From Myxococcales bacterium (lineage in GTDB: Bacteria > Myxococcota > Myxococcia > Myxococcales > Anaeromyxobacteraceae), in contig JAKAEO010000001.1 in assembly GCA_021818285.1 (NCBI GenBank), positions 1 through 64,000 on the forward strand: a stretch of 64,000 bases of DNA. The letters run 5' to 3'. Every line of letters begins with the position of its first letter. The stretch's first letter is position 1. The notes below the pieces were generated by a model, which saw only the letters and a list, made by a program, of their open reading frames with translations, did not search any database and was not told the origin of the DNA. The position numbers and the translations under genes are program-made. Positions 1 through 64,000 of this stretch are shown here, piece after piece.

Positions 1-300
1 TGGCGTCCGGATGGGACTCTGTCCATCGGCGACGGCGTGATCGACGGGACGGTGCGTCCCACGCCAGGCGCGCTTGCGAAGCCGCTCCGCCAATTTCAGT
101 CGGTGCCGAAGGTCCAGTGTCTCGCCGCGGGCCTTCGCGACCTTCGCGGCGATCGTGCTCGTGACCATGCCCGCCCGCCGTAGCTCCCACAGCGCGACCG
201 CCTGGCGGTGTAGCGCGTCCCTGAGCGCAGCCCTCGCCGAGTCCTCGTCGCGGAGCGCGACGAGGAGATCGGCGAGGGCTGGCGGGGGCACGTCGTTCAC
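1..300 (-). CDS. Partial hypothetical protein, fourth gene of a coupled operon
   Basis: An open frame of 100 codons starts at a GTG at position 300 and runs off the left edge, so the C-terminus is not seen. It begins VNDVPPPALADLLVALRDED and continues with charged, probably helical sequence rich in Arg, Ala and Leu. I recognise no family. It starts only 5 bases after the stop of the HTH gene at 306 and is probably co-transcribed with it. Its start resembles that of the 48-residue protein at 992-1138 (VNDLRQLF), which may mean distant paralogy or a shared translation-start context. Function is unknown. Confidence 0.5.
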   Translation of the reverse strand, partial: MNDVPPPALADLLVALRDEDSARAALRDALHRQAVALWELRRAGMVTSTIAAKVAKARGETLDLRHRLKLAERLRKRAWRGTHRPVDHAVADGQSPIRTP

Positions 301-305
301 GGTGG

Positions 306-995
306 CTAGCGCTGCGGGGGGTGGAAGCCCCATTTCTGTGTCCTTCCGCAACACGTGCAGGCGACCTCCACGGCGGCATAGCCCTTGGCGCCGCAAGTGC
401 AAGAGAACCCGCTCCGGTGCGGCCCCACGAGGCCGCGGATGTACTCCCGGAGTTCCGCGACGTCGGCGGCGATGGTGCGGAGTTGGCTCGACAGCGTGGC
501 GCCCTCGGTGGCCATGTCGAGGCTTGTGGCCAGCTGGGTGAGCGTTGCCTCGGCAGCGGCCACGCGGTCGGCGATGGTCGGGCCCGTGCGCGCGCCCACG
601 GCGCGCACCTCCTCGAACTGACGGTACAGAGCCAACGCTGTCGCGGCCGGAATCTTCAGCCGCTCTATGACGTCCTCCAGGGCCACATTCTGCTTGAACG
701 CTGCGAAGGTCTGCGCCGTGAGGTCGCCGTCGCCCGCGGGCGATGGCGTGCCATTTGCCATGCCAGTGCCATTGCCGGCACTGCTGCCGGCAATGGCAGA
801 GGTATTGGCGGTGGCACCTGTCCGGCGGCTCACCAGGGCCCGGACGGCGTCCACGTCCACTATGGTTGTGCCGTTCTCGGTGCGGGCCGCCAGTTTCTTC
901 GTCTTGATCCAGTTGTAGAGGGTGCGCTGAGAGACACCGGCTTTCGCCGACGCCTGGCCGACTGGAACCTCTGCATTGCCGTTCTTTCCGTTCAT
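306..995 (-). CDS. HTH DNA-binding protein with C-terminal cysteine cluster
   Basis: A 229-residue protein. Residues 9-58 look like a MerR/excisionase-type helix-turn-helix (GQASAKAGVSQRTLYNWIKT followed by a short wing). A low-complexity Gly/Ala/Asn/Ser/Thr linker spans about 60-90, then an acidic helical segment and probable coiled coil to about 190. The end carries a Cys cluster (C199, C201, C213, C215, C216) that could bind zinc. Its ATG overlaps the stop of the upstream 48-residue gene (ATGA, 992-995), so translation is probably coupled. The arrangement suggests a regulator of a mobile element. The Cys cluster may be a zinc ribbon, but I cannot assign a family. Confidence 0.7.
   Translation of the reverse strand: MNGKNGNAEVPVGQASAKAGVSQRTLYNWIKTKKLAARTENGTTIVDVDAVRALVSRRTGATANTSAIAGSSAGNGTGMANGTPSPAGDGDLTAQTFAAFKQNVALEDVIERLKIPAATALALYRQFEEVRAVGARTGPTIADRVAAAEATLTQLATSLDMATEGATLSSQLRTIAADVAELREYIRGLVGPHRSGFSCTCGAKGYAAVEVACTCCGRTQKWGFHPPQR
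768..797. repeat. Perfect 13-bp inverted repeat inside the HTH gene
   Basis: GCCATTGCCGGCA at 768-780 is followed by four bases and its exact reverse complement at 785-797. It sits in the codons of the Gly/Ala/Asn linker (about residues 67-76) of the HTH gene. RNA from either strand could fold into a stable hairpin with a 4-base loop. It has no T-run, so it is not a normal terminator. It may simply reflect repeat growth in a linker. Confidence 0.7.
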
Positions 996-1138
996 CGGTC
1001 TTGCTCCTTTCCTGTGGTGTGGGGCTTCTCAGGTGCGGCTGCGAGGCGTGTACAGGCCTCCCGCAACTGGGCCACTGCCTGACGCAGGTCAGCGTGGGCC
1101 GCGGCGGCTGCCGCGAACAGTTGGCGTAGGTCGTTCAC
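992..1138 (-). CDS. Small coupled hypothetical protein, 48 residues
   Basis: The frame starts at GTG 1138, whose GTGA overlaps the stop of the upstream zinc-finger gene (1135), and its own stop is inside the ATGA that starts the HTH gene. It is therefore embedded in a fully overlapping operon, which is strong support for real translation despite its size. The product begins VNDLRQLFAAAAAAHADLRQ and is Ala/Leu-rich with one Cys, so probably one long helix. No family was recognised. It may be a small subunit partner of its neighbours. Confidence 0.55.
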   Translation of the reverse strand: MNDLRQLFAAAAAAHADLRQAVAQLREACTRLAAAPEKPHTTGKEQDR

Positions 1139-1482
1139 GGGATCTCCTTTCTTGGGTGGCTGCGGGGTTTCGTGGGCCGAAGGCCCAGCGTCTTGAGGGC
1201 GCGCCCGATGCGGGCGCCGGCGCCAGCGAGTTCGTCCAGGGCGAGAAGGAGGTCGGCGCGGGCGGCTGCCCGGCGGTCGGTTACGGCACCGAGGCGGCAC
1301 CGGGTGGAGCAGTACCGGGCGCCCCGGCGGGGCCTGCCTGAACGGCGTCGGGGCAGGGGACCGCCGCAGCGGGCGCAGGGGCCTTCTGCCTGCGCGGGGG
1401 GCGGTACGTGGTCGCTGCTACGCGAAGCAGCGTGCTGCACGCCAGCGAGGCCTTCCTGGCGGTACTGCGGTGGCACGTCCAT
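1135..1482 (-). CDS. Small putative zinc-finger protein
   Basis: A 115-residue protein whose middle carries C36-x2-C39, a basic stretch RRRSGRPRRG, and C58-x3-C62 (ARYCSTRCR). This is typical of small FCS or DUF2116-like zinc ribbons of mobile elements. The C-terminal half is helical (ADLLLALDELAGAGARIGRA) with a basic tail. It is the first gene of the overlapping minus-strand operon that runs left. Its ATG at 1482 lies about 200 bases from the tRNA-derived scar, so the operon probably starts at the edge of the integrated element. The function is unknown, though nucleic-acid binding is plausible. Confidence 0.6.
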   Translation of the reverse strand: MDVPPQYRQEGLAGVQHAASRSSDHVPPPAQAEGPCARCGGPLPRRRSGRPRRGARYCSTRCRLGAVTDRRAAARADLLLALDELAGAGARIGRALKTLGLRPTKPRSHPRKEIP

Positions 1483-1615
1483 GGCCGACTTCCTCCTTGG
1501 CTCTGGGAGCCGAGGAGGCGGTCGTGAACCGTCTCCCGGATGTCTCCCAGAATCTGGGGGAAGTGCAGGGAGCCATGGGGACAGCAGGGGAATCAGAAAG
1601 CGAACCGAACTGGGC

Positions 1616-1679
1616 GACCAGACAGGCGAAATGGCAAAAGGGCGTGGGCCATCGCATGGTTAGTGGAACCTGTCTGGTC
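1616..1679. repeat. 11-bp inverted repeat beside the tRNA-derived att site
   Basis: GACCAGACAGG at 1616-1626 and its exact reverse complement CCTGTCTGGTC at 1669-1679 are separated by 42 bases. The right arm ends one base before the tRNA-like segment (1681). Arm-type sites for recombinase or accessory proteins often lie here, and a structured RNA is the alternative. The 42-base interior has no evident gene. Confidence 0.55.
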
Positions 1680-1680
1680 G

Positions 1681-1703
1681 GGTTCAAATCCTGTCTCCCC
1701 GAC
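1681..1703 (+). other. 3' end of a tRNA-Pro gene, probable integration (att) scar
   Basis: The segment reads GGTTCAAATCCTGTCTCCCC followed by GAC. This is a T-loop (TTCAAAT), T-stem, acceptor strand CTCCCCG and discriminator A, as at the 3' end of bacterial tRNA-Pro (5' strand CGGGGAG). No CGGGGAG, D-arm or anticodon arm is found in the roughly 80 bases upstream, so the tRNA is not complete here, and no CCA follows. Such fragments are left when an element integrates into the 3' end of a tRNA gene. The foreign DNA is then likely on the left, with the restored tRNA beyond the window's left edge. Confidence 0.6.
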
Positions 1704-1706
1704 TCA

Positions 1707-1752
1707 GAAGGCCCTGGAACGACTCGGGAAAACCGATCGTTCCGGGGCCTTC
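1707..1752 (+). terminator. Long terminator-like hairpin after the tRNA-Pro fragment
   Basis: GAAGGCCCTGGAACGA (1707-1722) pairs with TCGTTCCGGGGCCTTC (1737-1752) with a single G-U wobble. An inner TCGG/CCGA stem leaves a GAAAA loop. It starts three bases after the tRNA fragment and probably was the terminator of the intact tRNA-Pro gene. The T-run after it is weak (GACTTATTGTC). Confidence 0.65.
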
Positions 1753-1771
1753 GACTTATTGTCTCAGGCTC

Positions 1772-1909
1772 TTGCACCACTAATGCACCAAACCGCGACG
1801 CCGCCAGCGCACGGAGGGTGCGGGTCTGGGCGAGATCGGGCGCGCGCAACTGGTTGATCCCAGGCCCTCGTCCAAGGGGTGCCACGGTGTGCGGATCGGC
1901 GCCAATTGG
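1772..1909. repeat. Left copy of an imperfect direct repeat (other copy 10289-10363)
   Basis: Two blocks recur in the same order near 10.3 kb. The block at 1772-1793 matches 10289-10310 at 21 of 22 bases. The block at 1878-1907 (starting GGTGCCACGGTG) resembles 10332-10362 (starting GGTGCCACCGTA), and both contain GGCGCCAAT. The spacing between blocks differs (84 against about 21 bases). The stretch carries no intact gene and may be remains of a recombinase/excisionase region. Confidence 0.5.
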
Positions 1910-1966
1910 TCCGATGCCAAGGGGTCGATGGTGCAGGGCATCCGTGTCATGGACCCCCGGCAGGGC

Positions 1967-1993
1967 TTGAACACGGGTAGCACAATGCTACCC
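1967..1993 (+). promoter_or_regulatory. Promoter and operator of the toxin-antitoxin pair
   Basis: A perfect palindrome GGGTAGCACAATGCTACCC (8-bp arms, 3-base spacer, 1975-1993) lies 7 bases before the antitoxin ATG. A possible promoter is TTGAAC (1967-1972), a 16-base spacer and TACCCT (1989-1994), which would start transcription at or near the ATG. No Shine-Dalgarno is visible. The message may be leaderless and the palindrome the autorepression site. Confidence 0.55.
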
Positions 1994-2000
1994 TTTCTCC

Positions 2001-2375
2001 ATGGGCCAGCCCGTCAAGCTCTCCGACGCCCTCGTGCTCGACGCCCGCGTGATGGGCGAGGCGGCCGAGCGCTCCATCGCCAGCCAGATCGAGTTCTGGG
2101 CCCGGGTCGGGAAGGCGGTCGAGGGCGTGCTCCGTGGTGATCGGGTCCTAGCGCTCAAGAAGCGCGGCGAGGCGTTACCGCTCTCGGCGCTCCTCGGGTC
2201 GGTCGACTCGAAGGCTGGTCGCGAGCGCGTGAACGCGCAGCTCGCCACCCGCCCCTTCCCTCACTTCGAGCCGGCGCTGGGCCGGAAGGGCTACCTCGTC
2301 AGGATCGATGAGGACGGGAAGCGCACCGTAGGTCGGTTCGTGAACCGCGAGTTCCGCCCGGCCGGCCGCAAGTGA
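2001..2375 (+). CDS. ParD-like antitoxin
   Basis: A 124-residue protein beginning MGQPVKLSDALVLDARVMGE, then AAERSIASQIEFWARVGKAV. This matches the ParD-like (TA_antitoxin ParD family) pattern of an N-terminal ribbon-helix-helix: VKLSD strand, helix, and an SIASQIEFWA second helix. The C-terminal half (GYLVRIDEDGKRTVGRFVNR) would bind the toxin. It overlaps the toxin start by GTGA (2372-2375) and follows a perfect palindromic operator. It should neutralise the kinase-like toxin and repress its own promoter. The family call is fairly secure from the N-terminus; pairing with a zeta-type toxin is by context. Confidence 0.75.
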   Translation: MGQPVKLSDALVLDARVMGEAAERSIASQIEFWARVGKAVEGVLRGDRVLALKKRGEALPLSALLGSVDSKAGRERVNAQLATRPFPHFEPALGRKGYLVRIDEDGKRTVGRFVNREFRPAGRK

Positions 2376-2956
2376 CCTCGCCCTTCGACGCGCGCCCCAT
2401 CGTCGTCGCGGTGGCCGGCCCCAACGGCGCTGGCAAGACCACCTTCTACGAGGCGCACCTCCAGCCGGCGGGATTGCGGTTCGTCAACGCCGACGAGTTG
2501 GCCCGGGAGTTCCAGGTCGACGCCTACGAGGCGGCCGAGCTGGCCGGCCGCCTCCGCCAGACGCTCCTCGACCAGGGCGAGAGCCTCGTCTTCGAGACGG
2601 TCTTCTTCGACCCGGTGGGCGACAAGATCGCGTTCCTGAAGCGGGCAGAGGGGAGAGGCTACACGGTGGTCCTGTGCTTCATCGGCATCGACGGGCCCGA
2701 GGTGAGCGAGGAGCGCGTCGCCATGCGCGTGCTACAGGGCGGCCATGACGTGCCGACCCGCAAGCTGAAGGAGCGCTTCCCGCGGACCCTCAGGAACCTG
2801 GCCAAGGCCATCCGCGAACTGCCGCACGTCATCGTGTTCGACAACGGCGACCTCGAGCGGCCGTTTCGGCTGGTGGCGGTCTACGAGAAGGGCAGGTTGC
2901 TCGAGAAGCACGCGCCACTCCCGCGGTGGCTGCCGCGCGCAGGGTCCTCATCCTGA
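2372..2956 (+). CDS. Zeta-toxin-like P-loop kinase
   Basis: A 194-residue P-loop protein with Walker A GPNGAGKTT (residues 16-24), NADELA (39-44), FETVFF (74-79) and an Arg-rich region KLKERFPRTLRNL that fits the zeta/AAA_33 kinase fold. Zeta toxins phosphorylate UDP-N-acetylglucosamine and block wall synthesis; other members of this fold act on other small molecules. It starts at a GTG overlapping the antitoxin stop. At 194 residues it is shorter than classical zeta (about 280) but normal for the chromosomal zeta-like group paired with ParD-like antitoxins. The toxic activity and target are inferred. Confidence 0.75.
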   Translation: MTSPFDARPIVVAVAGPNGAGKTTFYEAHLQPAGLRFVNADELAREFQVDAYEAAELAGRLRQTLLDQGESLVFETVFFDPVGDKIAFLKRAEGRGYTVVLCFIGIDGPEVSEERVAMRVLQGGHDVPTRKLKERFPRTLRNLAKAIRELPHVIVFDNGDLERPFRLVAVYEKGRLLEKHAPLPRWLPRAGSSS

Positions 2957-3058
2957 GCCCGCCTGGCGTGGCGCATGCGCTGCCGCCTCAACCCTCACTG
3001 CGGCGAGCCACGCGGTCAGACCGCCCGGGTATGTACTCAGGCCACCCGGAGACCGACG

Positions 3059-6040
3059 ATGCCCAAGGCCGCACCGCAGCGGGACCTCCTCGACTGCCTC
3101 GATTCCGACGCCGTGTACGGCACCTTCGGCGAGCAGGCCATCGCCGCGGGGAGGGAAGCGGTCGAGCGAGGAAGGGTCTCGCGGCCCGACGTCCGGGCCG
3201 CCCGGGCGGAGGCGGTGGTCGTCGGCTCCGATCGGCGCTCCCACCGCGCCCGCCTGGCCTGGGTGAACGGCCGGCTGCTCGCATCCTGCGGCTGCGGTTC
3301 CCCGGGATGCGGGCACGCCGCCGCGCTGGGGCTCCTGCTCGTCGGCGAGGCGGGGCAAGCCGGGGCCAACGAGCCGCCAGCACCCAGCTCTCCGCGCGAG
3401 GCCGAGCGCCGCCGGCGCGAATCGCGCGGCGCCTCGGAGCTGTTCGAGATCCGCCGGCGGCCGGGCGGGCGGCAGCAGCTCCTGGGCGAGTACCAGGTAG
3501 CCTCGCCATCGTCGCGCGCCTACCTCGTCACGCTGCGCGCGCTCGACGCCGCGCACAACGGCTGCACCTGCCCGGACTTCGCCACCAACCTGCTCGGCAC
3601 GTGCAAGCACGTCGAGGCGGTGCTGCACCACCTGCGCACCGACGCGCCGAGGCGCTGGAAGCGAGCCGTGGCCGGCGGGCCGGCAGCGAGCTATCTCCAC
3701 GTGGTCTTCGAGCCGGAGGAGTCGGTGGGGATCCGGCTCTGGGGCGGCGCGAAGCCGGCGGAGCGGCGCTTCGCGGCCCGCTTCTTCGGCCCGGACGGCC
3801 GGCTCCGCGGCGCGCTGGACGACGTCTGGCCGGAGCTCGAGCGGTCGGCGCTGGAGGCCGGAGTGGAAGTCACCGCCGAGGCGGCGCGCCTGGGCGCGCG
3901 GGTGACCGAGGCGGCGCGGGACGAGCGGCGGCGCCGCGCCGTCGAGGCCGAGGTGCGCGCGGCGGGCGCGGAGCAGCCCGGCCTCAAGCGCAAGCTCTAC
4001 CCCTACCAGGTGGAGGGCGTCGCCTTCCTCGCCGGGCGCGGTCGGGCGCTCCTCGCGGACGAGATGGGGCTCGGCAAGACCGCCCAGGCCATCGCCGCCA
4101 TGGCGCAGCTCAGCCGTCGGGGCGAGGTGCGGCGCACGCTGATCGTCTGCCCGGCGTCGCTGAAGCACCAGTGGCTCCGGGAGATCCAGCAGTTCACCGG
4201 GCTCGGCGTCGAGGACGTCATCGTGGTCGGCGGCCCACGCGAGGCCCGCCAGACCGCGTACGCCGGGGCGCCGCCGGTGTTGGTCACGAGCTACGAGCTG
4301 GCGCGCGCCGACGAAGCCGAGCTCGCCGACCTGGCGCCTGACCTGCTGGTCCTCGACGAGGCCCAGCGGCTCAAGAACTGGCGCACCCGGACCGCGGCGG
4401 TCGTGAAGGGCCTGCGGAGCGGCTTCGCCTTCGTCCTCACCGGGACGCCGCTCGAGAACCGGCTCGACGACCTGTACAGCCTGATGCAGGTGGTCGACCC
4501 GCACCGCTTCGGGCCGCTCTGGCGCTTCAACGAGGAGTTCACGACGCTCGACGGGAGCGGCCGGCCCACCGGGTACCGGAACCTCGACGGGCTGCGCGAG
4601 CGGATCGCGCCGGTCGTGCTGCGGCGCCGCAAGGAGGAGGTGCTGAAGGACCTGCCTGCGCGCCTGGTCACGCGGCTCACCGTGCCCATGACCCCGGCGC
4701 AGGCGGCCATCCACGAGGAGGCCGAGGGGGCGGCCGCGCGGCTCCTCGCCATCCTGCGCAAGCGCCCGCTCACCCCGGTCGAGGAGCAGCGGCTCATGCG
4801 CGCCTTCCAGCGGATGCGCATGGCCTGCGACGCGGCGGGGCTGGTGGACAAGAAGACGGCGGGCGCCCCGAAGCTCGAGGAGCTAGAGCGGCTCCTGGAG
4901 GAGATCTGCCTCGGCGACGGCCGGAAGGTGGTGGTCTTCTCGGAGTGGGAGCGGATGCAGGCCATGGCGGCCGAGGTGTGCGAGCGGCTCGGCCTGGGCC
5001 ACGTGCGGCTCCACGGCGGCGTGCCCTCGAGCGCGCGCGGACGGCTCATCGATCGCTTCCGCGAGGACCCGCAGTGCCAGGTCTTCCTCTCCACGGACGC
5101 GGGCGGGGTGGGGCTCAACCTCCAGGCAGCCAGCCACGTCGTCAACCTGGACCTCCCCTGGAACCCCGCGGTGCTGGCGCAGCGGATCGCACGGGTCCAC
5201 CGGCTCGGCCAGCGCGAGGCCGTCAACGTGGTGCTGCTCGTCTCGGAGGGGAGCTTCGAGGAGCGGATGGAGGGGACGCTCGACGGGAAGCGCGCCCTCT
5301 TCGCTGCTGCCGTGGGCGACGACCAGGAGACGGTCGAGCTGGAGCGCTCCTCCATGGCGGGCCGGATCGCCACGCTCCTGTCCGGCGAGTTCGCGGCGAC
5401 CACGGGGAAGCCGGCGGCGGCGCCGGTACCTGAAGATCCAGTCTCGCGGCTGCGCGAGCGGGTGGGGACGGCGCTCGAGCAGGTGGTCCGCCTGCCCGAC
5501 GGGCGGCTCGTCGGCATCGTGAAGGGCGAGGCGCCGGCCGACGCGGTGGACGGCGTGATCCTCTTGCCCGCTCGCGCCGTCGCGGCCCTGGAGCCGCTCG
5601 GGAGTGGCTCGCCGCTCGCGGGCGCCGAGCTGCTCTACCGGGCGCCGCGCGACGCCGACGTGCCCGACCCGGCCCTGGCCGGACGCCGCGACCTGGTGGC
5701 CCTCGGCGAGCGGAAGCGCGTCGGTGCGGCGGCGCTGGTCGCCGCTGGCCAACCCGGCGAGGCGCTGGCGCTCTTCTCGGAGGCGATGGCGCTCGCGTGC
5801 CGCGCCCTCGATCCGCGGGGCGATCCCGGTGCCGACCCGGCGGCGCTCCTGGCGTCGATCCACGGGCACCTCCTCCCGGAACGGCTCCTCCGCGAGGGAG
5901 AGGCGTCGGCCCTCGCGCGCGCATGCGAGGCGGCGCGGGCCTTCGGTGCGTCCCCGGTGGCGCCCCCGGACCGGCTGATGACCGCCGTCGCGGACGACGC
6001 TTCCGCGCTGCTCGCCCGGGCGCGGGCGGGCGTGGCCTAG
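3059..6040 (+). CDS. SNF2-family helicase-like ATPase with two SWIM-type zinc motifs
   Basis: A 993-residue protein. C77-x-C79-x4-C84-x-H86 and C169-x-C171-x10-C182-x-H184 are two SWIM-like zinc motifs in the N-terminal third. The SNF2/DEAD motor follows: DEMGLGKT (334-341), DEAQ (433-436), LTGTPLENR, and QRIARVHRLGQ (708-718). The last roughly 200 residues are helical and unassigned. I chose ATG 3059 over an upstream in-frame ATG because GGAG lies 7 bases before it. Bacterial SNF2-SWIM proteins translocate on DNA and occur both in housekeeping and in defence loci (DISARM- and Hhe-like systems). Here it sits between toxin-antitoxin modules. Its specific role is unknown. It converges with the TPR gene at 6126. 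Confidence 0.88.
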   Translation: MPKAAPQRDLLDCLDSDAVYGTFGEQAIAAGREAVERGRVSRPDVRAARAEAVVVGSDRRSHRARLAWVNGRLLASCGCGSPGCGHAAALGLLLVGEAGQAGANEPPAPSSPREAERRRRESRGASELFEIRRRPGGRQQLLGEYQVASPSSRAYLVTLRALDAAHNGCTCPDFATNLLGTCKHVEAVLHHLRTDAPRRWKRAVAGGPAASYLHVVFEPEESVGIRLWGGAKPAERRFAARFFGPDGRLRGALDDVWPELERSALEAGVEVTAEAARLGARVTEAARDERRRRAVEAEVRAAGAEQPGLKRKLYPYQVEGVAFLAGRGRALLADEMGLGKTAQAIAAMAQLSRRGEVRRTLIVCPASLKHQWLREIQQFTGLGVEDVIVVGGPREARQTAYAGAPPVLVTSYELARADEAELADLAPDLLVLDEAQRLKNWRTRTAAVVKGLRSGFAFVLTGTPLENRLDDLYSLMQVVDPHRFGPLWRFNEEFTTLDGSGRPTGYRNLDGLRERIAPVVLRRRKEEVLKDLPARLVTRLTVPMTPAQAAIHEEAEGAAARLLAILRKRPLTPVEEQRLMRAFQRMRMACDAAGLVDKKTAGAPKLEELERLLEEICLGDGRKVVVFSEWERMQAMAAEVCERLGLGHVRLHGGVPSSARGRLIDRFREDPQCQVFLSTDAGGVGLNLQAASHVVNLDLPWNPAVLAQRIARVHRLGQREAVNVVLLVSEGSFEERMEGTLDGKRALFAAAVGDDQETVELERSSMAGRIATLLSGEFAATTGKPAAAPVPEDPVSRLRERVGTALEQVVRLPDGRLVGIVKGEAPADAVDGVILLPARAVAALEPLGSGSPLAGAELLYRAPRDADVPDPALAGRRDLVALGERKRVGAAALVAAGQPGEALALFSEAMALACRALDPRGDPGADPAALLASIHGHLLPERLLREGEASALARACEAARAFGASPVAPPDRLMTAVADDASALLARARAGVA

Positions 6041-6125
6041 CCGGTCCCGAATGGACGATCTGCCCGAACAGGGAGGTGCGCGCGCTACTCCCCGAGTCCA
6101 TGGGAGTCACCGAGGCCCCATCAGG

Positions 6126-7553
6126 TCAGTGTAGCCGCCCACGGCCGGGCCTGCTCGCGAGGGGCGGCGAGGTCACCGACGGGGGACCCTCCGGGCCCCA
6201 CGCGCGCGAGGCGAACTCCCAGGAGCGCAGCTCCTGCATCCGGTCGAAGGCGGCGCGATCGCGCCCCCGACAATCGGCCTGCCATCTGGCGGTCACCAGG
6301 GCCATCTCTTCGAGACGGTCCTTCACCATCGGATGGTCCCACAGGCCGCCGAAGAAGCGCCGGGAAGCCGGGCGGCGCCGGCGCAGGAAGTCGTCGAGGG
6401 TGCGGGCGAGTAGGACGCCGTCGTTGTGGTCCACGGCCTCCTCACGATCTCGCGGCCGCGCGAACCTGGCGCCCAGGAGGCCCCCTACGGTCCTGGGCTT
6501 GTTCAGCACGGCGTGCAGGAAGAGCGCGCGCGCTTCGCCCTCGCGCCCGAGTTCGAAGGCCGCGAAGGCGGCCAGGAGGCTCTCTCCTGGGCTGATCTGG
6601 TGGATGTACCGCGCAGCGTCCAGCGCCTCACGCCAGCGGCCAGTGTCGAGGTACGCCGCGGCGCGGTGGGCGGCGGCCGTGATCGCATCGTCGCACTCGG
6701 AGGCGAGCCGGTCGCAGGTGGTGAGCGCCTCCTCGTAGCGCTTCGCCTCGACCAGGGCGAGGGCGAGGTTCCGCAGCCCTCGCATGTATGGCCGGGTCCT
6801 GTGATCGCTCCACCAGCCGCTCCGTGGCACGCGACGCGGCAGGAGCCGGCGCCCCACCTCGATGGTGCGCTCGAAGTGCTCGACCGCCTCCTCGGCGCGC
6901 CGCCGGTCGAGCGCGATGAGGCCGAGGTAATTGTGACCCTCCGCGTAGTCGGGGAATGCCTCGATCAGCAGGTGGAAGGCCACGGCGGCGCGGCGATACT
7001 CCTGCCGCTCGTACAGGCCGGCCGCGTGCTCCTCGACGTCGGGAGGGACATCGGCGGGCCGGGCCGCAAAGCGCCAATACCAGGCGTTCTCGGTCGTCCA
7101 CTTGGTCTCCGCCTGGGGTGGCGCGGCGAGCCGCCGGCCGATGAGTTCGCGGAGGTACTCGAGCGTCTCGCGCTGCTCGTCGACGAGCAGCCGAGCGGCG
7201 GCCGAGCCGAGCGGATCGGTGAGCACGATCTGCCGCGTGAAGGCGAGGAGCTCTCGCCGGAAGGCGGCACCTAGGCGGGTGGAGGGGTAGTCGTAGGTCT
7301 CCGGGAGAACCTCGAGGTTCTCCGCGATGGCGCGGGAGATCGCCCTCCAGTCGAACCGCACGTCGGGGTGAGCGTGCTCGACGAGGGACTGGAACCGGGA
7401 GGCGTCTCCCTCCGCGCCTCTTCCGAGCGCGGCCATCGCCTCGCCCTTCGAGTAAATAGTGAAGAGGATCTGCTGCTCGACCTTCTTCGTCTCCGGGCTG
7501 CGAACGCCTCGGACGATGGCGATCTGGTTCCCCCGTCTCCGCACGTAGGCCAT
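6126..7553 (-). CDS. TPR-repeat protein of the island
   Basis: A 475-residue protein starting MAYVRRRGNQIAIVRGVRSP, then ETKKVEQQILFTIYSKGEA. Several TPR-like helix pairs lie between about 185 and 350 (LYERQEYRRAAVAFHLLIEA, HNYLGLIALDRRRAEEAVEH, GLRNLALALVEAKRYEEALT, AAYLDTGRWREALDAARYIH). There is no signal peptide or membrane segment, so it is probably a cytoplasmic scaffold. The ATG has a good ribosome site (GGGAGGAGGA). It lies downstream of the SEC-C gene, separated by a strong inverted repeat, and may be part of the same unit. I can assign no enzyme activity. Confidence 0.75.
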   Translation of the reverse strand: MAYVRRRGNQIAIVRGVRSPETKKVEQQILFTIYSKGEAMAALGRGAEGDASRFQSLVEHAHPDVRFDWRAISRAIAENLEVLPETYDYPSTRLGAAFRRELLAFTRQIVLTDPLGSAAARLLVDEQRETLEYLRELIGRRLAAPPQAETKWTTENAWYWRFAARPADVPPDVEEHAAGLYERQEYRRAAVAFHLLIEAFPDYAEGHNYLGLIALDRRRAEEAVEHFERTIEVGRRLLPRRVPRSGWWSDHRTRPYMRGLRNLALALVEAKRYEEALTTCDRLASECDDAITAAAHRAAAYLDTGRWREALDAARYIHQISPGESLLAAFAAFELGREGEARALFLHAVLNKPRTVGGLLGARFARPRDREEAVDHNDGVLLARTLDDFLRRRRPASRRFFGGLWDHPMVKDRLEEMALVTARWQADCRGRDRAAFDRMQELRSWEFASRAWGPEGPPSVTSPPLASRPGRGRLH

Positions 7554-7594
7554 GGGGCCGTCCTCCTCCCGGCGGCAGTCGCGCTGCCGGAGAG

Positions 7595-7632
7595 GCCTGT
7601 TGTGTCATGACGTGGTATGGAACACAACAGGC
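7595..7632. promoter_or_regulatory. Perfect 11-bp inverted repeat between SEC-C and TPR genes
   Basis: GCCTGTTGTGT (7595-7605) and ACACAACAGGC (7622-7632) are exact reverse complements with a 16-base spacer. The repeat lies 42 bases upstream of the TPR start codon and 48 bases downstream of the SEC-C stop. It could be an operator for the TPR gene, or an attenuator or terminator hairpin. No T-run follows on the minus strand, which favours an operator. Confidence 0.6.
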
Positions 7633-7680
7633 AACGCTCGCGGAGCGCCTCGGTCATGGCGCGTGCGGGCGAGCGTCACC

Positions 7681-8238
7681 TCACCGGCAGCACTTCTTGA
7701 ACTTCCTGCCACTTCCGCAGGGACAAGGGTCGTTCGCACCAGTCCTTGGCTCCCCCCGACGAAGGGGCGTTTGCGCCGGGAATGCGGCCCTGAAGGTGGG
7801 GTCGTCGTGGAGCGCGCTGCGGACCCTGTGGTGGTCGGGATGTGCGGGGTCATCGACGACGGCCTTCCAGGCGAGGTAGTGCCGCTCCAGGCGGGCCTGG
7901 TAGGTAGGGTCGTGGGTGATCATCGACTGGAACTGCGCCAGCAGGTCGCCGGCCATCTCCGACTGCGGGTTGAGCGGGTCGAGGAAGGTCTGCGGCTCGT
8001 CCCCGTGCGGTGGTCCGGGTGGCTCGAAGGCGTGGTTGACGGTCGCTGCGACCGCGCGGGTTCCCTCGTCGAGGACGCTGAGCAAGACGCGTCGGCAGTC
8101 GCACCGCGGCTCGACGCAGTAGGCCTCCAGGAAGAGGAAGCGCCGGCTCGGCAGCCGCTCGTGGTTCATCGGGCGGAGGGTCCGGCACTCCCGCTCGGCG
8201 AGCTCGGGGAAGAGCAGGTGGAACGGTCGCATCGTCAT
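7681..8238 (-). CDS. SEC-C metal-binding protein
   Basis: A 185-residue protein ending in the SEC-C zinc motif [16 protein letters not shown] (about 169-184), the same C-terminal module found on SecA and many small accessory proteins. A second Cys group [11 protein letters not shown] lies near residue 40. The body (about 60-150) is helical and unassigned. Its ATG overlaps the stop of the 42-residue gene upstream (ATGA, 8235-8238). Stand-alone SEC-C proteins are frequent in islands and may bind protein or RNA partners through zinc. The function here is unknown. Confidence 0.8.
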
Positions 8239-8363
8239 GTCTGAGCCCCGGCGGCTGTGCCTACCTCATCGTCGAACGTGGCGGACGCTCTGCAGCCGAG
8301 GCTCGCGCCGGCAGACCGCATCTCGACGAGGCGCCGAAACCCGCGGCGCTGCGTCTCGCTCAT
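8235..8363 (-). CDS. Small coupled hypothetical protein, 42 residues
   Basis: The frame starts at ATG 8363 behind GGAAGGTGGG and stops inside the ATGA that starts the SEC-C gene. The product is [20 protein letters not shown] followed by a polar tail, with one Cys. The ribosome site and exact overlap support real translation. It may act as a leader peptide coupling translation into the SEC-C gene, or as a small partner protein. No family was recognised. Confidence 0.45.
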
Positions 8364-8410
8364 GATTCGCCCACCTTCCTGAGCTCGCCGGGCCGGCAGC
8401 GGCAGGACCG

Positions 8411-9253
8411 TCACGAGGCAGTGCCCGGCGCTCCAGGGCCCTTCCACGGGTCGCCGGGAAGCAACGACAGGATCTCGCGGCCGACGCGCAATCCCGCGTC
8501 CGCCGCGTCGTAGTCGGCCTCGGCCCCAGGCACGAGAAGCGGGCCGATGTCCCACGTGAAGGCCGGGTCGTTCAGCTTCGCGGCGAGGTTCTCCTCGAAC
8601 TCGGCACGCGACACCCGCTGCCCGGCCGTAGTCAGGTAGGCCCCGAAGCAGTGCACGATCTGGCGGGCTTCGATGGACGGGACGCGCGCCAGGGTCGTCG
8701 CGAGGTCGTAAAGGTCACGTCCCTTCTTCCGCTGGTAGAGCGCCCGCAGCTTGGTGCCGAGGAGCTCCTCCAACGCGTAGATTCGAACGCCTGCGCGGCC
8801 GGAGAACCACGGGTTCTCGACGGCGAACGTCCGCTCCTCGAGCGGAAGAACGTGGAGGTGCTCCCGGGTATTGATCTCGATCTTAAGCCGGAGCGGCGTC
8901 GTGGGCGGCGCCTCGGACTGGAACCGGTAGATGAAACGGACGGCGGCAGCGGTCTGTTCTCGTTTCGGTTTGCCGAGCCAGGGGTCCAGCGTCTGGCGAA
9001 GGGCGCTCATGATCGGGCCGATGGCCCCCTGCTCCGCCTGGACGAGGTCGATGTCCTCCGAGTACCTCGTGGCCGGAGCGAGGACGACCTTGTGGAGCGC
9101 CGTGCCGCCGCGGAAGAGCAGTGTCGAGCCGAGGAGCTGATGCCGGAAGATCTCGACGATGGCCCTGGAGAGCACGAGGTCCTGTTCGACCTGCGCGTCC
9201 GACGCCCACGGCGCGTGCGCGCGCCAGCCCGTGACGTGCGCGCGAGGGATCAT
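8411..9253 (-). CDS. abiEii: AbiEii-type nucleotidyltransferase toxin
   Basis: A 280-residue protein with the nucleotidyltransferase signature FRGGTALHK (47-55) and SEDIDLV (65-71, metal-binding D67 and D69), followed by LKIEINTRE and the RDLYDL motif of the AbiEii/DUF1814 family. AbiEii is the toxin of type IV abortive-infection and toxin-antitoxin systems and adds nucleotides to RNA targets, shown for tRNA acceptor stems in relatives. Its ATG overlaps the stop of the AbiEi antitoxin gene (ATGA, 9250-9253), as is usual for this pair. All catalytic motifs look intact. Confidence 0.9.
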   Translation of the reverse strand: MIPRAHVTGWRAHAPWASDAQVEQDLVLSRAIVEIFRHQLLGSTLLFRGGTALHKVVLAPATRYSEDIDLVQAEQGAIGPIMSALRQTLDPWLGKPKREQTAAAVRFIYRFQSEAPPTTPLRLKIEINTREHLHVLPLEERTFAVENPWFSGRAGVRIYALEELLGTKLRALYQRKKGRDLYDLATTLARVPSIEARQIVHCFGAYLTTAGQRVSRAEFEENLAAKLNDPAFTWDIGPLLVPGAEADYDAADAGLRVGREILSLLPGDPWKGPGAPGTAS

Positions 9254-10074
9254 CGGTCGATCTCCACCTGCTCGTTGACGTCGACCCTCCACCGTGGGTC
9301 TTCCTGCCGGATCGGACTCCGGGAACCTGGGCGGAGCAGGACCCGGCGCGGTCGTTGCGCGGAGACCCAGGCGGCCATTCGCTTCGCGGCCGAGGCGGCG
9401 CCCACCGAATCGAGGAGGAGGCCGAGCCGCTGCACGTGAGCGATCTCGACATCCTTGCGGGCCACCGCGAGGAGTCTCTTCGCGTCGAGCTTCTCCGCGA
9501 GCTCCGAGAGCACGGTCGCGACGTTGCCGAGGTGGCCGGTGCGCTTGACATACCGGACGAGGTCGAGGGCGGTCGCCTCCGGAGTGGAGACCCGCATGGA
9601 GCCGGTCTGGGTCTTCACGTCGACCACCGGTGTCGAACTCGCGGTCGCCTTGGTGAAGAACCGGATGCGCACCTGTCCCGCTTTGACCGGACGGAGCGGC
9701 CCGTCGGTCACGACCTGGAACTCCTGGGGCTGCTGGTGGGCCGCGCCGTGGAGCGATGCGGCGGACAGCAGGCCCACATAGTAGGGCTTCCCCTCGAAGC
9801 GCATGAGGTCCGCGATGAACCAGTCCGGAGGAGGGGCGCCGGCGCTCCGGTACTCGGCCGGGACGATGACGTAGAAGCCGCGGCGCGGAACGGCGAGCCG
9901 TCCCTTGGCGGCCAGGCGGCGAACGGCGGCCTCCAGCGCCTCGGGGGTTGAGCCCAGCTTCTGCAGCGCCTCGGAGCGATCGAAGGAATAGCGTCCCTGT
10001 CCCTGGAGGGAGTCCGCGAGGGCGGAGAGACGGAGGCTTGGAGTCTTGCGTGGCATGCGCGGAAGCCGACACAT
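9250..10074 (-). CDS. abiEi: AbiEi-type antitoxin and repressor
   Basis: A 274-residue protein with an N-terminal winged-helix segment (FDRSEALQKLGSTPEALEAA, then VRRLAAKGRLAVPRRGFYVI) and the AbiEi C-terminal domain (YYVGLLSAASLHGAAHQQPQ, VSTPEATALDLVRYV). AbiEi counteracts AbiEii and represses its own promoter by binding inverted repeats. A strong promoter and a perfect inverted repeat lie at its 5' end. The start may be ATG 10074, which overlaps the repeat, or ATG 10056 (MPRKTPSL); neither has a clear Shine-Dalgarno. Confidence 0.87.
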   Translation of the reverse strand: MCRLPRMPRKTPSLRLSALADSLQGQGRYSFDRSEALQKLGSTPEALEAAVRRLAAKGRLAVPRRGFYVIVPAEYRSAGAPPPDWFIADLMRFEGKPYYVGLLSAASLHGAAHQQPQEFQVVTDGPLRPVKAGQVRIRFFTKATASSTPVVDVKTQTGSMRVSTPEATALDLVRYVKRTGHLGNVATVLSELAEKLDAKRLLAVARKDVEIAHVQRLGLLLDSVGAASAAKRMAAWVSAQRPRRVLLRPGSRSPIRQEDPRWRVDVNEQVEIDR

Positions 10075-10126
10075 AGTGTCGGGATATGCGAATCATGTGT
10101 ATAGGCTAATTCATCGGGTTCTGCAA
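10066..10126 (-). promoter_or_regulatory. abiE promoter and AbiEi operator
   Basis: Read on the minus strand: TTGCAG (10126-10121), 17-base spacer, TATACA (10103-10098), a near-consensus sigma-70 promoter. Just downstream, CCGACACATAGTGTCGG (10066-10082) is a perfect 7-bp inverted repeat with a 3-base centre, where a repressor would block early transcription. AbiEi proteins are known to autoregulate through such repeats; the assignment here is by position. Confidence 0.65.
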
Positions 10127-10378
10127 ACGTGCCGCAGAGTGGGGAAGTAAGGCAGAAGGGACGCGAATCGAATTCGAGACCCTGAGGGTCGGCACGGTTC
10201 CCGCCTGGACGAGCCTGTAGACGGTCGCCCGAGAGACGCGCAGAAGGGCGGCGACCTCTCGGACGGTCAGCAGATCGCCCGGTTCGGCTTGCACCACCAA
10301 TGCACCAAACGGCGTCGCATCCGGTGGGCTTGGTGCCACCGTATGCGATCCGGCGCCAATGCGGAAGTCGAGGTTCAC
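10106..10378 (-). CDS. Excisionase-like HTH protein
   Basis: A 90-codon frame whose residues 38-72 form a typical excisionase/MerR helix-turn-helix (LLTVREVAALLRVSRATVYR, then LVQAGTVPTLRVSNSIRVP). The first roughly 37 residues have no known fold and lie in the direct repeat shared with 1772-1909, so the true start may be further in (for example at VVQAEP). No ribosome site precedes GTG 10378. Its 3' end overlaps the abiE promoter. It is probably a recombination directionality factor or a remnant of one, marking the right side of the island. Confidence 0.6.
   Translation of the reverse strand: MNLDFRIGAGSHTVAPSPPDATPFGALVVQAEPGDLLTVREVAALLRVSRATVYRLVQAGTVPTLRVSNSIRVPSALLPHSAARLQNPMN
10289..10363. 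repeat. Right copy of the imperfect direct repeat
   Basis: This is the counterpart of 1772-1909: 10289-10310 differs at one base from 1772-1793, and 10332-10362 resembles 1878-1907. The copies share orientation and enclose about 8.4 kb holding two toxin-antitoxin modules, the SNF2 protein and the SEC-C/TPR genes. Confidence 0.5.
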
Positions 10379-10461
10379 CGATGAGTAGATCTGACCTGCA
10401 CCCCATCACCGGGCAGCTATTGACGCTATCTAGCCTGACTCAATCCGAGTGATCAGCGCCA

Positions 10462-12150
10462 TCAGGGCGGCGCGGCCGGGGCGTGGTGCTCGAAGTACTC
10501 CGAGAGCTTCGCATCCGCCTGTTCACCGAACAGGATCCGGCACGCCTCGCGCAACCCCGGCGCACGCACGAGGTCCTCGCGCCGGACGACCAGGGCGATC
10601 TTGGAGCGGCGAACCAGGAAGTCCTCCAGCTTCACCACCATCTCGCGCCGCGCGGCCTCGTCGAGCTCGGCTCGCAGGTACTCGCTCGTCTCGATGATCA
10701 CGTCCGCCATGCGAGGGTTCGTCCGGATGGCGTCGAGCATCGGCAGGGCCCCCGCGCCGTACCGGCGCCAGAGGCGCGGCGACAGCTTCTCGGACGCGCG
10801 GGGCACGGTCATGTCGTCGAGACCCATGAGCTTCGCCTTGTGGAAGTACTCCTCGCGAACCGCCGCGGGCGGCTCGCCGTACCAGGCATGGTCCGGGAAC
10901 GGGAGCCTCACCCCGAGGCGCGCCACCTGCTCGCAGACCTCCTCTCCAACGTTGAGGCAGTCCGTGAGCTTCCCGCCGAAGATGGTGACGTGGCCACGCG
11001 TGGCGTCCGCCTCGACCGCGTGCCTGCGCGAGAGCTGCAGCCAGTCCGCCACGTCGCCGGCCGCCCCGTCGACCACCAGCGGCCTGACCCCGCAGCGTTC
11101 GGCGATGACGTCGGTCTCGCGGAGCGGCCGCTGGAGCCGCAGCCGGCGGTTGATGTTGTCCAGTACGAAGCGACGGTCGTCCGGGGTCACCACCACCTCG
11201 GGCCGATCCGCCGGGGTGTCGGTCGTCCCGATGGCGGTCACCGGACCCATCGGGATCACGAAGAACAGACGCCCGTCGTCGGCGAAGAAGGTGAGGACGC
11301 GGTGGTGTGGCGTCAGCCGGTCGACGACCAGGTGGACGCCCTTCGAGAAGACGTGGCGGTGCGTCGTGGGGACCCCGTTCGCGGCGTTGAGTCGGTCCGC
11401 GTACGGGCCGCATGCGTTGACGAGCAGGCGCGACCGGATCGTCAACCGGCGCCCCGAGATCACGTCTCGCGCACCGGTGATCCATCCGCCCTCCTCGCGC
11501 CTCGACTCGAGTGCGGCGACGTAGTTCGCGGCGGCGCAGCCATTGTCGAGCGCCGTGCGGACGAACCCCCAGACGAAGCGCGCGTCGTTGTCGCGAAAGT
11601 ACGCGTCCGAGTAGTCGATCCCTCCATCGAGCTGCGTGGTGTCGATGATCGGCTCCTCCCGCTCCATGTCGGAGAGCGTCAGGAGACGGGGCCGACGAGT
11701 GAAGAAGCGGCCGACGGCCCAGTACAGCCACGCGCCGGCGAGCAAGGTCCAGCGAGGACGGCGGAAGGCCCGGGGGTGCGCGACGTAGAACCGGATCTCC
11801 TGAACCGTGGCCGGGTACGCCCGCAGGAGCTCGTTGCGAGCTCGACAGAGGCCGTGCACCAGTCCGAGTTCACGCTGCTCGAGGTACTTGATTCCCCCCC
11901 ACGCCAGGTTGGACGAGGCCTGCGACGTCGCGCCGGCGAAGTCCCCGCGGTCGACCAGCGCGACGCTCGCCCCCCGGCAGGCGAGCGCGGACGCCGACAC
12001 GGCGCCATTGATCCCACCACCGATCACCAGCACGTCGAACGCGCCGCGCGACAGGCGTTCGATGTTCGTCGCCCGGAGCACGGGCGTGGAGGCGTGGCGC
12101 GGCGCGTCGTGCGCCCCGGCGGCTCGGTGCTGGCCAGCGGCGACATCCAT
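10462..12150 (-). CDS. glpD: FAD-dependent glycerol-3-phosphate dehydrogenase
   Basis: A 562-residue flavoprotein of the GlpD family, with dinucleotide motif VLVIGGGINGA (40-50), GDFAGATSQASSNLAWGGIK (FAD/substrate region) and GTTDTPADRP, and a C-terminal helical domain ending near 555. It oxidises glycerol-3-phosphate to dihydroxyacetone phosphate at the inner membrane and passes electrons to quinone. Start ATG 12150 has AGGGAGGT 6 bases upstream. It is transcribed divergently from the TetR gene at 12206, with a GACCGGTC palindrome between them, and could share regulation. No glpK or glpF lies nearby. Confidence 0.92.
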   Translation of the reverse strand: MDVAAGQHRAAGAHDAPRHASTPVLRATNIERLSRGAFDVLVIGGGINGAVSASALACRGASVALVDRGDFAGATSQASSNLAWGGIKYLEQRELGLVHGLCRARNELLRAYPATVQEIRFYVAHPRAFRRPRWTLLAGAWLYWAVGRFFTRRPRLLTLSDMEREEPIIDTTQLDGGIDYSDAYFRDNDARFVWGFVRTALDNGCAAANYVAALESRREEGGWITGARDVISGRRLTIRSRLLVNACGPYADRLNAANGVPTTHRHVFSKGVHLVVDRLTPHHRVLTFFADDGRLFFVIPMGPVTAIGTTDTPADRPEVVVTPDDRRFVLDNINRRLRLQRPLRETDVIAERCGVRPLVVDGAAGDVADWLQLSRRHAVEADATRGHVTIFGGKLTDCLNVGEEVCEQVARLGVRLPFPDHAWYGEPPAAVREEYFHKAKLMGLDDMTVPRASEKLSPRLWRRYGAGALPMLDAIRTNPRMADVIIETSEYLRAELDEAARREMVVKLEDFLVRRSKIALVVRREDLVRAPGLREACRILFGEQADAKLSEYFEHHAPAAPP

Positions 12151-12189
12151 GCAGGACCTCCCTTCGGGGGCTCGTTGTGTTCTGGAAAC

Positions 12190-12197
12190 GACCGGTC
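12190..12197. promoter_or_regulatory. Possible TetR operator core
   Basis: GACCGGTC is a perfect 8-bp palindrome in the 55-base gap between divergent glpD and tetR. AGACCGGTCT-like cores are typical targets of several TetR repressors. It lies 9 bases before the tetR start, a normal place for autorepression. Flanking symmetry is weak. Confidence 0.4.
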
Positions 12198-12205
12198 TAC
12201 TCTAC

Positions 12206-12913
12206 ATGACCATGGGCCAGCGAGGGCACGTCCGCGTGAAGGCGAGGGAGCGCGTCGCCGCGACCCCGCGGGGCTCGCGAGTTCCGGTGGCGACGCGACG
12301 CGAGCGGGCCGCGGCGCGGACCGACACGCGCAAGGCGCTGGTGTGGTGCGGGACCGAGTTGCTGACGGAACGCGGGTTCCAGATCACCGGCATCGAGGAG
12401 GTGCTGCAGCGTGTCGGCGTTCCGAAGGGCTCCTTCTACCACTTCTTCGGCAGCAAGCACGAGTTCGGGCAGGCGGTGATCGGGAACTACGAGGAGTACT
12501 ACGCGCGGAAGATGGATCGCATCTTCGGCAACGCGTCGCGCGCGCCCCTCGCCCGCTTGAGCGACTTCGTCGAGGACGCGACGCGCGGGATGGTGAAGTA
12601 CGACTTCCGGAAGGGTTGCCTGATCGGCAACCTCGGGCAGGAGATGGCGAGCCTGGACGACTCCTTCCGGCGGCAGCTCGAGGCGGTGCTGACGTCGTGG
12701 GAGGACCGCGTCGAGGCCTGTCTGGACGAGGCGATCCGGCGCGGGGACCTCGCGGGCGACATCGACGCTCGCGCGCTCTCCCGGTTCTTCTGGATCGGGT
12801 GGGAGGGCGCGATCCTCCGCGCGAAGCTCACTCGATCCGTGCGACCGCTGAAGCAGTTCAAGAAGTTGTACTTCGAGAAGATCGCCGTGCCCATCCGCAG
12901 CCCGCGCTCCTGA
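12206..12913 (+). CDS. TetR-family regulator of the acyl-CoA catabolic operon
   Basis: A 235-residue protein. A basic N-terminal tail (1-38) precedes the TetR HTH (TGIEEVLQRVGVPKGSFYHF, 61-80, then FGSKHEF). The C-terminal domain (FRKGCLIGNLGQEMASLDDS) resembles the AcuR-type group that senses small acyl compounds. Start ATG 12206 is the first in frame; MGQRG at 12212 is an alternative. It is first in a co-directional cluster (15 bases before livG) and probably represses it until an acid or its CoA ester appears. The ligand is unknown. Confidence 0.85.
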   Translation: MTMGQRGHVRVKARERVAATPRGSRVPVATRRERAAARTDTRKALVWCGTELLTERGFQITGIEEVLQRVGVPKGSFYHFFGSKHEFGQAVIGNYEEYYARKMDRIFGNASRAPLARLSDFVEDATRGMVKYDFRKGCLIGNLGQEMASLDDSFRRQLEAVLTSWEDRVEACLDEAIRRGDLAGDIDARALSRFFWIGWEGAILRAKLTRSVRPLKQFKKLYFEKIAVPIRSPRS

Positions 12914-12928
12914 GAGCCGGAGGGCTCT

Positions 12929-13702
12929 GTGCCCGAGCCGTTGCTGGCCCTGGTTGGCGTCCACAAGAGCTTCGGCGGCGTCCGCGCCGTCCGCGATCTC
13001 TCGTTCCACGTCGGCGAGGGCGAGGTGGTGGGCCTCATCGGCCCCAATGGCTCCGGGAAGTCGACCACCGTGCACCTGGTCGCCGGAGCGCTCACGCCGT
13101 CCGCCGGCGACATCCGCGTCGACGGCCGTTCGGTGAGGGCGCTGCCGGTGAGCGCGCGCGTGCCGCTCGGGCTCGCGAGGACCTTCCAGACCACGAGCCT
13201 GTTCCCCGAGTACACCGTCGAGGAGCAGGTGCTGCTGGGGTGCCACACCCGGTTCCGCTGTACCCCCGCCGCGTCGGTGCTGCAGACCCGTTCGTCCCGC
13301 CGCGACGACTCCGAACAGCGCGATCGAGCGTTCCGCATCCTCGAGTTCGTCGGCCTGGCGGACCTGGCCAGCGTCCCGGCGGCGGCCATCTCGTCCGCGC
13401 GCCAACGGCTGCTGATGGTCGCGATGGCCCTCGCGAGCGAGCCGCGCGTCCTCCTGCTGGACGAGCCGGCGGCGGGCATGGTGGCCAGCGAGCGCAAGGC
13501 CCTGGCGCGGGTGATCACGGGCATCCGGGAGCGCGGCGTCGGCGTGCTCGTCATCGAGCACCACATGGGGCTCATCCTGGAGGTCTGCCAGCGCATCGTG
13601 GTCCTCAACTTCGGGGAGAAGCTCGCCGAGGGCACGCCCGCCGAGATCCGGAACGACCCGCGCGTGATCGACGCCTACCTGGGAGGCGGGCGGCCGTGTT
13701 GA
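12929..13702 (+). CDS. livG: Branched-chain-type ABC transporter ATPase (LivG)
   Basis: A 257-residue ATPase with Walker A GPNGSGKST (38-46), Q-loop in FQTTSLFPEYTV, Walker B VLLLDEP and the LivG-type tail (GTPAEIRNDPRVIDAYLGGG). The ABC signature is unusual: ISSARQRLL replaces the normal LSYGQQR/LSGGQ form, so activity may be altered. It starts at GTG 12929 behind GGAGG and overlaps livF by 7 bases. It should power import with LivF, LivH and LivM. Substrates of this class range from branched-chain amino acids to aromatic acids and amides. Confidence 0.88.
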   Translation: MPEPLLALVGVHKSFGGVRAVRDLSFHVGEGEVVGLIGPNGSGKSTTVHLVAGALTPSAGDIRVDGRSVRALPVSARVPLGLARTFQTTSLFPEYTVEEQVLLGCHTRFRCTPAASVLQTRSSRRDDSEQRDRAFRILEFVGLADLASVPAAAISSARQRLLMVAMALASEPRVLLLDEPAAGMVASERKALARVITGIRERGVGVLVIEHHMGLILEVCQRIVVLNFGEKLAEGTPAEIRNDPRVIDAYLGGGRPC

Positions 13703-14397
13703 CCGTCCGCGAGCTGCGTGCCGGCTACGGCAACGTCGACGTCCTCCACGGGATCAGCTTCGACGTCAGGCCCGCGGAGTGCGTGGCGCTGGTCGGCGCG
13801 AACGGCGCCGGCAAGAGCACCGCCCTCCGCTGCGTGTGCGGGCTGGTCCGCGCGCGCGCCGGGAGCATCGAGTTCGAGGGCGCGCGGATCGACCACGTGC
13901 CCGGCCACCGCATCGTCCGGCGGGGCATCACGATGTGCCCCGAGGGGCGCCAGGTCTTCGCGGACATGTCGGTGCTGGAGAACCTGCGAATGGGCGGGCA
14001 CATGCGCCGTGACCGGGACCAGCGCCGCGACCTGGAAGCGCTGTTCGACATGTTCCCCGCGCTGCGACCGCGGGCGCGGCAGCGGGCCGGGACCCTGTCC
14101 GGCGGCGAGCAGGAGATGCTGGCCATCGCGCGCGCGCTCATGTCGCGCCCGAAGCTCTGCATCTTCGACGAGCCGTCGCTGGGGCTCGCGCCGAAGATCG
14201 TCGACGAGGTCGAGCGGACGCTCGCGCGCATCAAGGCGAACGGCACGACGGTGCTGCTCGTCGAGCAGAACGCGTCGATGGCGCTGCGGCTCGCCGACCG
14301 GGCCTACGTGCTCGAGGCAGGCAACATCGTGCTGGAAGGAAGTGGGCAGGAGCTCCAGACGCACCCGGAAGTGAGCAAGGCGTACCTCGGATACTAG
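13696..14397 (+). CDS. livF: Branched-chain-type ABC transporter ATPase (LivF)
   Basis: A 233-residue ATPase starting at GTG 13696 (TTG 13699 is possible) inside the end of livG. Walker A GANGAGKST, signature LSGGEQEM, Walker B LCIFDEPSLG and the LivF ending (EVSKAYLGY) are all intact, unlike the altered signature of its LivG partner. It pairs with LivG beneath the LivH/LivM membrane channel. Confidence 0.9.
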   Translation: MLTVRELRAGYGNVDVLHGISFDVRPAECVALVGANGAGKSTALRCVCGLVRARAGSIEFEGARIDHVPGHRIVRRGITMCPEGRQVFADMSVLENLRMGGHMRRDRDQRRDLEALFDMFPALRPRARQRAGTLSGGEQEMLAIARALMSRPKLCIFDEPSLGLAPKIVDEVERTLARIKANGTTVLLVEQNASMALRLADRAYVLEAGNIVLEGSGQELQTHPEVSKAYLGY

Positions 14398-14440
14398 CCC
14401 CGCCAAGGCGGGCGACCGCCAGCGCGGAGGAGATCGCAAG

Positions 14441-15664
14441 ATGACCCGGATCGACGGAAGACTCGTGGCGCGATGCACGGCCGTTCTCGCGGGACTGGCG
14501 CTCTGCGCGACCGCGCACGCTGCGCAGAAGGAGCTCGTGATCGGGGTGAGCGATGCCCTCACCGGGCCGGGCGCGGTGTACGGCCTGCCGCAGTCGAACG
14601 CCGTGCAGATGGCGGTCGACGACACGAACGCCAAGGGTGGCATCAAGGTCGGGCAGGACGTCTACAAGCTGCGCGTCGTCGCCTACGACGACAAGGCGAA
14701 CCCGACCGAGGCGACGAACAGCGTCCGCAAGCTCATCGACCGGGACGGCGCCCAGTACCTGCTCGGCTTCTGCTGCTCGGGCCCGACCAGCGCCGTCGCG
14801 TCCTTCATCGGGCGGGAGAACGTGACGATGCTCGTCGGAAACGCGGCCGAGCGCGCCATCACCGCGCAGGGCATCCCGAACCTCTTCCGGACGCGGCCGC
14901 CCGCGGACTTCACCGGGTCGGCGGCCGGCGCGTTCGTCGCGAAGCGGGGTGTGAAGACGATCGCGGTGATCGGGTCGCTCGACGTCTCGTTCTACAGCCA
15001 GTACCTCGAGGCGTTCGAGCGGGAGTTCACCAAGAAGGGCGGCAAGATCCTGGCCAAGGAGACGTTCGGGCTGAAGGACCGCGACATGACGCCGCAACTC
15101 ACGAAGGTGCGGGCGCTGAACCCTGAAGCGCTGCTGGTGCTCGGGTACGTCGAGCCGTGCGCGTTCGTCTACCGCCAGGCGGTCGAGCTGGGCATGAAGA
15201 TGCCCCGTTACGGCTTCACCAGCGGAAGCGAGGAGCAGTTCCTCAAGGTGGCCACCTCCGAGCAGATGGAGGGCGTCTGGGATCTGCGCCCGACCGAGCT
15301 GACCGTCTCGGCGCTGGGTGAGAGGGCCAACGCCTACGTCGCGGAGTACACGAAGCGGTTCGGGATTCCGCCGTCGCCCAGTTCGCCCTACGCCTACGAC
15401 CAGTTCTACGTCCTGAAGCACGCCATCGAGAAGGCGGGGTCGGTCGACCCCAAGAAGGTGCAGGACGCCATCCGCTCCGGCGGAATCCCGCCGGAGGCGA
15501 TCATGCGGTACCTGCCGGTGGGCTCGGCCATGTTCGACGAGAACGGACAGGCCTACACCACGAACGGCGCGTTCCAGTGGCAGAAGGGCAAGTGGGTGTA
15601 CGTCTCCGACTTGCCGTCGGACCCGGTGGCCTATTCGAAGTACCTGCGCAGCCTGAGGAAGTGA
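14441..15664 (+). CDS. livK: Periplasmic substrate-binding protein (LivK type)
   Basis: A 407-residue type I periplasmic binding protein with a Sec signal peptide (cleavage probably after ATAHA, residue 27), then VIGVSDALTGPGAVYGLPQS, the usual start of the Peripla_BP_6 fold. GGAGGAG precedes the ATG. It captures the ligand for LivHMGF. The binding pocket includes SPTS-type residues (FCCSGPTSAVASF), but the ligand cannot be read from sequence. The operon's acyl-CoA ligase and dehydrogenase suggest a carboxylic acid rather than an amino acid. Confidence 0.9.
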   Translation: MTRIDGRLVARCTAVLAGLALCATAHAAQKELVIGVSDALTGPGAVYGLPQSNAVQMAVDDTNAKGGIKVGQDVYKLRVVAYDDKANPTEATNSVRKLIDRDGAQYLLGFCCSGPTSAVASFIGRENVTMLVGNAAERAITAQGIPNLFRTRPPADFTGSAAGAFVAKRGVKTIAVIGSLDVSFYSQYLEAFEREFTKKGGKILAKETFGLKDRDMTPQLTKVRALNPEALLVLGYVEPCAFVYRQAVELGMKMPRYGFTSGSEEQFLKVATSEQMEGVWDLRPTELTVSALGERANAYVAEYTKRFGIPPSPSSPYAYDQFYVLKHAIEKAGSVDPKKVQDAIRSGGIPPEAIMRYLPVGSAMFDENGQAYTTNGAFQWQKGKWVYVSDLPSDPVAYSKYLRSLRK

Positions 15665-15701
15665 TGCCCGCGCGGCGCGAGGGTCCCCGGGGCGCTCGAT
15701 C

Positions 15702-16562
15702 GTGATCACCGAGGTGCTCCAGCAGGTGCTGAACGGGCTGGCGATCGGCAGCGTCTACACGCTCATCGCGGTGGGCCTCACCATCGTGTTCGGCATCCTC
15801 GGCATCGCCCACTTCGCGCACGGCTCGGCGGCGATGTCGGGGGGCTACCTCACGTTCATCCTGACGGAGCGCCTCGGCCTCGGCTTCTTCCCCGCCATGG
15901 CTGTCGCCCTGATCGCGGGGGCGGCGCTCGGGGTCGTCCTCGAGAGGCTCGCCTACCGGCCCGTGCGCGACGCGCCGCAGATCAACGCCTTCATCATCGC
16001 GCTGGGCCTGACGATGATCCTCGAGGGCGGCAACCTGCTGCTCTTCGGTCCAGACCAGGTCGTGATCCCGACTCCGTACCAGCGGGTCTACACGGTGGGC
16101 GGGCTCGTCGTGGCGGAACTCCGGATCCAGGTGATGCTCACGGCCGCGCTCGCCGTCGCGGCGATGGCGATCTTCGTGAGCCGCACCAGGGCCGGCCGGT
16201 CCATCCGGGCCGTCGCGCAGAACCGGCAGGCCGCGGTCCTGATGGGCGTGAACGCCGACGCGGTTGCGACGATGGTCTTCGCCCTGTCCTCCGCGCTCGG
16301 CGTGATCGGCGGCGCGCTGGTGGGGGCACTCCTGGCGATCGCGCCGGGGGTCGGCGAGGGCCTCGTCGTGAAGGGCTTCGCGGTGCTCATCCTGGGCGGG
16401 CTGGGATCGATCCCGGGCGCCATCGTCGGCGGGCTGGTCCTGGGGGTCAGCGAGGCGCTGGCGGCCGGCTTCATCTCGTCCGCCTACAAGGACGTGATCG
16501 CGTTCCTGGTGATGATCGGCGTGCTGCTCGTCAGGCCAGAGGGCCTCCTGGGGAAGCGATGA
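15702..16562 (+). CDS. livH: ABC transporter permease (LivH)
   Basis: A 286-residue permease with about eight hydrophobic helices and the LivH signature (GLAIGSVYTLIAVGLTIVFG; KGFAVLILGGLGSIPGAIVG). It starts at GTG 15702 and overlaps livM by ATGA (16559-16562). It forms the inner-membrane channel with LivM. Confidence 0.92.
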   Translation: MITEVLQQVLNGLAIGSVYTLIAVGLTIVFGILGIAHFAHGSAAMSGGYLTFILTERLGLGFFPAMAVALIAGAALGVVLERLAYRPVRDAPQINAFIIALGLTMILEGGNLLLFGPDQVVIPTPYQRVYTVGGLVVAELRIQVMLTAALAVAAMAIFVSRTRAGRSIRAVAQNRQAAVLMGVNADAVATMVFALSSALGVIGGALVGALLAIAPGVGEGLVVKGFAVLILGGLGSIPGAIVGGLVLGVSEALAAGFISSAYKDVIAFLVMIGVLLVRPEGLLGKR

Positions 16563-17557
16563 GTCGGGCGCTTCGCGTCGGGATCGGGGCGGCCGTGGCG
16601 CTCGCCGCGCTCGCCCTTCCGCACGCCCTCACCGTCCCGTACTTCCTCCACCTGACGATCCTGGCGTGCATCTGGACGGTGCTGGCGCAAGGGCAGAACC
16701 TCGTGCAGGGGTTCTCGGGGTACGTGTCGATCGCCGCCGGCGGGTTCATGGCGATCGGCGCGTACGCCTCGGCCCTGCTCAGCGTGAAGGGCGGCTGGCC
16801 GGTATGGACCTCGATGGCGCTGGCCCCCTTCGTGGCCGCGGCGTTGGCGCTGGTCGTGGGTTACCCGAGCCTGCGCGTCAAGGGCCACTACTTCGCCATC
16901 GTCACGCTCGCCTACAACCTGGTGATCGTCACCGTCCTGAACAACTACGAGTCGTTCACGGGCGGAGAGGCGGGCATGCCGAACATCCAGCGCCCGGCGG
17001 CGCTCGTCCTCGGAGGTCTGCAGCTCAGCTTCGCCGGGCGCGAGGGGTACTATTACCTGGTGCTCCTCGCGGCGGCGGCCGCGACGGCCGGCGGCGCGCT
17101 GGTCCTGCACTCGCGCGTCGGGCGCGTGCTGATCGCCATCCGCCAGAACGAGATGGTCGTCGACGCCCTCGGGGTCGCCGCCTGGCGCTACAAGTTGTTC
17201 GCCTTCGTGGCGAGCGGGTTCCTCGCGGGCCTGGCCGGCGCGCTGTACGCGCACTTCATCGGATTCCTGAACCCCGAACCGTTCGGGACCGACCAGTCGA
17301 TGAACGCGATCCTGGCGGTCACCCTGGGCGGGAGCGGGACCCTGCTCGGACCGATCGTCGGGGCGTTCTTGGTGGTGACGCTGCCGGAGTACCTGCGGGT
17401 TGCCGACACCTATCGGCTCGTCGTGTACGGGCTCCTGCTCGTGCTCGCCACCATCTTCATGCCCCGCGGCATCGTGCCGATGGTGTCGCGGGGATTCCGG
17501 GGCATGGCGACACGGCTCGCCGCCGCGCTGCGCCCCCGTCCCGATCCGACGCCATGA
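16559..17557 (+). CDS. livM: ABC transporter permease (LivM)
   Basis: A 332-residue permease with the LivM pattern: GFSGYVSIAAGGFMAIGAYA near the N-terminus and the EAA-like loop around RQNEMVVDALGVAAWRYKLF. Nine or so membrane helices are predicted by eye. Its stop overlaps the acyl-CoA dehydrogenase ATG (17554-17557), which ties transport to catabolism in one message. Confidence 0.92.
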   Translation: MSRALRVGIGAAVALAALALPHALTVPYFLHLTILACIWTVLAQGQNLVQGFSGYVSIAAGGFMAIGAYASALLSVKGGWPVWTSMALAPFVAAALALVVGYPSLRVKGHYFAIVTLAYNLVIVTVLNNYESFTGGEAGMPNIQRPAALVLGGLQLSFAGREGYYYLVLLAAAAATAGGALVLHSRVGRVLIAIRQNEMVVDALGVAAWRYKLFAFVASGFLAGLAGALYAHFIGFLNPEPFGTDQSMNAILAVTLGGSGTLLGPIVGAFLVVTLPEYLRVADTYRLVVYGLLLVLATIFMPRGIVPMVSRGFRGMATRLAAALRPRPDPTP

Positions 17558-18690
17558 TCACCCTCCCCGAAGCGGAGCAGCGGCTGGTCGAGCGATGCGA
17601 ACGATGGGTCGCCGAGAGCGTGGTGCCCGAGGCCGGGCGATGGGAGCGGGAACGGGTCTTCCCGGCCGACGCGCTCGTCGGGGCGGCGGAGCTCGGCTTG
17701 ACGCGCCTGCGGGTGTCCCCGCGGCTCGGCGGAATGGGCGCATCGTTCGCCTGCAAGGCCCGGATCGCGGAACTCCTCGCGGGCGGGGACTTCGGGCTCG
17801 CGATGTCCGTCGTCAACTCCCACAACGTGGCGGAGGAGTTGGCCCGCTGGGCGCCGGAGGCGGTCGTGCAGCGCTGGGTGGGCGCGGTCGGGACCGGCGC
17901 GTGCATCGGCTGCACGGCCTTGACGGAGCCCGACGCGGGTTCGGACTTCGCGGCGATCCGGACCACGGCGGCGCGGACCGGCGACGGCTGGCGCCTCGAC
18001 GGGCGGAAGGCGTGGATCACCAATGCCCGGGCCGCGGACGTGGTGATCGTCTACGCGCAGACGCAGCCAGGCGCCGGCGCGGCGGGGATCGCAGCGTTCG
18101 TGGTGGATGCGTCGCGCGCTGGGTTCGCACGCGACGACGAGCCGTGTTCCGGGGCGCCTTGGTCGATGGGGACCTCAGGGTTCCGCCTCGACGGCTACGT
18201 GGCGCGTGACGAGGAGCTGCTGCACCCGCCCGGCACGGGCTTCGAGCGAGCGCTGCAGTCGATCAACGGCGCGCGCGTGTACGTGGCAGCGATGTGCTGC
18301 GGCATGGTCGCTGCCTCGCTGCGGTGCGCCGCCGAGCACGGCGACCGCAGGCAGGCCTTCGGAAGGGTGCTCCGCGAGCACCAGGCTTGGCGCTTCCTGC
18401 TGGCGGAGGCGGCGGTCGATCTCCGGGCGGCGCGCCTGATGGTGGCGGACGCGGCCCAGGCGATCGACGCCGGCGCCGACGTCCGGACGCGCGCCGCCGC
18501 GGCGAAGGTGTGTGCGACCCGGATGGCGGAGCGGCACGTTCGCGCGCTCGGGCACGCCCTGGGAGCCGAGGGGCTCCGGGACCGACACCCGTTCATGCGC
18601 CACATCGTCGGTGCCCAGGTGGCCACGCTGGTGGACGGATCGACGGAGATGTTGCTGGAGCGCATCGCGCGCCGCTTCGAAGATCCATGA
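17554..18690 (+). CDS. Acyl-CoA dehydrogenase
   Basis: A 378-residue FAD enzyme with the family motifs CTALTEPDAGSDFAAI and GRKAWITNA and a C-terminal helical domain (RQAFGRVLREHQAWRFLLAE). Near the C-terminus the usual YEGT segment, whose Glu is the base in short- and medium-chain enzymes, reads VDGST, so Asp stands at that place. Some cyclic acyl-CoA dehydrogenases use Asp, so the substrate may be unusual. It should introduce a double bond into the CoA ester made by the ligase at 19771, passing electrons to ETF. Confidence 0.88.
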   Translation: MITLPEAEQRLVERCERWVAESVVPEAGRWERERVFPADALVGAAELGLTRLRVSPRLGGMGASFACKARIAELLAGGDFGLAMSVVNSHNVAEELARWAPEAVVQRWVGAVGTGACIGCTALTEPDAGSDFAAIRTTAARTGDGWRLDGRKAWITNARAADVVIVYAQTQPGAGAAGIAAFVVDASRAGFARDDEPCSGAPWSMGTSGFRLDGYVARDEELLHPPGTGFERALQSINGARVYVAAMCCGMVAASLRCAAEHGDRRQAFGRVLREHQAWRFLLAEAAVDLRAARLMVADAAQAIDAGADVRTRAAAAKVCATRMAERHVRALGHALGAEGLRDRHPFMRHIVGAQVATLVDGSTEMLLERIARRFEDP

Positions 18691-18740
18691 CGTTGCGTCT
18701 TTCGCCGAGACAGCGGCGAACTTCCAGGGGGAGGTGACTC

Positions 18741-19763
18741 ATGCGCGTGTTCCAGATCGAGGGCGGCTGGGGGATGCAGAACCTGAAACTCGGTACGAGG
18801 CCTGACCCCGTACCCGGTGCGGGCCAGGTGCTGCTGCGGATGAAGGCGTCGTCGCTGAACTACCGCGACCTCGTCGTACCGGAGCGCGGCTACGGCGCGC
18901 ATACCGGAACCCTGCCGCTCATCCCGCTGTCGGACGGGGTGGGCGTCGTCGTGGGGGTCGGAAGCGGCGTCACGCGAGTGGCCCCAGGGCAGCGAGCGTG
19001 CCCGATGTTCTTCCAGCGGTGGATGGGAGGGGAGCCGGATCTCACGCGGCTGACGCAGTCGCTGGGCGGACCCATCGACGGCACGATGGCCGAGTACATG
19101 TGCCTGCCGGAGGAAGGGGTGGTGGCGATCCCCGAGTACCTGCAGGACCTCGAGGCGGCCACGTTGCCCTGCGCGGCGCTGACGGCCTGGAGTGCACTCA
19201 CGAACTTCCACCCCGCCCGTCCCGGGGACCGGATCCTGGTCCAGGGATCGGGCGGCGTCGCGCTGTTCGCGCTCCAGTTCGCGAAGCTGCTGGGAGCGCA
19301 CGTGACCGTGATCTCGTCGAGCGAGGCCAAGATCGAGCGGCTGAGGCGGCTGGGCGCGGACGCCACCGTCAACCGCCGCGCGGTGCCGGAGTGGGCCAAG
19401 GCGACGCGCGAGATCACGGAAGGCCGCGGATACGACAACATCATCGAGGTCGGTGGCGAGTCGACGCTCCCCCAGTCGCTTCGCTGCGTGAGGCCGGGAG
19501 GGACGCTGTCGATGATCGGCATCCTCTCGGGAGCCTCGATGGCGGCGTCGCTTGGCCCCATCATCACTCGCCAGATCCGGCTCCAGGGGGTCACCGTCGG
19601 TCACCGCGACGGCTTCGAGGCGATGCTCCGTGCCATGGTGCAGCACCAGATCCGGCCGGTGGTGGACCGCGTCTTCCCCTTCGAGGAACTGAGGGAGGGG
19701 TTGGCGTACCTCAAGTCGGGGGTGCAGTTCGGGAAGGTGTGCATCGGGCACGAGCCCGCGTGA
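18741..19763 (+). CDS. Zinc-less MDR (quinone-oxidoreductase-like) reductase
   Basis: A 340-residue medium-chain dehydrogenase/reductase: N-terminal GroES-like domain with SSLNYRDL instead of the zinc-binding Cys, nucleotide fold with ILVQGSGGVALFALQFAK and a Ser-rich loop VISSSEAK. Lack of the catalytic zinc ligand points to an enoyl or quinone reductase rather than an alcohol dehydrogenase. GGGGGAGGTG gives a strong ribosome site. In this operon it may reduce an enoyl-CoA or an alpha,beta-unsaturated intermediate. Confidence 0.85.
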   Translation: MRVFQIEGGWGMQNLKLGTRPDPVPGAGQVLLRMKASSLNYRDLVVPERGYGAHTGTLPLIPLSDGVGVVVGVGSGVTRVAPGQRACPMFFQRWMGGEPDLTRLTQSLGGPIDGTMAEYMCLPEEGVVAIPEYLQDLEAATLPCAALTAWSALTNFHPARPGDRILVQGSGGVALFALQFAKLLGAHVTVISSSEAKIERLRRLGADATVNRRAVPEWAKATREITEGRGYDNIIEVGGESTLPQSLRCVRPGGTLSMIGILSGASMAASLGPIITRQIRLQGVTVGHRDGFEAMLRAMVQHQIRPVVDRVFPFEELREGLAYLKSGVQFGKVCIGHEPA

Positions 19764-19770
19764 GGCGCCG

Positions 19771-21309
19771 ATGCTGTATCCGCTCACGACGCGTCAAGAC
19801 GCCGGCGCCCCGGCGTTCACGATGTGCGGCTCGCGAGAGGTGGTCACCTTCGGTCAGCTCGATGCGCGCTCGAACCAGGCAGCGCACGTCTTCCGCGCGT
19901 GCGGCGTGAGACGCGGAGAGCACGTGGCGCTGCTGATGAAGAACGACCGGGTGTTGCTCGAGGCCTGCTTCGGGGCGGAGCGCGCCGGGCTCTACTACAC
20001 GACGATGAGCACACGGCTGACCGCGGCCGAGCTGGCCTTCATCGTGCGGGACTGCGGCGCCCGCGTTCTCCTGGTCTCCTCCACCCTGTCCGACGTCGCC
20101 GCCCAACTCCGGCCGATGCTGCAGCCGGGCGTCCGTTGCTTCCTCGCGGGCGACGTCGCGCCGGGCTGGGAGGATTGGAACGCGACCTCCGCAGCGATGC
20201 CGACGACGCCGATCGCGGACGAGGCACAGGGCTCGGACATGCTCTACTCGTCGGGCACGACCGGGAGGCCGAAGGGCGTGAAGTGGCCGCTGCTCGACGC
20301 ACCGGCAGGAACCCGGACCTTCCTGGTCAACCTCCTGGAGGACCTCTTCGGGTACGGACCGGGGTGCCGCTACCTCTCGCCCGCACCCCTGTACCACGCC
20401 GCGCCCCTGCGCCACTCGATGACCACCATCAAGCTCGGCGGAAGCGTCTTCCAGATGGAGCACTTCGACGCCGAGACCGCGCTCGCCCTCGTCGAGGAGC
20501 ACCAGATCACGCACAGCCAGTGGGTCCCGACGATGTTCGTCCGGATGCTGAAGCTGCCGCGCGAGGTGAGGGAACGCTGCGAAGTCAGCTCGATGCGCGT
20601 GGCCGTCCACGCCGCCGCGCCGTGCCCGGTGGAGGTGAAGGAGCGCATGATCGCGTGGTGGGGCCCGGTGCTCCACGAGTACTACGCCGGGACCGAGAAC
20701 AACGGGTTCTGCGCGATCACGACCGCCGAATGGATGCGCCACAAGGGATCGGTGGGGCGTGCGGTCCAGGGGAAGCTGCACGTCTGCGACGAGGGCGGAC
20801 GGGAGGTGCCGGCCGGAGAGACGGGGGTCGTCTACTTCTCGGACGGCCCGGAGTTCACGTACCACAACGACCCGGAGCGGACGGCACAGGCGCACGACGC
20901 GCGCGGCTGGTCCACGCTGGGGGACATCGGAAGGGTGGACGAGGACGGGTACCTGTACCTGGTCGATCGCAAGGCCTTCACGATCATCTCCGGTGGCGTG
21001 AACGTCTACCCGCAGGAGATCGAGGACGTGCTCGTCGCACACCCGGACGTGCTCGATGCGGCCGTGTTCGGTGTGCCGAACGAGGACCTCGGCGAGGAGG
21101 TGAAGGCGATCGTGCAACCGGTCGCATCCGCCCAGGCTGGGCCTGCGCTCGAAGCGACGCTCATCGCGCATTGCAGGCAGCGCCTGGCGTCGTACAAGTG
21201 CCCGCGCACGATCGAGTTCATGGAGCAGTTGCCGCGACATCCGACGGGAAAGCTCCACAAGAAGGCTCTCCGCGAACGATACTGGCCCGTCGACACCCAC
21301 CGCCGCTGA
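19771..21309 (+). CDS. Acyl-CoA synthetase (AMP-forming ligase)
   Basis: A 512-residue ANL-superfamily ligase: P-loop MLYSSGTTGRPKGVKWP, YYAGTENNGF, STLGDIGRVDEDGYLYLVDR and the C-terminal catalytic Lys region PRHPTGKLHKKALRERYW. It activates a carboxylate to its CoA ester through an acyl-AMP. The gene closes the TetR-liv operon (7 bases after the reductase). The order of import, activation, dehydrogenation and reduction suggests full use of an imported carboxylic acid. Overall look is FadD-like (long-chain or steroid-side-chain type), but chain length cannot be read. Confidence 0.9.
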   Translation: MLYPLTTRQDAGAPAFTMCGSREVVTFGQLDARSNQAAHVFRACGVRRGEHVALLMKNDRVLLEACFGAERAGLYYTTMSTRLTAAELAFIVRDCGARVLLVSSTLSDVAAQLRPMLQPGVRCFLAGDVAPGWEDWNATSAAMPTTPIADEAQGSDMLYSSGTTGRPKGVKWPLLDAPAGTRTFLVNLLEDLFGYGPGCRYLSPAPLYHAAPLRHSMTTIKLGGSVFQMEHFDAETALALVEEHQITHSQWVPTMFVRMLKLPREVRERCEVSSMRVAVHAAAPCPVEVKERMIAWWGPVLHEYYAGTENNGFCAITTAEWMRHKGSVGRAVQGKLHVCDEGGREVPAGETGVVYFSDGPEFTYHNDPERTAQAHDARGWSTLGDIGRVDEDGYLYLVDRKAFTIISGGVNVYPQEIEDVLVAHPDVLDAAVFGVPNEDLGEEVKAIVQPVASAQAGPALEATLIAHCRQRLASYKCPRTIEFMEQLPRHPTGKLHKKALRERYWPVDTHRR

Positions 21310-21333
21310 CGCTCCGGATGCGGGTGATGGATG

Positions 21334-21408
21334 TTCATCCGGTTTGCTCCTCTGTGGCTGGTGCACGGCTTGGACACCTGCACTCAGCCACGGAAGCAGC
21401 CGGATGAA
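21334..21408. terminator. Large imperfect hairpin between convergent operons
   Basis: TTCATCCGG at 21334-21342 pairs with CCGGATGAA at 21400-21408, and CTGTGGCTG pairs with CAGCCACGG further in. GTGCA/TGCAC closes an inner loop. It lies between the ligase stop (21309) and the stop of the minus-strand aldo/keto reductase (21447), so it probably serves as a bidirectional terminator. The T-runs are poor. Confidence 0.5.
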
Positions 21409-21446
21409 CTCTCCTTCTCAATGAACAACGTCGTGAGACTCCACAC

Positions 21447-22481
<1,035 letters not shown>

Positions 22482-23537
22482 TCACCCGGCCCGCAGCGAC
22501 GCCATGTCGATGGAGAAGCGGTACTTCACGTCCTGCCGGAGCAGCCGCTCGTAGGCCTGGTCGATCTGCTGGACGGGGATCACCTCGACGTCGGAGGTGA
22601 TGCCGTGCTCGCCGCAGAAGTCGAGCATCTCCTGGGTCTCCCGGATGCCGCCGATGAGCGAGCCGGAGAGGCTCTTGTTCCCGAGGATGAGGCCGAAGGC
22701 CGGGACGGCGTGCGGCTCGTCCGGCGCTCCGACCAGGGTGAGGTTGCCGCCGCGGCGGAGCAGGTGGAGGTAGGCGCCGAGGTCGTGCCGGGCCGAGACG
22801 GTGTCGAGGATGAAATCGAAGGTGCCGGCGTGCTTCCCCATCTCGCCGGCGTCGCGGGAGACGACCACCTCGTGGGCGCCGAGCCGGAGCGCGTCGGCCT
22901 TCTTGCCGGCGGTGGTGGTGAAGACCACCACCTGGGCGCCGAGCGCCCGGGCGAACTTCACGCCCATGTGGCCGAGCCCGCCGAGGCCGACGACGCCGAC
23001 CTTCTGGCCCTTGCCGACGCCCTGCCGGCGCATGGGCGACCAGGTGGTGATGCCGGCGCAGAGCAGGGGGGCGGCGCCGGCGAGGTCGAGGTTCCCGGGG
23101 ACGCGCAGGACGAAGCGCTCGTCGACCACCACGCTGTCGGAGTAGCCGCCGTAGGTGACCTTGCCGGTGTGGCGGTCGGGCGAGTTGTAGGTGAAGACCG
23201 CGCCCGGGCAGAACTGCTCGAAGTGCTCCTGGCACTGGGGGCAGCTGCCGTCCGAGTCCACCATGCACCCGACGCCGACCCGGTCGCCCGGCGCGAACTT
23301 CGTGACCGCGGCGCCGACCCTGGTGACGCGGCCGACGATCTCGTGGCCCGGCACGCACGGGTAGACGGTGGGCATGCCGCTCCACTCGTTGCGGGCCTGG
23401 TGGAGGTCGGAGTGGCAGATGCCGCAGAAGAGGATCTCGAGCTGGACGTCGCGCGGGCCCGGGTCCCGCCGCTCGATGGTCGTGCGGGTGAAGGGCGCGG
23501 TGGCGCTGGCGACGGAGCAGGCCTTGGCCTGGTACAT
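22482..23537 (-). CDS. Zinc-dependent alcohol dehydrogenase, cinnamyl-alcohol type
   Basis: A 351-residue MDR enzyme of the CAD/YahK group. Catalytic zinc site CGICHSDLHQARNEW and GHE; structural zinc loop CMVDSDGSCPQCQEHFEQFC; NADP fold VGVVGLGGLGHMGVKFARAL. It reduces aldehydes with NADPH. It is the first gene before aldo/keto reductase 1. A two-part motif 85-130 bases upstream is shared with aldo/keto reductase 2, pointing to common control, probably by the LysR gene at 25466. Confidence 0.9.
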   Translation of the reverse strand: MYQAKACSVASATAPFTRTTIERRDPGPRDVQLEILFCGICHSDLHQARNEWSGMPTVYPCVPGHEIVGRVTRVGAAVTKFAPGDRVGVGCMVDSDGSCPQCQEHFEQFCPGAVFTYNSPDRHTGKVTYGGYSDSVVVDERFVLRVPGNLDLAGAAPLLCAGITTWSPMRRQGVGKGQKVGVVGLGGLGHMGVKFARALGAQVVVFTTTAGKKADALRLGAHEVVVSRDAGEMGKHAGTFDFILDTVSARHDLGAYLHLLRRGGNLTLVGAPDEPHAVPAFGLILGNKSLSGSLIGGIRETQEMLDFCGEHGITSDVEVIPVQQIDQAYERLLRQDVKYRFSIDMASLRAG

Positions 23538-23621
23538 GTGGGCTCCTTGCGGTGTCGGGCGCTCTCCCGGGCGACCGCCGTGGATCAGGTGCGCGGGAAC
23601 CTACCCGCCCGCGCGGGCGCT

Positions 23622-23667
23622 GGAAACGGCTGGAAGGTGGATGAGCCGTGCAGGAAATCTTCACGAT
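23622..23667 (-). promoter_or_regulatory. Shared two-part upstream motif (adh-akr1 operon)
   Basis: GGAAACGGC (23622-23630) and GAAATCTTCACGAT (23654-23667) are separated by 23 bases. The same two blocks with the same 23-base spacing occur at 28294-28339 upstream of aldo/keto reductase 2. This is likely a regulator binding site plus promoter element; a LysR target is possible. Confidence 0.6.
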
Positions 23668-23764
23668 CGGACGGGCCGCGATCCGCGGGACCTCGCGCAC
23701 CCGCGGCGCGCGGGGAGGGATGGGTTCCACCACATCCGGCCGCGCCGCCTGCCGTCCAGCGTCG

Positions 23765-25324
23765 TCACCGTGCCGTGCGCGTCACGGCGTGCGCCCAGCC
23801 GCATGCCTCGCTCGTGCCCAGGTCACACGCCAGGCGCGCCTCGCCGATCGCTTCCGGCGTCCGTCCCGCACGCCTCAGCGTGGTGGCGCGTTCCAGGTGC
23901 GCCCGTCCGTGCAGGGGCTGCCGCTGCAGGAAGCTCGCCCAGAGAGCCAGCGCGTCGTCGAACCGCTTCAGACCGTTGAGGACGTAGCTCAGCCTTCGGC
24001 ACCGAGGGAAGTCGTCGGGGAAGCGCGTGGTGGCCTCCCGCTCGCGGGCCAGGTCTTCGGGGCCCGGGCGAGAAGCCCCGGTGATGGCCGCGGACCGGCG
24101 AGACAGCACCTCGCGATTGGTGGGTGCGAGATCGGCGGCCAGGTCATAGACGCGAACGGCGTCGTCCAGGCGGCCGGCTCGCTGGTGCTGCCAGGCCTCG
24201 TGGACCAGGCCCCTGACCAGGTAGTCGAGCGCAGGCTTCACCTTCCTCCCGACCGGGTCGATGCGGAGGCCGTCGATGACGTCGAGCGCCGCACTCTCCC
24301 ATTGGCGAAGTCTCAGGTGTGCGCGCGCGCGGGCGAAGAGGATGCGGGGGTGGCCCGGTCGCAGGACCGCCGCTCGTTCGAGGTCCCGGAGCGCCGCGTG
24401 GGCATCGCCGTAGTCACGCTCGAGCGCGCCCTTGTTGAGGAGGGCCTCCCACTCGTCGCCCACCTCGCAGGCGCGCGTGGCGGCCGCGATCCCTTCCTCG
24501 TAGCGCCCCTCCCAGGAGAGCATCATGCTTCGGTCGATCTCCAGGGTACCCGCAAGGAGCCGGAGGCGCGGGTTCGGAACCTCCTGCGCCGCCCGGATGA
24601 AGGACTCCAGTTCCTCGTGGCTTCCTCCCCACCGGGGAGCGAGTCCGAGGAGGTACGCATGGCGAACCTCGTAGCAGGTGGGGCAGCGCGCCAGGGCCGC
24701 CTGCATGACCTCGCGGCGCAACGCCGCCTTGCCGCCGCCGAGATAGATCCCGAGAAGTCCCACCCTCGCAGCGGCCAGCGTCGGTCGAAGTTCCAGCGCG
24801 CGATGCAGGTCGCGCTCGGCGCGGTCGAACGCCCTTCCCATGGCGGCGAACCGTTGCGCGCTCGTCGCCGAGGCGACGGCGGCGCCCCGGAGATCCCAGC
24901 CAGCGGCCCGCCAGTGAAATCCGCGAGCCAGGTATGGCGCAAAGGACCCAGGAGACGCGGCGACCCATGCGTCCAGCGAATCGAGCAGGTCCGACTCGGC
25001 GCTTCCCAGCGCCTCGGCCGCCTCGAACGGCCAGAATTCGAGCCGCGGGTCTCCCTCGAAGTCCGCCTGGAGCCGTTCGATGTAGCCCGTCAACTCGGCG
25101 AACCGCGCGTGCAGGAGCAGGCTCCTGAGCGCGGCGCCGTCGACGAATCGCAGGGGGTAACCGTAGGCGTCGGTGCCTGGGTCGCCGACCATGGGAAGCA
25201 CCTTCGGCAGCGGAGCGGGGGAAATCCAGGCCAAGGTATCGATTCGGTCCAGGGCAGGTTCGGGTGCCGGCGGCACGACAGCCAGGAGGACCCCCACCAA
25301 GGCGGTCGGAACGCACGCGAACAT
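23765..25324 (-). CDS. Exported DUF4034/TPR-like protein
   Basis: The gene encodes about 519 residues from ATG 25324 (an ATG one codon earlier is possible); GGAGG lies 7 bases upstream. An N-terminal signal or anchor (MFACVPTALVGVLLAVVPPA) is followed by a DUF4034-like domain (LLLHARFAELTGYIERLQAD, FAPYLARGFHWRAAGWDLRG) and TPR-like repeats to the end (LRDLERAAVLRPGHPRILFA, AVRVYDLAADLAPTNREVLS). Probably periplasmic or membrane-tethered and involved in protein contacts. It stands alone, between the dehydrogenase and LysR genes, on the same strand. Function unknown. Confidence 0.75.
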   Translation of the reverse strand: MFACVPTALVGVLLAVVPPAPEPALDRIDTLAWISPAPLPKVLPMVGDPGTDAYGYPLRFVDGAALRSLLLHARFAELTGYIERLQADFEGDPRLEFWPFEAAEALGSAESDLLDSLDAWVAASPGSFAPYLARGFHWRAAGWDLRGAAVASATSAQRFAAMGRAFDRAERDLHRALELRPTLAAARVGLLGIYLGGGKAALRREVMQAALARCPTCYEVRHAYLLGLAPRWGGSHEELESFIRAAQEVPNPRLRLLAGTLEIDRSMMLSWEGRYEEGIAAATRACEVGDEWEALLNKGALERDYGDAHAALRDLERAAVLRPGHPRILFARARAHLRLRQWESAALDVIDGLRIDPVGRKVKPALDYLVRGLVHEAWQHQRAGRLDDAVRVYDLAADLAPTNREVLSRRSAAITGASRPGPEDLAREREATTRFPDDFPRCRRLSYVLNGLKRFDDALALWASFLQRQPLHGRAHLERATTLRRAGRTPEAIGEARLACDLGTSEACGWAHAVTRTAR

Positions 25325-25465
25325 CATCGCTCCTCCAAGGTCCGGGCCGTGCGATACGAGGCACCGGTACACTCATCGTCGCAGGCTGGACCAGCCACGG
25401 CAAGTGCAAGACGGCGAGTCGAAGGCCCGCGGCACCCGTCGCCCGGGGACTGCACCCGCCGCCGC

Positions 25466-26383
25466 TCAGCGCGCCCGCGGGGCCGCGTGCCCGGCCAGCT
25501 CGCGGGCCACGTCCACGAACGCGCGGAACGCTGGCGACACCTGGGCCCGGCTCGGGAAGTAGAGGAAGAAGCCCGGCACGGCGGCCGCGTAGGGCTCGAG
25601 GACGAGCCGCAGGCTCCCGCGGCGCAGGTCGTCGGCGATCTGCGGCTCGAACGCGTAGAGGAGGCCCACGCCCGCGACGGCGAGCAGCCGCATGAGCTCG
25701 GGGTCGTTGGTCGTGACCGTTCCCTGGACCGGGACGCGCCAGCTCTTCCTCCCGCGCTCGAGCTCCCAGGCGTAGCGCGCTCCGGCGAGGGAGGAACGGA
25801 TGCAGAGGCAGTCGTGCTGCAGCAGATCCCGGGGCTCCCCCGGGGTGCCGCGCCGGGCCAGGTAGCTGGGCGCCCCGGCGACGACGAAGCGCCCCGGCCT
25901 GGTGAGCCGGACCTGGACCATGTCGCGCTCGATCGCCTCGGAGAGGCGGATGCCCGCGTCCAGCCCCTCGGCGACGACGTTCACGAACCGGTTCTCGACC
26001 TGGACCTCGACCTCCACTCCCGGGTACCGCTCGATGAACCGCGGCAGCAGCCGGGCGACGACCAGCGTCACGGCCGGGGACGGCACCGAGAGCCGGACCC
26101 GCCCCGTCACCTCGCCGGGCCGGGCCGAGACCGTCCTCAGGGACTCCAGCGCCTGGTCCACCGCCGCGCCCGCCTGCTCGAGCAGGCGCTGCCCGGCGTC
26201 GGTGAGCGCCACGTTCCGCGAGGTCCGCGTCAGCAGCGTGACGCCGAGGCGCGCCTCCAGTTGCCGGACGGACTGGCTCAGCGCGGAGGCGGAGACGCCG
26301 AGGTGCCGGGCGGCCGCCGCGAAGCTCCGGCGGCGGGCGACGGCGAGGAAGGAGTTCAGGGCGTTGAGCGGCGTGAAGGCCAT
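25466..26383 (-). CDS. LysR-family regulator
   Basis: A 305-residue LysR protein: HTH LNALNSFLAVARRRSFAAAA, then RHLGVSASALSQSVRQLEAR, and a periplasmic-binding-like effector domain. Two CGTGAAGG copies (26372-26379 and 26384-26391, plus strand) cover its start codon, and the second is part of a site resembling the CTTCACGAT half of the motif shared by the adh-akr1 and akr2-ribD promoters. It probably autoregulates and controls those reductase operons. Confidence 0.9.
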   Translation of the reverse strand: MAFTPLNALNSFLAVARRRSFAAAARHLGVSASALSQSVRQLEARLGVTLLTRTSRNVALTDAGQRLLEQAGAAVDQALESLRTVSARPGEVTGRVRLSVPSPAVTLVVARLLPRFIERYPGVEVEVQVENRFVNVVAEGLDAGIRLSEAIERDMVQVRLTRPGRFVVAGAPSYLARRGTPGEPRDLLQHDCLCIRSSLAGARYAWELERGRKSWRVPVQGTVTTNDPELMRLLAVAGVGLLYAFEPQIADDLRRGSLRLVLEPYAAAVPGFFLYFPSRAQVSPAFRAFVDVARELAGHAAPRAR

Positions 26384-26396
26384 CGTGAAGGTTTTC
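26382..26396. promoter_or_regulatory. Possible LysR autoregulatory site over the lysR start
   Basis: ATCGTGAAGGTTTTC here is, in reverse complement, close to the GAAATCTTCACGAT block found upstream of two reductase operons (9-base core CTTCACGAT identical). It overlaps the ATG of the LysR gene. Confidence 0.4.
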
Positions 26397-26475
26397 TACG
26401 CGAGCCCGCCGCCGGGCGCCAGCGGCGGGCGCCTGCCACCGGCGCCCGGCCCGGCGTCGCGGGTGGCCCGAGGGG

Positions 26476-27207
26476 CTAGCGCCGCCCGCGCCCCACCCGG
26501 TAGCGGACCCACAGCAGGCCGCCTCGACGCCGTTCGGCGGACAGCAGCGTCAGGCCCAGGGCCGGCCCCGGGCCCTCCCTGGCGTCGAAGAGCGTCGGCG
26601 TCCCGACGCCGCCGTCGGCCACCGGCGCGACGAGGAGGCTGAGCTCGTCGATGGCCCCGGCGGCGAGGAACGAGCCGTTGATCTTCCCGCCGCCCTCGAG
26701 GAGCAGCCGGCGGATCCCGAACAGGGTCCGGAGCTTCCGGAGGACCAGCGGCACGCCGATCCGGTCCTTCCCGCCGAACAGGTAGGAGACGCCCTGCGCG
26801 CGGAGGAACGCGAGGGTGCGGTCCGGGACGCGCTCGGTGAGGACGGCGACGGCGTGCTCGCCGTCGATGGAGTCGGACTCCCAGCGGAGCTTGCCGCCCG
26901 GGTCGATGGCGACGGCGTACGACGGGGCGTCGGTGCGCGCGACGAAATCGGTGCGGGGGATGCGCGACCGCCCCGTTCGCCTGGGCACGGCCGCGTTCCC
27001 GGCGTACGGCTCCATCGAGATGCGGCCGACGATCCAGCCGTCGGCGCCGAGCGAGGCGGCGGTCCGCTCGTACTCGGCGACGAGCCGGGGCCGGAGGGGC
27101 CAGCCGTCCACGACGATGCGCCCGTCGACCGAGGGGACCATGTGGCAGATCACGTAGGGGCGGCGGGCGGAGCCCGGGGCCCGGGAGGCGGAGCGGGCGG
27201 CCGGCAT
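26476..27207 (-). CDS. RibD C-terminal-type (DHFR-like) reductase
   Basis: A 243-residue RibD_C-family protein: YVICHMVPSVDGRI near the start, GWIVGRISMEPY, and LLLEGGGKINGSFLAAGAID in the NADPH site. These are stand-alone relatives of the riboflavin reductase/dihydrofolate reductase fold. It starts one base after the stop of aldo/keto reductase 2 and is certainly in its operon. The deaminase domain of RibD is absent, so a role in riboflavin synthesis is unlikely. Confidence 0.88.
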   Translation of the reverse strand: MPAARSASRAPGSARRPYVICHMVPSVDGRIVVDGWPLRPRLVAEYERTAASLGADGWIVGRISMEPYAGNAAVPRRTGRSRIPRTDFVARTDAPSYAVAIDPGGKLRWESDSIDGEHAVAVLTERVPDRTLAFLRAQGVSYLFGGKDRIGVPLVLRKLRTLFGIRRLLLEGGGKINGSFLAAGAIDELSLLVAPVADGGVGTPTLFDAREGPGPALGLTLLSAERRRGGLLWVRYRVGRGRR

Positions 27208-27208
27208 G

Positions 27209-29713
<2,505 letters not shown>

Positions 29714-29717
<4 letters not shown>

Positions 29718-30853
29718 GCCTTCCTCCCCGCCGCTGGCCCGTCCACGGCCACGGCGCAGGTCGCGACCCGGGCCAGCTCCCCGATCTCGCCGGGGAAGAA
29801 GCGGTCGCGCAGGCGCAGGGCCACGTTCACCAGGCCGATGAGCACCGGCACCTCGACCAGCGGCCCGATGACCGCGGCGAAGGCGGCCCCGTGCGACATG
29901 CCGAAGGTCGCCACCGCGACCGCGATGGCCAGCTCGAAGTTGTTGGACGCGGCGGTGAAGGAGAGGGTGGCGGTCTGGCCGTAGCTCGCCCCGACCCGCC
30001 GGCTCATGAAGAAGGAGACGAAGAACATGAGCACGAAGTACACGAGCAGCGGGAGGGCGATGCGCACCACGTCGAGGGGCAGCTGCACGATGGCCTCTCC
30101 CTTGAGCGAGAACATGACGACGATGGTGAAGAGGAGGGCGACGAGGGTGACGGGCGAGATGCGCGGGATGAACTCCCGCCGGTACCACGCCTCGCCCTTC
30201 AGCGCCCGCAGCCCGAAGCGGCTGGCGATGCCCGCGAGGAAGGGGATGCCCAGGTATACGAAGACGCTCCGGGCGATCTCGCCGATGGTGACGTGCACCT
30301 CGGCGCCCCGCAGGCCGAGCCAGCCGGGCAGCACGGTGATGAAGATCCAGGCGTAGACCGGGAAGAAGAGCACCTGGAAGACGGAGTTGAAGGCCACCAG
30401 GCCGGCGCAGTACTCGGTGTCCCCGCCGGCGAGGTCGTTCCAGACGATCACCATGGCGATGCAGCGGGCCAGGCCGATGAGGACGAGGCCCACCATGTAC
30501 TCGGGCTTGTCGCGGAGGAAGATCGCCGCCAGCGCGAACATCAGGAGCGGGCCGACCACCCAGTTCTGGACGAGCGAGAGGCCGAGCACCCTGCCGTTGC
30601 GGAAGATCCGGGGGAGCTCCTCGTAGCGGACCTTGGCGAGGGGCGGGTACATCATCAGGATCAGGCCGACGGCGATGGGGAGGGAGGTGGTCCCGACCGA
30701 CATCGCCTCCAGCGCCGGGACGACCCCGGGGACGAGGAAGCCGAGCGCGACCCCCGCGCCCATGGCGAGGAAGATCCAGAGCGTCAGCCAGCGATCGAGG
30801 AACGAGAGCCTGCGGGCGACGCCGTGCGGAGCGGCCTGGGCTTCATCGGTCAT
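29714..30853 (-). CDS. acr3: Arsenite efflux carrier Acr3
   Basis: A 379-residue ten-helix carrier of the ACR3/BASS superfamily. The conserved Cys lies in [17 protein letters not shown] and the arsenite-path motif region [15 protein letters not shown] is present. It expels As(III) by proton antiport. It follows arsR by 12 bases and overlaps the ArsP-like gene. Confidence 0.93.
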
Positions 30854-30865
30854 GGACGCTCACCC

Positions 30866-31219
30866 CTAGAGGCTGCCGACGAGCGCCTTGAGGCGGCGCA
30901 GCACGCGGGGCTCGACGCAGTAGCAGACCCTCGGGCCGTCGATCTCGCCGCGGATCAGCCCCGCCTCCTTCAGCACCTTGAGGTGCTGGGAGACGGTGGA
31001 CTGGGCCAGCGGGAGCTCGTCGACGATGTCGCCGCAGACGCAGGCCTCCCGGCGCACCAGGAGCCGGAGGATCTGGACCCGGGCCGGGTGCCCCACCGCC
31101 TTGGCGAGGAGCGCCAGCTCGTCGTCGGCCTCCCGGCCCTCGACGGGGCGGAGGTCGCGCTCCTCCCCGGCGCGGACGGCGGGGCCGCAGGAGGGGGCGA
31201 TCCGGGCGGTGGTCGGCAT
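30866..31219 (-). CDS. arsR: Arsenic-responsive repressor ArsR
   Basis: A 117-residue ArsR/SmtB winged-helix protein. The arsenite-binding C60-V-C62 stands in [20 protein letters not shown] at the recognition helix, with extra Cys at 11, 99 and 101 that may complete a three-thiol site. ATG 31219 was chosen because the operator-like palindrome lies immediately upstream. It represses the arsR-acr3-arsP-trx operon until arsenite binds. Confidence 0.92.
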
Positions 31220-31222
31220 GGC

Positions 31223-31243
31223 TATCGTCTTCTTACGATAAGA
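31223..31243 (-). promoter_or_regulatory. Likely ArsR operator
   Basis: TATCGTCTTCTTACGATA (31223-31240) is an inverted repeat with 6-bp arms, overlapping a second dyad TCTTACGATAAGA (31231-31243). It sits 4 bases upstream of the arsR start, in AT-rich sequence that stands out in this G+C-rich region. Confidence 0.65.
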
Positions 31244-31294
31244 CGGGTCCGCGGGCAAGCGCGGCGTGGCCGTCGGGCCGGCGCCCCCGGCGGC

Positions 31295-32182
31295 TCAGGG
31301 CGCGCGGCGCGGCGCGTCGCCGACGTCGCGCATCAGCCCCTCCTGGGCGACGCTGGCCACCAGCCGCCCGCCGCGGTCGTAGATCGCGCCGCGGGCCAGG
31401 CCGCGCGCCGACTGGCTGGTGGGCGAGTCCATGGCGTAGAGCAGCCACTCGTCCACCCGGGCCGGGCGGTGGAACCAGAGCGCGTGGTCGATGGAGGCGA
31501 CCACCATCGACCGCTGGTACCAGCTCCGCCCGTGCGGCCGGATCGCGGTGCCGAGCAGGTGGAAGTCGGAGGCGTAGGCGAGCAGGCAGCGGTGCAGGCG
31601 CGGGTCGTCGGGGAGCCGGTCCACGGCGCGGAACCAGACCGCCTGCCGGGGCTCGCCCGGCGCCGGGCGGAGCGGATTGCGCGGGTCCACCGGCCGGAAC
31701 TCGATGGCGCCGTGGGCCCGCAGCGACTCGGCGACGCCGGCGGGGACCGGCGCCGCCTCGGCCAGCCAGCGCTCGATCTGCTCGGCGGCGGGGACCAGCC
31801 CCTCGGGCGGCGGCGCCGCGGGCATGGGCGCGGCGTGCTCCAGGCCACCCTCGGCCACCTGGAACGAGGCGATCATCGAGAGGATGGGACGCCCGTGCTG
31901 GATGGCCTGCACCCGCCGGGCGGAGAAGCTCCGGCCGTCGCGGACCCGGTCCACCTGGTACACGATGGGCGCGGCCGCGTCGCCCGCCAGCAGGAAGTAG
32001 GCGTGGAGGGAGTGGGGCGATCTCCCGTCCACGGTGCGCTCGGCCGCGACCAGGGCCTGGCCGATGACCTGGCCGCCGAACACCCGCGGCGCGCCGGTGT
32101 CCCTCGACGTGCCCCGGAAGAGGTTCACTTCGAGCTGCTCGAGGTCGAGCTGGCGGATCACCGCCCCCAGCATCCCGTCCAT
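31295..32182 (-). CDS. tesB: Acyl-CoA thioesterase II
   Basis: The gene encodes 295 residues from ATG 32182. It is a double hot-dog TesB: first half VFGGQVIGQALVAAERTV and HSLHAYFLLAGD, second half SMVVASIDHALWFHRP and a C-terminal GLARGAIYDRGGRLVASVAQ. It hydrolyses acyl-CoAs. It is a single gene, opposite to the alcohol dehydrogenase at 32411. ATG 32173 is a possible alternative start. Confidence 0.9.
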   Translation of the reverse strand: MDGMLGAVIRQLDLEQLEVNLFRGTSRDTGAPRVFGGQVIGQALVAAERTVDGRSPHSLHAYFLLAGDAAAPIVYQVDRVRDGRSFSARRVQAIQHGRPILSMIASFQVAEGGLEHAAPMPAAPPPEGLVPAAEQIERWLAEAAPVPAGVAESLRAHGAIEFRPVDPRNPLRPAPGEPRQAVWFRAVDRLPDDPRLHRCLLAYASDFHLLGTAIRPHGRSWYQRSMVVASIDHALWFHRPARVDEWLLYAMDSPTSQSARGLARGAIYDRGGRLVASVAQEGLMRDVGDAPRRAP

Positions 32183-32410
32183 GCGCCGCGCCTCCTCCCG
32201 GCCGCGGGCCGGGACCGGCTCGCGGGGCGGCACACACTACACCACGCGGCCGCCCGGGCAGCGGCCGTTTCCGCGCGGCCCTCCGCGCTCGCGCGCCTGC
32301 GCCGGTCCGTGCCATGGTCCCCGCCGCGCGGGCCGGGGACAATCGGGGTCGTTGCCGCAACCCGGAGGGCCCGCTAGACGAGCACCGGTCCCGAACCCGA
32401 AAGGACGACC

Positions 32411-33412
32411 ATGCGCGCCGCCGTCATCACCCGGTACAACGAGCCCTGGGAATTCCAGGACCTGTCCGACCCGCGCCCCCAGGCGGGGCAGGTCCTCGTC
32501 CGCATCCACGCCAGCGGGATGTGCGGGACCGACCTGCACGTGCACCACGGGATGTTCCCGCTGCAGCCCCCGGTGGTCGCCGGTCACGAGCCGGCCGGCG
32601 AGATCGTCGAGCTGGGAGCGGGCGTCATCCACCTGAAGGTGGGGGATCGCGTCGGCGTGCACTGGAACCAGAAGGGCTGCGGCCGCTGCGCCGAATGCCA
32701 GTCGGGCCACGAGGGCGGCTGCGCCCAGGCGCAGTCCTGGATGAACCTCGGCGGCGGGAACTCCGAGCTCATGCTGGCCTGGGCCTCGGGCTGCACCCTG
32801 CTCCCCGACGGGCTCGACTACGCCCTGGCCGCGCCCGTCTTCTGCGCCGGGTACACGGTGATGAGCGGCCTGCGCAACGCCGACCCGCGGCCGGGCGAGC
32901 GGGTCGCGATCCTGGGCCTGGGGGGCCTGGGCCACCTGGCGCTCCAGTACGCCCACGCCCTCGGTCTCACCACCTTCGCCCTGACCGGCCAGGCCGGGAA
33001 GCGGGACGAGCTCCGGCGGATGGGCGCCGACGAGGTGCTGGTGGCCGGCGCGGACCCGGGGAAGGCCCTGGCCGCCGCCGGGGGCGCCGACGTCATCCTC
33101 TCCACCACCAACTCCGCCCGGCAGGTGGCCAGCGCCCTCCAGGGGCTGCGGCCGCGCGGACGGCTGGTGAACATGGGCGTCACCACCGACGGCCCCATCG
33201 CCGTGGACGTGATGAGCCTGACGCTGGGCCAGCGGCAGCTGCGCGGCAGCTCGCAGGACGAGCGCGCCGACCTGTACGAGGCCCTGCAGCTGGTCGCCTC
33301 GGGCAAGGTGAAGCCGGCCGTCGAGAGCTACCCGCTCGGCGAGGCCAACGCGGTGCGGGAGCGGCTGGCGGCCGGGAAGGTCCGGTACCGGGCGGTGCTG
33401 CTGCACCGGTAG
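32411..33412 (+). CDS. Zinc-dependent alcohol dehydrogenase
   Basis: A 333-residue MDR dehydrogenase. Catalytic zinc CGTD and GHEPAGEIVE; structural zinc loop GCGRCAECQSGHEGGC; nucleotide fold VAILGLGGLGHLALQYAHAL. It probably oxidises small alcohols or reduces aldehydes. An AAAGGA ribosome site precedes the ATG. There is no clear operon partner. Confidence 0.9.
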   Translation: MRAAVITRYNEPWEFQDLSDPRPQAGQVLVRIHASGMCGTDLHVHHGMFPLQPPVVAGHEPAGEIVELGAGVIHLKVGDRVGVHWNQKGCGRCAECQSGHEGGCAQAQSWMNLGGGNSELMLAWASGCTLLPDGLDYALAAPVFCAGYTVMSGLRNADPRPGERVAILGLGGLGHLALQYAHALGLTTFALTGQAGKRDELRRMGADEVLVAGADPGKALAAAGGADVILSTTNSARQVASALQGLRPRGRLVNMGVTTDGPIAVDVMSLTLGQRQLRGSSQDERADLYEALQLVASGKVKPAVESYPLGEANAVRERLAAGKVRYRAVLLHR

Positions 33413-33535
33413 GGCGCGGCGATCGCCGCGCGGCCGCGGCCGCCGGCGCCGGGTTCCCGTGACGCCGCGCCGCGGGCGCGCTATGACGGGGCCGGGGAGG
33501 CGCATGCGCGAGGACTGCCGCCGCGACGACCGGCC

Positions 33536-35893
33536 GTGAGCACGCTCCCCGGTCCAGCACCCGCGCCGCCCACCCCGGCCTCGGGCGGACTGACCGCCGC
33601 CGAGGCCGCGGCGCGGCTCGCCGCCGACGGGCCGAACGCGCTCCCGGAGGAGCCGCCCCACCGCCTGCGCGACCTGGCGCGCCGCTTCTGGGGCGCCGTC
33701 CCCTGGATGCTCGAGGCCACCATCGCCCTCGACCTGTTCCTGGGCCGGCGGGTCGAGGCGGCGGTGTTCGCGCTGCTCCTGGTCCTCAACGCGGTGGTGG
33801 GCGCGGTCCAGGAGGGGAGGGCGCGGTCGGCGCTGGCGGCGCTGCGGGCCGGCCTCGCCCCCCGGGCCCGCGCCCTGCGGGACGGCCAGTGGGCGCGGAT
33901 CGACGCCGCCTCGCTGGTCCGCGGGGACGTGGTGCACCTGCGCGTCGGGGACGTGGTGCCGGCCGACGTCTCGCTGCTCGACGGCGCGCTCTCCTCCGAC
34001 GAGTCGGCCCTCACCGGGGAGTCGCTGCCGGTGGAGCGGACCGCCGGGGAGGCGGTCTTCTCGGGGGCGGTGCTGGTGCGGGGCGAGGCCACCGGGGTGG
34101 TGACCGCCACCGGCTCCCGCACCGCCTACGGCCGGACCGCCGCCCTGGTGCAGGCGGCCGGCACCGGCCCGAACCGCCTGGAGGCGGTGGTGGTGGGCAT
34201 CGTCCGGGCGCTGGTGGCCGTGGACCTGGCGCTGGTGGCGGTGGTCCTCGCCGACGCCGCCTGGACCGGCCGCCCCTGGCACGAGGTGGTCCCCTTCGCC
34301 CTCATCCTGCTCGTCGCCTCGGTGCCGGTCGCGCTGCCGGCGATGTTCACGCTGGCCGGCGCGGTGGGCGCGGTGGGGCTGGCGGGGCGCGGGGTGCTCA
34401 CCGCCCGGCTCGCGGCCGTCGAGGAGGCGGCGGCGATGACGGTGCTCTGCACCGACAAGACCGGCACCCTCACCGCGAACCGGCTCGCCGCCGGCGAGCC
34501 GGTCGGCCTGGGCGGCACCGCGCCGGACCGGGTCCTGGCGCTGGCCCTCGCGGCGAGCGACCTGTCCTCCCAGGACCCGCTCGACCTCGCCATCGCCGCG
34601 GCGGCGAAGGCGCGGGGCCTCGCGGCGGCCGGCGCCCGCGAGTCCTTCGCCCCCTTCGACCCGCAGACCAAGCGGACCGAGGCGGTGGTCCGCGAGGGGA
34701 CGGCGCGGCTCCGGGTGGTGAAGGGGGCGCCCGCGGTGGTGGCGGCGCTGGCCGCGGCCGAGGTCCCGGTGGCGGAGGTGGAGCGGCTCGCCGCCCGGGG
34801 CGCCCGGGTGCTGGCCGTCGCCGCCGGGCCGGACGGGGGGCCGCTGGCGCTGGCCGGCCTGCTGGGGCTCGAGGACCCGCCGCGCCCCGACTCGGCCGCC
34901 GTGGTCGGGCGGCTTCAAGAGCTGGGACTGCGCGTCGTGATGATCACCGGCGACGGCCCGGCCACGGCCCGGAGCGTGGCGCGGGCCGTCGGCATCGGCG
35001 ACCGGGTGCTGCCGGCGGCGGAGCTGGACGCCCGGCTCGCCGGCGGGGCGCTCGACTTCGACGCGGTGGCCGGCGTGGCGCCCGAGCACAAGTTCCGGCT
35101 GGTGGCCGCCCTGCAGCGCGGCGGCCACGTGGTGGGCATGACCGGCGACGGGGTCAACGACGCGGCGGCGCTGCGCCAGGCCGAGGTGGGCATCGCCGTG
35201 GCCGGCGCCGCCGACGTGGCCCGGGCCGCCGCCGCCACCGTGCTCACCGCCGAGGGGCTCTCCGGGACGGTGGCCATCGTCGAGGAGAGCCGCCGCATCT
35301 ACCAGCGGATGGTGACCTACGTCCTCAACAAGGTGGTGAAGACCTTCCAGGTGGCGCTCTTCCTCGCCGGCGGCTTCGTCCTGGAGGGCGGCCGCTACGT
35401 GACCACGCCCACGCTGGTGGCGCTGCTGCTCGTCGCCAACGACTTCGCCACCATGTCGCTGGCCACCGACCGCGTCACCCCCTCGGCCCACCCGGACCGC
35501 TGGGAGGTGCGCCACCTCCTGGCGACCGCGGCGGCGGTGGCGGCGCCGCTGGTGGCGCTCACCTTCGGCCTCTACGCCCTGGGCGTCTCGCGCCTGGGCA
35601 TGGGCGGCGGGCCGCTCCACGCCGCGACCTTCCTGTGGCTGGTGCTGAGCGGGCAGGCGACCATCTACGTGGTGCGGGCCCGGGGCGCCTCCTGGCGGAC
35701 CGTGCCCAGCCGGGCGCTGGCCGCGGCCACCTTCGGCGCCGCCGCCGGGGCCTGCGCCCTGGCGCTCGGCGGCGTGCTCATGGCCCCGGTGCCGCCGGCC
35801 GTCGCCGCCGGCCTGCTGCTCGCGGCGCTGGCCTACCTGGCGGTGGGCCTCGGGCTGGCGCGGCTCGCGGAGCGGCTCGCCCGCGGCCGCTAG
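33536..35893 (+). CDS. P-type ATPase, proton-pump (P3A)-like
   Basis: The 785-residue protein has an N-terminal cation-ATPase domain (GLTAAEAAARLAADGPNALP), phosphorylation site D307 in CTDKTGTLTANRL, hinge MTGDGVNDAAALR (about 535-547), and membrane helix 4 motif PVALPAMF, as in plasma-membrane H+-ATPases (PVGLP). About ten helices are present. It starts at a GTG without a strong ribosome site. It may extrude protons for acid tolerance or energisation. The convergent sensor kinase shares the four-base stop overlap CTAG (35890-35893). Confidence 0.88.
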   Translation: MSTLPGPAPAPPTPASGGLTAAEAAARLAADGPNALPEEPPHRLRDLARRFWGAVPWMLEATIALDLFLGRRVEAAVFALLLVLNAVVGAVQEGRARSALAALRAGLAPRARALRDGQWARIDAASLVRGDVVHLRVGDVVPADVSLLDGALSSDESALTGESLPVERTAGEAVFSGAVLVRGEATGVVTATGSRTAYGRTAALVQAAGTGPNRLEAVVVGIVRALVAVDLALVAVVLADAAWTGRPWHEVVPFALILLVASVPVALPAMFTLAGAVGAVGLAGRGVLTARLAAVEEAAAMTVLCTDKTGTLTANRLAAGEPVGLGGTAPDRVLALALAASDLSSQDPLDLAIAAAAKARGLAAAGARESFAPFDPQTKRTEAVVREGTARLRVVKGAPAVVAALAAAEVPVAEVERLAARGARVLAVAAGPDGGPLALAGLLGLEDPPRPDSAAVVGRLQELGLRVVMITGDGPATARSVARAVGIGDRVLPAAELDARLAGGALDFDAVAGVAPEHKFRLVAALQRGGHVVGMTGDGVNDAAALRQAEVGIAVAGAADVARAAAATVLTAEGLSGTVAIVEESRRIYQRMVTYVLNKVVKTFQVALFLAGGFVLEGGRYVTTPTLVALLLVANDFATMSLATDRVTPSAHPDRWEVRHLLATAAAVAAPLVALTFGLYALGVSRLGMGGGPLHAATFLWLVLSGQATIYVVRARGASWRTVPSRALAAATFGAAAGACALALGGVLMAPVPPAVAAGLLLAALAYLAVGLGLARLAERLARGR

Positions 35894-37236
35894 GGCGCCG
35901 CCCCGCGCGGCACTCCGGGCGGCGTCGCCGCCGGCGGCGGCGCGGCGGGGAAGAGGACGCGCACGGTGAGCCCGCCGCCGGGCGTGTCGCCGAGCGTCAC
36001 CGCCGCGCCGTGGCGCCGGGCGATGGCCTTCACCACCGCGAGTCCCAGGCCGCTCCCGGGCTCGGCCGTCGCCGGGAGCCGGTAGAAGCGGTCGAAGACC
36101 CGCTCCCGCTCCGCCGGCGGGATCCCCGGCCCGGTGTCGGCCACCTCGAGGACGGGCCGGCCGGCGTCGAGGCCCGACGAGACGTCCACCCGCCCGCCCC
36201 GCGGCGTGTAGCGGACCGCGTTGTCCACCAGGGCGTCCAGCAGCGCCCGCAGCGAGGCCGCGTCCCCGGTGGCCACCGCCTCGCCGGGCGCCTCGGGCGC
36301 GCCCAGGTCGATCCCCCGCGCGTCGGCGAGCAGGGCGTGGTCGGCCACCGACTGGCCCACCAGCTCGCCGAGCCGGACCGGCTCCCCGCCGCCGGCCACC
36401 GCCGCCTCCGGCTCCTGGCGCGCCAGGGTGAGGAGCTGCTGCACCACCCGCGTGGCGCGGGCGATCCCGGCCGACAGGTCGGCGAGCGCGGCGCGGCGCT
36501 CCTCCGGGCCGTCGGCCCGCTCCACCAGCTGGACCTGGAGGCCCAGGGCGGCGAGCGGCGTGCGCAGCTCGTGGGCGGCGTCGGCCACGAAGGCGCGCTG
36601 GGTGGCGAGCGCCGCGCCCAGGCGCGAGAGCAGGCCGTTGAGCGAGCGCACCAGCGGGAGCGCCTCCTCGGGCGCGCCGGCCTCGGGGATGGGCTCCAGC
36701 GCGGCCGGCGAGCGGGCCCCCACCGCGCCGGCCAGCCGCTCCAGCGGGGCCAGCGCCCGCCCCACGATGCGCCACACCAGGAGGGCGAGCAGCGGGAGGA
36801 CGAAGAGCACCGGGGCCAGGGTGTGCACCGCGGCGGCCACCGCCGCCCGGTCGCGGATGCGCAGGGGCTGGGCCACCTGGACCACCAGCCCGGCCAGCTC
36901 GATGGAGTAGACGCGCCAGTCGCCGCCGCGGGTGGGCACGGTGGCGAAGCCCAGCTCGGCGATCTCCGGCAGGCCGGTGTCGAGCCGGGAGGCGTAGAGC
37001 CGGACCCCGTCCGCGCTCCAGACCTGGATGGCGAAGTCGAAGCCGCCGCCGTCGCCGGAGGCCTCGGGGGCGGGGACGCGGTCGCGCAGGGAGAGGGCGA
37101 TCTGGCGCAGGTGGTAGTCGAAGACCTGGTCGATCTCGCGCCGCGCCTGCCGGTAGACCACCAGGGCGGTGGCCAGCGTCACGGTGGCCACCGCCGCGAC
37201 CAGCGCGTAGAGCAGGGTGCGCCGGATCGAGGTCAC
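35890..37236 (-). CDS. Sensor histidine kinase of the envelope two-component system
   Basis: The gene encodes 448 residues from GTG 37236, overlapping the response-regulator stop (GTGA). Helix 1 (about 6-26), a periplasmic domain (about 30-138), helix 2 (about 140-160), HAMP, H-box FVADAAHELRTPLAAL (H222), N-box VDNAVRYTPRGG, G-boxes DTGPGIPPAERERVFDRFYR and GSGLGLAVV. The plan is like QseC/PmrB. It phosphorylates the OmpR-type regulator. htrA lies upstream on the same strand. Confidence 0.92.
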   Translation of the reverse strand: MTSIRRTLLYALVAAVATVTLATALVVYRQARREIDQVFDYHLRQIALSLRDRVPAPEASGDGGGFDFAIQVWSADGVRLYASRLDTGLPEIAELGFATVPTRGGDWRVYSIELAGLVVQVAQPLRIRDRAAVAAAVHTLAPVLFVLPLLALLVWRIVGRALAPLERLAGAVGARSPAALEPIPEAGAPEEALPLVRSLNGLLSRLGAALATQRAFVADAAHELRTPLAALGLQVQLVERADGPEERRAALADLSAGIARATRVVQQLLTLARQEPEAAVAGGGEPVRLGELVGQSVADHALLADARGIDLGAPEAPGEAVATGDAASLRALLDALVDNAVRYTPRGGRVDVSSGLDAGRPVLEVADTGPGIPPAERERVFDRFYRLPATAEPGSGLGLAVVKAIARRHGAAVTLGDTPGGGLTVRVLFPAAPPPAATPPGVPRGAAP

Positions 37237-37895
37237 GGCTGCCTCGGGGCCACGTAGCCGACGCCGCGCAGGGTCTTGATCCACTCCGGCCCGAGCTTGC
37301 GGCGCAGGGCGTGGACGTGCACCTCGACGGCGTTGCTCTCCACCTGCTCGCCCCAGCCGTAGAGCGCCTCCTCCAGGCGGGCGCGGGAGACCGGCCGGCC
37401 GGGGTGCTCGACCAGCCGCTGCAGCAGCGAGAACTCGCGGGGGGAGAGCTCGACCGGCTCGCCGTCGAGGAGCACCTGGTGCGCCGCCGGATCCAGGGTG
37501 AGCCGGCCGTGGCGGATCACCGGCTCGGCGCGCCCCCCGCCGCGCCGCTGCAGCGCCCGGATCCGGGCGGCCAGCTCGTCGAGGTCGAAGGGCTTCACCA
37601 GGTAGTCGTCGGCGCCGGCGTCGAGGCCGGCCACCCGGTCGGCGACGCCGTCCTGGGCGGTGAGGATCAGCACCGGCACCGCCAGGCCGCGCCGCCGCAG
37701 GGCGCGCAGGACTTCCAGGCCGCTGCGCCGGGGCAGCCCCAGGTCCAGCAGGACGACGTCGTAGGGCTCGCCGGCCACGGCCAGGTCGGCCTCCTCGCCG
37801 TCGTGGGCCCAGTCGACGGCGTGGCCCAGCTGCCGCAGGGCGCGGCGGACGCTCTCTCCGAGCATGGCGTCGTCTTCGACGAGGAGCAGGCGCAT
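37233..37895 (-). CDS. OmpR-family response regulator (PmrA/QseB-like)
   Basis: A 220-residue protein: receiver with acidic pair EDDA, phospho-Asp D51 (VVLLDLGLP), Lys in KPFDLDEL; winged helix in the C-terminal half (LSPREFSLLQRLVEHPGRPV; VEVHVHALRRKLG; IKTLRGVGYV). This subgroup binds direct repeats of TTAAGG/CTTAA type at 11-base spacing, and exactly such a pair is present upstream of htrA. It precedes its kinase with a GTGA overlap. Confidence 0.93.
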   Translation of the reverse strand: MRLLLVEDDAMLGESVRRALRQLGHAVDWAHDGEEADLAVAGEPYDVVLLDLGLPRRSGLEVLRALRRRGLAVPVLILTAQDGVADRVAGLDAGADDYLVKPFDLDELAARIRALQRRGGGRAEPVIRHGRLTLDPAAHQVLLDGEPVELSPREFSLLQRLVEHPGRPVSRARLEEALYGWGEQVESNAVEVHVHALRRKLGPEWIKTLRGVGYVAPRQP

Positions 37896-38005
37896 CGGGA
37901 CCGGCCCGGCTTCACACCGGGAGCAATCATAGCAGCGTGGCCCGGCGGGGTCCCGGCGTCGCCGGGGCCTCGCCGGGCCGCGAGGGGCCGCGGGGGGCGG
38001 GGCGG

Positions 38006-39520
38006 TCAGCCCAGGTCCACGGGCACGAAGATCCGGGCGTCGCCGCGCTCGACCAGCAGGGCCACGTGCTTGCCGGCCTTGGAGAGCAGGCCGCGGAGCT
38101 GGTCCACGTCCTTCACCGGCGTCCCGTTCAGCGCCAGCAGCACGTCGCCCGGCTCGATGCCGGCGCGCGCCGCCGGTCCCTGGACGCCCTCGACCAGCAG
38201 GCCGCCGTCGACGCCCGCCTGCTTGCGCTCCTGCGGGGCGAGGGGGCGCACCTGGATGCCCAGCTTGCCCTGGGCCTTGCCGTGCTCCCCGATGCTGGAG
38301 ACCATCTCGTCCTTCGCCTCCCCGACCTTCACCTCGACGTCGCGCTTCTGGTGGTCGCGCCAGACCTCGAGGCGCACGCGGGTGCCCGGCGCCAGGTCGG
38401 CGACGCGCGGCGGCAGCTCGGAGGAGGCGGTGATGGGCTTCTGGTCCATGGAGAGGATCACGTCACCGGGCTTCAGGCCGGCCTTGGCCGCGGCGCTGTC
38501 CTTCTGCACCGAGCTCACCAGCGCGCCCTCGGGCCGGGGCAGGCCGAAGGAGTTGGCCAGGTCCTGGTTCACGTCCTGGATGGTGACGCCCAGGCGGCCG
38601 CGCACCACCTTGCCGTGCGCGAGGATCTGGTCCTCGACGTGGGTGGCGACGTCGATGGGGATGGCGAAGGAGAGGCCCATGTACCCGCCGGACTGGGAGT
38701 AGATCTGCGAGTTGATGCCGACCACCTCGCCGGCGGCGTCGAAGAGCGGGCCGCCCGAGTTGCCGGGGTTCACCGCCACGTCGGTCTGGAGGAAGGGCAC
38801 GTAGCCGGCGTCGGGGAGGGTGCGCCCGCGGGCCGAGACGATGCCGGCGGTGGCGCTGTTCTCGAAGCCGAAGGGCGAGCCGATGGCCAGCACCCAGTCG
38901 CCGACCCGGACCCGCCTCGGGTCGCCGAGCTTCACGATGGGGAGCCCCTTGGCGTCGATCTTCAGCACCGCCACGTCGGTGGTCTTGTCGATGCCGACGA
39001 CCTTGGCCGGGAACTCGCGCTTGTCGGTGAGCTTCACCACCACCTTGCTGGCGCCGTCGACGACGTGGGCGTTGGTGAGGATGAGGCCGTCGGACCTCAC
39101 GATGAAGCCGGAGCCGAGCCCGCGGGTGATCTGCGGCCCCTGCTGCTGGGGGATCCCGAAGTGGCGGAAGAACTGGAAGAAGGGGTCGTTGGGGTCGACC
39201 TGCCCGAAGGGCGTGCCCGACAGGCTGGCCTTCGTGGTCCCGGTGACGCTGACGTTCACCACCGCCGGGCCGTAGCGCTGGACGATGGCGCTGAAGCCGG
39301 GCAGCGAGGCGGTCGGCATCGGGGCGTTCGCCGCCTGCGCCCCCGGCGAGGCGGGCGCCGCGTCCGGCGACGGGGGCACCGCGTCCGGCGAGGGAGGAAT
39401 CGCGGTTGACGTGCCGTCGGGCGGGGAGGCGAGGGCTCGCCCCCGGTAGAGGTAGCCGCCGGCGATGCCCCCGGCGAAGGCCACCGCGACGATGGTGGTG
39501 CGGATCAGGTTGCGCTTCAT
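38006..39520 (-). CDS. degQ: Periplasmic serine protease/chaperone, HtrA/DegP type
   Basis: A 504-residue protein with an N-terminal anchor or signal (about 5-25), a Pro/Ser/Asp/Ala linker with SPDA repeats (about 40-60), a trypsin-like domain with H152 (LTNAHVV), D182 (TDVAVLK) and S255 (NPGNSGGP), and two PDZ domains (about 285-385 and 405-500). It degrades or refolds damaged envelope proteins. AAGGAG precedes the ATG. It lies 110 bases upstream of the two-component genes on the same strand, suggesting an envelope-stress unit. Confidence 0.92.
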   Translation of the reverse strand: MKRNLIRTTIVAVAFAGGIAGGYLYRGRALASPPDGTSTAIPPSPDAVPPSPDAAPASPGAQAANAPMPTASLPGFSAIVQRYGPAVVNVSVTGTTKASLSGTPFGQVDPNDPFFQFFRHFGIPQQQGPQITRGLGSGFIVRSDGLILTNAHVVDGASKVVVKLTDKREFPAKVVGIDKTTDVAVLKIDAKGLPIVKLGDPRRVRVGDWVLAIGSPFGFENSATAGIVSARGRTLPDAGYVPFLQTDVAVNPGNSGGPLFDAAGEVVGINSQIYSQSGGYMGLSFAIPIDVATHVEDQILAHGKVVRGRLGVTIQDVNQDLANSFGLPRPEGALVSSVQKDSAAAKAGLKPGDVILSMDQKPITASSELPPRVADLAPGTRVRLEVWRDHQKRDVEVKVGEAKDEMVSSIGEHGKAQGKLGIQVRPLAPQERKQAGVDGGLLVEGVQGPAARAGIEPGDVLLALNGTPVKDVDQLRGLLSKAGKHVALLVERGDARIFVPVDLG

Positions 39521-39583
39521 GGCTCGCTCCTTGGGTCGTTCGTGGCTCGGTCCACCGAGCCTTCGCCGGGGAAGCTAGGATGG

Positions 39584-39608
39584 CCGCCTTAACGGACCCT
39601 TAAGGCGG
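39584..39608 (-). promoter_or_regulatory. PmrA-like direct-repeat box upstream of htrA
   Basis: CCGCCTTAA and TTAAGGCGG form a perfect 9-bp inverted repeat with a 7-base spacer. Read on the minus strand it also contains TTAAGG-N5-TTAAGG (start-to-start 11), the layout recognised by PmrA-type regulators. A possible -10 TAGCTT lies 9 bases after, and htrA starts 64 bases downstream. The divergent methyltransferase starts 62 bases away on the other side. Confidence 0.6.
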
Positions 39609-39669
39609 GTCGGAATCGTCGAATCCCGGATGGGTCCCCCGGCTCTCACGGGTCCAGAGAGGTCACGCC

Positions 39670-40845
39670 ATGCCCCCCTCCTCCGCCCCCGCCCTCCTCG
39701 ACGTCGAGCGGGCCGTCCTCGAGACCTACTCGGCCGCCGCGAAGGCGCCGGCCGGGCTCTGCTGCCCCTCCACCAACGACCCCGCGCTGCTCGCCGCCGT
39801 GCCGGCCGAGGTGCTGGAGCGCGACTACGGCTGCGGCGACCCCACCCGGCACGTCCGCGCCGGCGAGACCGTGCTCGACCTGGGCTCCGGCGCCGGCAAG
39901 GCCGGCTACCTGCTGGCGCAGGTGGTGGGCCCCCGGGGTCGCGTCGTCGGCGTCGACCTGAACGACGAGATGCTGGCCCTGTCGCGCCGCCACCTCCCCG
40001 CCTTCGCGGCCCGGACCGGCCTCGCGAATCTGGAGTTCCGCAAGGGCCGGATCCAGGACCTGGCCCTGGACCTGGAGGAGCTGGACCGCCACCTGGCGGC
40101 CCGGCCGGTGACGAGCAGCGCCGGCCTGGCCCGCGTCGAGGCCGAGTCGGCGCGGCTGCGCGCCGAGGAGCCGCTGGTCGCCGACGGCTCGGTGGACGTG
40201 GTGGTCTCCGACTGCGTCCTCAACCTGGTGGCGCCCGCCGACAAGGAGCGGCTCTTCCGCGAGATCCACCGGGTGCTGCGGAAGGGCGGCCGGGCGGTCA
40301 TCTCCGACATCGTCAGCGACGAGGAGGTCCCGGAGCGGCTGCAGCGCGATCCGGAGCTGTGGGCCGGCTGCGTCTCGGGCGCGATGCGCGAGGATCGCTT
40401 CGTCGAGGCCTTCGAGGCCGCCGGCTTCTACGGCGTGGAGATCGTCGAGCGCGCCGCCGAGCCGTGGCGGACGGTGGAGGGGATCGAGTTCCGCAGCGTG
40501 ACGGTGATCGCCTGGCGCGGCAAGGAGGGGCCCTGCTGGGACCGGAAGCAGGCGGTGATCTACAAGGGGCCCTTCCGCGAGGTGACCGACGACGACGGCC
40601 ACGTCCTGCGGCGCGGCGTGCGGGTGGCGGTCTGCGAGAAGACCTTCGGCATCTACGCGAAGGCCCCGTACGCCGGGCACTTCGCCCTCGTCGAGCCGCG
40701 CGAGCCGGTGGCGCCGGAGGAGGCGCGCCCCTTCCCCTGCGGCGCCGGCATGCTCGTCCGCGACGCGCGCGAGACCAAGGGCGGCGGCTACCGGATCACC
40801 TCCGACGCCCCGGGGAGCGGCTGCGGCGGCGGGAGCTGCTGCTAG
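39670..40845 (+). CDS. ArsM-like SAM methyltransferase
   Basis: A 391-residue class I methyltransferase: C31-C32, YGCGDP (C55), motif I LDLGSGAGKAG (69-79), VVVSDCVLNLV and WAGCVSGAM, resembling arsenite methyltransferases that use several Cys to hold As(III). A C-terminal extension ends in GCGGGSCC, possibly another thiol site. It may methylate arsenite or another thiophilic substrate. The ars operon is 10 kb away. It shares the htrA intergenic box and may be co-regulated. Confidence 0.78.
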   Translation: MPPSSAPALLDVERAVLETYSAAAKAPAGLCCPSTNDPALLAAVPAEVLERDYGCGDPTRHVRAGETVLDLGSGAGKAGYLLAQVVGPRGRVVGVDLNDEMLALSRRHLPAFAARTGLANLEFRKGRIQDLALDLEELDRHLAARPVTSSAGLARVEAESARLRAEEPLVADGSVDVVVSDCVLNLVAPADKERLFREIHRVLRKGGRAVISDIVSDEEVPERLQRDPELWAGCVSGAMREDRFVEAFEAAGFYGVEIVERAAEPWRTVEGIEFRSVTVIAWRGKEGPCWDRKQAVIYKGPFREVTDDDGHVLRRGVRVAVCEKTFGIYAKAPYAGHFALVEPREPVAPEEARPFPCGAGMLVRDARETKGGGYRITSDAPGSGCGGGSCC

Positions 40846-40849
40846 CCCC

Positions 40850-41293
40850 TCACCCCGCCCCGAGCCGGGCGGCGACGCGCCCCACCAGCCGCACCGCGGC
40901 GGCGACGTCGGCGCCGGCCGCGCCCACCAGGGCGTCGCGCACGGCAGCCTCCACGGTGCCGCTGCGGCGCCCGGCGACCCTCCGGCCGCCCGGCGCCAGC
41001 TCCAGCAGCACCTGGCGGCGGTCGCTGGGGTGGGGGCGGCGCCGCAGCAGCCCGCGCCGCTCCAGCGTCCGCGCCAGGCGCGTCACCGAGGCCGGGTGCA
41101 GGTGCAGGACGCGGGCGAGCTGGCCCGGCGCCATGGGGCCGAGGCGGGCCACCACCAGGACCACGAGCCGCTGCGGACCGGTGATCCCGTGGGCGCGGTG
41201 CATGGCCTTGGAGCGGCGGTTCAGCCCCTGCTCCAGGGCCCACAGGGCCTGCATGAAGCCGAGCACCGGCCCCAGCTCGCGGGTGCGGCTCAC
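40850..41293 (-). CDS. MarR-family regulator of the trehalose operon
   Basis: The gene encodes 147 residues from GTG 41293, overlapping the otsB stop (GTGA). Winged helix: GPMAPGQLARVLHLHPASVT, then RLARTLERRGLLRRRPHPSD and RRQVLLEL (DxR wing). It is the last gene of otsA-otsB-marR and may repress the operon through TTGCAGCTGCAA at the otsA promoter. Its inducer is unknown. Confidence 0.87.
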   Translation of the reverse strand: MSRTRELGPVLGFMQALWALEQGLNRRSKAMHRAHGITGPQRLVVLVVARLGPMAPGQLARVLHLHPASVTRLARTLERRGLLRRRPHPSDRRQVLLELAPGGRRVAGRRSGTVEAAVRDALVGAAGADVAAAVRLVGRVAARLGAG

Positions 41294-42062
41294 CGGGCGC
41301 TCCGCGCGCGCCGGGGCGGGTCGCGCAGGGCGGCGAGCGAGGCGAGCAGCCGGTCCACGTCGCCGCGCCGGCGCACGTGGTAGCGGGCCGCGCTCCGCGG
41401 CACCGGGCCGACCCGCACGGTGACCGCCGGGACCGGGAGCCGGGCGCGAAAGGCGAGCTCGTCGGTCACGTCGTCGCCGACGAAGAGGACGCGCGCCGCG
41501 CCCGAGGCGGCGGCGAGGCGCCGCAGCGCCGAGCCCTTGTCGCCGGCCCCCTCGGGCAGGAGGTTCAGGACCCGCTTCCCGGGGATGGCGGCGGCGCCGG
41601 GCAGGTCGGCGGCGGCGCGGGCGATCGCCGCGGCGGCCCGGGCCCCGTCGCGCGCCGCCCGGAAGTGGACGCTGAGCGAGTGGCCCTTGTCCTCGACCTC
41701 CACGCCGGGCATGCCGCGGAGCCGGCCGGAGAGCGTGCGCCGCCACCCGGCGACCCGGCCGCGCCAGCGGCGGGGCCCGCGCACCCCGGCGCCCGGCCAG
41801 TCCGCGCCGTGGCTCCCCACCACCCAGCGCACCGCGACGCCGTCGAGCCGCCCGGCCACGTCGGCGGCGGAGCGGCCGCTGAGGACGGCCACCGGGTACC
41901 GCGCCGCCACCCGGGCCAGCAGGCGCCGGGTCCGGGCCGAGAGCCGCGCCGCCTCCCGGTCGTGGACGATGCGCGCCAGGACCCCGTCGAAGTCGAGGAC
42001 CACGAGCGTGCCGGGGAGGCCGAGCGCGCGCCAGGCCGCCGACCGCGTGGAGAGCGCCGCGC

Positions 42063-42066
<4 letters not shown>
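41290..42066 (-). CDS. otsB: Trehalose-6-phosphate phosphatase
   Basis: The gene encodes 258 residues from TTG 42066, overlapping the otsA stop (TTGA). It is a HAD phosphatase with DFDG (D25, D27), VLSGRS and VLFVGDDVTDELAF. It removes phosphate from trehalose-6-phosphate made by OtsA. Coupled translation with otsA fits a fixed ratio of the two enzymes. Confidence 0.9.
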
Positions 42067-44285
<2,219 letters not shown>

Positions 44286-44293
44286 GCCACTCC

Positions 44294-44341
44294 TTGCAGC
44301 TGCAACGGACCCATGTAGAACGCCGCTCCGGAGGGGGTCAA
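44294..44341 (-). promoter_or_regulatory. otsA promoter with palindromic operator
   Basis: On the minus strand, TTGACC (44341-44336), a 16-base spacer and TCTACA (44319-44314) form a plausible promoter. TTGCAGCTGCAA (44294-44305), a perfect 12-bp palindrome, lies at the expected transcription start and next to the ribosome site. It is of the size bound by MarR dimers. Confidence 0.55.
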
Positions 44342-44533
44342 GGAGGCACGGCGCCCCGCGTGCCGCGCCCCGCACGGCCTTCCCGCCCGGGGCCGTCCCC
44401 GCCGGGGGTCCTCCCCCGGTTGCGAGCGGCGCCGCGGCCGGCGCCTGCCGCGCCCGGTGCGGCGGGGAGCGGGATGGACCGAGCGTGGTGCGTCAACGGA
44501 TGGTGTTGCGTCCTCCACCCACGTTCAATTACT

Positions 44534-44547
44534 GTTGCGCCTGCAAC
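44534..44547. promoter_or_regulatory. Second copy of the GTTGC-N4-GCAAC dyad
   Basis: GTTGCGCCTGCAAC has 5-bp inverted arms and resembles the palindrome at 44294-44305. It lies 61 bases upstream of the OmpA lipoprotein start. The 323-base gap between otsA and this gene (44286-44608) otherwise holds only G+C-rich sequence in which I see no gene. Confidence 0.45.
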
Positions 44548-44608
44548 GTTGACCCGAACGACCCTTCGGGGGCTCGGGAAGATACGCCCCACACATCCGG
44601 AGCCCGAT

Positions 44609-45325
44609 ATGCGCCGACCCCTGGCAGCCCTGGCAGCGTTCCTGGCCCTCGCCGTCCTCGGGGGCTGTCCCAAGAAGTGGCAGAACGGCGAGTGCGAGAC
44701 GAGCGAGAACTGCAAGGACCAGACCGGCTTCGGCAAGGTCTGCGTCCAGGGCCGCTGCCAGGAGTGCGGCCAGGACGGCGACTGCCAGGCCGGCTTCGTC
44801 TGCAAGGCGAACAAGTGCCAGCCGCGGCCGGAGTGCGAGAGCGCGGCCGACTGCAAGGCCGGGCGGACCTGCCAGGCCGGCGCCTGCGTGGCGATCCCCG
44901 GCGCCTGCGCCCCGGACCTGCCGTGCCCCGCCGGCAACGACTGCGTGGACGGCCGCTGCGTGGCCACGCCGCCGCCGGCCCCGGCCCCCGGGCCCTGTGA
45001 CGACCTCGGCTCGGTCTACTTCGACTTCGACAAGTCGGTGGTGAAGGCCGACGGCCGCGACACCCTGCAGAAGACCGCGAAGTGCCTCTCCGACCAGCAC
45101 ATCACCGCCCTGCGCGTCGAGGGGAACTGCGACGAGCGCGGCACCGCCGAGTACAACATGCACCTCGGCCAGCGCCGCGCCGACGCGGTGAAGAAGTACC
45201 TCCACGGCCTGGGCGTCCCCTCGGTGGAGATCAAGACCATCAGCTACGGCAAGGAGCGGCCGGTCTGCACCGAGCACGACGAGACCTGCTGGCAGAAGAA
45301 CCGCCGCGCCGACGTGAAGCGCTAG
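44609..45325 (+). CDS. Cys-rich OmpA/Pal-type lipoprotein
   Basis: A 238-residue protein. Signal with lipobox LAVLGGC (lipid Cys20), then about 100 residues with four short Cys repeats of the form D-C-x-G-x2-C-x4-C (for example GDCQAGFVCKANKCQ), a Pro/Ala linker and a C-terminal OmpA/Pal domain (SVYFDFDKSVVKADGRDTLQ, GNCDERGTAEYNMHLGQRRA). The OmpA domain should grip peptidoglycan; the Cys repeats are a common myxobacterial surface module. It may share the dyads with otsA, which is divergent. Confidence 0.88.
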   Translation: MRRPLAALAAFLALAVLGGCPKKWQNGECETSENCKDQTGFGKVCVQGRCQECGQDGDCQAGFVCKANKCQPRPECESAADCKAGRTCQAGACVAIPGACAPDLPCPAGNDCVDGRCVATPPPAPAPGPCDDLGSVYFDFDKSVVKADGRDTLQKTAKCLSDQHITALRVEGNCDERGTAEYNMHLGQRRADAVKKYLHGLGVPSVEIKTISYGKERPVCTEHDETCWQKNRRADVKR

Positions 45326-45334
45326 GCGCGGCCC

Positions 45335-46849
45335 TCACCGCCGCCCGTAGATCTCGGCGAGGCGCGCCAGGCGGCGCGCCTCGCCGCCCGCGAGGTCCTC
45401 GGCCCGGAACCGCCAGCGCCAGTTGCCGGCGGCGGTCCCGGGCCGGTTCATGCGGGCCTCGGAGCCGAGGCCGAGCACGTCCTGGAGCGGCACCACCGCG
45501 GTGCCGGCGACCGAGGCGAGCAGCGCCCGGATCATCGTCCAGTGCATCTCCCGGCCGTCGGTGGCGAGGTACTCGCGGGCGAAGGCCTTCTCCGCGGCGA
45601 CGTCCTCCTCGGAGCGGACGCTGTCGCCGGGGCCGCCCGCCCACCAGCCGGCGACCGTGTCGTTGTCGTGCGTCCCGGTGTAGGCGACGCAGTCGCGCGC
45701 GTAGCTGTGGGGCCGGAAGGCGGGGGCCTGCGGGTCGCGGCCGAAGGCGAACTGGAGGATGGCCATGCCGGGCAGGCCGAACCGGCGCCGCAGCGCCTCG
45801 ACCTCGGGGGTGATGACGCCCAGGTTCTCGGCCACCAGCGGCAGGGGGCCGAGGGCGCGCTCCAGCGCCTCGAGGAGGCGCGCGCCCGGGCCGGGCACCC
45901 AGCGCCCCCGCCGCGCCGTGGCCGCGCCGGCGGGCACCTCCCAGTAGGCCTCGAGCCCGCGGAAGTGATCGACGCGGATGCGGTCCACCCGGGCCAGGGT
46001 GGCGCGGATCCGCTCGATCCAGAAGCGCCAGCCGTCGCGCTCCACCGCCGCCCAGTCGTAGAGCGGGTTGCCCCAGAGCTGCCCGGTGGCGCTGAAGTAG
46101 TCGGGCGGCACCCCGGCCACCGCCGCCGGCGCGCCGTCCGCGCCGAGCTGGAGCAGGTCGCGCCGGGACCAGGCCTCGACCGAGTCGTGCGCCACGTAGA
46201 TGGGGAGGTCCCCGAGGATCTCGATCCCCAGCGCGCGGCAGCGGGCGCGCAGCGCCTCCCACTGCCGCCAGAAGCACCACTGCGCGAAGACCTCCTCGGC
46301 GACGAGCCCGGCGTGGCGCGCTCGCGCCTCCGCCAGCGCCGCCGGCTCCCGGCGCGCCAGCGCCGCGGGCCAGCCGGTCCAGGCCCCCCCGCCGTGGTGC
46401 CGCTTCAGGGCCGCGAACAGCGCCCAGTCGTCGAGCCAGGAGGCGTGGGCCGACCGCCAGGCCTCGAGCTCGGCCGCGGCGCCGGGCCGCCGCTCCAGGG
46501 CGCGCGCCGCGCGCGCCAGCCGCTCGCGCTTCCACGCCGCCGCGGCCGGCTCCACCGCCGAGCCGTCGCCGGCCGGCGCGCCGGCCAGGTCGGCGCCGTC
46601 GAGGAGCCCCTCGTCGCGCAGCGGCTCCAGCGACACCAGCAGCGGGTTGCCGGCGGCGGAGGAGAGCGCCTGGTAGGGGGAGTCGCCGTAGCCGGTGGGC
46701 CCCAGCGGGAGGACCTGCCAGGTCCGCTGCCCGGCCGAGGCCAGCCACTCCGCGAACCGGTGGGCCCCGGGCCCGAGGTCCCCCGAGCCGTGCGGACCGG
46801 GCAGGCTGGTGGGGTGGAGGAGGATGCCGCTCCGCCGCTCTTGCGCCAT
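45335..46849 (-). CDS. malQ: 4-alpha-glucanotransferase (amylomaltase)
   Basis: A 504-residue GH77 enzyme: RSGILLHPTSLPGPHGSGDL at the N-terminus, IRVDHFRGL (nucleophile Asp), AENLGVITPEV (acid/base Glu) and YTGTHDNDTVAGWW (third Asp). It moves glucan chains among maltodextrins. It converges with the lipoprotein gene and lies close to treS and a GT81-like gene, in an alpha-glucan/trehalose neighbourhood. Confidence 0.93.
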   Translation of the reverse strand: MAQERRSGILLHPTSLPGPHGSGDLGPGAHRFAEWLASAGQRTWQVLPLGPTGYGDSPYQALSSAAGNPLLVSLEPLRDEGLLDGADLAGAPAGDGSAVEPAAAAWKRERLARAARALERRPGAAAELEAWRSAHASWLDDWALFAALKRHHGGGAWTGWPAALARREPAALAEARARHAGLVAEEVFAQWCFWRQWEALRARCRALGIEILGDLPIYVAHDSVEAWSRRDLLQLGADGAPAAVAGVPPDYFSATGQLWGNPLYDWAAVERDGWRFWIERIRATLARVDRIRVDHFRGLEAYWEVPAGAATARRGRWVPGPGARLLEALERALGPLPLVAENLGVITPEVEALRRRFGLPGMAILQFAFGRDPQAPAFRPHSYARDCVAYTGTHDNDTVAGWWAGGPGDSVRSEEDVAAEKAFAREYLATDGREMHWTMIRALLASVAGTAVVPLQDVLGLGSEARMNRPGTAAGNWRWRFRAEDLAGGEARRLARLAEIYGRR

Positions 46850-47002
46850 GGTCCGCTCCGCGGTGCGCCGGTCCGCGGCGATGATGGCACGAAACTCCGC
46901 GCGCCGGCGCGCACCGCCGCGGGACGGGCCCCGGTCCGGCGCCCGCCCGCGGGCGCCCGGTTGCGGCCCGGAGGCGGCGCCCGGGTTACGATGAGGGCGG
47001 CC

Positions 47003-48238
47003 ATGCCCGCCGGATCGACCTCCTCGGCTGCGCCGGCCGCCTCCGCGGCCCCGGGAGCGATCGTCGTCGCCGTCGCCGCGGACCCACGCGAGCCGGCCGG
47101 GCCGCGCGCCGCGGAGCTCGAGCGGCAGCTCTCGGCGGGGCTCGAGGGCCGCCCGGTGACGGTGCTGGTCCCGGCGGCGCTCCCGGAGAGGGCTTTGGTC
47201 GCCCCCGGGGACCCGCGGGCCTCCGGCCGGTCGGTGCCGGCCGCCGACCTCGCCGCCGGCGGCGTCACCGGGCGGCACAGCCCGCTCGGCGCGCTGCTCG
47301 CCGAGGCGGCCCGGCGCGACGCCGCCGCGGTGGCGCTGGTCTCGGGCGCGGGGCGGGAGGAGGGCGCGGGGTGGCTGCGGGACCTGCTCGCCCCGATCCT
47401 GGACGGCGGCTTCGAGTTCGCCTGCCCGACCTACCGCCGCGGGCGCTTCGAGGGGTTGCTCGGCACCGCCATCCTCTACCCGCTCACCCGCGCCCTGTAC
47501 GGCGTGCGGCTGCGCCAGCCGGCCGGCGCCGAGGCGGCGCTCTCCCTCGGCCTGGCCCGCGACCTGCTCGCCAGCCCCGACTGGCGCCGCGACCCCGCCC
47601 GGGCCGGCTCCGACGCCTGGCTGGTCGCGGAGGTCCTGGCGGGGCGCCGCCGGGCCTGCCAGGTGTGGCTGGAGGAGTGGCCGGGCGACGGCGGCCTCCC
47701 CGAGGAGGCCAGCCACGCGCTGGCGCGGATCGTCGGTCCGGTCTTCCGGGAGCTGGAGCTGCGGGCCGACCGGTGGCAGCGGGTGGAGGGCTCGGAGCCC
47801 GCCCCCACCTTCGGCCCGGCCGGCCCGCGGGCCGCCGGCCCCGACGGCGTGGACGTGGGCGGCCTCGCCGGGCGCTTCCGGCTCGGCCTCCGCGAGCTGG
47901 ACGAGCTCTGGGGGCTGGTGCTCCCGCCGGCCACCCGCCTGGCGCTGCGGCGCGCGGCGGCGGCGCCGGACGAGGGGCTGCGCCTGGAGGACGGGCTCTG
48001 GGCGCGGGTGGTCTACGACTTCGCGGTGGCCTGGTACACGCGCACCGTGGAGCGCCAGCAGCTGCTGCGCTCGATGACGCCGCTCTACCTGGGCTGGGTC
48101 GCCGGGTTCGCCAACGACCTGCGGGGGCTCGACGCCGCCGCCTCCGAGGTCCGGGTCGAGGCGCTGGCCGCGGCCTTCGAGCGCGAGAAGCGGTACCTCA
48201 TCGGCCGGTGGCGGTGGCCGGACGGCTTCAATCCCTGA
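47003..48238 (+). CDS. GT81-like glycosyltransferase (glucosyl/mannosylglycerate synthase type)
   Basis: A 411-residue protein with a GT-A fold lacking a signal peptide. ACPTYRRGRFEGLLGTAILY, then PLTRALYGVRLRQPAGAEAA and LSLGLARDLL is the pattern of glucosyl-3-phosphoglycerate synthase-like transferases (PLTRALYG and RQP-G blocks). The first 130 residues are degenerate compared with the family (no clear DxD seen), so the donor site may be altered. ATG 46991 is an alternative start. Neighbours treS and malQ suggest an osmolyte or glucan role. Confidence 0.65.
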   Translation: MPAGSTSSAAPAASAAPGAIVVAVAADPREPAGPRAAELERQLSAGLEGRPVTVLVPAALPERALVAPGDPRASGRSVPAADLAAGGVTGRHSPLGALLAEAARRDAAAVALVSGAGREEGAGWLRDLLAPILDGGFEFACPTYRRGRFEGLLGTAILYPLTRALYGVRLRQPAGAEAALSLGLARDLLASPDWRRDPARAGSDAWLVAEVLAGRRRACQVWLEEWPGDGGLPEEASHALARIVGPVFRELELRADRWQRVEGSEPAPTFGPAGPRAAGPDGVDVGGLAGRFRLGLRELDELWGLVLPPATRLALRRAAAAPDEGLRLEDGLWARVVYDFAVAWYTRTVERQQLLRSMTPLYLGWVAGFANDLRGLDAAASEVRVEALAAAFEREKRYLIGRWRWPDGFNP

Positions 48239-48248
48239 GGAGGCTGCC

Positions 48249-48965
48249 ATGTGGGAAGAGACCCGGCGCATCTTCGTGGAGTCGATGGAGGAGGTGGTGC
48301 GCGCCACCGCCCGCATCCTCCCCAGCATCCTGGCGATGCTGCTCTTCTTCGTGCTGGCCGCGGTCCTGGCCACGGTGGCCCGCTGGGCGGTGCGCCGGGC
48401 CTGCGAGCGGCTCTCGCTGGACGAGCGGCTGCGCGAGTGGGGCGTGGCGACCCCGGACCGGGACGGGCGGGCGCCGCCCTCCCGCCTGGTCGCCGGCCTG
48501 TCCTTCTGGGCGGTGCTGGCCGCCGGCGCCTTCCTCGGCCTGTCGGCGCTGAACGCCCCGGCGGTCGCCTCCCTGTCGATGCGGCTGGTCGAGTACCTGC
48601 CCCGCGTGGTGCTGGCGATCGTGGTCATGGGGGCCGGCCTGGCCGCGGGGCGGTTCGTCGAGCGCGGCGTCCTCATCGGCGCCGTGAACATGGGGCTGGA
48701 GTCGGCGCGGATGGTGGCGCTCGGCGCGCGCTGGCTGGTGATCCTGCTGGCCGCGGCCGGCGCGCTGGAGCAGGCGGGGTTGGGCTCGGCGGTGGTGACG
48801 GTGGCCTTCGGCGCGGTGTTCGGGGGCATCTCGCTGGCCTTCGGGCTGGCGGTCGGGCTCGGCGCCCGCGACCTGGTGGCGCGGTCGCTGGGCCGGCGCT
48901 TCGGGGAGAAGCCGCCGGCCGGCGACGCCGAGGGGACGGAGCGGAACCGGCTCCGCCACCTGTGA
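48249..48965 (+). CDS. Small mechanosensitive-channel-like membrane protein
   Basis: A 238-residue protein with helices near 24-44, 84-104, 112-135 and 155-205. VVTVAFGAVFGGISLAFGLA, then VGLGARDLVARSL resembles the pore-lining TM3 of MscS-type channels (TM_helix family), but the cytoplasmic beta domain is missing. AGGAGG precedes the ATG, 10 bases after the glycosyltransferase stop, so they are co-expressed. It may be an osmotic valve paired with osmolyte synthesis. Confidence 0.7.
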   Translation: MWEETRRIFVESMEEVVRATARILPSILAMLLFFVLAAVLATVARWAVRRACERLSLDERLREWGVATPDRDGRAPPSRLVAGLSFWAVLAAGAFLGLSALNAPAVASLSMRLVEYLPRVVLAIVVMGAGLAAGRFVERGVLIGAVNMGLESARMVALGARWLVILLAAAGALEQAGLGSAVVTVAFGAVFGGISLAFGLAVGLGARDLVARSLGRRFGEKPPAGDAEGTERNRLRHL

Positions 48966-48981
48966 CCGGGCCCGGGGCGGG

Positions 48982-50643
48982 CTACCCGGTCCGCGCCGCC
49001 GCCGGCGCGCGCAGCTCGAACCAGGCGAAGCCGTAGCCCCCCAGGCTCACCGGCCAGGGGCCCCGCTCGATGCGGGGGAACTCGGTGTAGCCGAGCATCT
49101 CCACCGGGACGCGTCCCGCGAAGGCCTGGAGGTCGAGGGCGCTGGGCTGCATGTGGCGGGAGAGGTTGGCGACGCAGAGGACGGTGTCCTCCCCCCAGCG
49201 GCGGACGTAGGCGAGGATCCGCCGGTTGGTGCCGGAGACGAACTCCAGCGAGCCGCGGCCGAAGACCCGGAACTGCTTGCGCAGCCGGATCAGGTTCTGC
49301 ATCCAGCGCAGCAGCGAGGAGGGGTCGCGCAGCTGCGCCTCGACGTTCACCGCGGCGCAGCCGTAGACCGGGTCGGTGATGGGGGCGGAGTAGAGCGCCT
49401 CCGGGGGCGCGGCGGAGAAGCCGGCGCTCGGCGCGCCGCTCCACTGCATGGGGGTCCGCACCCCGTCCCGGTCCGGGCGCAGGACGTCGTCCCCCATCCC
49501 GATCTCGTCGCCGTAGTAGACGGTGGGCGTGCCGGGCATCGAGAAGAGCAGGCTGTTCAGCAGCTCGACGCGGCGCCGGGCGTTGTCCACCAGCGGGGCG
49601 AGCCGGCGCCGGATGCCCACGTTGAGGCGCGCCCGCGGGTCGCGGGCGTAGGCCAGGACCATGTAGTCGCGCTCCTCCTCCGAGACCATCTCCAGGGTCA
49701 GCTCGTCGTGGTTCCGCAGGAACAGCCCCCACTGGCAGGCCTCGGGGATGGCCGGGGTGCGTCGCAGGATGTCGACGATGGGGGCCGCGTCCTCCAGCCG
49801 CAGCGCCATGAAGACCCGGGGCATGAGCGGGAAGTGGAAGGCCATGTGGCACTCGTCCCCGTCGCCGAAGTAGGGCCGGACGTCCCAGGGCCACTGGTTG
49901 GCCTCGGCGAGGAGCATCCTCCCCGGGAACTCGCGGTCCAGCGCCGCCCGCAGCTCGCGGAGGACGGCGTGGGTCTCGGGGAGGTTCTCGCAGCTCGTCC
50001 CCTCCCGCTCCACCAGGTAGGGGACGGCGTCGAGGCGGAAGCCGTCCACCCCCATCCCCGCCCAGAAGCGCAGGACGTCGAGCAGCTCGGCGCGCACCCG
50101 GGGGTTGTCGAAGTTCAGGTCGGGCTGGTGCGAGAAGAAGCGGTGCCAGTAGAACGCCCCCGCCTCCTCGTCCCAGGTCCAGTTGGAGCGCTCGGTGTCG
50201 GTGAAGATGATCCGCGTCCCGGCGTACTTCCGGTCGTCGGCGCTCCAGACGTAGTAGTCGCGCTCCGGCGAGCCGGGCGGCGCCCGGCGGGCCCGCTGGA
50301 ACCAGGGGTGGCGGTCGGAGGTGTGGTTCAGGACCAGCTCCACCAGCACCGCGATGCCGCGCCGGTGGGCCTCGGCGAGCAGCCGCCGGAAGTCCTCCAG
50401 GGTCCCGTAGGCCGGGTGCACGCCGCGGTAGTCGGCGACGTCGTAGCCGTCGTCGCGCAGCGGGGAGGGGAAGAAGGGCAGCAGCCAGAGGCAGGTGATC
50501 CCCAGCGCCTCCAGGTAGTCGAGCTTCCCGACCAGCCCGGTGAAGTCGCCGACGCCGTCGCCGTTCCCGTCGGCGAAGGCCTTCACGTGGGTCTCGTAGA
50601 CGATGGCGTCCTTGTACCAGAGCGGATCGCGGTCGACGTCCAT
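48982..50643 (-). CDS. treS: Trehalose synthase (maltose glucosylmutase)
   Basis: A 553-residue GH13_16-type enzyme: [40 protein letters not shown] (nucleophile D205), [11 protein letters not shown] (E247) and [11 protein letters not shown] (D313), with [13 protein letters not shown]. It interconverts maltose and trehalose. The maltokinase domain found fused in some species is absent. GGAGGA precedes ATG 50643. It gives a second trehalose route besides otsAB in the same region. Confidence 0.9.
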
Positions 50644-50739
50644 CGCTCCTCCGGGCCCCGCGCCCCCCGGCGCCGGCGCCGGGGACACGATACCCCGATT
50701 CGCGGACGGCCCTCCCGGGGGCGCGGCGCGGCGGGGCGC

Positions 50740-53241
50740 CTACGCCTCCTCGCGCCGCTGCCGCCAGAGCCAGGCCGGCAGCGCCACCAGCGCCGCGCCG
50801 ATGCAGGTGAGCTCGCCCAGGGAGGCGAGCAGCCCGAAGCCGCGCAGCGCCCGGCTGTCGGCCACCAGCAGCGAGGCGTAGCCGATGATGGTGGTGAGGG
50901 AGCAGAGGGCCACCGCCCCGCCGGTCTCGTCCAGCACCCGGCGCAGGGAGAGGCCGCGCTCCAGGCGCCAGCGCTGCACGATGTTGGCGGCGTAGTCCAC
51001 CCCGATGCCGAAGGTGATGGGGAGGACCACGAAGTTCAGGAAGTTGAAGCGGACGCGGAAGGCCGCGGCGGCCCCCACCAGCCAGGCGACGCCGAGGAGC
51101 AGGCTGCCGATGACCAGCAGGGAGGGGCGCCACCGCCGGAAGGTGACCGCCACCAGCGCCACCACCAGCGAGAGCGCCAGCGCGGTGGCCTTGGGGCCGT
51201 CGGTGAAGATGGCGCGGGAGATGTCCTCGAAGAGCAGCGACTGGCCCACCGCCTCGGCCCGGGCGCCCGACCGGGCGATGGCCCCGCGGATGAAGCCGAC
51301 GAACTCGTGCAGCTCCTTCGGCCCCAGCACCCCGACCTTCCGCGGGAACACCAGGGCGATGCGGCCGCTGGAGCCGTCCCGCTCCTGGAGCGGCCGGCGC
51401 AGCGCCGAGGGCAGGTCCGCCAGGGTGAAGGTGCGCAGGTCGGTGGGGGGCCGGAAGGCGAGCGCCTGCGCCCGAAGCGCCGGGTCGAGCCGCTCCAGCC
51501 GGGCGTCGGAGAGCGACTCCCGCAGCCGCTGCAGCAGGGGCAGCTTCTCCGCCTGGTCGGGCGGGACCACCGTCTCCAGGGTGCGCACCTCGCGGATCGG
51601 GTCGCCGGCGCCGGCCGCCTCGCGCTCCCGGGCGAGCGCCGCCACCACCCGGGCGAGGTCGGCGGGGGTGTCGCCGCGGATCACCGTGGGGGTGAGGTAG
51701 GCCTGGAAGACCTCGTCCACCTTGTGGCCCCAGTACTGCGAGCCGCTGCGCGCGCTGCGGGCGGAGCGGAGCCGGTCGAGGTCGTACTCCACCACCGGGC
51801 CGCGGTAGGAGAGGACGGCGGCGCCGGCGGCGAGGAGCAGGGCCACCGTGGCGATCCGGACCGCCCGCCCGTGCCGCTCCGCCAGGTCGGCGGCCCACTC
51901 GCCCACCCGCGTGCGGTGGACCGGCACCGGCGCCCGGTCCCCGCCGTCGAGCACCGCCACCAGCGGCGGCAGGACCAGGTAGGCGCTCACCCAGCACAGC
52001 GCCATCCCCAGGCCGCCGATGACGCCGAACTGGCTGAAGCCGCGGAAGTCGGTGACGGCGAGCGACAGGTAGGAGAGGCCGGCGGCGAAGGAGGCGACGA
52101 AGGTGGCCGCCAGCGTCCCGGCGGTGGCGCGCTCCAGCGAGGGCTCCAGCGCCGCGCCGCGCCGCCGCTCCTCCAGGTAGCGGGCCACGTAGATGATGGA
52201 GACGTTGATGCCGTTCCCCACCACGATCGAGCCCAGGAAGGCGGTGTTGGCGTTCAGGTAGCCGACCAGCGCCCAGGAGAGGCCGAAGGTGACGGCGCAC
52301 CCGGCCGCCAGCGACCCGGCGATGGCGAGGATGGAGCGCCAGCGCCGGAAGTAGACCCAGAGCGAGAGCAGGACCAGGGAGAGCACCACCACGGTGGAGG
52401 AGACCAGGTCGGCGGCGAGCGACTCCTGCTCCTCGAGCACCGAGGCCACCTCGCCGTCGTAGCCGACGCGGACCGCCGGGTCGTAGCTCGCCGGCTCGAC
52501 CTCCGCCACCACCCGCTTCACCGCGTCCAGCAGGGCGCGGCCGGCCCGGGCGCCGGTGGCGTCCTCGGGCGGCCGGACCAGCAGCACCAGCAGCCGGCCG
52601 TCGGGGGTCTGGAAGTAGCCGTTGCGGAAGCGCGCCAGGAGCGCGGTCGCGCCGCCGTACTTCCGCTCGATGTCGGAGAGGTCGAGCGGCGGCGCCGGGT
52701 CGGCCCGGGCCTCCTCGCCCTCGCCGAGGATGTCGAGGAGCGGGTTGGCCCGCCGCTTCTCCCAGGCGACCCGCCGGTCGACGCGCCGCTGGATCTCCCG
52801 GAGGTCCTCCACCGACAGGTAGAAGCCGCCGAAGCGGCGCAGGAAGGCCTCCTGCGCGTCCACCCGGTAGTCCACCGTGGAGACCATCGACCGCGGCAGC
52901 CGCCGCAGCCGGTACGCCAGCGCGTCGGCGAGCCGCTCCAGCCCCTCCGGATCCTTCCCCTCCAGCACCACCGAGAGGTGGATGACCGAGTGGAGCCTGG
53001 GCGCCACGGTGCGCGCCGCCACCACGCTGGGCGCCGTCGCCGGGAGCAGCTCCTCGATGTCGGAGCGGAGGTCGGAGTAGAGCAGCGCGGAGAGCGCCGC
53101 GCCGGCGAGCGAGAGCAGCAGCGTCCCCCAGAGCACCGGGCGCCGGTGGCGCAGGAGCCAGGGGACGAGCCGGCGGGCGATCCGCTCCGCCAGGCCCGGG
53201 CCCCGGCCCCCGCCGCCCGCCGCCGGGAGGGCGTCCCTCAC
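50740..53241 (-). CDS. RND-superfamily (MMPL/HpnN-like) lipid exporter
   Basis: The gene encodes 833 residues from GTG 53241, overlapping the oxidoreductase stop (GTGA). Two halves, each with one helix, a large periplasmic domain and five helices, contain IVVGNGINVSIIYVARYLEE and LPITFGIGVDYAANIVQRWR. Size and layout match HpnN-type hopanoid/lipid RND transporters rather than drug pumps. With the divergent TolC-like and MlaC-like genes, it probably moves a lipid to the outer membrane. It is the third gene after the aminotransferase and Gfo/Idh genes. Confidence 0.87.
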   Translation of the reverse strand: MRDALPAAGGGGRGPGLAERIARRLVPWLLRHRRPVLWGTLLLSLAGAALSALLYSDLRSDIEELLPATAPSVVAARTVAPRLHSVIHLSVVLEGKDPEGLERLADALAYRLRRLPRSMVSTVDYRVDAQEAFLRRFGGFYLSVEDLREIQRRVDRRVAWEKRRANPLLDILGEGEEARADPAPPLDLSDIERKYGGATALLARFRNGYFQTPDGRLLVLLVRPPEDATGARAGRALLDAVKRVVAEVEPASYDPAVRVGYDGEVASVLEEQESLAADLVSSTVVVLSLVLLSLWVYFRRWRSILAIAGSLAAGCAVTFGLSWALVGYLNANTAFLGSIVVGNGINVSIIYVARYLEERRRGAALEPSLERATAGTLAATFVASFAAGLSYLSLAVTDFRGFSQFGVIGGLGMALCWVSAYLVLPPLVAVLDGGDRAPVPVHRTRVGEWAADLAERHGRAVRIATVALLLAAGAAVLSYRGPVVEYDLDRLRSARSARSGSQYWGHKVDEVFQAYLTPTVIRGDTPADLARVVAALAREREAAGAGDPIREVRTLETVVPPDQAEKLPLLQRLRESLSDARLERLDPALRAQALAFRPPTDLRTFTLADLPSALRRPLQERDGSSGRIALVFPRKVGVLGPKELHEFVGFIRGAIARSGARAEAVGQSLLFEDISRAIFTDGPKATALALSLVVALVAVTFRRWRPSLLVIGSLLLGVAWLVGAAAAFRVRFNFLNFVVLPITFGIGVDYAANIVQRWRLERGLSLRRVLDETGGAVALCSLTTIIGYASLLVADSRALRGFGLLASLGELTCIGAALVALPAWLWRQRREEA

Positions 53242-54353
53242 GGCGCGGACCGGCCGCCCGGCCCGGGAGCCGAGAGGGGCAACTCGCGGCAGCCGTCCGC
53301 GGCCGAGCGGTAGGCGGTGGTGATGACCTCGATGCAGCGCCAGGCGTCCCGGGCCTCGGCCCCGGCGAAGTCGCCCGCGTCCACCGCGGCGAGGAAGCCG
53401 TCGAACATGGCGTTGAACCAGCGGGTGTGGCTCGCGTCCATCCACTCCGAGTCGAGGGTGCGCCGCTCCACGTCCCAGGTGACCGCCCCCTGCGCCACCT
53501 CCGGCCCCGACGTCCGCCGCATCACCGCCAGCTGCAGCTCGTCGTCGTCCACGGTCACGGCGCCGGCCTCGCCCTGCACCGTGTAGATGACCTTGCGGAC
53601 GCCGGCGGTCCAGGTGAGGTGGGCGTGGGCCAGCCGCCCCCCCGGGAAGGTGAGCACCGCCGAGAAGTTGTCCTCGGTGTCCCAGCGCTCCGGCTCCTGG
53701 TTGGCCATCTTGGCGGTCACCGCCACCGGCCAGTCCTTCATCCAGTCGAAGGTGAGGTAGAGGGTGTGGCTGCCGTGGTCCATGGCGATGCCGCCCCCCG
53801 ACCAGCGGACCTGGCGGCGCCAGTGGGTGTTCCACTCGGGGACCCCCTTGGCGTGGGTGTTGCGGAAGGTCTCCAGGGTCACCGAGCGCACCGTGCCGAT
53901 GCGCCCGGAGGCGATGATCTCGCGCACCGCCGAGACCACCGGGGCGTGCTTGTAGTTGTGGCAGGGGTAGAGCACCCGGCGGGCCCGGGCGGCGTGCTCC
54001 AGCAGCGCGGTGGCGTCGGCCAGGGTGGTGGTGAGCGGCTTCTCGCAGAGGACGTGGAGCCCGAGGTCGAGGGCCCGGTGGGCGATGGCGGCGTGGTCGC
54101 AGGGGGGCGTGGCCACGTCCACGAAGTCGAGGACGCCCGCCTCGGCGGCGAGCAGGGCCGCGGCGTCCGGGTAGGTCCGCGCCCCCGGCAGGCGGGCCGC
54201 CGCCAGCGCCCGGCGCGCCTCGCTGACGTCGGCCACCGCGACGATCTCCACGTCGTCGCGCTTCGCGTAGGCGGGGAGGTGGCCCTGCGCGCCGATGAAG
54301 CCGTGTCCCACCAGGGCGCCGCGGAGCTTCCGGGCCGGGGTGCGGGGTGCCAT
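53238..54353 (-). CDS. Gfo/Idh/MocA-family oxidoreductase
   Basis: A 371-residue NAD(P)-dependent dehydrogenase. Rossmann start LVGHGFIGAQGH, CEKPLTTTLADATALL (catalytic Lys), and a C-terminal domain with MDHGSHTLYLTFDW. The family includes inositol 2-dehydrogenases, sugar-lactone and aldose oxidoreductases. With myo-inositol-phosphate synthase nearby, a cyclitol substrate is worth considering. It lies 24 bases after the aminotransferase and overlaps the RND gene. Confidence 0.88.
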   Translation of the reverse strand: MAPRTPARKLRGALVGHGFIGAQGHLPAYAKRDDVEIVAVADVSEARRALAAARLPGARTYPDAAALLAAEAGVLDFVDVATPPCDHAAIAHRALDLGLHVLCEKPLTTTLADATALLEHAARARRVLYPCHNYKHAPVVSAVREIIASGRIGTVRSVTLETFRNTHAKGVPEWNTHWRRQVRWSGGGIAMDHGSHTLYLTFDWMKDWPVAVTAKMANQEPERWDTEDNFSAVLTFPGGRLAHAHLTWTAGVRKVIYTVQGEAGAVTVDDDELQLAVMRRTSGPEVAQGAVTWDVERRTLDSEWMDASHTRWFNAMFDGFLAAVDAGDFAGAEARDAWRCIEVITTAYRSAADGCRELPLSAPGPGGRSAP

Positions 54354-54377
54354 CGCGTCTCCTCCTCCGCTTCGCGC

Positions 54378-55718
54378 CTAGCGCCAGCCGCCCGAGGCCG
54401 CCAGCGCCGCGAAGGCCTCGTCGAGGAGCGCCAGCCCCTCGAGCGCCGTCTCCCGGTCGATGGTCAGCGCCGGCTGCAGGCGCAGGTGGGGGGTGTAGGC
54501 CATCGCCAGCAGCCCGCGCCGGACGCAGTCCTGGTAGAGCCGCCGGGTGACGGCGGCGTCGAGCGGCTCCCGGGTGGCCCGGTCCTTCACCAGCTCCACC
54601 GCCAGGAACAGGCCGGCGCCGCGCACCGCGCCGACGAAGGGGTGGCGCTCCTGCATCCGCCGCAGCTCCGCCAGCATCTCCGCGCCCACCCGCTCGGCGT
54701 TCTCCCAGAGCCGCTCCTCGCGGATGGTGCGCACCGAGGCCAGCGCCGCGGCGGCGGCGAGCGGGTTCCCGCCGTAGCTGGAGGAGGCGCCGGAGGGGTC
54801 GGCCCAGGGGCGGGTGTCGGCCACGGCGCTCCGGGTGAGCACGCCGCTCACCGGGAAGCCGGAGCCGAACCCCTTGCCCAGGGTGACCACGTCGGGCCGG
54901 GTGCCCGAGTGGTCCACGCCCCAGGGCCGGCCGGTCCGGCCGAAGCCGGTGATCATCTCGTCGGCGATGAAGAGCGCGCCGACCTCGCGGGCCGCCTCCG
55001 CCACCGCCGGGAGGAACCCGGGCGGCGGGACGACGTTCCCGGCGGTGCCCTGCATGGGCTCGGCGATCACCGCCGCCACCGGGCCGCCGGGCTGGGCCCG
55101 CAGCGCGCGGCGCGCGAACTCGGCGCAGGCCAGGCCGCAGGAGGGGAGCTCGAGCCCGAAGGGGCAGCGGTAGCAGTCGGCGTAGGGGATGAGCGTGGCC
55201 CCGGCCGGGAGCGGTCCCAGCGCGGTGCGGGAGCGGGAGCCGAGCAGCGCCGCCGCCCCGGCGGTCTTCCCGTGGAAGCCGCCCCAGAAGCCCACCACCT
55301 CCTGGCGCCCGGTGTGCTGGCGGGCGAGCCGCAGCGCCGACTCCACCGCCTCCGAGCCGCCGGAGTAGAGCTGCAGCCGGTCGAGCCCGTCCGGCGCCAG
55401 GGCGCAGACCTCGTTCACCAGCTCGGCGCGCGGCGCGGTGGTGAAGCTGCCGACGGTGAGCCGGGCGGCCTGGGCGGACAGCGCCGCGACGTACCGGGGG
55501 TGGCAGTGGCCCAGGGCGTTCACGCCGATGCCGCCGATGAGGTCCACGTAGACGTTGCCGTCCACGTCGGTGAGGGTGGAGCCGGAGCCGCTCTCCATGG
55601 CCACGCCGGCCCACAGGGCGAAGCCCTGCAGGCCGGGGGCGAGGTGGCGCTGCTCGGAGGCGACGATCTCCCGCGACCGGGGGCCGGGGACGGGGGTGCG
55701 GATGCGCGCTTTCGTCAT
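54378..55718 (-). CDS. Class III PLP aminotransferase
   Basis: A 446-residue GabT/ArgD-like enzyme: LYSGGSEAVESALRLAR, GFWGGFHGKTAG, FIADEMITGFGRTGR and the PLP Lys in VVTLGKGFGSGFPV. A Cys-rich insert YADCYRCPFGLELPSCGLAC is present, as in some family members. It is the first gene of the minus-strand operon (aminotransferase, oxidoreductase, RND). HpnO, which aminates hopanoids, belongs to this class, but no squalene-hopene cyclase is visible. The acceptor may be a sugar, cyclitol or lipid ketone. Confidence 0.88.
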   Translation of the reverse strand: MTKARIRTPVPGPRSREIVASEQRHLAPGLQGFALWAGVAMESGSGSTLTDVDGNVYVDLIGGIGVNALGHCHPRYVAALSAQAARLTVGSFTTAPRAELVNEVCALAPDGLDRLQLYSGGSEAVESALRLARQHTGRQEVVGFWGGFHGKTAGAAALLGSRSRTALGPLPAGATLIPYADCYRCPFGLELPSCGLACAEFARRALRAQPGGPVAAVIAEPMQGTAGNVVPPPGFLPAVAEAAREVGALFIADEMITGFGRTGRPWGVDHSGTRPDVVTLGKGFGSGFPVSGVLTRSAVADTRPWADPSGASSSYGGNPLAAAAALASVRTIREERLWENAERVGAEMLAELRRMQERHPFVGAVRGAGLFLAVELVKDRATREPLDAAVTRRLYQDCVRRGLLAMAYTPHLRLQPALTIDRETALEGLALLDEAFAALAASGGWR

Positions 55719-55737
55719 GGCCGAGGGCCCCGGATAC

Positions 55738-55766
55738 TTGAACGCCCCCCCGTTGCCAAGTAGATA
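55738..55766 (+). promoter_or_regulatory. Divergent promoters between the aminotransferase and TolC-like operons
   Basis: Plus strand: TTGAAC (55738-55743), 17 bases, TAGATA (55761-55766), about 30 bases before the TTG start at 55797. On the minus strand TTGGCA, 17 bases and TATCCG give a weaker promoter for the aminotransferase operon in the same 78-base gap. Face-to-face overlap implies joint control of the two transport/biosynthesis operons. Confidence 0.6.
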
Positions 55767-55796
55767 TTCACCGCCCAGCCTCCCCGCCGGGGATCC

Positions 55797-57143
55797 TTGC
55801 CCAGCGCACTCCTCGCCGCTTTCGCCCTGTCCGCCGCCCCGACCTGCGGCCCGCTCGACCTCGACGCCGCGATGTCGCTCGCGGCCTCGCGCAGCGACGA
55901 GGTGGCGGTGCGGCTCGCCGACCGATCGTCGGCCGAGGCCGACGCCGCCCTGGCCCGCGCGGCGCGCCTGCTCCCCTCGGCCAGCGCCACCCTGCTCCTC
56001 GGCCCGGTGCCGCGGGCCCGCGGCGACGTGGTGGACTCGCCCGACTCGAACCGCAGCCTGCGCGGGCTCGGCCCGGCCGGGCGCGTCGAGGTGGAGGCGG
56101 TCCAGCCGCTCTTCACCTGGGGGCGGCTGGACGCCGCCCGCGACGCCGCCGCGGCCGGGGTCCGGGCCCGGACGCTGCTCGTCGAGGAGCAGCGGCTGGA
56201 GGTGGAGCAGCGGGTGGTCCGGCTCTACTGGGGCGAGGCGCTGGGCCGCCGGCTGCTCGCCCTGGCCGCCGAGGTGGAGAAGGCGCTCGACGAGGTGGAC
56301 CGGCGGGTGGCCGAGTCGCTGGCGCGGGGCGACGGCGCCGTCACCGAGTCGGACCGCCACCGCGTGGACCACTTCCGCGGGCTGCTCCGGCAGCGGAAGG
56401 CCGACGCCGCCCGGGGCCGGGAGCTGGCGCGCGTCGGGCTGGCCGCCACCCTGGGGCTCCTGCCCGAGCAGCTCCGTCTCGCCGAGGTGCCCCTGGAGGC
56501 GCCGGCGGCGCCGATCCCGGCGGCCGCGGAGGCGCGGGCCCTGGCCGAGCGGCAGCGGGCCGACCTGCGCGCCCTGGACGCCGCCATCGCCGCCCGCGAC
56601 GCCGAGGTGCGGGCCGAGGAGGCGGCCGCCCGGCCCCAGCTCTTCCTGGGCGGCTACTTCCGCTACGCCTACGCGCCGAACCGGGACATCCAGTCCAACC
56701 CCTGGGTCCACGACCCCTTCAACGAGCTGTCGATGGGGCTGGCGCTGGGGGTGCGGCAGGACCTGGCGGTCCCGATGCTCTCGGCGCGCGCCGAGAAGGC
56801 GCTGCGGGAGCGGGCGGCGCTGGAGGCGCGGCGCCGGGCGCTGGCGCGGCTGGTGGACTTCCAGGTGGACGGGGCGCTCGCCGACCTGCGCGCCGCCGCC
56901 GACAAGCTCGACGCCGCCCGCGCCACCGAGGGCTCGGGCCGGGCCTGGTTCCGCGCCGCCGGGCTCGACTTCGCCGCCGGCCTGACCGAGGCCAAGGACC
57001 TGCTCGAGGCCTACGCCGGCTACGCCGAGAGCCAGGGCTGGCTGGCCCAGGCCACCTACGACCTGCTCGCGGCCCGCGCCGGGCTGGACCAGGCCACCGG
57101 GACGCTGGTCCCGCGGAGGGAAGCCACGTGCGCCTTGCCCTGA
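55797..57143 (+). CDS. TolC-like outer-membrane efflux protein
   Basis: The gene encodes 448 residues from TTG 55797 behind GGGGA. Alanine-rich signal peptide, then the duplicated OEP helical pattern (LDLDAAMSLAASRSDEVAVR; EVEAVQPLFTWGRLDAARDA; SQGWLAQATYDLLAARAGLD). It should be the outer-membrane channel for the nearby RND exporter. It overlaps the next gene by 16 bases. Confidence 0.85.
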   Translation: MPSALLAAFALSAAPTCGPLDLDAAMSLAASRSDEVAVRLADRSSAEADAALARAARLLPSASATLLLGPVPRARGDVVDSPDSNRSLRGLGPAGRVEVEAVQPLFTWGRLDAARDAAAAGVRARTLLVEEQRLEVEQRVVRLYWGEALGRRLLALAAEVEKALDEVDRRVAESLARGDGAVTESDRHRVDHFRGLLRQRKADAARGRELARVGLAATLGLLPEQLRLAEVPLEAPAAPIPAAAEARALAERQRADLRALDAAIAARDAEVRAEEAAARPQLFLGGYFRYAYAPNRDIQSNPWVHDPFNELSMGLALGVRQDLAVPMLSARAEKALRERAALEARRRALARLVDFQVDGALADLRAAADKLDAARATEGSGRAWFRAAGLDFAAGLTEAKDLLEAYAGYAESQGWLAQATYDLLAARAGLDQATGTLVPRREATCALP

Positions 57144-57697
57144 CGCTCGCCGCCCTGCTCGCCGCCGGCGGGTCGGCCACCGACGCCCTGCGCGAGCGGG
57201 ACGCCGAGGTCCGCGCCGCCCTGCCCGCGCCGGGGAAGGAGCCGGACGAGGCTGCGCGGCGCCGCATCGAGGCCATCGTCGCCCGCACCGTGGACCTCCG
57301 CGGGATGCTCCAGGCCGCCCTGGGGCCGCGCTGGGGCCGGATCACCGAGAAGCAGCGGCGCCGGCTGCTGGCCGCCTTCGAGAAGCGCTTCCGCGCCGTC
57401 GGCGGCGCCCAGCTGGACGATTACCGCTCGGCGCAGATCGAGTACCTGCCGGAGGAGCCGGAGGGCGACCGGGTGCGGGTGCCGACCCGGCTCACCGTGA
57501 AGGGGGAGACCACGCCGGTGGCGTACCTGCTGGCCCCGGAGAAGGGCGGCTGGCGCATCGTCGACGTGGTGGTGGACGGCGTCTCCACCGTCGGGAACTA
57601 CCGGGCCTCCTTCGCGCGGGTCATCGCCAAGGAGGGGGTGGACGGGCTCGCCGCCCGGCTGGAGCGGGGCGCCGCCGCCGCGGGGCGGGCCCCGTGA
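57128..57697 (+). CDS. MlaC/HpnM-like lipid carrier
   Basis: The gene encodes 189 residues from GTG 57128 with strong GGAGGGA. Signal peptide (about 1-17), then the Ttg2D/MlaC fold: ITEKQRRRLLAAFEKRFRAV and the ending IVDVVVDGVSTVGNYRASFA, which is diagnostic. MlaC and HpnM carry phospholipid or hopanoid between membranes. Position between TolC-like and phosphatidyltransferase genes supports lipid traffic. Confidence 0.88.
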   Translation: MRLALTLAALLAAGGSATDALRERDAEVRAALPAPGKEPDEAARRRIEAIVARTVDLRGMLQAALGPRWGRITEKQRRRLLAAFEKRFRAVGGAQLDDYRSAQIEYLPEEPEGDRVRVPTRLTVKGETTPVAYLLAPEKGGWRIVDVVVDGVSTVGNYRASFARVIAKEGVDGLAARLERGAAAAGRAP

Positions 57698-58473
57698 CCC
57701 CCGGCTGGCTCGCCTCGCCGGCCGTCGCCGTCGTCCCCCTGCTGGTGCTGGTGGCCCTCTTCGCCGGGGGGATGGCGATCTTCGCCGTCCGGACCGCGCT
57801 GGGGAGGGGGCCGCGCACCGACCGGGTGGAGCGGCAGGGCGGCACGGTGGTGCTCGGCAAGTGGATCATGGAGTTCGGGCTGTGGATGTGGCGGCCGGCG
57901 GAGCGGGCGGCGGTCCGGCTCGGCATCCACCCCGACGCCATCTCCTGGAGCTCGCTGCTGCTGCAGCTGGCGGCCGGGCTGGCGCTGGCGCTGGGCGCCT
58001 TCGGCGCCGCCGGCTGGATGCTCACCCTCGGGGCGATCTGCGACGCGCTGGACGGGGCGGTGGCCCGCGCCCGGAACATGGCCTCTCCCTCCGGCGAGCT
58101 GCTCGACGCCGCGGTGGACCGCTGGGGCGAGACCGCCGTCTTCCTGGGCTACGCCTGGTACTACCGCGGCCTGTGGTGGGGCTTCCTCCTCTCCGGCGCG
58201 GCGCTGGCCGGCGCCTTCATGGTGAGCTACGCCCGGGCCAAGGGGGAGGCGGCGGGCGTCGACGCGAAGATGGGGCTGATGCAGCGCCACGAGCGCGCGG
58301 TGCTGCTCATCCTCTCGACCGTGGGCTCGGCGCTCTGGGACGCCGCGCGGCCGGCGGCCGGCTTCGCGCTCCACGCCCCGGTGCTGGTGGCGCTGGCCGC
58401 CATCGCCCTGCTCGCCAACCGCACCGGCTGGCAGCGGACCGCCTTCGCGCGGCGCGAGCTCGAGCGCCGATGA
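57694..58473 (+). CDS. CDP-alcohol phosphatidyltransferase (candidate phosphatidylinositol-phosphate synthase)
   Basis: A 259-residue membrane enzyme with the full CDP-alcohol motif D117-x2-D120-G-x2-A-R ... G134-x3-D138-x3-D142. About six helices are present. It starts at GTG overlapping the MlaC-like stop and overlaps GtrA by ATGA. In a cluster with inositol-phosphate synthase and a phosphatase, CDP-diacylglycerol plus inositol-phosphate is a likely reaction, but glycerol-phosphate or other alcohols are not excluded. Confidence 0.85.
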   Translation: MTPGWLASPAVAVVPLLVLVALFAGGMAIFAVRTALGRGPRTDRVERQGGTVVLGKWIMEFGLWMWRPAERAAVRLGIHPDAISWSSLLLQLAAGLALALGAFGAAGWMLTLGAICDALDGAVARARNMASPSGELLDAAVDRWGETAVFLGYAWYYRGLWWGFLLSGAALAGAFMVSYARAKGEAAGVDAKMGLMQRHERAVLLILSTVGSALWDAARPAAGFALHAPVLVALAAIALLANRTGWQRTAFARRELERR

Positions 58474-58916
58474 GCGGCGCACCGCGCCGCGGCCCGGCCG
58501 CCGAGGCCCTCCACTTCCTCCGCGCCAACCTCGCCTCGGGCGCGGCCACGGCGGTGGACTGGTCGGTGGTCACCGGCCTCATCTGGGCCGGGGCCCACTA
58601 CCTCGGCGCCGCCGCCTCCGGCGCCGTGGCCGGCGCGGTCACCGACTTCTCGCTGAAGCGCCACTGGGCCTTCGGCCGCGAGGCCAAGGGGCCGGCCCAC
58701 GCCGAGGGGCTGCGCTACCTGGCGGTGGCCGCCGCCTCGCTGGGCTGGAACCTCGCCGGCTCCTGGCTGCTGGTGTCGGTCCTCGGGCTCCCGCCGGTGG
58801 CCGGCGTCATCGCCGCCTCGGTGGCGGTGGGCTTCGCCTGGAACTACCCGCTCCACCGGCTCTGGGTCTTCCCGCACGCCCCCGGGGCGGGCGGTCCCGC
58901 GGGAGGGGCGCGGTGA
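58470..58916 (+). CDS. GtrA-family membrane protein
   Basis: A 148-residue protein with four helices and the GtrA pattern (FLRANLASGAATAVDWSVVT; SFAWNYPLHRLWVF-like end VGFAWNYPLHRLWVF). GtrA proteins are thought to flip polyprenyl-linked sugars or support cell-surface polysaccharide synthesis. It overlaps both neighbours (ATGA and GTGA), so it is made with the phosphatidyltransferase and HAD phosphatase. Confidence 0.85.
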   Translation: MSGAPRRGPAAEALHFLRANLASGAATAVDWSVVTGLIWAGAHYLGAAASGAVAGAVTDFSLKRHWAFGREAKGPAHAEGLRYLAVAAASLGWNLAGSWLLVSVLGLPPVAGVIAASVAVGFAWNYPLHRLWVFPHAPGAGGPAGGAR

Positions 58917-59587
58917 GCGGGCGCCCCTGGGCGGTGGTCTGCGACTTCGACGGCACGGCGACGGTCGAGGATCTCGCCGACGGCCTCTCCATCGCCTTCG
59001 CCGGGGCGGAGGCCTGGCACCGCGCCGAGGCGGAGTTCCAGGCGGGCGCCATCCCCTTCGAGGAGCTGCTGCGCCGCATCTTCGAGCCCATCCGGGCGAC
59101 GCCCGGGCAGCTGCGCGCCTTCGTGCGGGAGCACGGCCGCTTCCGGCCCGGCTTCGAGCGGCTGGTGCGCACCTGCCGGGAGCGGGCCATCCCCTTCACC
59201 CTGGTCTCGGGGGGGCTCGATCTCTACATCGAGCCGGCGCTGGAGCGGCTCCCGGCCGACGTCCGGGAAGGGCTGGAGCTCCGCGCCAACCACGCCGAGC
59301 GCACCGCCACCGGGCTGGCGCTCACCTTCCCGTGGAAGGACGCCCCCGGCTCCTGCGGCACCTGCGGCTCCTGCAAGGGGGCGGTGGTGAAGGCGCTGCA
59401 GGCCCGCGGCCACCGGGTGGTGGCGGTGGGCGACGGGAACGCCGACCGCTGCGCGGCGCGGGAGGCGGACCTGGTCTTCGCGCGCGGCCGGCTCCTCGAC
59501 TGGTGCCGGCGGGGCGGGCTCCCCTGCGAGCCCTTCGAGACCCTCGACACCGTGGCCGACCGGGTGGCCGCGCTCGGCACGGGGTGA
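58913..59587 (+). CDS. HAD-IB phosphatase (MtnX/SerB-like)
   Basis: A 224-residue HAD enzyme: VVCDFDGTATVED, TLVSGGLDLYIEP, and VVAVGDGNADRCAAREADLV. A CGTCGSCKG loop is a Cys-rich insertion seen in MtnX-like phosphatases. In this context it may dephosphorylate phosphatidylinositol-phosphate or a ceramide/sphinganine phosphate. It is the last gene of the plus-strand operon and converges with the PAP2 gene (4-base gap). Confidence 0.82.
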   Translation: MSGRPWAVVCDFDGTATVEDLADGLSIAFAGAEAWHRAEAEFQAGAIPFEELLRRIFEPIRATPGQLRAFVREHGRFRPGFERLVRTCRERAIPFTLVSGGLDLYIEPALERLPADVREGLELRANHAERTATGLALTFPWKDAPGSCGTCGSCKGAVVKALQARGHRVVAVGDGNADRCAAREADLVFARGRLLDWCRRGGLPCEPFETLDTVADRVAALGTG

Positions 59588-59591
59588 GCCG

Positions 59592-60518
59592 TCAGCGCGC
59601 GGCCCGGCGCCGCTCCAGGGCCTTCTCCAGCCCCCAGGCCGCCACCGCGTAGGCGACGCCCAGCAGGACGTCGAGCACGTAGTGGTGGTCGAGGTAGACG
59701 GCGGCGAAGGAGACGACCAGGAAGAGGCCCAGGCTGGCGGCGTCGAGCCAGCGCTTCCCGAGCTCCCGCCCGTAGAGCCAGGTGAGGAGCGGGTAGGCGA
59801 CGTGCAGCGAGGGGATGGCGCCGAAGACGTCGGCGCTGCGGCCGTAGAAGCCGGCGAACCAGGGGATGCCGGTGAGCGCGTCCCAGCGCGCCGCGCCGGC
59901 GGCCGAGGAGCGGGCCGCCATGTCGGCCGGCCCCAGGCCGTACCGGGCCACGTACCAGGGCGGGGCCGCCGGGTAGACGTAGTAGGTGGCGAAGCCCACC
60001 AGGTTCATGGCCAGGAAGGTCCAGCCGAAGCGGACCAGCACCCGGCGGGTCCGCTCCTCGCGGGCGAAGATCGCCAGCGCCGCCGCGAAGCCGATCGACC
60101 AGAAGACGTAGACGATGTAGGCGAGGCCGGTGATGAAGTCCACGACCGGCCAGTGGTGGCGGGCGAACCACTCGTTGGGGGTGAGCGGCCCCTCCGGCGT
60201 GGAGATGGCGAAGAAGCGCCGGTCGAAGGCGTAGGGCTCCGCCACGTGGACGTGGAGGTGGCGCACCAGCGGCTCGGTGAGGTGGGTGAGGTCGTAGACG
60301 ACGCCGAAGATCAGGAAGGGCAGCAGCCCGGCCAGCACCCGGCGGGTGGCGTCGCTCCAGGCGGCGAGCGCCAGCGCCAGCCCGGCCACCAGGAACTGCT
60401 CGGGCCGGTTCCCGCTGGTGAGCCCCATCACCGCGAGGTAGGCCCCGAGCCCCGCCGCGTAGGCGAGGAGCAGCCGCCGCGGGGCGGCGCGGAGCCGCTG
60501 CCCGAGGGTGGGACGCAC
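59592..60518 (-). CDS. PAP2-superfamily enzyme resembling Aur1 inositol-phosphorylceramide synthase
   Basis: A 308-residue protein with about six to eight helices. Active-site blocks: TYYVYPAAPPWYV, GAIPSLHVAYPLLTWLYG (H239) and YLDHHYVLDVLLG (H279, D283). H-x3-D spacing and the IPSLH block match the PAP2_3/Aur1 branch, which transfers phosphoinositol from phosphatidylinositol to ceramide in fungi. The neighbouring inositol-phosphate synthase supports this. A plain lipid-phosphate phosphatase is the alternative. Confidence 0.82.
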   Translation of the reverse strand: MRPTLGQRLRAAPRRLLLAYAAGLGAYLAVMGLTSGNRPEQFLVAGLALALAAWSDATRRVLAGLLPFLIFGVVYDLTHLTEPLVRHLHVHVAEPYAFDRRFFAISTPEGPLTPNEWFARHHWPVVDFITGLAYIVYVFWSIGFAAALAIFAREERTRRVLVRFGWTFLAMNLVGFATYYVYPAAPPWYVARYGLGPADMAARSSAAGAARWDALTGIPWFAGFYGRSADVFGAIPSLHVAYPLLTWLYGRELGKRWLDAASLGLFLVVSFAAVYLDHHYVLDVLLGVAYAVAAWGLEKALERRRAAR

Positions 60519-60530
60519 CGCCCGGTCCCG

Positions 60531-61835
60531 TCAGCCGACGGCGCTCTCGGCGGCCGCCGAGGCGCCGCGGGCGTAGCGGGCCAGCTGGCGGTGCAGGATG
60601 GTCTGCTGGGCGAAGAGGTCGTGGACCGCGGCGCGGCCCGGCGCCGTCACCGGGCTCTTGAAGAAGAAGGAGAGCCACTCCAGCGGCCCCTTCTCCCCCG
60701 CCCGCTGCGCCAGGTCGGTCAGCAGCGCCAGGTCGAGCACCAGCGGCGCCGCCAGGATCGAGTCCCGGCACTGGAAGTTCACCTTGATCTGCATCGGGTA
60801 GCCGAGCCACCCGAAGATGTCGATGGCGTCCCAGCCTTCCTTGTTGTCCCCGCGCGGCGGGTAGTAGTGGATGGTCACCTTGTGCTCGACCTCGCCGTAG
60901 AGCTCCGGGTGGCGTCCGGCGTCGAGGATCTCGTCGAGCACGCCGAGCTTCGAGACCTCCTTGGTCCGGAAGGCGTCCTCGTCGTCCAGCACCTGGCCGT
61001 CGCGGTTCCCCAGGATGTTGGTGGAGAACCAGCCCTCCAGCCCGAGCAGGCGCGCCGAGAGCATGGGGGCGATGGTGGTCTTCATCAGCGTCTGGCCGGT
61101 CTTGAAGTCCTTGCCGCCGGTCGGGACCCCCTCGCGGTCGGCCAGCTCGCGCAGCGCCGGGACGTCGGCCGAGAGGTTGGGCGCGCCGTTCAGGAAGGGC
61201 AGCCGGCTCTTCAGCGCCGCCCAGGCGTAGACCATGCTGGGCGCGATGGTGGGGTCGTCCCGGTCGAGCGCCGCCTCGAAGGACTTCAGGCTCTGGTGGG
61301 CCGGCCCCGGCAGGGCGTACACCTCGGTGGAGCCGGTCCAGACCACCACGCCGCGGCCGCAGCGGTTCCGCTCCAGGAAGCCGGCCATGTCGGCGCGCAG
61401 CGCCTCGGCCCGCGCCCGCAGCGACCCGCGCTTCACGTTGGGGCCGTCGAGCCGCCGCACCCAGGCCGGGTCGAAGACCGCCGGCATCGGCCGCACCGCC
61501 TCCAGCGCCGGCCGGATGGGCTCGAGCAGCCGGGCGTCGATGACCCCGGCCCGCCGCGCCGCCTGGTAGGCGTCGTCGGGGATGGGGTCCCAGCCGCCGA
61601 AGACCAGGTCGTCGAGGGAGGCCAGCGGCAGGGCGTCGGCGAGGCGGGCCCCGGGCCGTCCCTCCTCGTCCCGCAGGTGACCGAGCTGGGTGAGCGAGCC
61701 GATCGGCTTCGCCAGCTGGCGCTTCACCGCCTCCACGCCGGCGATGGCGGTGGTGGCGACGGCGCCCATGCCGGGGAGCAGGACCGCGAGCCGCTCTCCC
61801 CCACGGACGGGACGCAACGGGGTGGATTTCACCAT
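60531..61835 (-). CDS. ino1: myo-Inositol-phosphate synthase
   Basis: A 434-residue NAD-dependent enzyme of the Ino1 family: TSL-type start LLPGMGAVATTAIAGVEA (NAD), GGKDFKTGQTLMKT, NILGNRDGQVLDDEDAFRTK and FFFKSPV. It turns glucose-6-phosphate into inositol-3-phosphate, the headgroup source for inositol lipids. It is co-directional with the PAP2 gene (12-base gap). Bacterial Ino1 is uncommon outside actinobacteria, Bacteroidota and some myxobacteria. Confidence 0.93.
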   Translation of the reverse strand: MVKSTPLRPVRGGERLAVLLPGMGAVATTAIAGVEAVKRQLAKPIGSLTQLGHLRDEEGRPGARLADALPLASLDDLVFGGWDPIPDDAYQAARRAGVIDARLLEPIRPALEAVRPMPAVFDPAWVRRLDGPNVKRGSLRARAEALRADMAGFLERNRCGRGVVVWTGSTEVYALPGPAHQSLKSFEAALDRDDPTIAPSMVYAWAALKSRLPFLNGAPNLSADVPALRELADREGVPTGGKDFKTGQTLMKTTIAPMLSARLLGLEGWFSTNILGNRDGQVLDDEDAFRTKEVSKLGVLDEILDAGRHPELYGEVEHKVTIHYYPPRGDNKEGWDAIDIFGWLGYPMQIKVNFQCRDSILAAPLVLDLALLTDLAQRAGEKGPLEWLSFFFKSPVTAPGRAAVHDLFAQQTILHRQLARYARGASAAAESAVG

Positions 61836-62009
61836 TTGGGATCGTCCTCGGCTGGGAAGCGCGCCCGGGTCGCCGACGCCACCGTGTCCGGAACCGGCCC
61901 GCGCTCGTGGGAGCCACTCGCGGGGCGGTCGGTTCCGGCTCCGACACCGTCACGGCACGGGGCCGTTTCCAGAACGTCTAACGCAAGAGGCCATCGAGCG
62001 AAAGCACAA

Positions 62010-62627
62010 TCATCGTGGCCCGGACGAGGGAGTGGCGCCGCGCGGCCTCGGCGCGCGGGCGTGGGTCGCGAAGACCAGGTCCCAGAGCGGCGTGGTGACG
62101 CCGTAGAGCCGGCCAGGGCTCCCGAAGTGGTGCAGCAGGTGATTTCGGCGCTGGAGGCGGCCGAGCGCGGTCCGGGGGCGGTGGTGGTGGATGGCGTAGT
62201 GGGTGAGGTCGTACCAGAGGTAGCCGGCGAGCAGGCCGGCGAAGACCGGGGGGAACCAGGCGGGCCCGAGGGCCGCGCGCGCGGGCAGGGCGAGTGCGGC
62301 GCCGAGCGCCATCGAGACCACCGGCGGCATCACCAGGCGGTCGGGGTCGTGCGGGTAGTCGTGGTGGACGCCGTGGATCAGCCAGGCGACGTCCCGCTGA
62401 AGCTCCGAGCCGGGGTCCGGCTCGAAGTGGAACACCCAGCGGTGCAGCAGGTACTCGAGGAGGGTCCAGGCGGCGAGCCCCGCGGCCGCGCCGGCCGCGA
62501 CCCCGGCCGCCGGCAGGGCGAGCGACGCACGCACCAGGAGCCAGGCGATGACCGGGACCCAGATCGCCACCACCTGCCAGGGCTTCACCCGGGAGAGGTA
62601 GCGCTCGACGCCGTCGGGGCCGAACAT
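62010..62627 (-). CDS. Fatty-acid/sphingolipid hydroxylase
   Basis: A 205-residue di-iron membrane enzyme with His boxes LLHRWVFH (61-67), HGVHHDYPHD (85-94), HYAIHHH (143-149) and NHLLHHF (162-168), the pattern of Scs7/FA2H ceramide 2-hydroxylases. The N-terminal cytochrome b5 domain of the eukaryotic enzymes is absent. It lies divergent from serine palmitoyltransferase (287-base gap) and upstream of ino1, so it probably acts on sphingolipid acyl chains. It needs oxygen. Confidence 0.88.
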   Translation of the reverse strand: MFGPDGVERYLSRVKPWQVVAIWVPVIAWLLVRASLALPAAGVAAGAAAGLAAWTLLEYLLHRWVFHFEPDPGSELQRDVAWLIHGVHHDYPHDPDRLVMPPVVSMALGAALALPARAALGPAWFPPVFAGLLAGYLWYDLTHYAIHHHRPRTALGRLQRRNHLLHHFGSPGRLYGVTTPLWDLVFATHARAPRPRGATPSSGPR

Positions 62628-62914
62628 GCGCGGGCTGCCCCGCCGAGGGGGGCGCGCGACCGTTCGTGGAAGAAGCCAGAAGATGGAAGCACCTCCGCGA
62701 TCGCGGGGGGATTAACGGGGCGGCGGCGCCGCCGCCCGGCCACCGGCGGGCCGGCCGCGCGGTGACCGCGGGTGTGCGTCCCGCTTGAGATCCCGCCCTC
62801 CCGCCGTTAGGGGAGTGCGACGATGCGCGCCAGCGCACGCCCCCCGCCGAGGACGTACGCTCGCGCCGGGCTCCTCGAGGGCCGGAACCGAACCCCGTTC
62901 ACGGGAGAGGGTCG

Positions 62915-64000
62915 ATGAGGGACCTGTTCGACAAGTGCGCGTCGTGGAAGGAAGTCCAGGTCGTCAAGCTGGCCGGACGCTACCCGTACTACCGCGTCAT
63001 CGACGAGACGGACGGCACCGAGGTCGTCGTCGACGGCAAGCGGCTCATCATGGCCTGCTCCAACAACTACCTGGGGCTGGCCAACGACCCGCGCGTGCGG
63101 GAGGCCGCGGCCGAGGCGGCCCGGACCTGGGGGGCCTCCACCTGCGGCTCCCGCCTCCTGAACGGCACCTTGCGGCTCCACGACGAGCTGGACCGGCGGC
63201 TGGCCCGCTTCCTCGGCAAGGAGGCGGCGGTGGTCTTCCCCACCGGCTTCCAGGCCAACGTCGGCGCCATCGACTCGCTGGTGCTCCGGCACGACCTGGT
63301 GATCGCCGACCGGATGGTCCACGCCTCGCTGGTGGAGGGGATGAACGCCTCGCTGGGCCGGACGCGCCGCTTCGGCCACAACGACGTGGAGGACCTGGAG
63401 CGGATCCTGGCCGCCGCCGAGCCCGAGGCCGGGAAGCTGGTGGTGGTGGACGGCGTCTACTCGATGGAGGGGGACCTGGCCAACCTCCCGGCCATCGTGG
63501 CGCTGAAGAACCGGTACGGCGCGCGGCTGATGGTGGACGAGGCCCACGGCTTCGGCGTGCTGGGGGCCGGCGGGCGCGGCGCCGCCGAGCACTTCGGCGT
63601 CGCCGGCGAGGTGGACCTGGTGATGGCCACCTTCTCCAAGTCGCTCGGCTCCATCGGCGGCGTCATCGCCGGCCGCGCCGACGTGGTGAACTGGATCAAG
63701 CACAAGGCCCGGCCGCTGGTCTTCTCGGCCTCGATGACCCCGCCCATGGCTGCGGCGGCGCTGAAGGCGCTGGAGATCATCGAGCAGGAGCCGGAGCGGC
63801 GCGAGCGGCTCTGGGACATCTCCGAGCGGGTCCACCGCGAGCTGCGGGCCATGGGCTTCGACACCGAGCCCTCGGTCACCCCCATCGTGCCCATCGTCCT
63901 CGGCGACCAGGTGCTGGCCTTCGACTACTGGCGGCGGCTCACCGAGGCCGGGATCTTCGCCAGCCCGGTGGTGAAGCCGGCCGCCGAGAAGGAGCTGGTG
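62915..64000 (+). CDS. spt: Serine palmitoyltransferase (partial, cut by the right edge)
   Basis: The 362 codons seen belong to an alpha-oxoamine synthase. Asn/Tyr region MACSNNYLGLANDPRVREAA, GSRLLNGTLRLHDELD, VVFPTGFQANVGA, DEAHGFGVLG and PLP Lys242 in TFSKSLGSIGG. The start SWKEVQVVKLAGRYPYYRVI matches serine palmitoyltransferases rather than BioF or KBL. It condenses serine and an acyl thioester to 3-ketosphinganine, the first step of sphingolipid synthesis. GGGAGAGG precedes the ATG. The C-terminal about 35 residues lie outside. Confidence 0.9.
   Translation, partial: MRDLFDKCASWKEVQVVKLAGRYPYYRVIDETDGTEVVVDGKRLIMACSNNYLGLANDPRVREAAAEAARTWGASTCGSRLLNGTLRLHDELDRRLARFLGKEAAVVFPTGFQANVGAIDSLVLRHDLVIADRMVHASLVEGMNASLGRTRRFGHNDVEDLERILAAAEPEAGKLVVVDGVYSMEGDLANLPAIVALKNRYGARLMVDEAHGFGVLGAGGRGAAEHFGVAGEVDLVMATFSKSLGSIGGVIAGRADVVNWIKHKARPLVFSASMTPPMAAAALKALEIIEQEPERRERLWDISERVHRELRAMGFDTEPSVTPIVPIVLGDQVLAFDYWRRLTEAGIFASPVVKPAAEKELV

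Follow-up and report, generated by a model that had tools for sequence, protein, structure and literature searches.

A 26-base piece of a tRNA-Pro(CGG) gene at positions 1681-1706 of the DNA analysed here (the window, 64,000 nucleotides, bases 1-64000 of contig C165) is very probably the attR of a genomic island integrated in the T-loop region of tRNA-Pro(CGG). We read the fragment as attR because an intact copy of the gene is present on another contig of the same genome, C266, and because a related genome, G004, holds the empty site. The assembly is 87% complete and comprises 3.5 Mb in 318 contigs. The features surrounding the fragment are as follows.

306-995, minus strand: HTH_17-like gene on the element side (HTH_17 below the Pfam cut-off)
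1135-1482, minus strand: small orphan ORF on the element side
1531-1551, plus strand: putative arm-type integrase sites (P arm), two copies of GTCTCCC 11 bp apart
1552-1680, plus strand: class B attachment-site arm on the element side, bearing repeats of the GGGGA type
1615-1680, no strand: perfect 12-bp inverted repeat (1615-1626 and 1669-1680) abutting the fragment
1681-1706, plus strand: 3' end of tRNA-Pro(CGG), made up of the T-loop half, the acceptor 3' strand and a short stretch of flank, probable attR core, GGTTCAAATCCTGTCTCCCCGACTCA
1707-1752, plus strand: hairpin native to the tRNA-Pro 3' side, terminator-like but lacking a T-run
1771-1801, plus strand: arm-type repeats of a second att class, a GCACCA pair 11 bp apart
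1878-1935, plus strand: degenerate class A att core (CCAAGGGGTCG), a probable old scar

The fragment, the inverted repeat and the hairpin

The fragment begins with the T-loop half and stops shortly beyond the discriminator; the gene is broken at the T-loop. tRNA calling returned nothing at 1681-1706, and therefore the T-loop half and the acceptor 3' strand alone are present; the 3' end of tRNA-Pro recognised in a preliminary description of this DNA is thus real. With up to three mismatches allowed, the first 24 bases of the fragment had one match in the window (expected number, 0), and a scan of the genome at the same tolerance placed the sole other copy inside the intact tRNA-Pro(CGG) on C266, the full 26-base sequence being exact (26/26) in both. 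ARAGORN also called a tRNA-Gly of 97 bases and odd shape at 29598-29694, which is likely a false call; the sequence was inspected as a possible relative of the fragment and set aside, having no likeness to a tRNA 3' fragment.

On its left the fragment is abutted by the inverted repeat, previously described as 11 bp long and found here to be perfect over 12 bp. Inverted repeats of at least 11 bp arose in none of 2000 mononucleotide shuffles of 1528-1680. The sequence of the repeat was not conserved among homologues, and its complementarity was conserved in part only. On the right, the hairpin had a minimum free energy of -41.8 kcal/mol (z -8.9), and 0 of 200 shuffles were equally stable. The strong hairpin of the preliminary description therefore stands, but the terminator label is tentative because the hairpin has no canonical T-run, and a terminator scan found none.

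The intact gene and the empty site

A complete tRNA-Pro sharing the 3' bases of the fragment had been predicted, and such a gene was found with all 26 bases matching, but on contig C266 (21-95, minus strand), which terminates 20 bp beyond the gene. Since C266 stops there and the window opens at base 1 of C165, the two have no direct join, and the last 18 bases of C266, used as a query for contig joining, matched C266 alone. The fragment and the intact tDNA thus each border a contig break, and the gene order of G004 is consistent with an island between them. In G004 an intact tRNA-Pro(CGG) is followed by a hairpin flank 85% identical to window positions 1676-1753. Upstream of the tRNA gene are two genes, presumably peptidases, with homologues on C266 (66% and 63% identity), and downstream is a TPR gene 82% identical to window positions 6126-7553 which, as in the window, lies on the strand opposite to the tRNA. 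From the hairpin to the TPR gene, G004 and the window carry different genes. A homologue of the SNF2 gene at 2975-6040 stands beside the tRNA-Pro fragment of a further genome, G009.

From the G004 gene order on both sides, C266 and the right side of the window are thus the two flanks of one ancestral locus, which appears to have been split by an insertion in the tRNA gene. The comparison with a relative that had been proposed as a check yielded an empty site with the same hairpin and with homologues of genes from both flanks; the contrary arrangement, a relative with the fragment only and without the left-hand genes, was not what G004 presented. Several points count against the attR reading: the two tRNA halves sit on separate contigs and the assembly is 87% complete, neither contig has an integrase, the larger element-side gene lacks relatives in the 23 other family genomes, and the genes just past the hairpin are not those of G004. 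Between the peptidase-like genes and tRNA-Pro on C266 we also observed ABC transporter genes (208-3492; locus L004 of the window's genome, G000), which we take to be of the branched-chain amino acid (liv) type and which are absent from that place in G004.

The mechanism is textbook and the attR is ordinary in kind. A tyrosine integrase would have recombined the island into the T-loop region of tRNA-Pro(CGG), and the attP of the island, carrying a tRNA 3' half of its own, would have restored the gene on the far side, at what is today the terminus of C266. The original 3' half and the native hairpin would in this way be pushed rightwards to window positions 1681-1752, and the attP arm of the island (at least 1531-1680), left of the fragment, would be where the integrase binds. 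We infer both that C266 and the window flank a single island and which kind of integrase moved it.

The attachment-site arm

The roughly 150 bp to the left of the fragment (at least 1531-1680) are, to judge from the alignment of related sites, the attachment-site arm of the island. Among the tRNA-Pro fragments of related genomes two classes were distinguished: class A fragments have about 20 more tRNA bases, from the anticodon half, and class B fragments begin at the T-loop. The window fragment belongs to class B, with a GTCTCC pair at 11-bp spacing about 150 bp upstream of the T-loop core. Nine class B sites from seven genomes (G000, G002, G005 twice, G007 twice, G015, G016 and G018) aligned without gaps over 180 bases, the GTCTCC pair keeping a constant distance from the T-loop in 9/9; left out of these nine were L073 (G001) and L077 (G003), which are related but diverged, and two tmRNA sites on contig C217 of the window's genome. 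DNA identity of the arm at 1552-1680 to those of G005 and G016 was about 71%. The T-loop that the class B arm abuts belongs to a tRNA-Pro fragment at some sites and to a fragment ending like tRNA-Gly at others; the 3' part of the G007, G015 and G018 sites is TTTCCCGCTCCA, which we take to be a tRNA-Gly end. The arm repeats are putative integrase binding sites, and the GTCTCC signature can locate islands even without their integrase.

This arm also bears on how the fragment originated. A tRNA pseudogene, decayed or duplicated with no integration involved, would account for a gene that is present in part only, but the gene is interrupted precisely at the T-loop, an arm conserved at eight other sites adjoins it on the left, and the 3' flank matches the intact locus in G004, whose empty site disfavours such an origin; we regard it as exceedingly improbable. 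With the intact tRNA copy, the empty site and the conserved arm in place, the fragment marks one end of an integrated element, as had been proposed.

It is also very unlikely that the 150 bp encode a structured RNA whose 3' end resembles a tRNA, instead of forming an arm to which a recombinase binds. The ungapped conservation and the inverted repeats that differ in sequence in some homologues would fit such a gene, but single-sequence folds were not clearly better than shuffles (five sequences, z -1.68 to +0.86), nothing in Rfam matched at the gathering score, and the best helix in a hand scan of the nine sites had three covarying pairs, a result reached by 4/60 column permutations. RNAalifold on six left-arm sequences gave 24 pairs, three of them with both sides changed. 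We therefore dropped RNA structure in the left arm as a claim, given folds close to those of shuffles and a three-pair helix matched by permutation. Integron attC sites were likewise considered, because two G007 copies stand 1.26 kb apart near small two-gene units, which we assume to be toxin-antitoxin-like pairs; the idea was rejected as the copies end in tRNA 3' halves with no attC core visible on inspection against the consensus.

The element side and the integrase

Small genes of mobile type had been described to the left of the fragment. This is weakly supported: the gene at 306-995 has a match to the excisionase family phrog_66 (E 5e-4) and an HTH_17 similarity below the cut-off, and the ORF at 1135-1482 has no Pfam family; relatives of the 306-995 gene were found neither in viral contigs nor in genome contigs nor in 23 other family genomes. 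An integrase had been expected farther left together with the restored tRNA-Pro. The intact tRNA-Pro is on C266, but a Pfam search for Phage_integrase found none on C165 or C266, and most of the island lies outside these contigs. That the integrase of the element itself did not turn up is explained by the contig end at which the window opens. The genome has seven Phage_integrase matches, one of them below the cut-off, all on contigs other than C165 and C266.

At homologous sites in G003, in the C217 tmRNA island and in Myxococcales MAGs, an integrase gene does converge on the restored tRNA or tmRNA gene, as had been expected. Elsewhere in the window's genome the motif GTCTCCN5GTCTCC occurs only at C217:3232, 46 bp past the 3' terminus of tmRNA, at a point that also falls within the last part of a convergent tyrosine integrase gene (Pfam Phage_integrase confirmed). 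C217 also has fragments of the tmRNA 3' end, one at 12899 with a GTCTCC/CCTCC arm upstream of it and one at 24713. The integrase of G003, convergent to tRNA-Pro(CGG), is 54% identical to that of C217, and CTGCTCC arms at both ends of an interval of about 127 kb make this genome a complete tRNA-Pro example. In the MAG scan, which covered six of seven loci (L137, at 25% identity, was left out), a complete tRNA lay no more than about 400 bp from where the integrase gene ends at 4/6 named loci: tRNA-Pro(CGG) at two, tRNA-Glu and tRNA-SeC at one each. At the Glu locus GTCTCCAGAATGTCTCC stands between the tRNA and the integrase.

A profile of six integrases detected no integrase gene between tRNA-Pro and the class B site of G016 (L070, L071), a genome that carries Mrr, HNH, TIR and TPR genes, nor in the G002 stretches L075 and L076. 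By analogy, these integrase-less islands of G016 and G002 resemble CIMEs (cis-mobilizable elements, formed by accretion) in having cargo between att sites and no integrase found; for the window island the comparison extends to the one element end that the window contains. That a single integrase subfamily with shared GTCTCC arms mobilises in trans integrase-less defence and toxin-antitoxin islands at tRNA-Pro, a tRNA-Gly-like gene and tmRNA in this family is speculative and unlikely; if true, the conserved att arms would play the part that cassette ends have in integrons, in an exchange system that is dispersed.

Older scars to the right of the hairpin

Within 200 bp of the hairpin lie the GCACCA pair (1771-1801), similar repeats to which occur beside tRNA-Pro fragments in G011, G006 and G015, and a degenerate tRNA-Pro core at about 1905-1928. 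Positions 1878-1995 are 77% identical to L049, which retains 18 intact bases from the anticodon half of tRNA-Pro. The GCACCA pair and the degenerate core suggest an older scar to the right of the hairpin. The block at 6126-10074 encodes TPR, SEC-C, AbiEii and AbiEi proteins and in G015 is flanked by two tRNA-Pro fragments. From the older att traces and this G015 arrangement, the locus is probably a worn tandem array.

The fragment could accordingly be the inner boundary of such an array, with a class B island on its left and the remains of at least one class A element on its right, and not the outer edge against the old chromosome. We give this slightly less than an even chance, and it is compatible with the attR explanation. 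The GCACCA pair and the degenerate core near the hairpin favour it, as do the G015 block and another GCACCA arm pair (10288-10318), which overlaps an HTH_17 (excisionase-like) gene at 10106-10378 and beside which no tRNA piece was found. Conversely, the hairpin resembles the native one of G004, no second intact fragment occurs rightwards in the window (up to three mismatches), and the TPR and SNF2 genes, which other genera also have next to tRNA-Pro, may be resident. The tRNA-Pro locus is a heavily used integration hot spot in the Anaeromyxobacter-related family, where 16/24 genomes had at least two matches, some possibly at other sites, to a query ending in the tRNA-Pro 3' half.

Two toxin-antitoxin pairs were observed in this region. 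A ParD-like antitoxin/zeta-toxin pair (2001-2956) is directly to the right of the scar, and a pair on contig C90 of G015, 84% and 81% identical to it, adjoins a class A half core. An AbiEii/AbiEi type IV pair occupies 8411-10074.

Comparison with known islands

The Islander description (PMC4383910) sets out the tDNA-island signature, crossover sites in the T-stem and anticodon, tandem arrays and integrases extending across attP. The locus described here is similar in its restored intact tDNA and its probable tandem array, and would be so in the downstream displacement of the 3' fragment without change of orientation and in the use of a tyrosine integrase. Its tDNA and fragment are on separate contigs with no integrase seen between them, so the Islander filters would reject the window candidate as it stands. 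The ssrA islands of Dehalococcoides (PMC3146451) show T-loop insertion, tandem islands with 3' repeats, a motif adjoining the repeat, an integrase reading into the target gene and islands without an integrase, all of which have likenesses here; the DsiB protein is compared there with Ccr recombinases, whereas here the integrases belong to Phage_integrase (PF00589) and tRNA-Pro serves as the target. Recombination in a T-loop, that of tRNA-Ala, is also given for Ms6 (PMC1762012). Among the best 15 of 1,232 publications on Anaeromyxobacter and islands, none concerned the tRNA-Pro locus, which does not prove absence.

Within the same genome, the C217 tmRNA island shares with the window the GTCTCC arm repeats, the T-loop core and the 3' fragments of the target, but differs in having tmRNA as its target and in the presence of an integrase, an HTH_17 gene and XhoI-type restriction cargo. 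This island (L129, G000:C217, 3192-12725) encodes the integrase, the HTH_17 protein, an XhoI-type endonuclease, an Eco57I-type methylase and an AAA ATPase, and the second tmRNA fragment lies about 12 kb beyond it. The class A integrase genes L073, L081, L083 and L085 extend across the tRNA core, so that their C-terminal tails are translated tRNA sequence, sense (L073) or antisense.

Follow-up and report, generated by a model that had tools for sequence, protein, structure and literature searches.

An inositol phosphoceramide synthase candidate of the Aur1/BT_1522 kind within a lipid gene cluster of an Anaeromyxobacteraceae genome

Introduction

The role of BT_1522 from Bacteroides thetaiotaomicron in the synthesis of inositol phosphoceramide (IPC) was shown genetically in 2022. 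The deletion of BT_1522 leads to the loss of phosphatidylinositol (PI)-dihydroceramide, PI being kept, and complementation restores the lost lipid (PMC9246714, PMC8791184). The PI is supplied by BT_1523, BT_1525 and BT_1526 (PMC9246714, PMC8791184). Without the GtrA protein BT_1524, one study saw no change by TLC, and the other saw less IPC and more PI (PMC9246714, PMC8791184). These data would fit a possible role of GtrA in PI delivery.

A work cited in PMC9246714 reports ceramide phosphoinositol in Myxococcus xanthus. In Caulobacter, the enzymes SPT (serine palmitoyltransferase) and bCerS are cytoplasmic and CerR is periplasmic (PMC11087976). A literature search on myxobacterial IPC genes and on the mechanism derived from the Aur1-Kei1 structure found nothing direct.

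The DNA analyzed here, hereafter the window, is a stretch of 64,000 nucleotides at the start of contig JAKAEO010000001.1. The source genome (87% complete) groups with Anaeromyxobacteraceae-type genomes, and two of the related genomes that were compared (G010 and G022) belong to the same family.

Results

The gene under study occupies positions 59592 to 60518 of the minus strand, begins with a GTG codon and encodes a PAP2_3 protein of 308 amino acids, in agreement with the open reading frame originally predicted. The APPWY block (residues 185-189; 59952-59966) and the residues H239 of the IPSLH motif (59802-59804), H279 of the HHY motif (59682-59684) and D283 (59670-59672), all encoded on the minus strand and all pointed out in the original prediction, are present and invariant across the 14 homologues of alignment A1. 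In the alignment with the profile built from these 14 sequences, the yeast Aur1 residues H255, H294 and D298 stand opposite H239, H279 and D283, respectively, H279 being the putative nucleophile. At E 1.3e-18 and 67.9 bits, where the cut-off is 27, the match to Pfam PF14378 indicates that the PAP2 motif is not due to chance. The sole NCBIfam match is NF052609, phosphoinositol dihydroceramide synthase (E 8.8e-63), whose 212.5 bits stay below the equivalog cut-off of 480, a value also missed by clear cluster members from Bacteroidales (328 bits) and Saprospiraceae (323 bits). PPWY is present in 71 of the 71 aligned family rows, yeast Aur1 included, and in none of the four other PAP2_3 rows. The source genome contains three further members of this family.

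A search of the PDB with the single sequence retrieves AUR1 as the only significant match (E 4.2e-14), and the value reaches 1e-30 with a profile. The A1 profile gives AUR1 110 bits over residues 53-310, against 24 and 16 bits for the bacterial PAP2 phosphatases PgpB YodM (5jki) and LpxE (6ebu). These phosphatases have the PAP2 catalytic core in common with the window protein, but their matches are weak and the APPWY block is absent from them in the alignments. A second profile, built solely from Bacteroidota cluster enzymes, assigns 251 bits to the window protein, 93 to yeast Aur1, 44-65 to PAP2_3 proteins without APPWY and 6-16 to lipid phosphate phosphatases (LPP). The AlphaFold model of the window protein has a pLDDT of 88 and a pTM of 0.85. 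In the Foldseek comparison of this model with the PDB the top two matches are AUR1 (E 7e-8 and 5e-7), whereas the next one, which is the best phosphatase, appears at 2e-2. The sphingomyelin synthase family (SMSr, PDB 8ijq) shares the PAP2-type head-group transfer to ceramide, but its fold match is weak (E 0.13, TMq 0.35). Fungal Aur1 (PDB 9ivc, 9vj3, 9vj4), the catalytic subunit of IPC synthase, has approximately 22% identity to the window protein in the structural alignment; both have the PAP2 fold and the APPWY, PSLH and HHY-x2-D motifs, the window protein being the shorter of the two. The Aur1-like branch originally proposed for the protein is backed by the PDB sequence match, the predicted fold and the gene context described below.

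The original prediction had also looked to a phylogeny of PAP2_3. In a quick tree, the APPWY family, with Aur1 in it, is set apart from the LPP-like rows with an SH-aLRT of 100, but the AU tests do not place yeast Aur1: the order of Aur1, the LPP-like rows and the window clade is not fixed, and neither is the root. Given this and the very long branch of Aur1, the phylogeny is not decisive.

The surrounding genes form a near-complete pathway. On the minus strand, the PAP2 gene is accompanied by ino1 (60531-61835), at the 12-base spacing noted originally, which encodes a myo-inositol-1-phosphate synthase (MIPS; PF07994, E 8.7e-83; PF01658, E 1.7e-32). On the plus strand, five successive genes overlap one another, by 4 bases at each of the last three junctions. 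They encode a TolC-like outer-membrane protein (55797-57143; PF02321, E 1.3e-22), an MlaC/HpnM-like periplasmic lipid carrier (57128-57697; PF05494, E 4.8e-35), a CDP-alcohol phosphatidyltransferase (CDP-AP; 57694-58473; PF01066), a GtrA-like membrane protein (58470-58916; PF04138, E 5.8e-20) and a MtnX-like HAD-IB phosphatase (58913-59587; TIGR01488, 81 bits against a cut-off of 45). The CDP-AP is a probable phosphatidylinositol-phosphate (PIP) synthase: it carries the PIP-synthase motif quoted in PMC9246714 (DX2DGX2AR...GX3DX3D) and scores 111, 95 and 92 bits with the models of archaetidylinositol-P synthase, PIP synthase and BT1523, all under cut-off. The GtrA-like protein is the counterpart of BT_1524 and a candidate lipid flippase or accessory protein. 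MIPS, the PIP-synthase-type CDP-AP and GtrA are thus all placed beside the PAP2 gene.

Homologues of ceramide synthesis genes also lie close by. The SPT gene starts at 62915 on the plus strand, reaches the window end at 64000 and runs on to contig position 64486; NF047600 is its top family, with 481.8 bits at full length, the cut-off of 640 not being reached. Past the window end follow a GNAT gene (contig 64504-65667) and an SDR gene (contig 65678-66673), both with homologues in a Bacteroidales cluster, where they are encoded between the SPT and PAP2 genes, and these are read, from context and family and not from comparison with characterized sequences, as bCerS and CerR. A fatty acid hydroxylase-type protein (62010-62627, minus strand; PF04116, E 4.2e-17) is a candidate ceramide hydroxylase, a homologue of which adjoins PAP2 in Chryseolinea serpens.

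Three further minus-strand genes encode an HpnN-like MMPL/RND transporter (50740-53202; PF03176, E 1.3e-31; HpnN 243 bits, below cut-off), a Gfo/Idh/MocA dehydrogenase with an EKP motif (53238-54353; PF01408, E 1e-22) and a class-III aminotransferase (54378-55718; PF00202, E 6.2e-90). The last two are, by profile and by linkage with the cluster, candidates for head-group modification. The transporter is placed, with the MlaC/HpnM-like and TolC-like genes (50740-53202 and 55797-57697), amid the lipid genes, an arrangement that suggests a lipid export route.

The HAD-IB gene stands where the Bacteroidota clusters have PgpA. No PgpA-type PIP phosphatase was found in the window cluster, and the one PgpA match of the genome is on another contig. 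Cluster orthologues of the HAD gene are found in two relatives, G005 and G010 (63-64%), whereas the relatives without HAD in the cluster have just a paralogue elsewhere. Since a 54% paralogue is also found elsewhere in the source genome, the presence of HAD alone is not cluster-specific. The HAD-IB protein is a candidate non-orthologous PIP phosphatase. Its assignment as MtnX proper was rejected, the models giving 102-109 bits against cut-offs of 292-303.

A scan of genome contigs yielded 569 relatives, the best 80 of which belong to Myxococcota, Bdellovibrionota, Bacteroidota, Verrucomicrobiota, Nitrospinota, Nitrospirota and Spirochaetota. A CDP-AP gene occurs within about 10 kb at 59 of the 91 non-duplicate loci, and CDP-AP, GtrA and INO1 are together within about 10 kb of PAP2 at many loci from several phyla. 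Among these, the Bacteroidota clusters carry PgpA, SPT, bCerS and CerR. In the Bacteroidales cluster mentioned above (L107) the order is CDP-AP, INO1, PgpA, GtrA, DUF5686, SPT, GNAT, SDR, DUF4833 and PAP2. Of the 14 relatives that carry the synthase, 12 have a bCerS homologue at or above 42%, against eight of the 27 others.

At five loci (L034, L036, L037, L045 and L046), some of them in Myxococcota (e.g., L045), a single open frame covers both CDP-AP and GtrA, an apparent fusion that supports a direct role of GtrA in the synthesis or movement of PI. The best SPT-like matches in G029, G035 and G039 lie in open frames of approximately 2300-2500 codons, which may represent fusions with a large multidomain enzyme, and a similar one occurs in G004. 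A second Aur1-like PAP2 branch, with a VYDSMRYF / GRGxDVxGA motif, is found at L035, L038, L039, L040, L041, L042 and L044. This branch coexists with another APPWY copy in six genomes, and SDR genes are near several of its members.

The Gfo/Idh dehydrogenase and the class-III aminotransferase have an identical distribution across the 41 related genomes, each being present in 10. These 10 all belong to the 14 genomes with an Aur1-like PAP2, and both genes are missing from the other 27. By our own arithmetic, which ignores shared ancestry, the chance of this pattern is about 1e-6 for one gene. The co-occurrence still holds in G029, G035 and G039, in which the dehydrogenase is on another contig. 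At the level of loci, both genes are found at many Bdellovibrionota and Myxococcota loci and at no Bacteroidota locus. The aminotransferase accompanies CDP-AP at 30 of 36 delta/Bdellovibrionota loci against 0 of 15 in Bacteroidota (Fisher p 2e-8, shared ancestry ignored).

Discussion

From its homology and catalytic residues, together with the fold and the gene context, the window gene very probably encodes an IPC synthase of the Aur1/BT_1522 kind, with PI and (dihydro)ceramide as the predicted substrates. Points that weigh against this reading are the NF052609 score under the equivalog cut-off, the low identity to Aur1, the branching order left unfixed by the AU tests and a phosphatase other than that of the Bacteroides pathway. 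In the predicted reaction, phosphatidylinositol would give up its phosphoinositol head, which the membrane-embedded enzyme would attach to the primary hydroxyl of (dihydro)ceramide, and diacylglycerol would be released. By analogy with Aur1 and the PAP2 enzymes, H279, helped by D283, would attack the phosphate and form a phosphohistidine, and H239 would serve as general acid/base. The order of the pathway steps is likewise a proposal: the CDP-AP would join inositol phosphate to CDP-diacylglycerol, the extra phosphate is probably taken off by the HAD enzyme and GtrA may carry the PI across the inner membrane to its outer face. The ceramide would be made by SPT, bCerS and CerR, and MlaC, RND and TolC probably move the lipid outward. 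A PAP2 site facing the periplasm, as we infer it, would be compatible with the periplasmic location of CerR in Caulobacter.

Two other functions of the PAP2 protein were weighed. The PAP2 catalytic motifs are shared with lipid phosphate phosphatases, which are common in the superfamily, and the protein might have been an ordinary member of these. Nevertheless, Aur1 is a far better match than the phosphatases, both by profile and by fold, APPWY and PSLH are lacking in the other PAP2_3 proteins compared, and the conserved surroundings are those of inositol and ceramide synthesis. Profile, fold and context thus speak against a plain phosphatase, and we reject this reading as very improbable. A transfer of phosphoinositol to a non-ceramide acceptor, e.g., another lipid alcohol, is somewhat less remote and still unlikely. 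It draws on Anaeromyxobacter oryzae (G022, locus L042), which has kept CDP-AP, GtrA, the dehydrogenase, the aminotransferase and a group-B PAP2 paralogue and has no orthologue of SPT or bCerS, so that this paralogue may use another acceptor. The group-B paralogue, however, represents a branch different from that of the window gene. SPT and bCerS are near the cluster at the window locus and in three relatives, and a bCerS homologue is present in 10 of the 10 distant genomes tested. With SPT and bCerS this close to the window gene, the argument from A. oryzae does not apply there.

The third alternative concerns the head group and leaves the transferase reaction unchanged; it therefore refines the IPC synthase assignment and does not exclude it. 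With a dehydrogenase and an aminotransferase next to ino1, the head group may be an aminated inositol. The locus would then make an aminoinositol (aminocyclitol) phosphoceramide, the two enzymes turning inositol (phosphate) or a glucose-6-phosphate precursor into the amino form before its attachment to the lipid. This possibility, which we hold tentatively and consider rather less probable than its converse, draws on the occurrence of both genes in the same, exclusively synthase-bearing genomes and on the distribution of the aminotransferase between the delta/Bdellovibrionota and Bacteroidota loci. It also draws on Bdellovibrionota loci such as L055, where dehydrogenase, ino1, CDP-AP, GtrA and aminotransferase lie together in one direction. 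On the other hand, inositol dehydrogenase models match the Gfo/Idh protein weakly (61 bits against a cut-off of 355) and the aminotransferase could act in another step. An NtdABC-like kanosamine route, which would combine dehydrogenase, aminotransferase and HAD, is presumably a loose analogy only. An aminoinositol phosphoceramide, if true, would be a lipid class of which no example was found in the literature searched.

The IPC synthase assignment places the window protein in the same family as BT_1522 (NF052609), with the same surrounding MIPS, PIP-synthase-type CDP-AP and GtrA. The window locus differs from the BT_1522 system by a synthase under the equivalog cut-off, by HAD where Bacteroidota have a PgpA-like PIP phosphatase, by SPT, GNAT (bCerS-like) and SDR (CerR-like) within a few kb, and by the extra Gfo/Idh dehydrogenase, class-III aminotransferase, RND, MlaC and TolC genes. 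The enzyme alone is a further member of a known family and the locus is a variant of a known cluster. Bacterial PI-to-ceramide phosphoinositol transferases are established (BT_1522, NF052609; PMC9246714, PMC8791184), a precedent that the original prediction had missed, so that enzymes of this class are no novelty; the family assignment of the original prediction is supported. What is new is the myxobacterial version, with HAD in place of PgpA and the conserved Gfo/Idh dehydrogenase and class-III aminotransferase.

Most of the known bacterial IPC synthases come from Bacteroidota, and a very probable one is now placed in Anaeromyxobacteraceae with its pathway around it. Its relatives, judged from the best 80 of 569, extend to Bdellovibrionota, Nitrospinota, Verrucomicrobiota and others. 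As Aur1 is an antifungal target, such varied bacterial homologues would aid its study. The clusters offer a candidate replacement PIP phosphatase and a possible head-group modification, which can be checked by lipid mass spectrometry.
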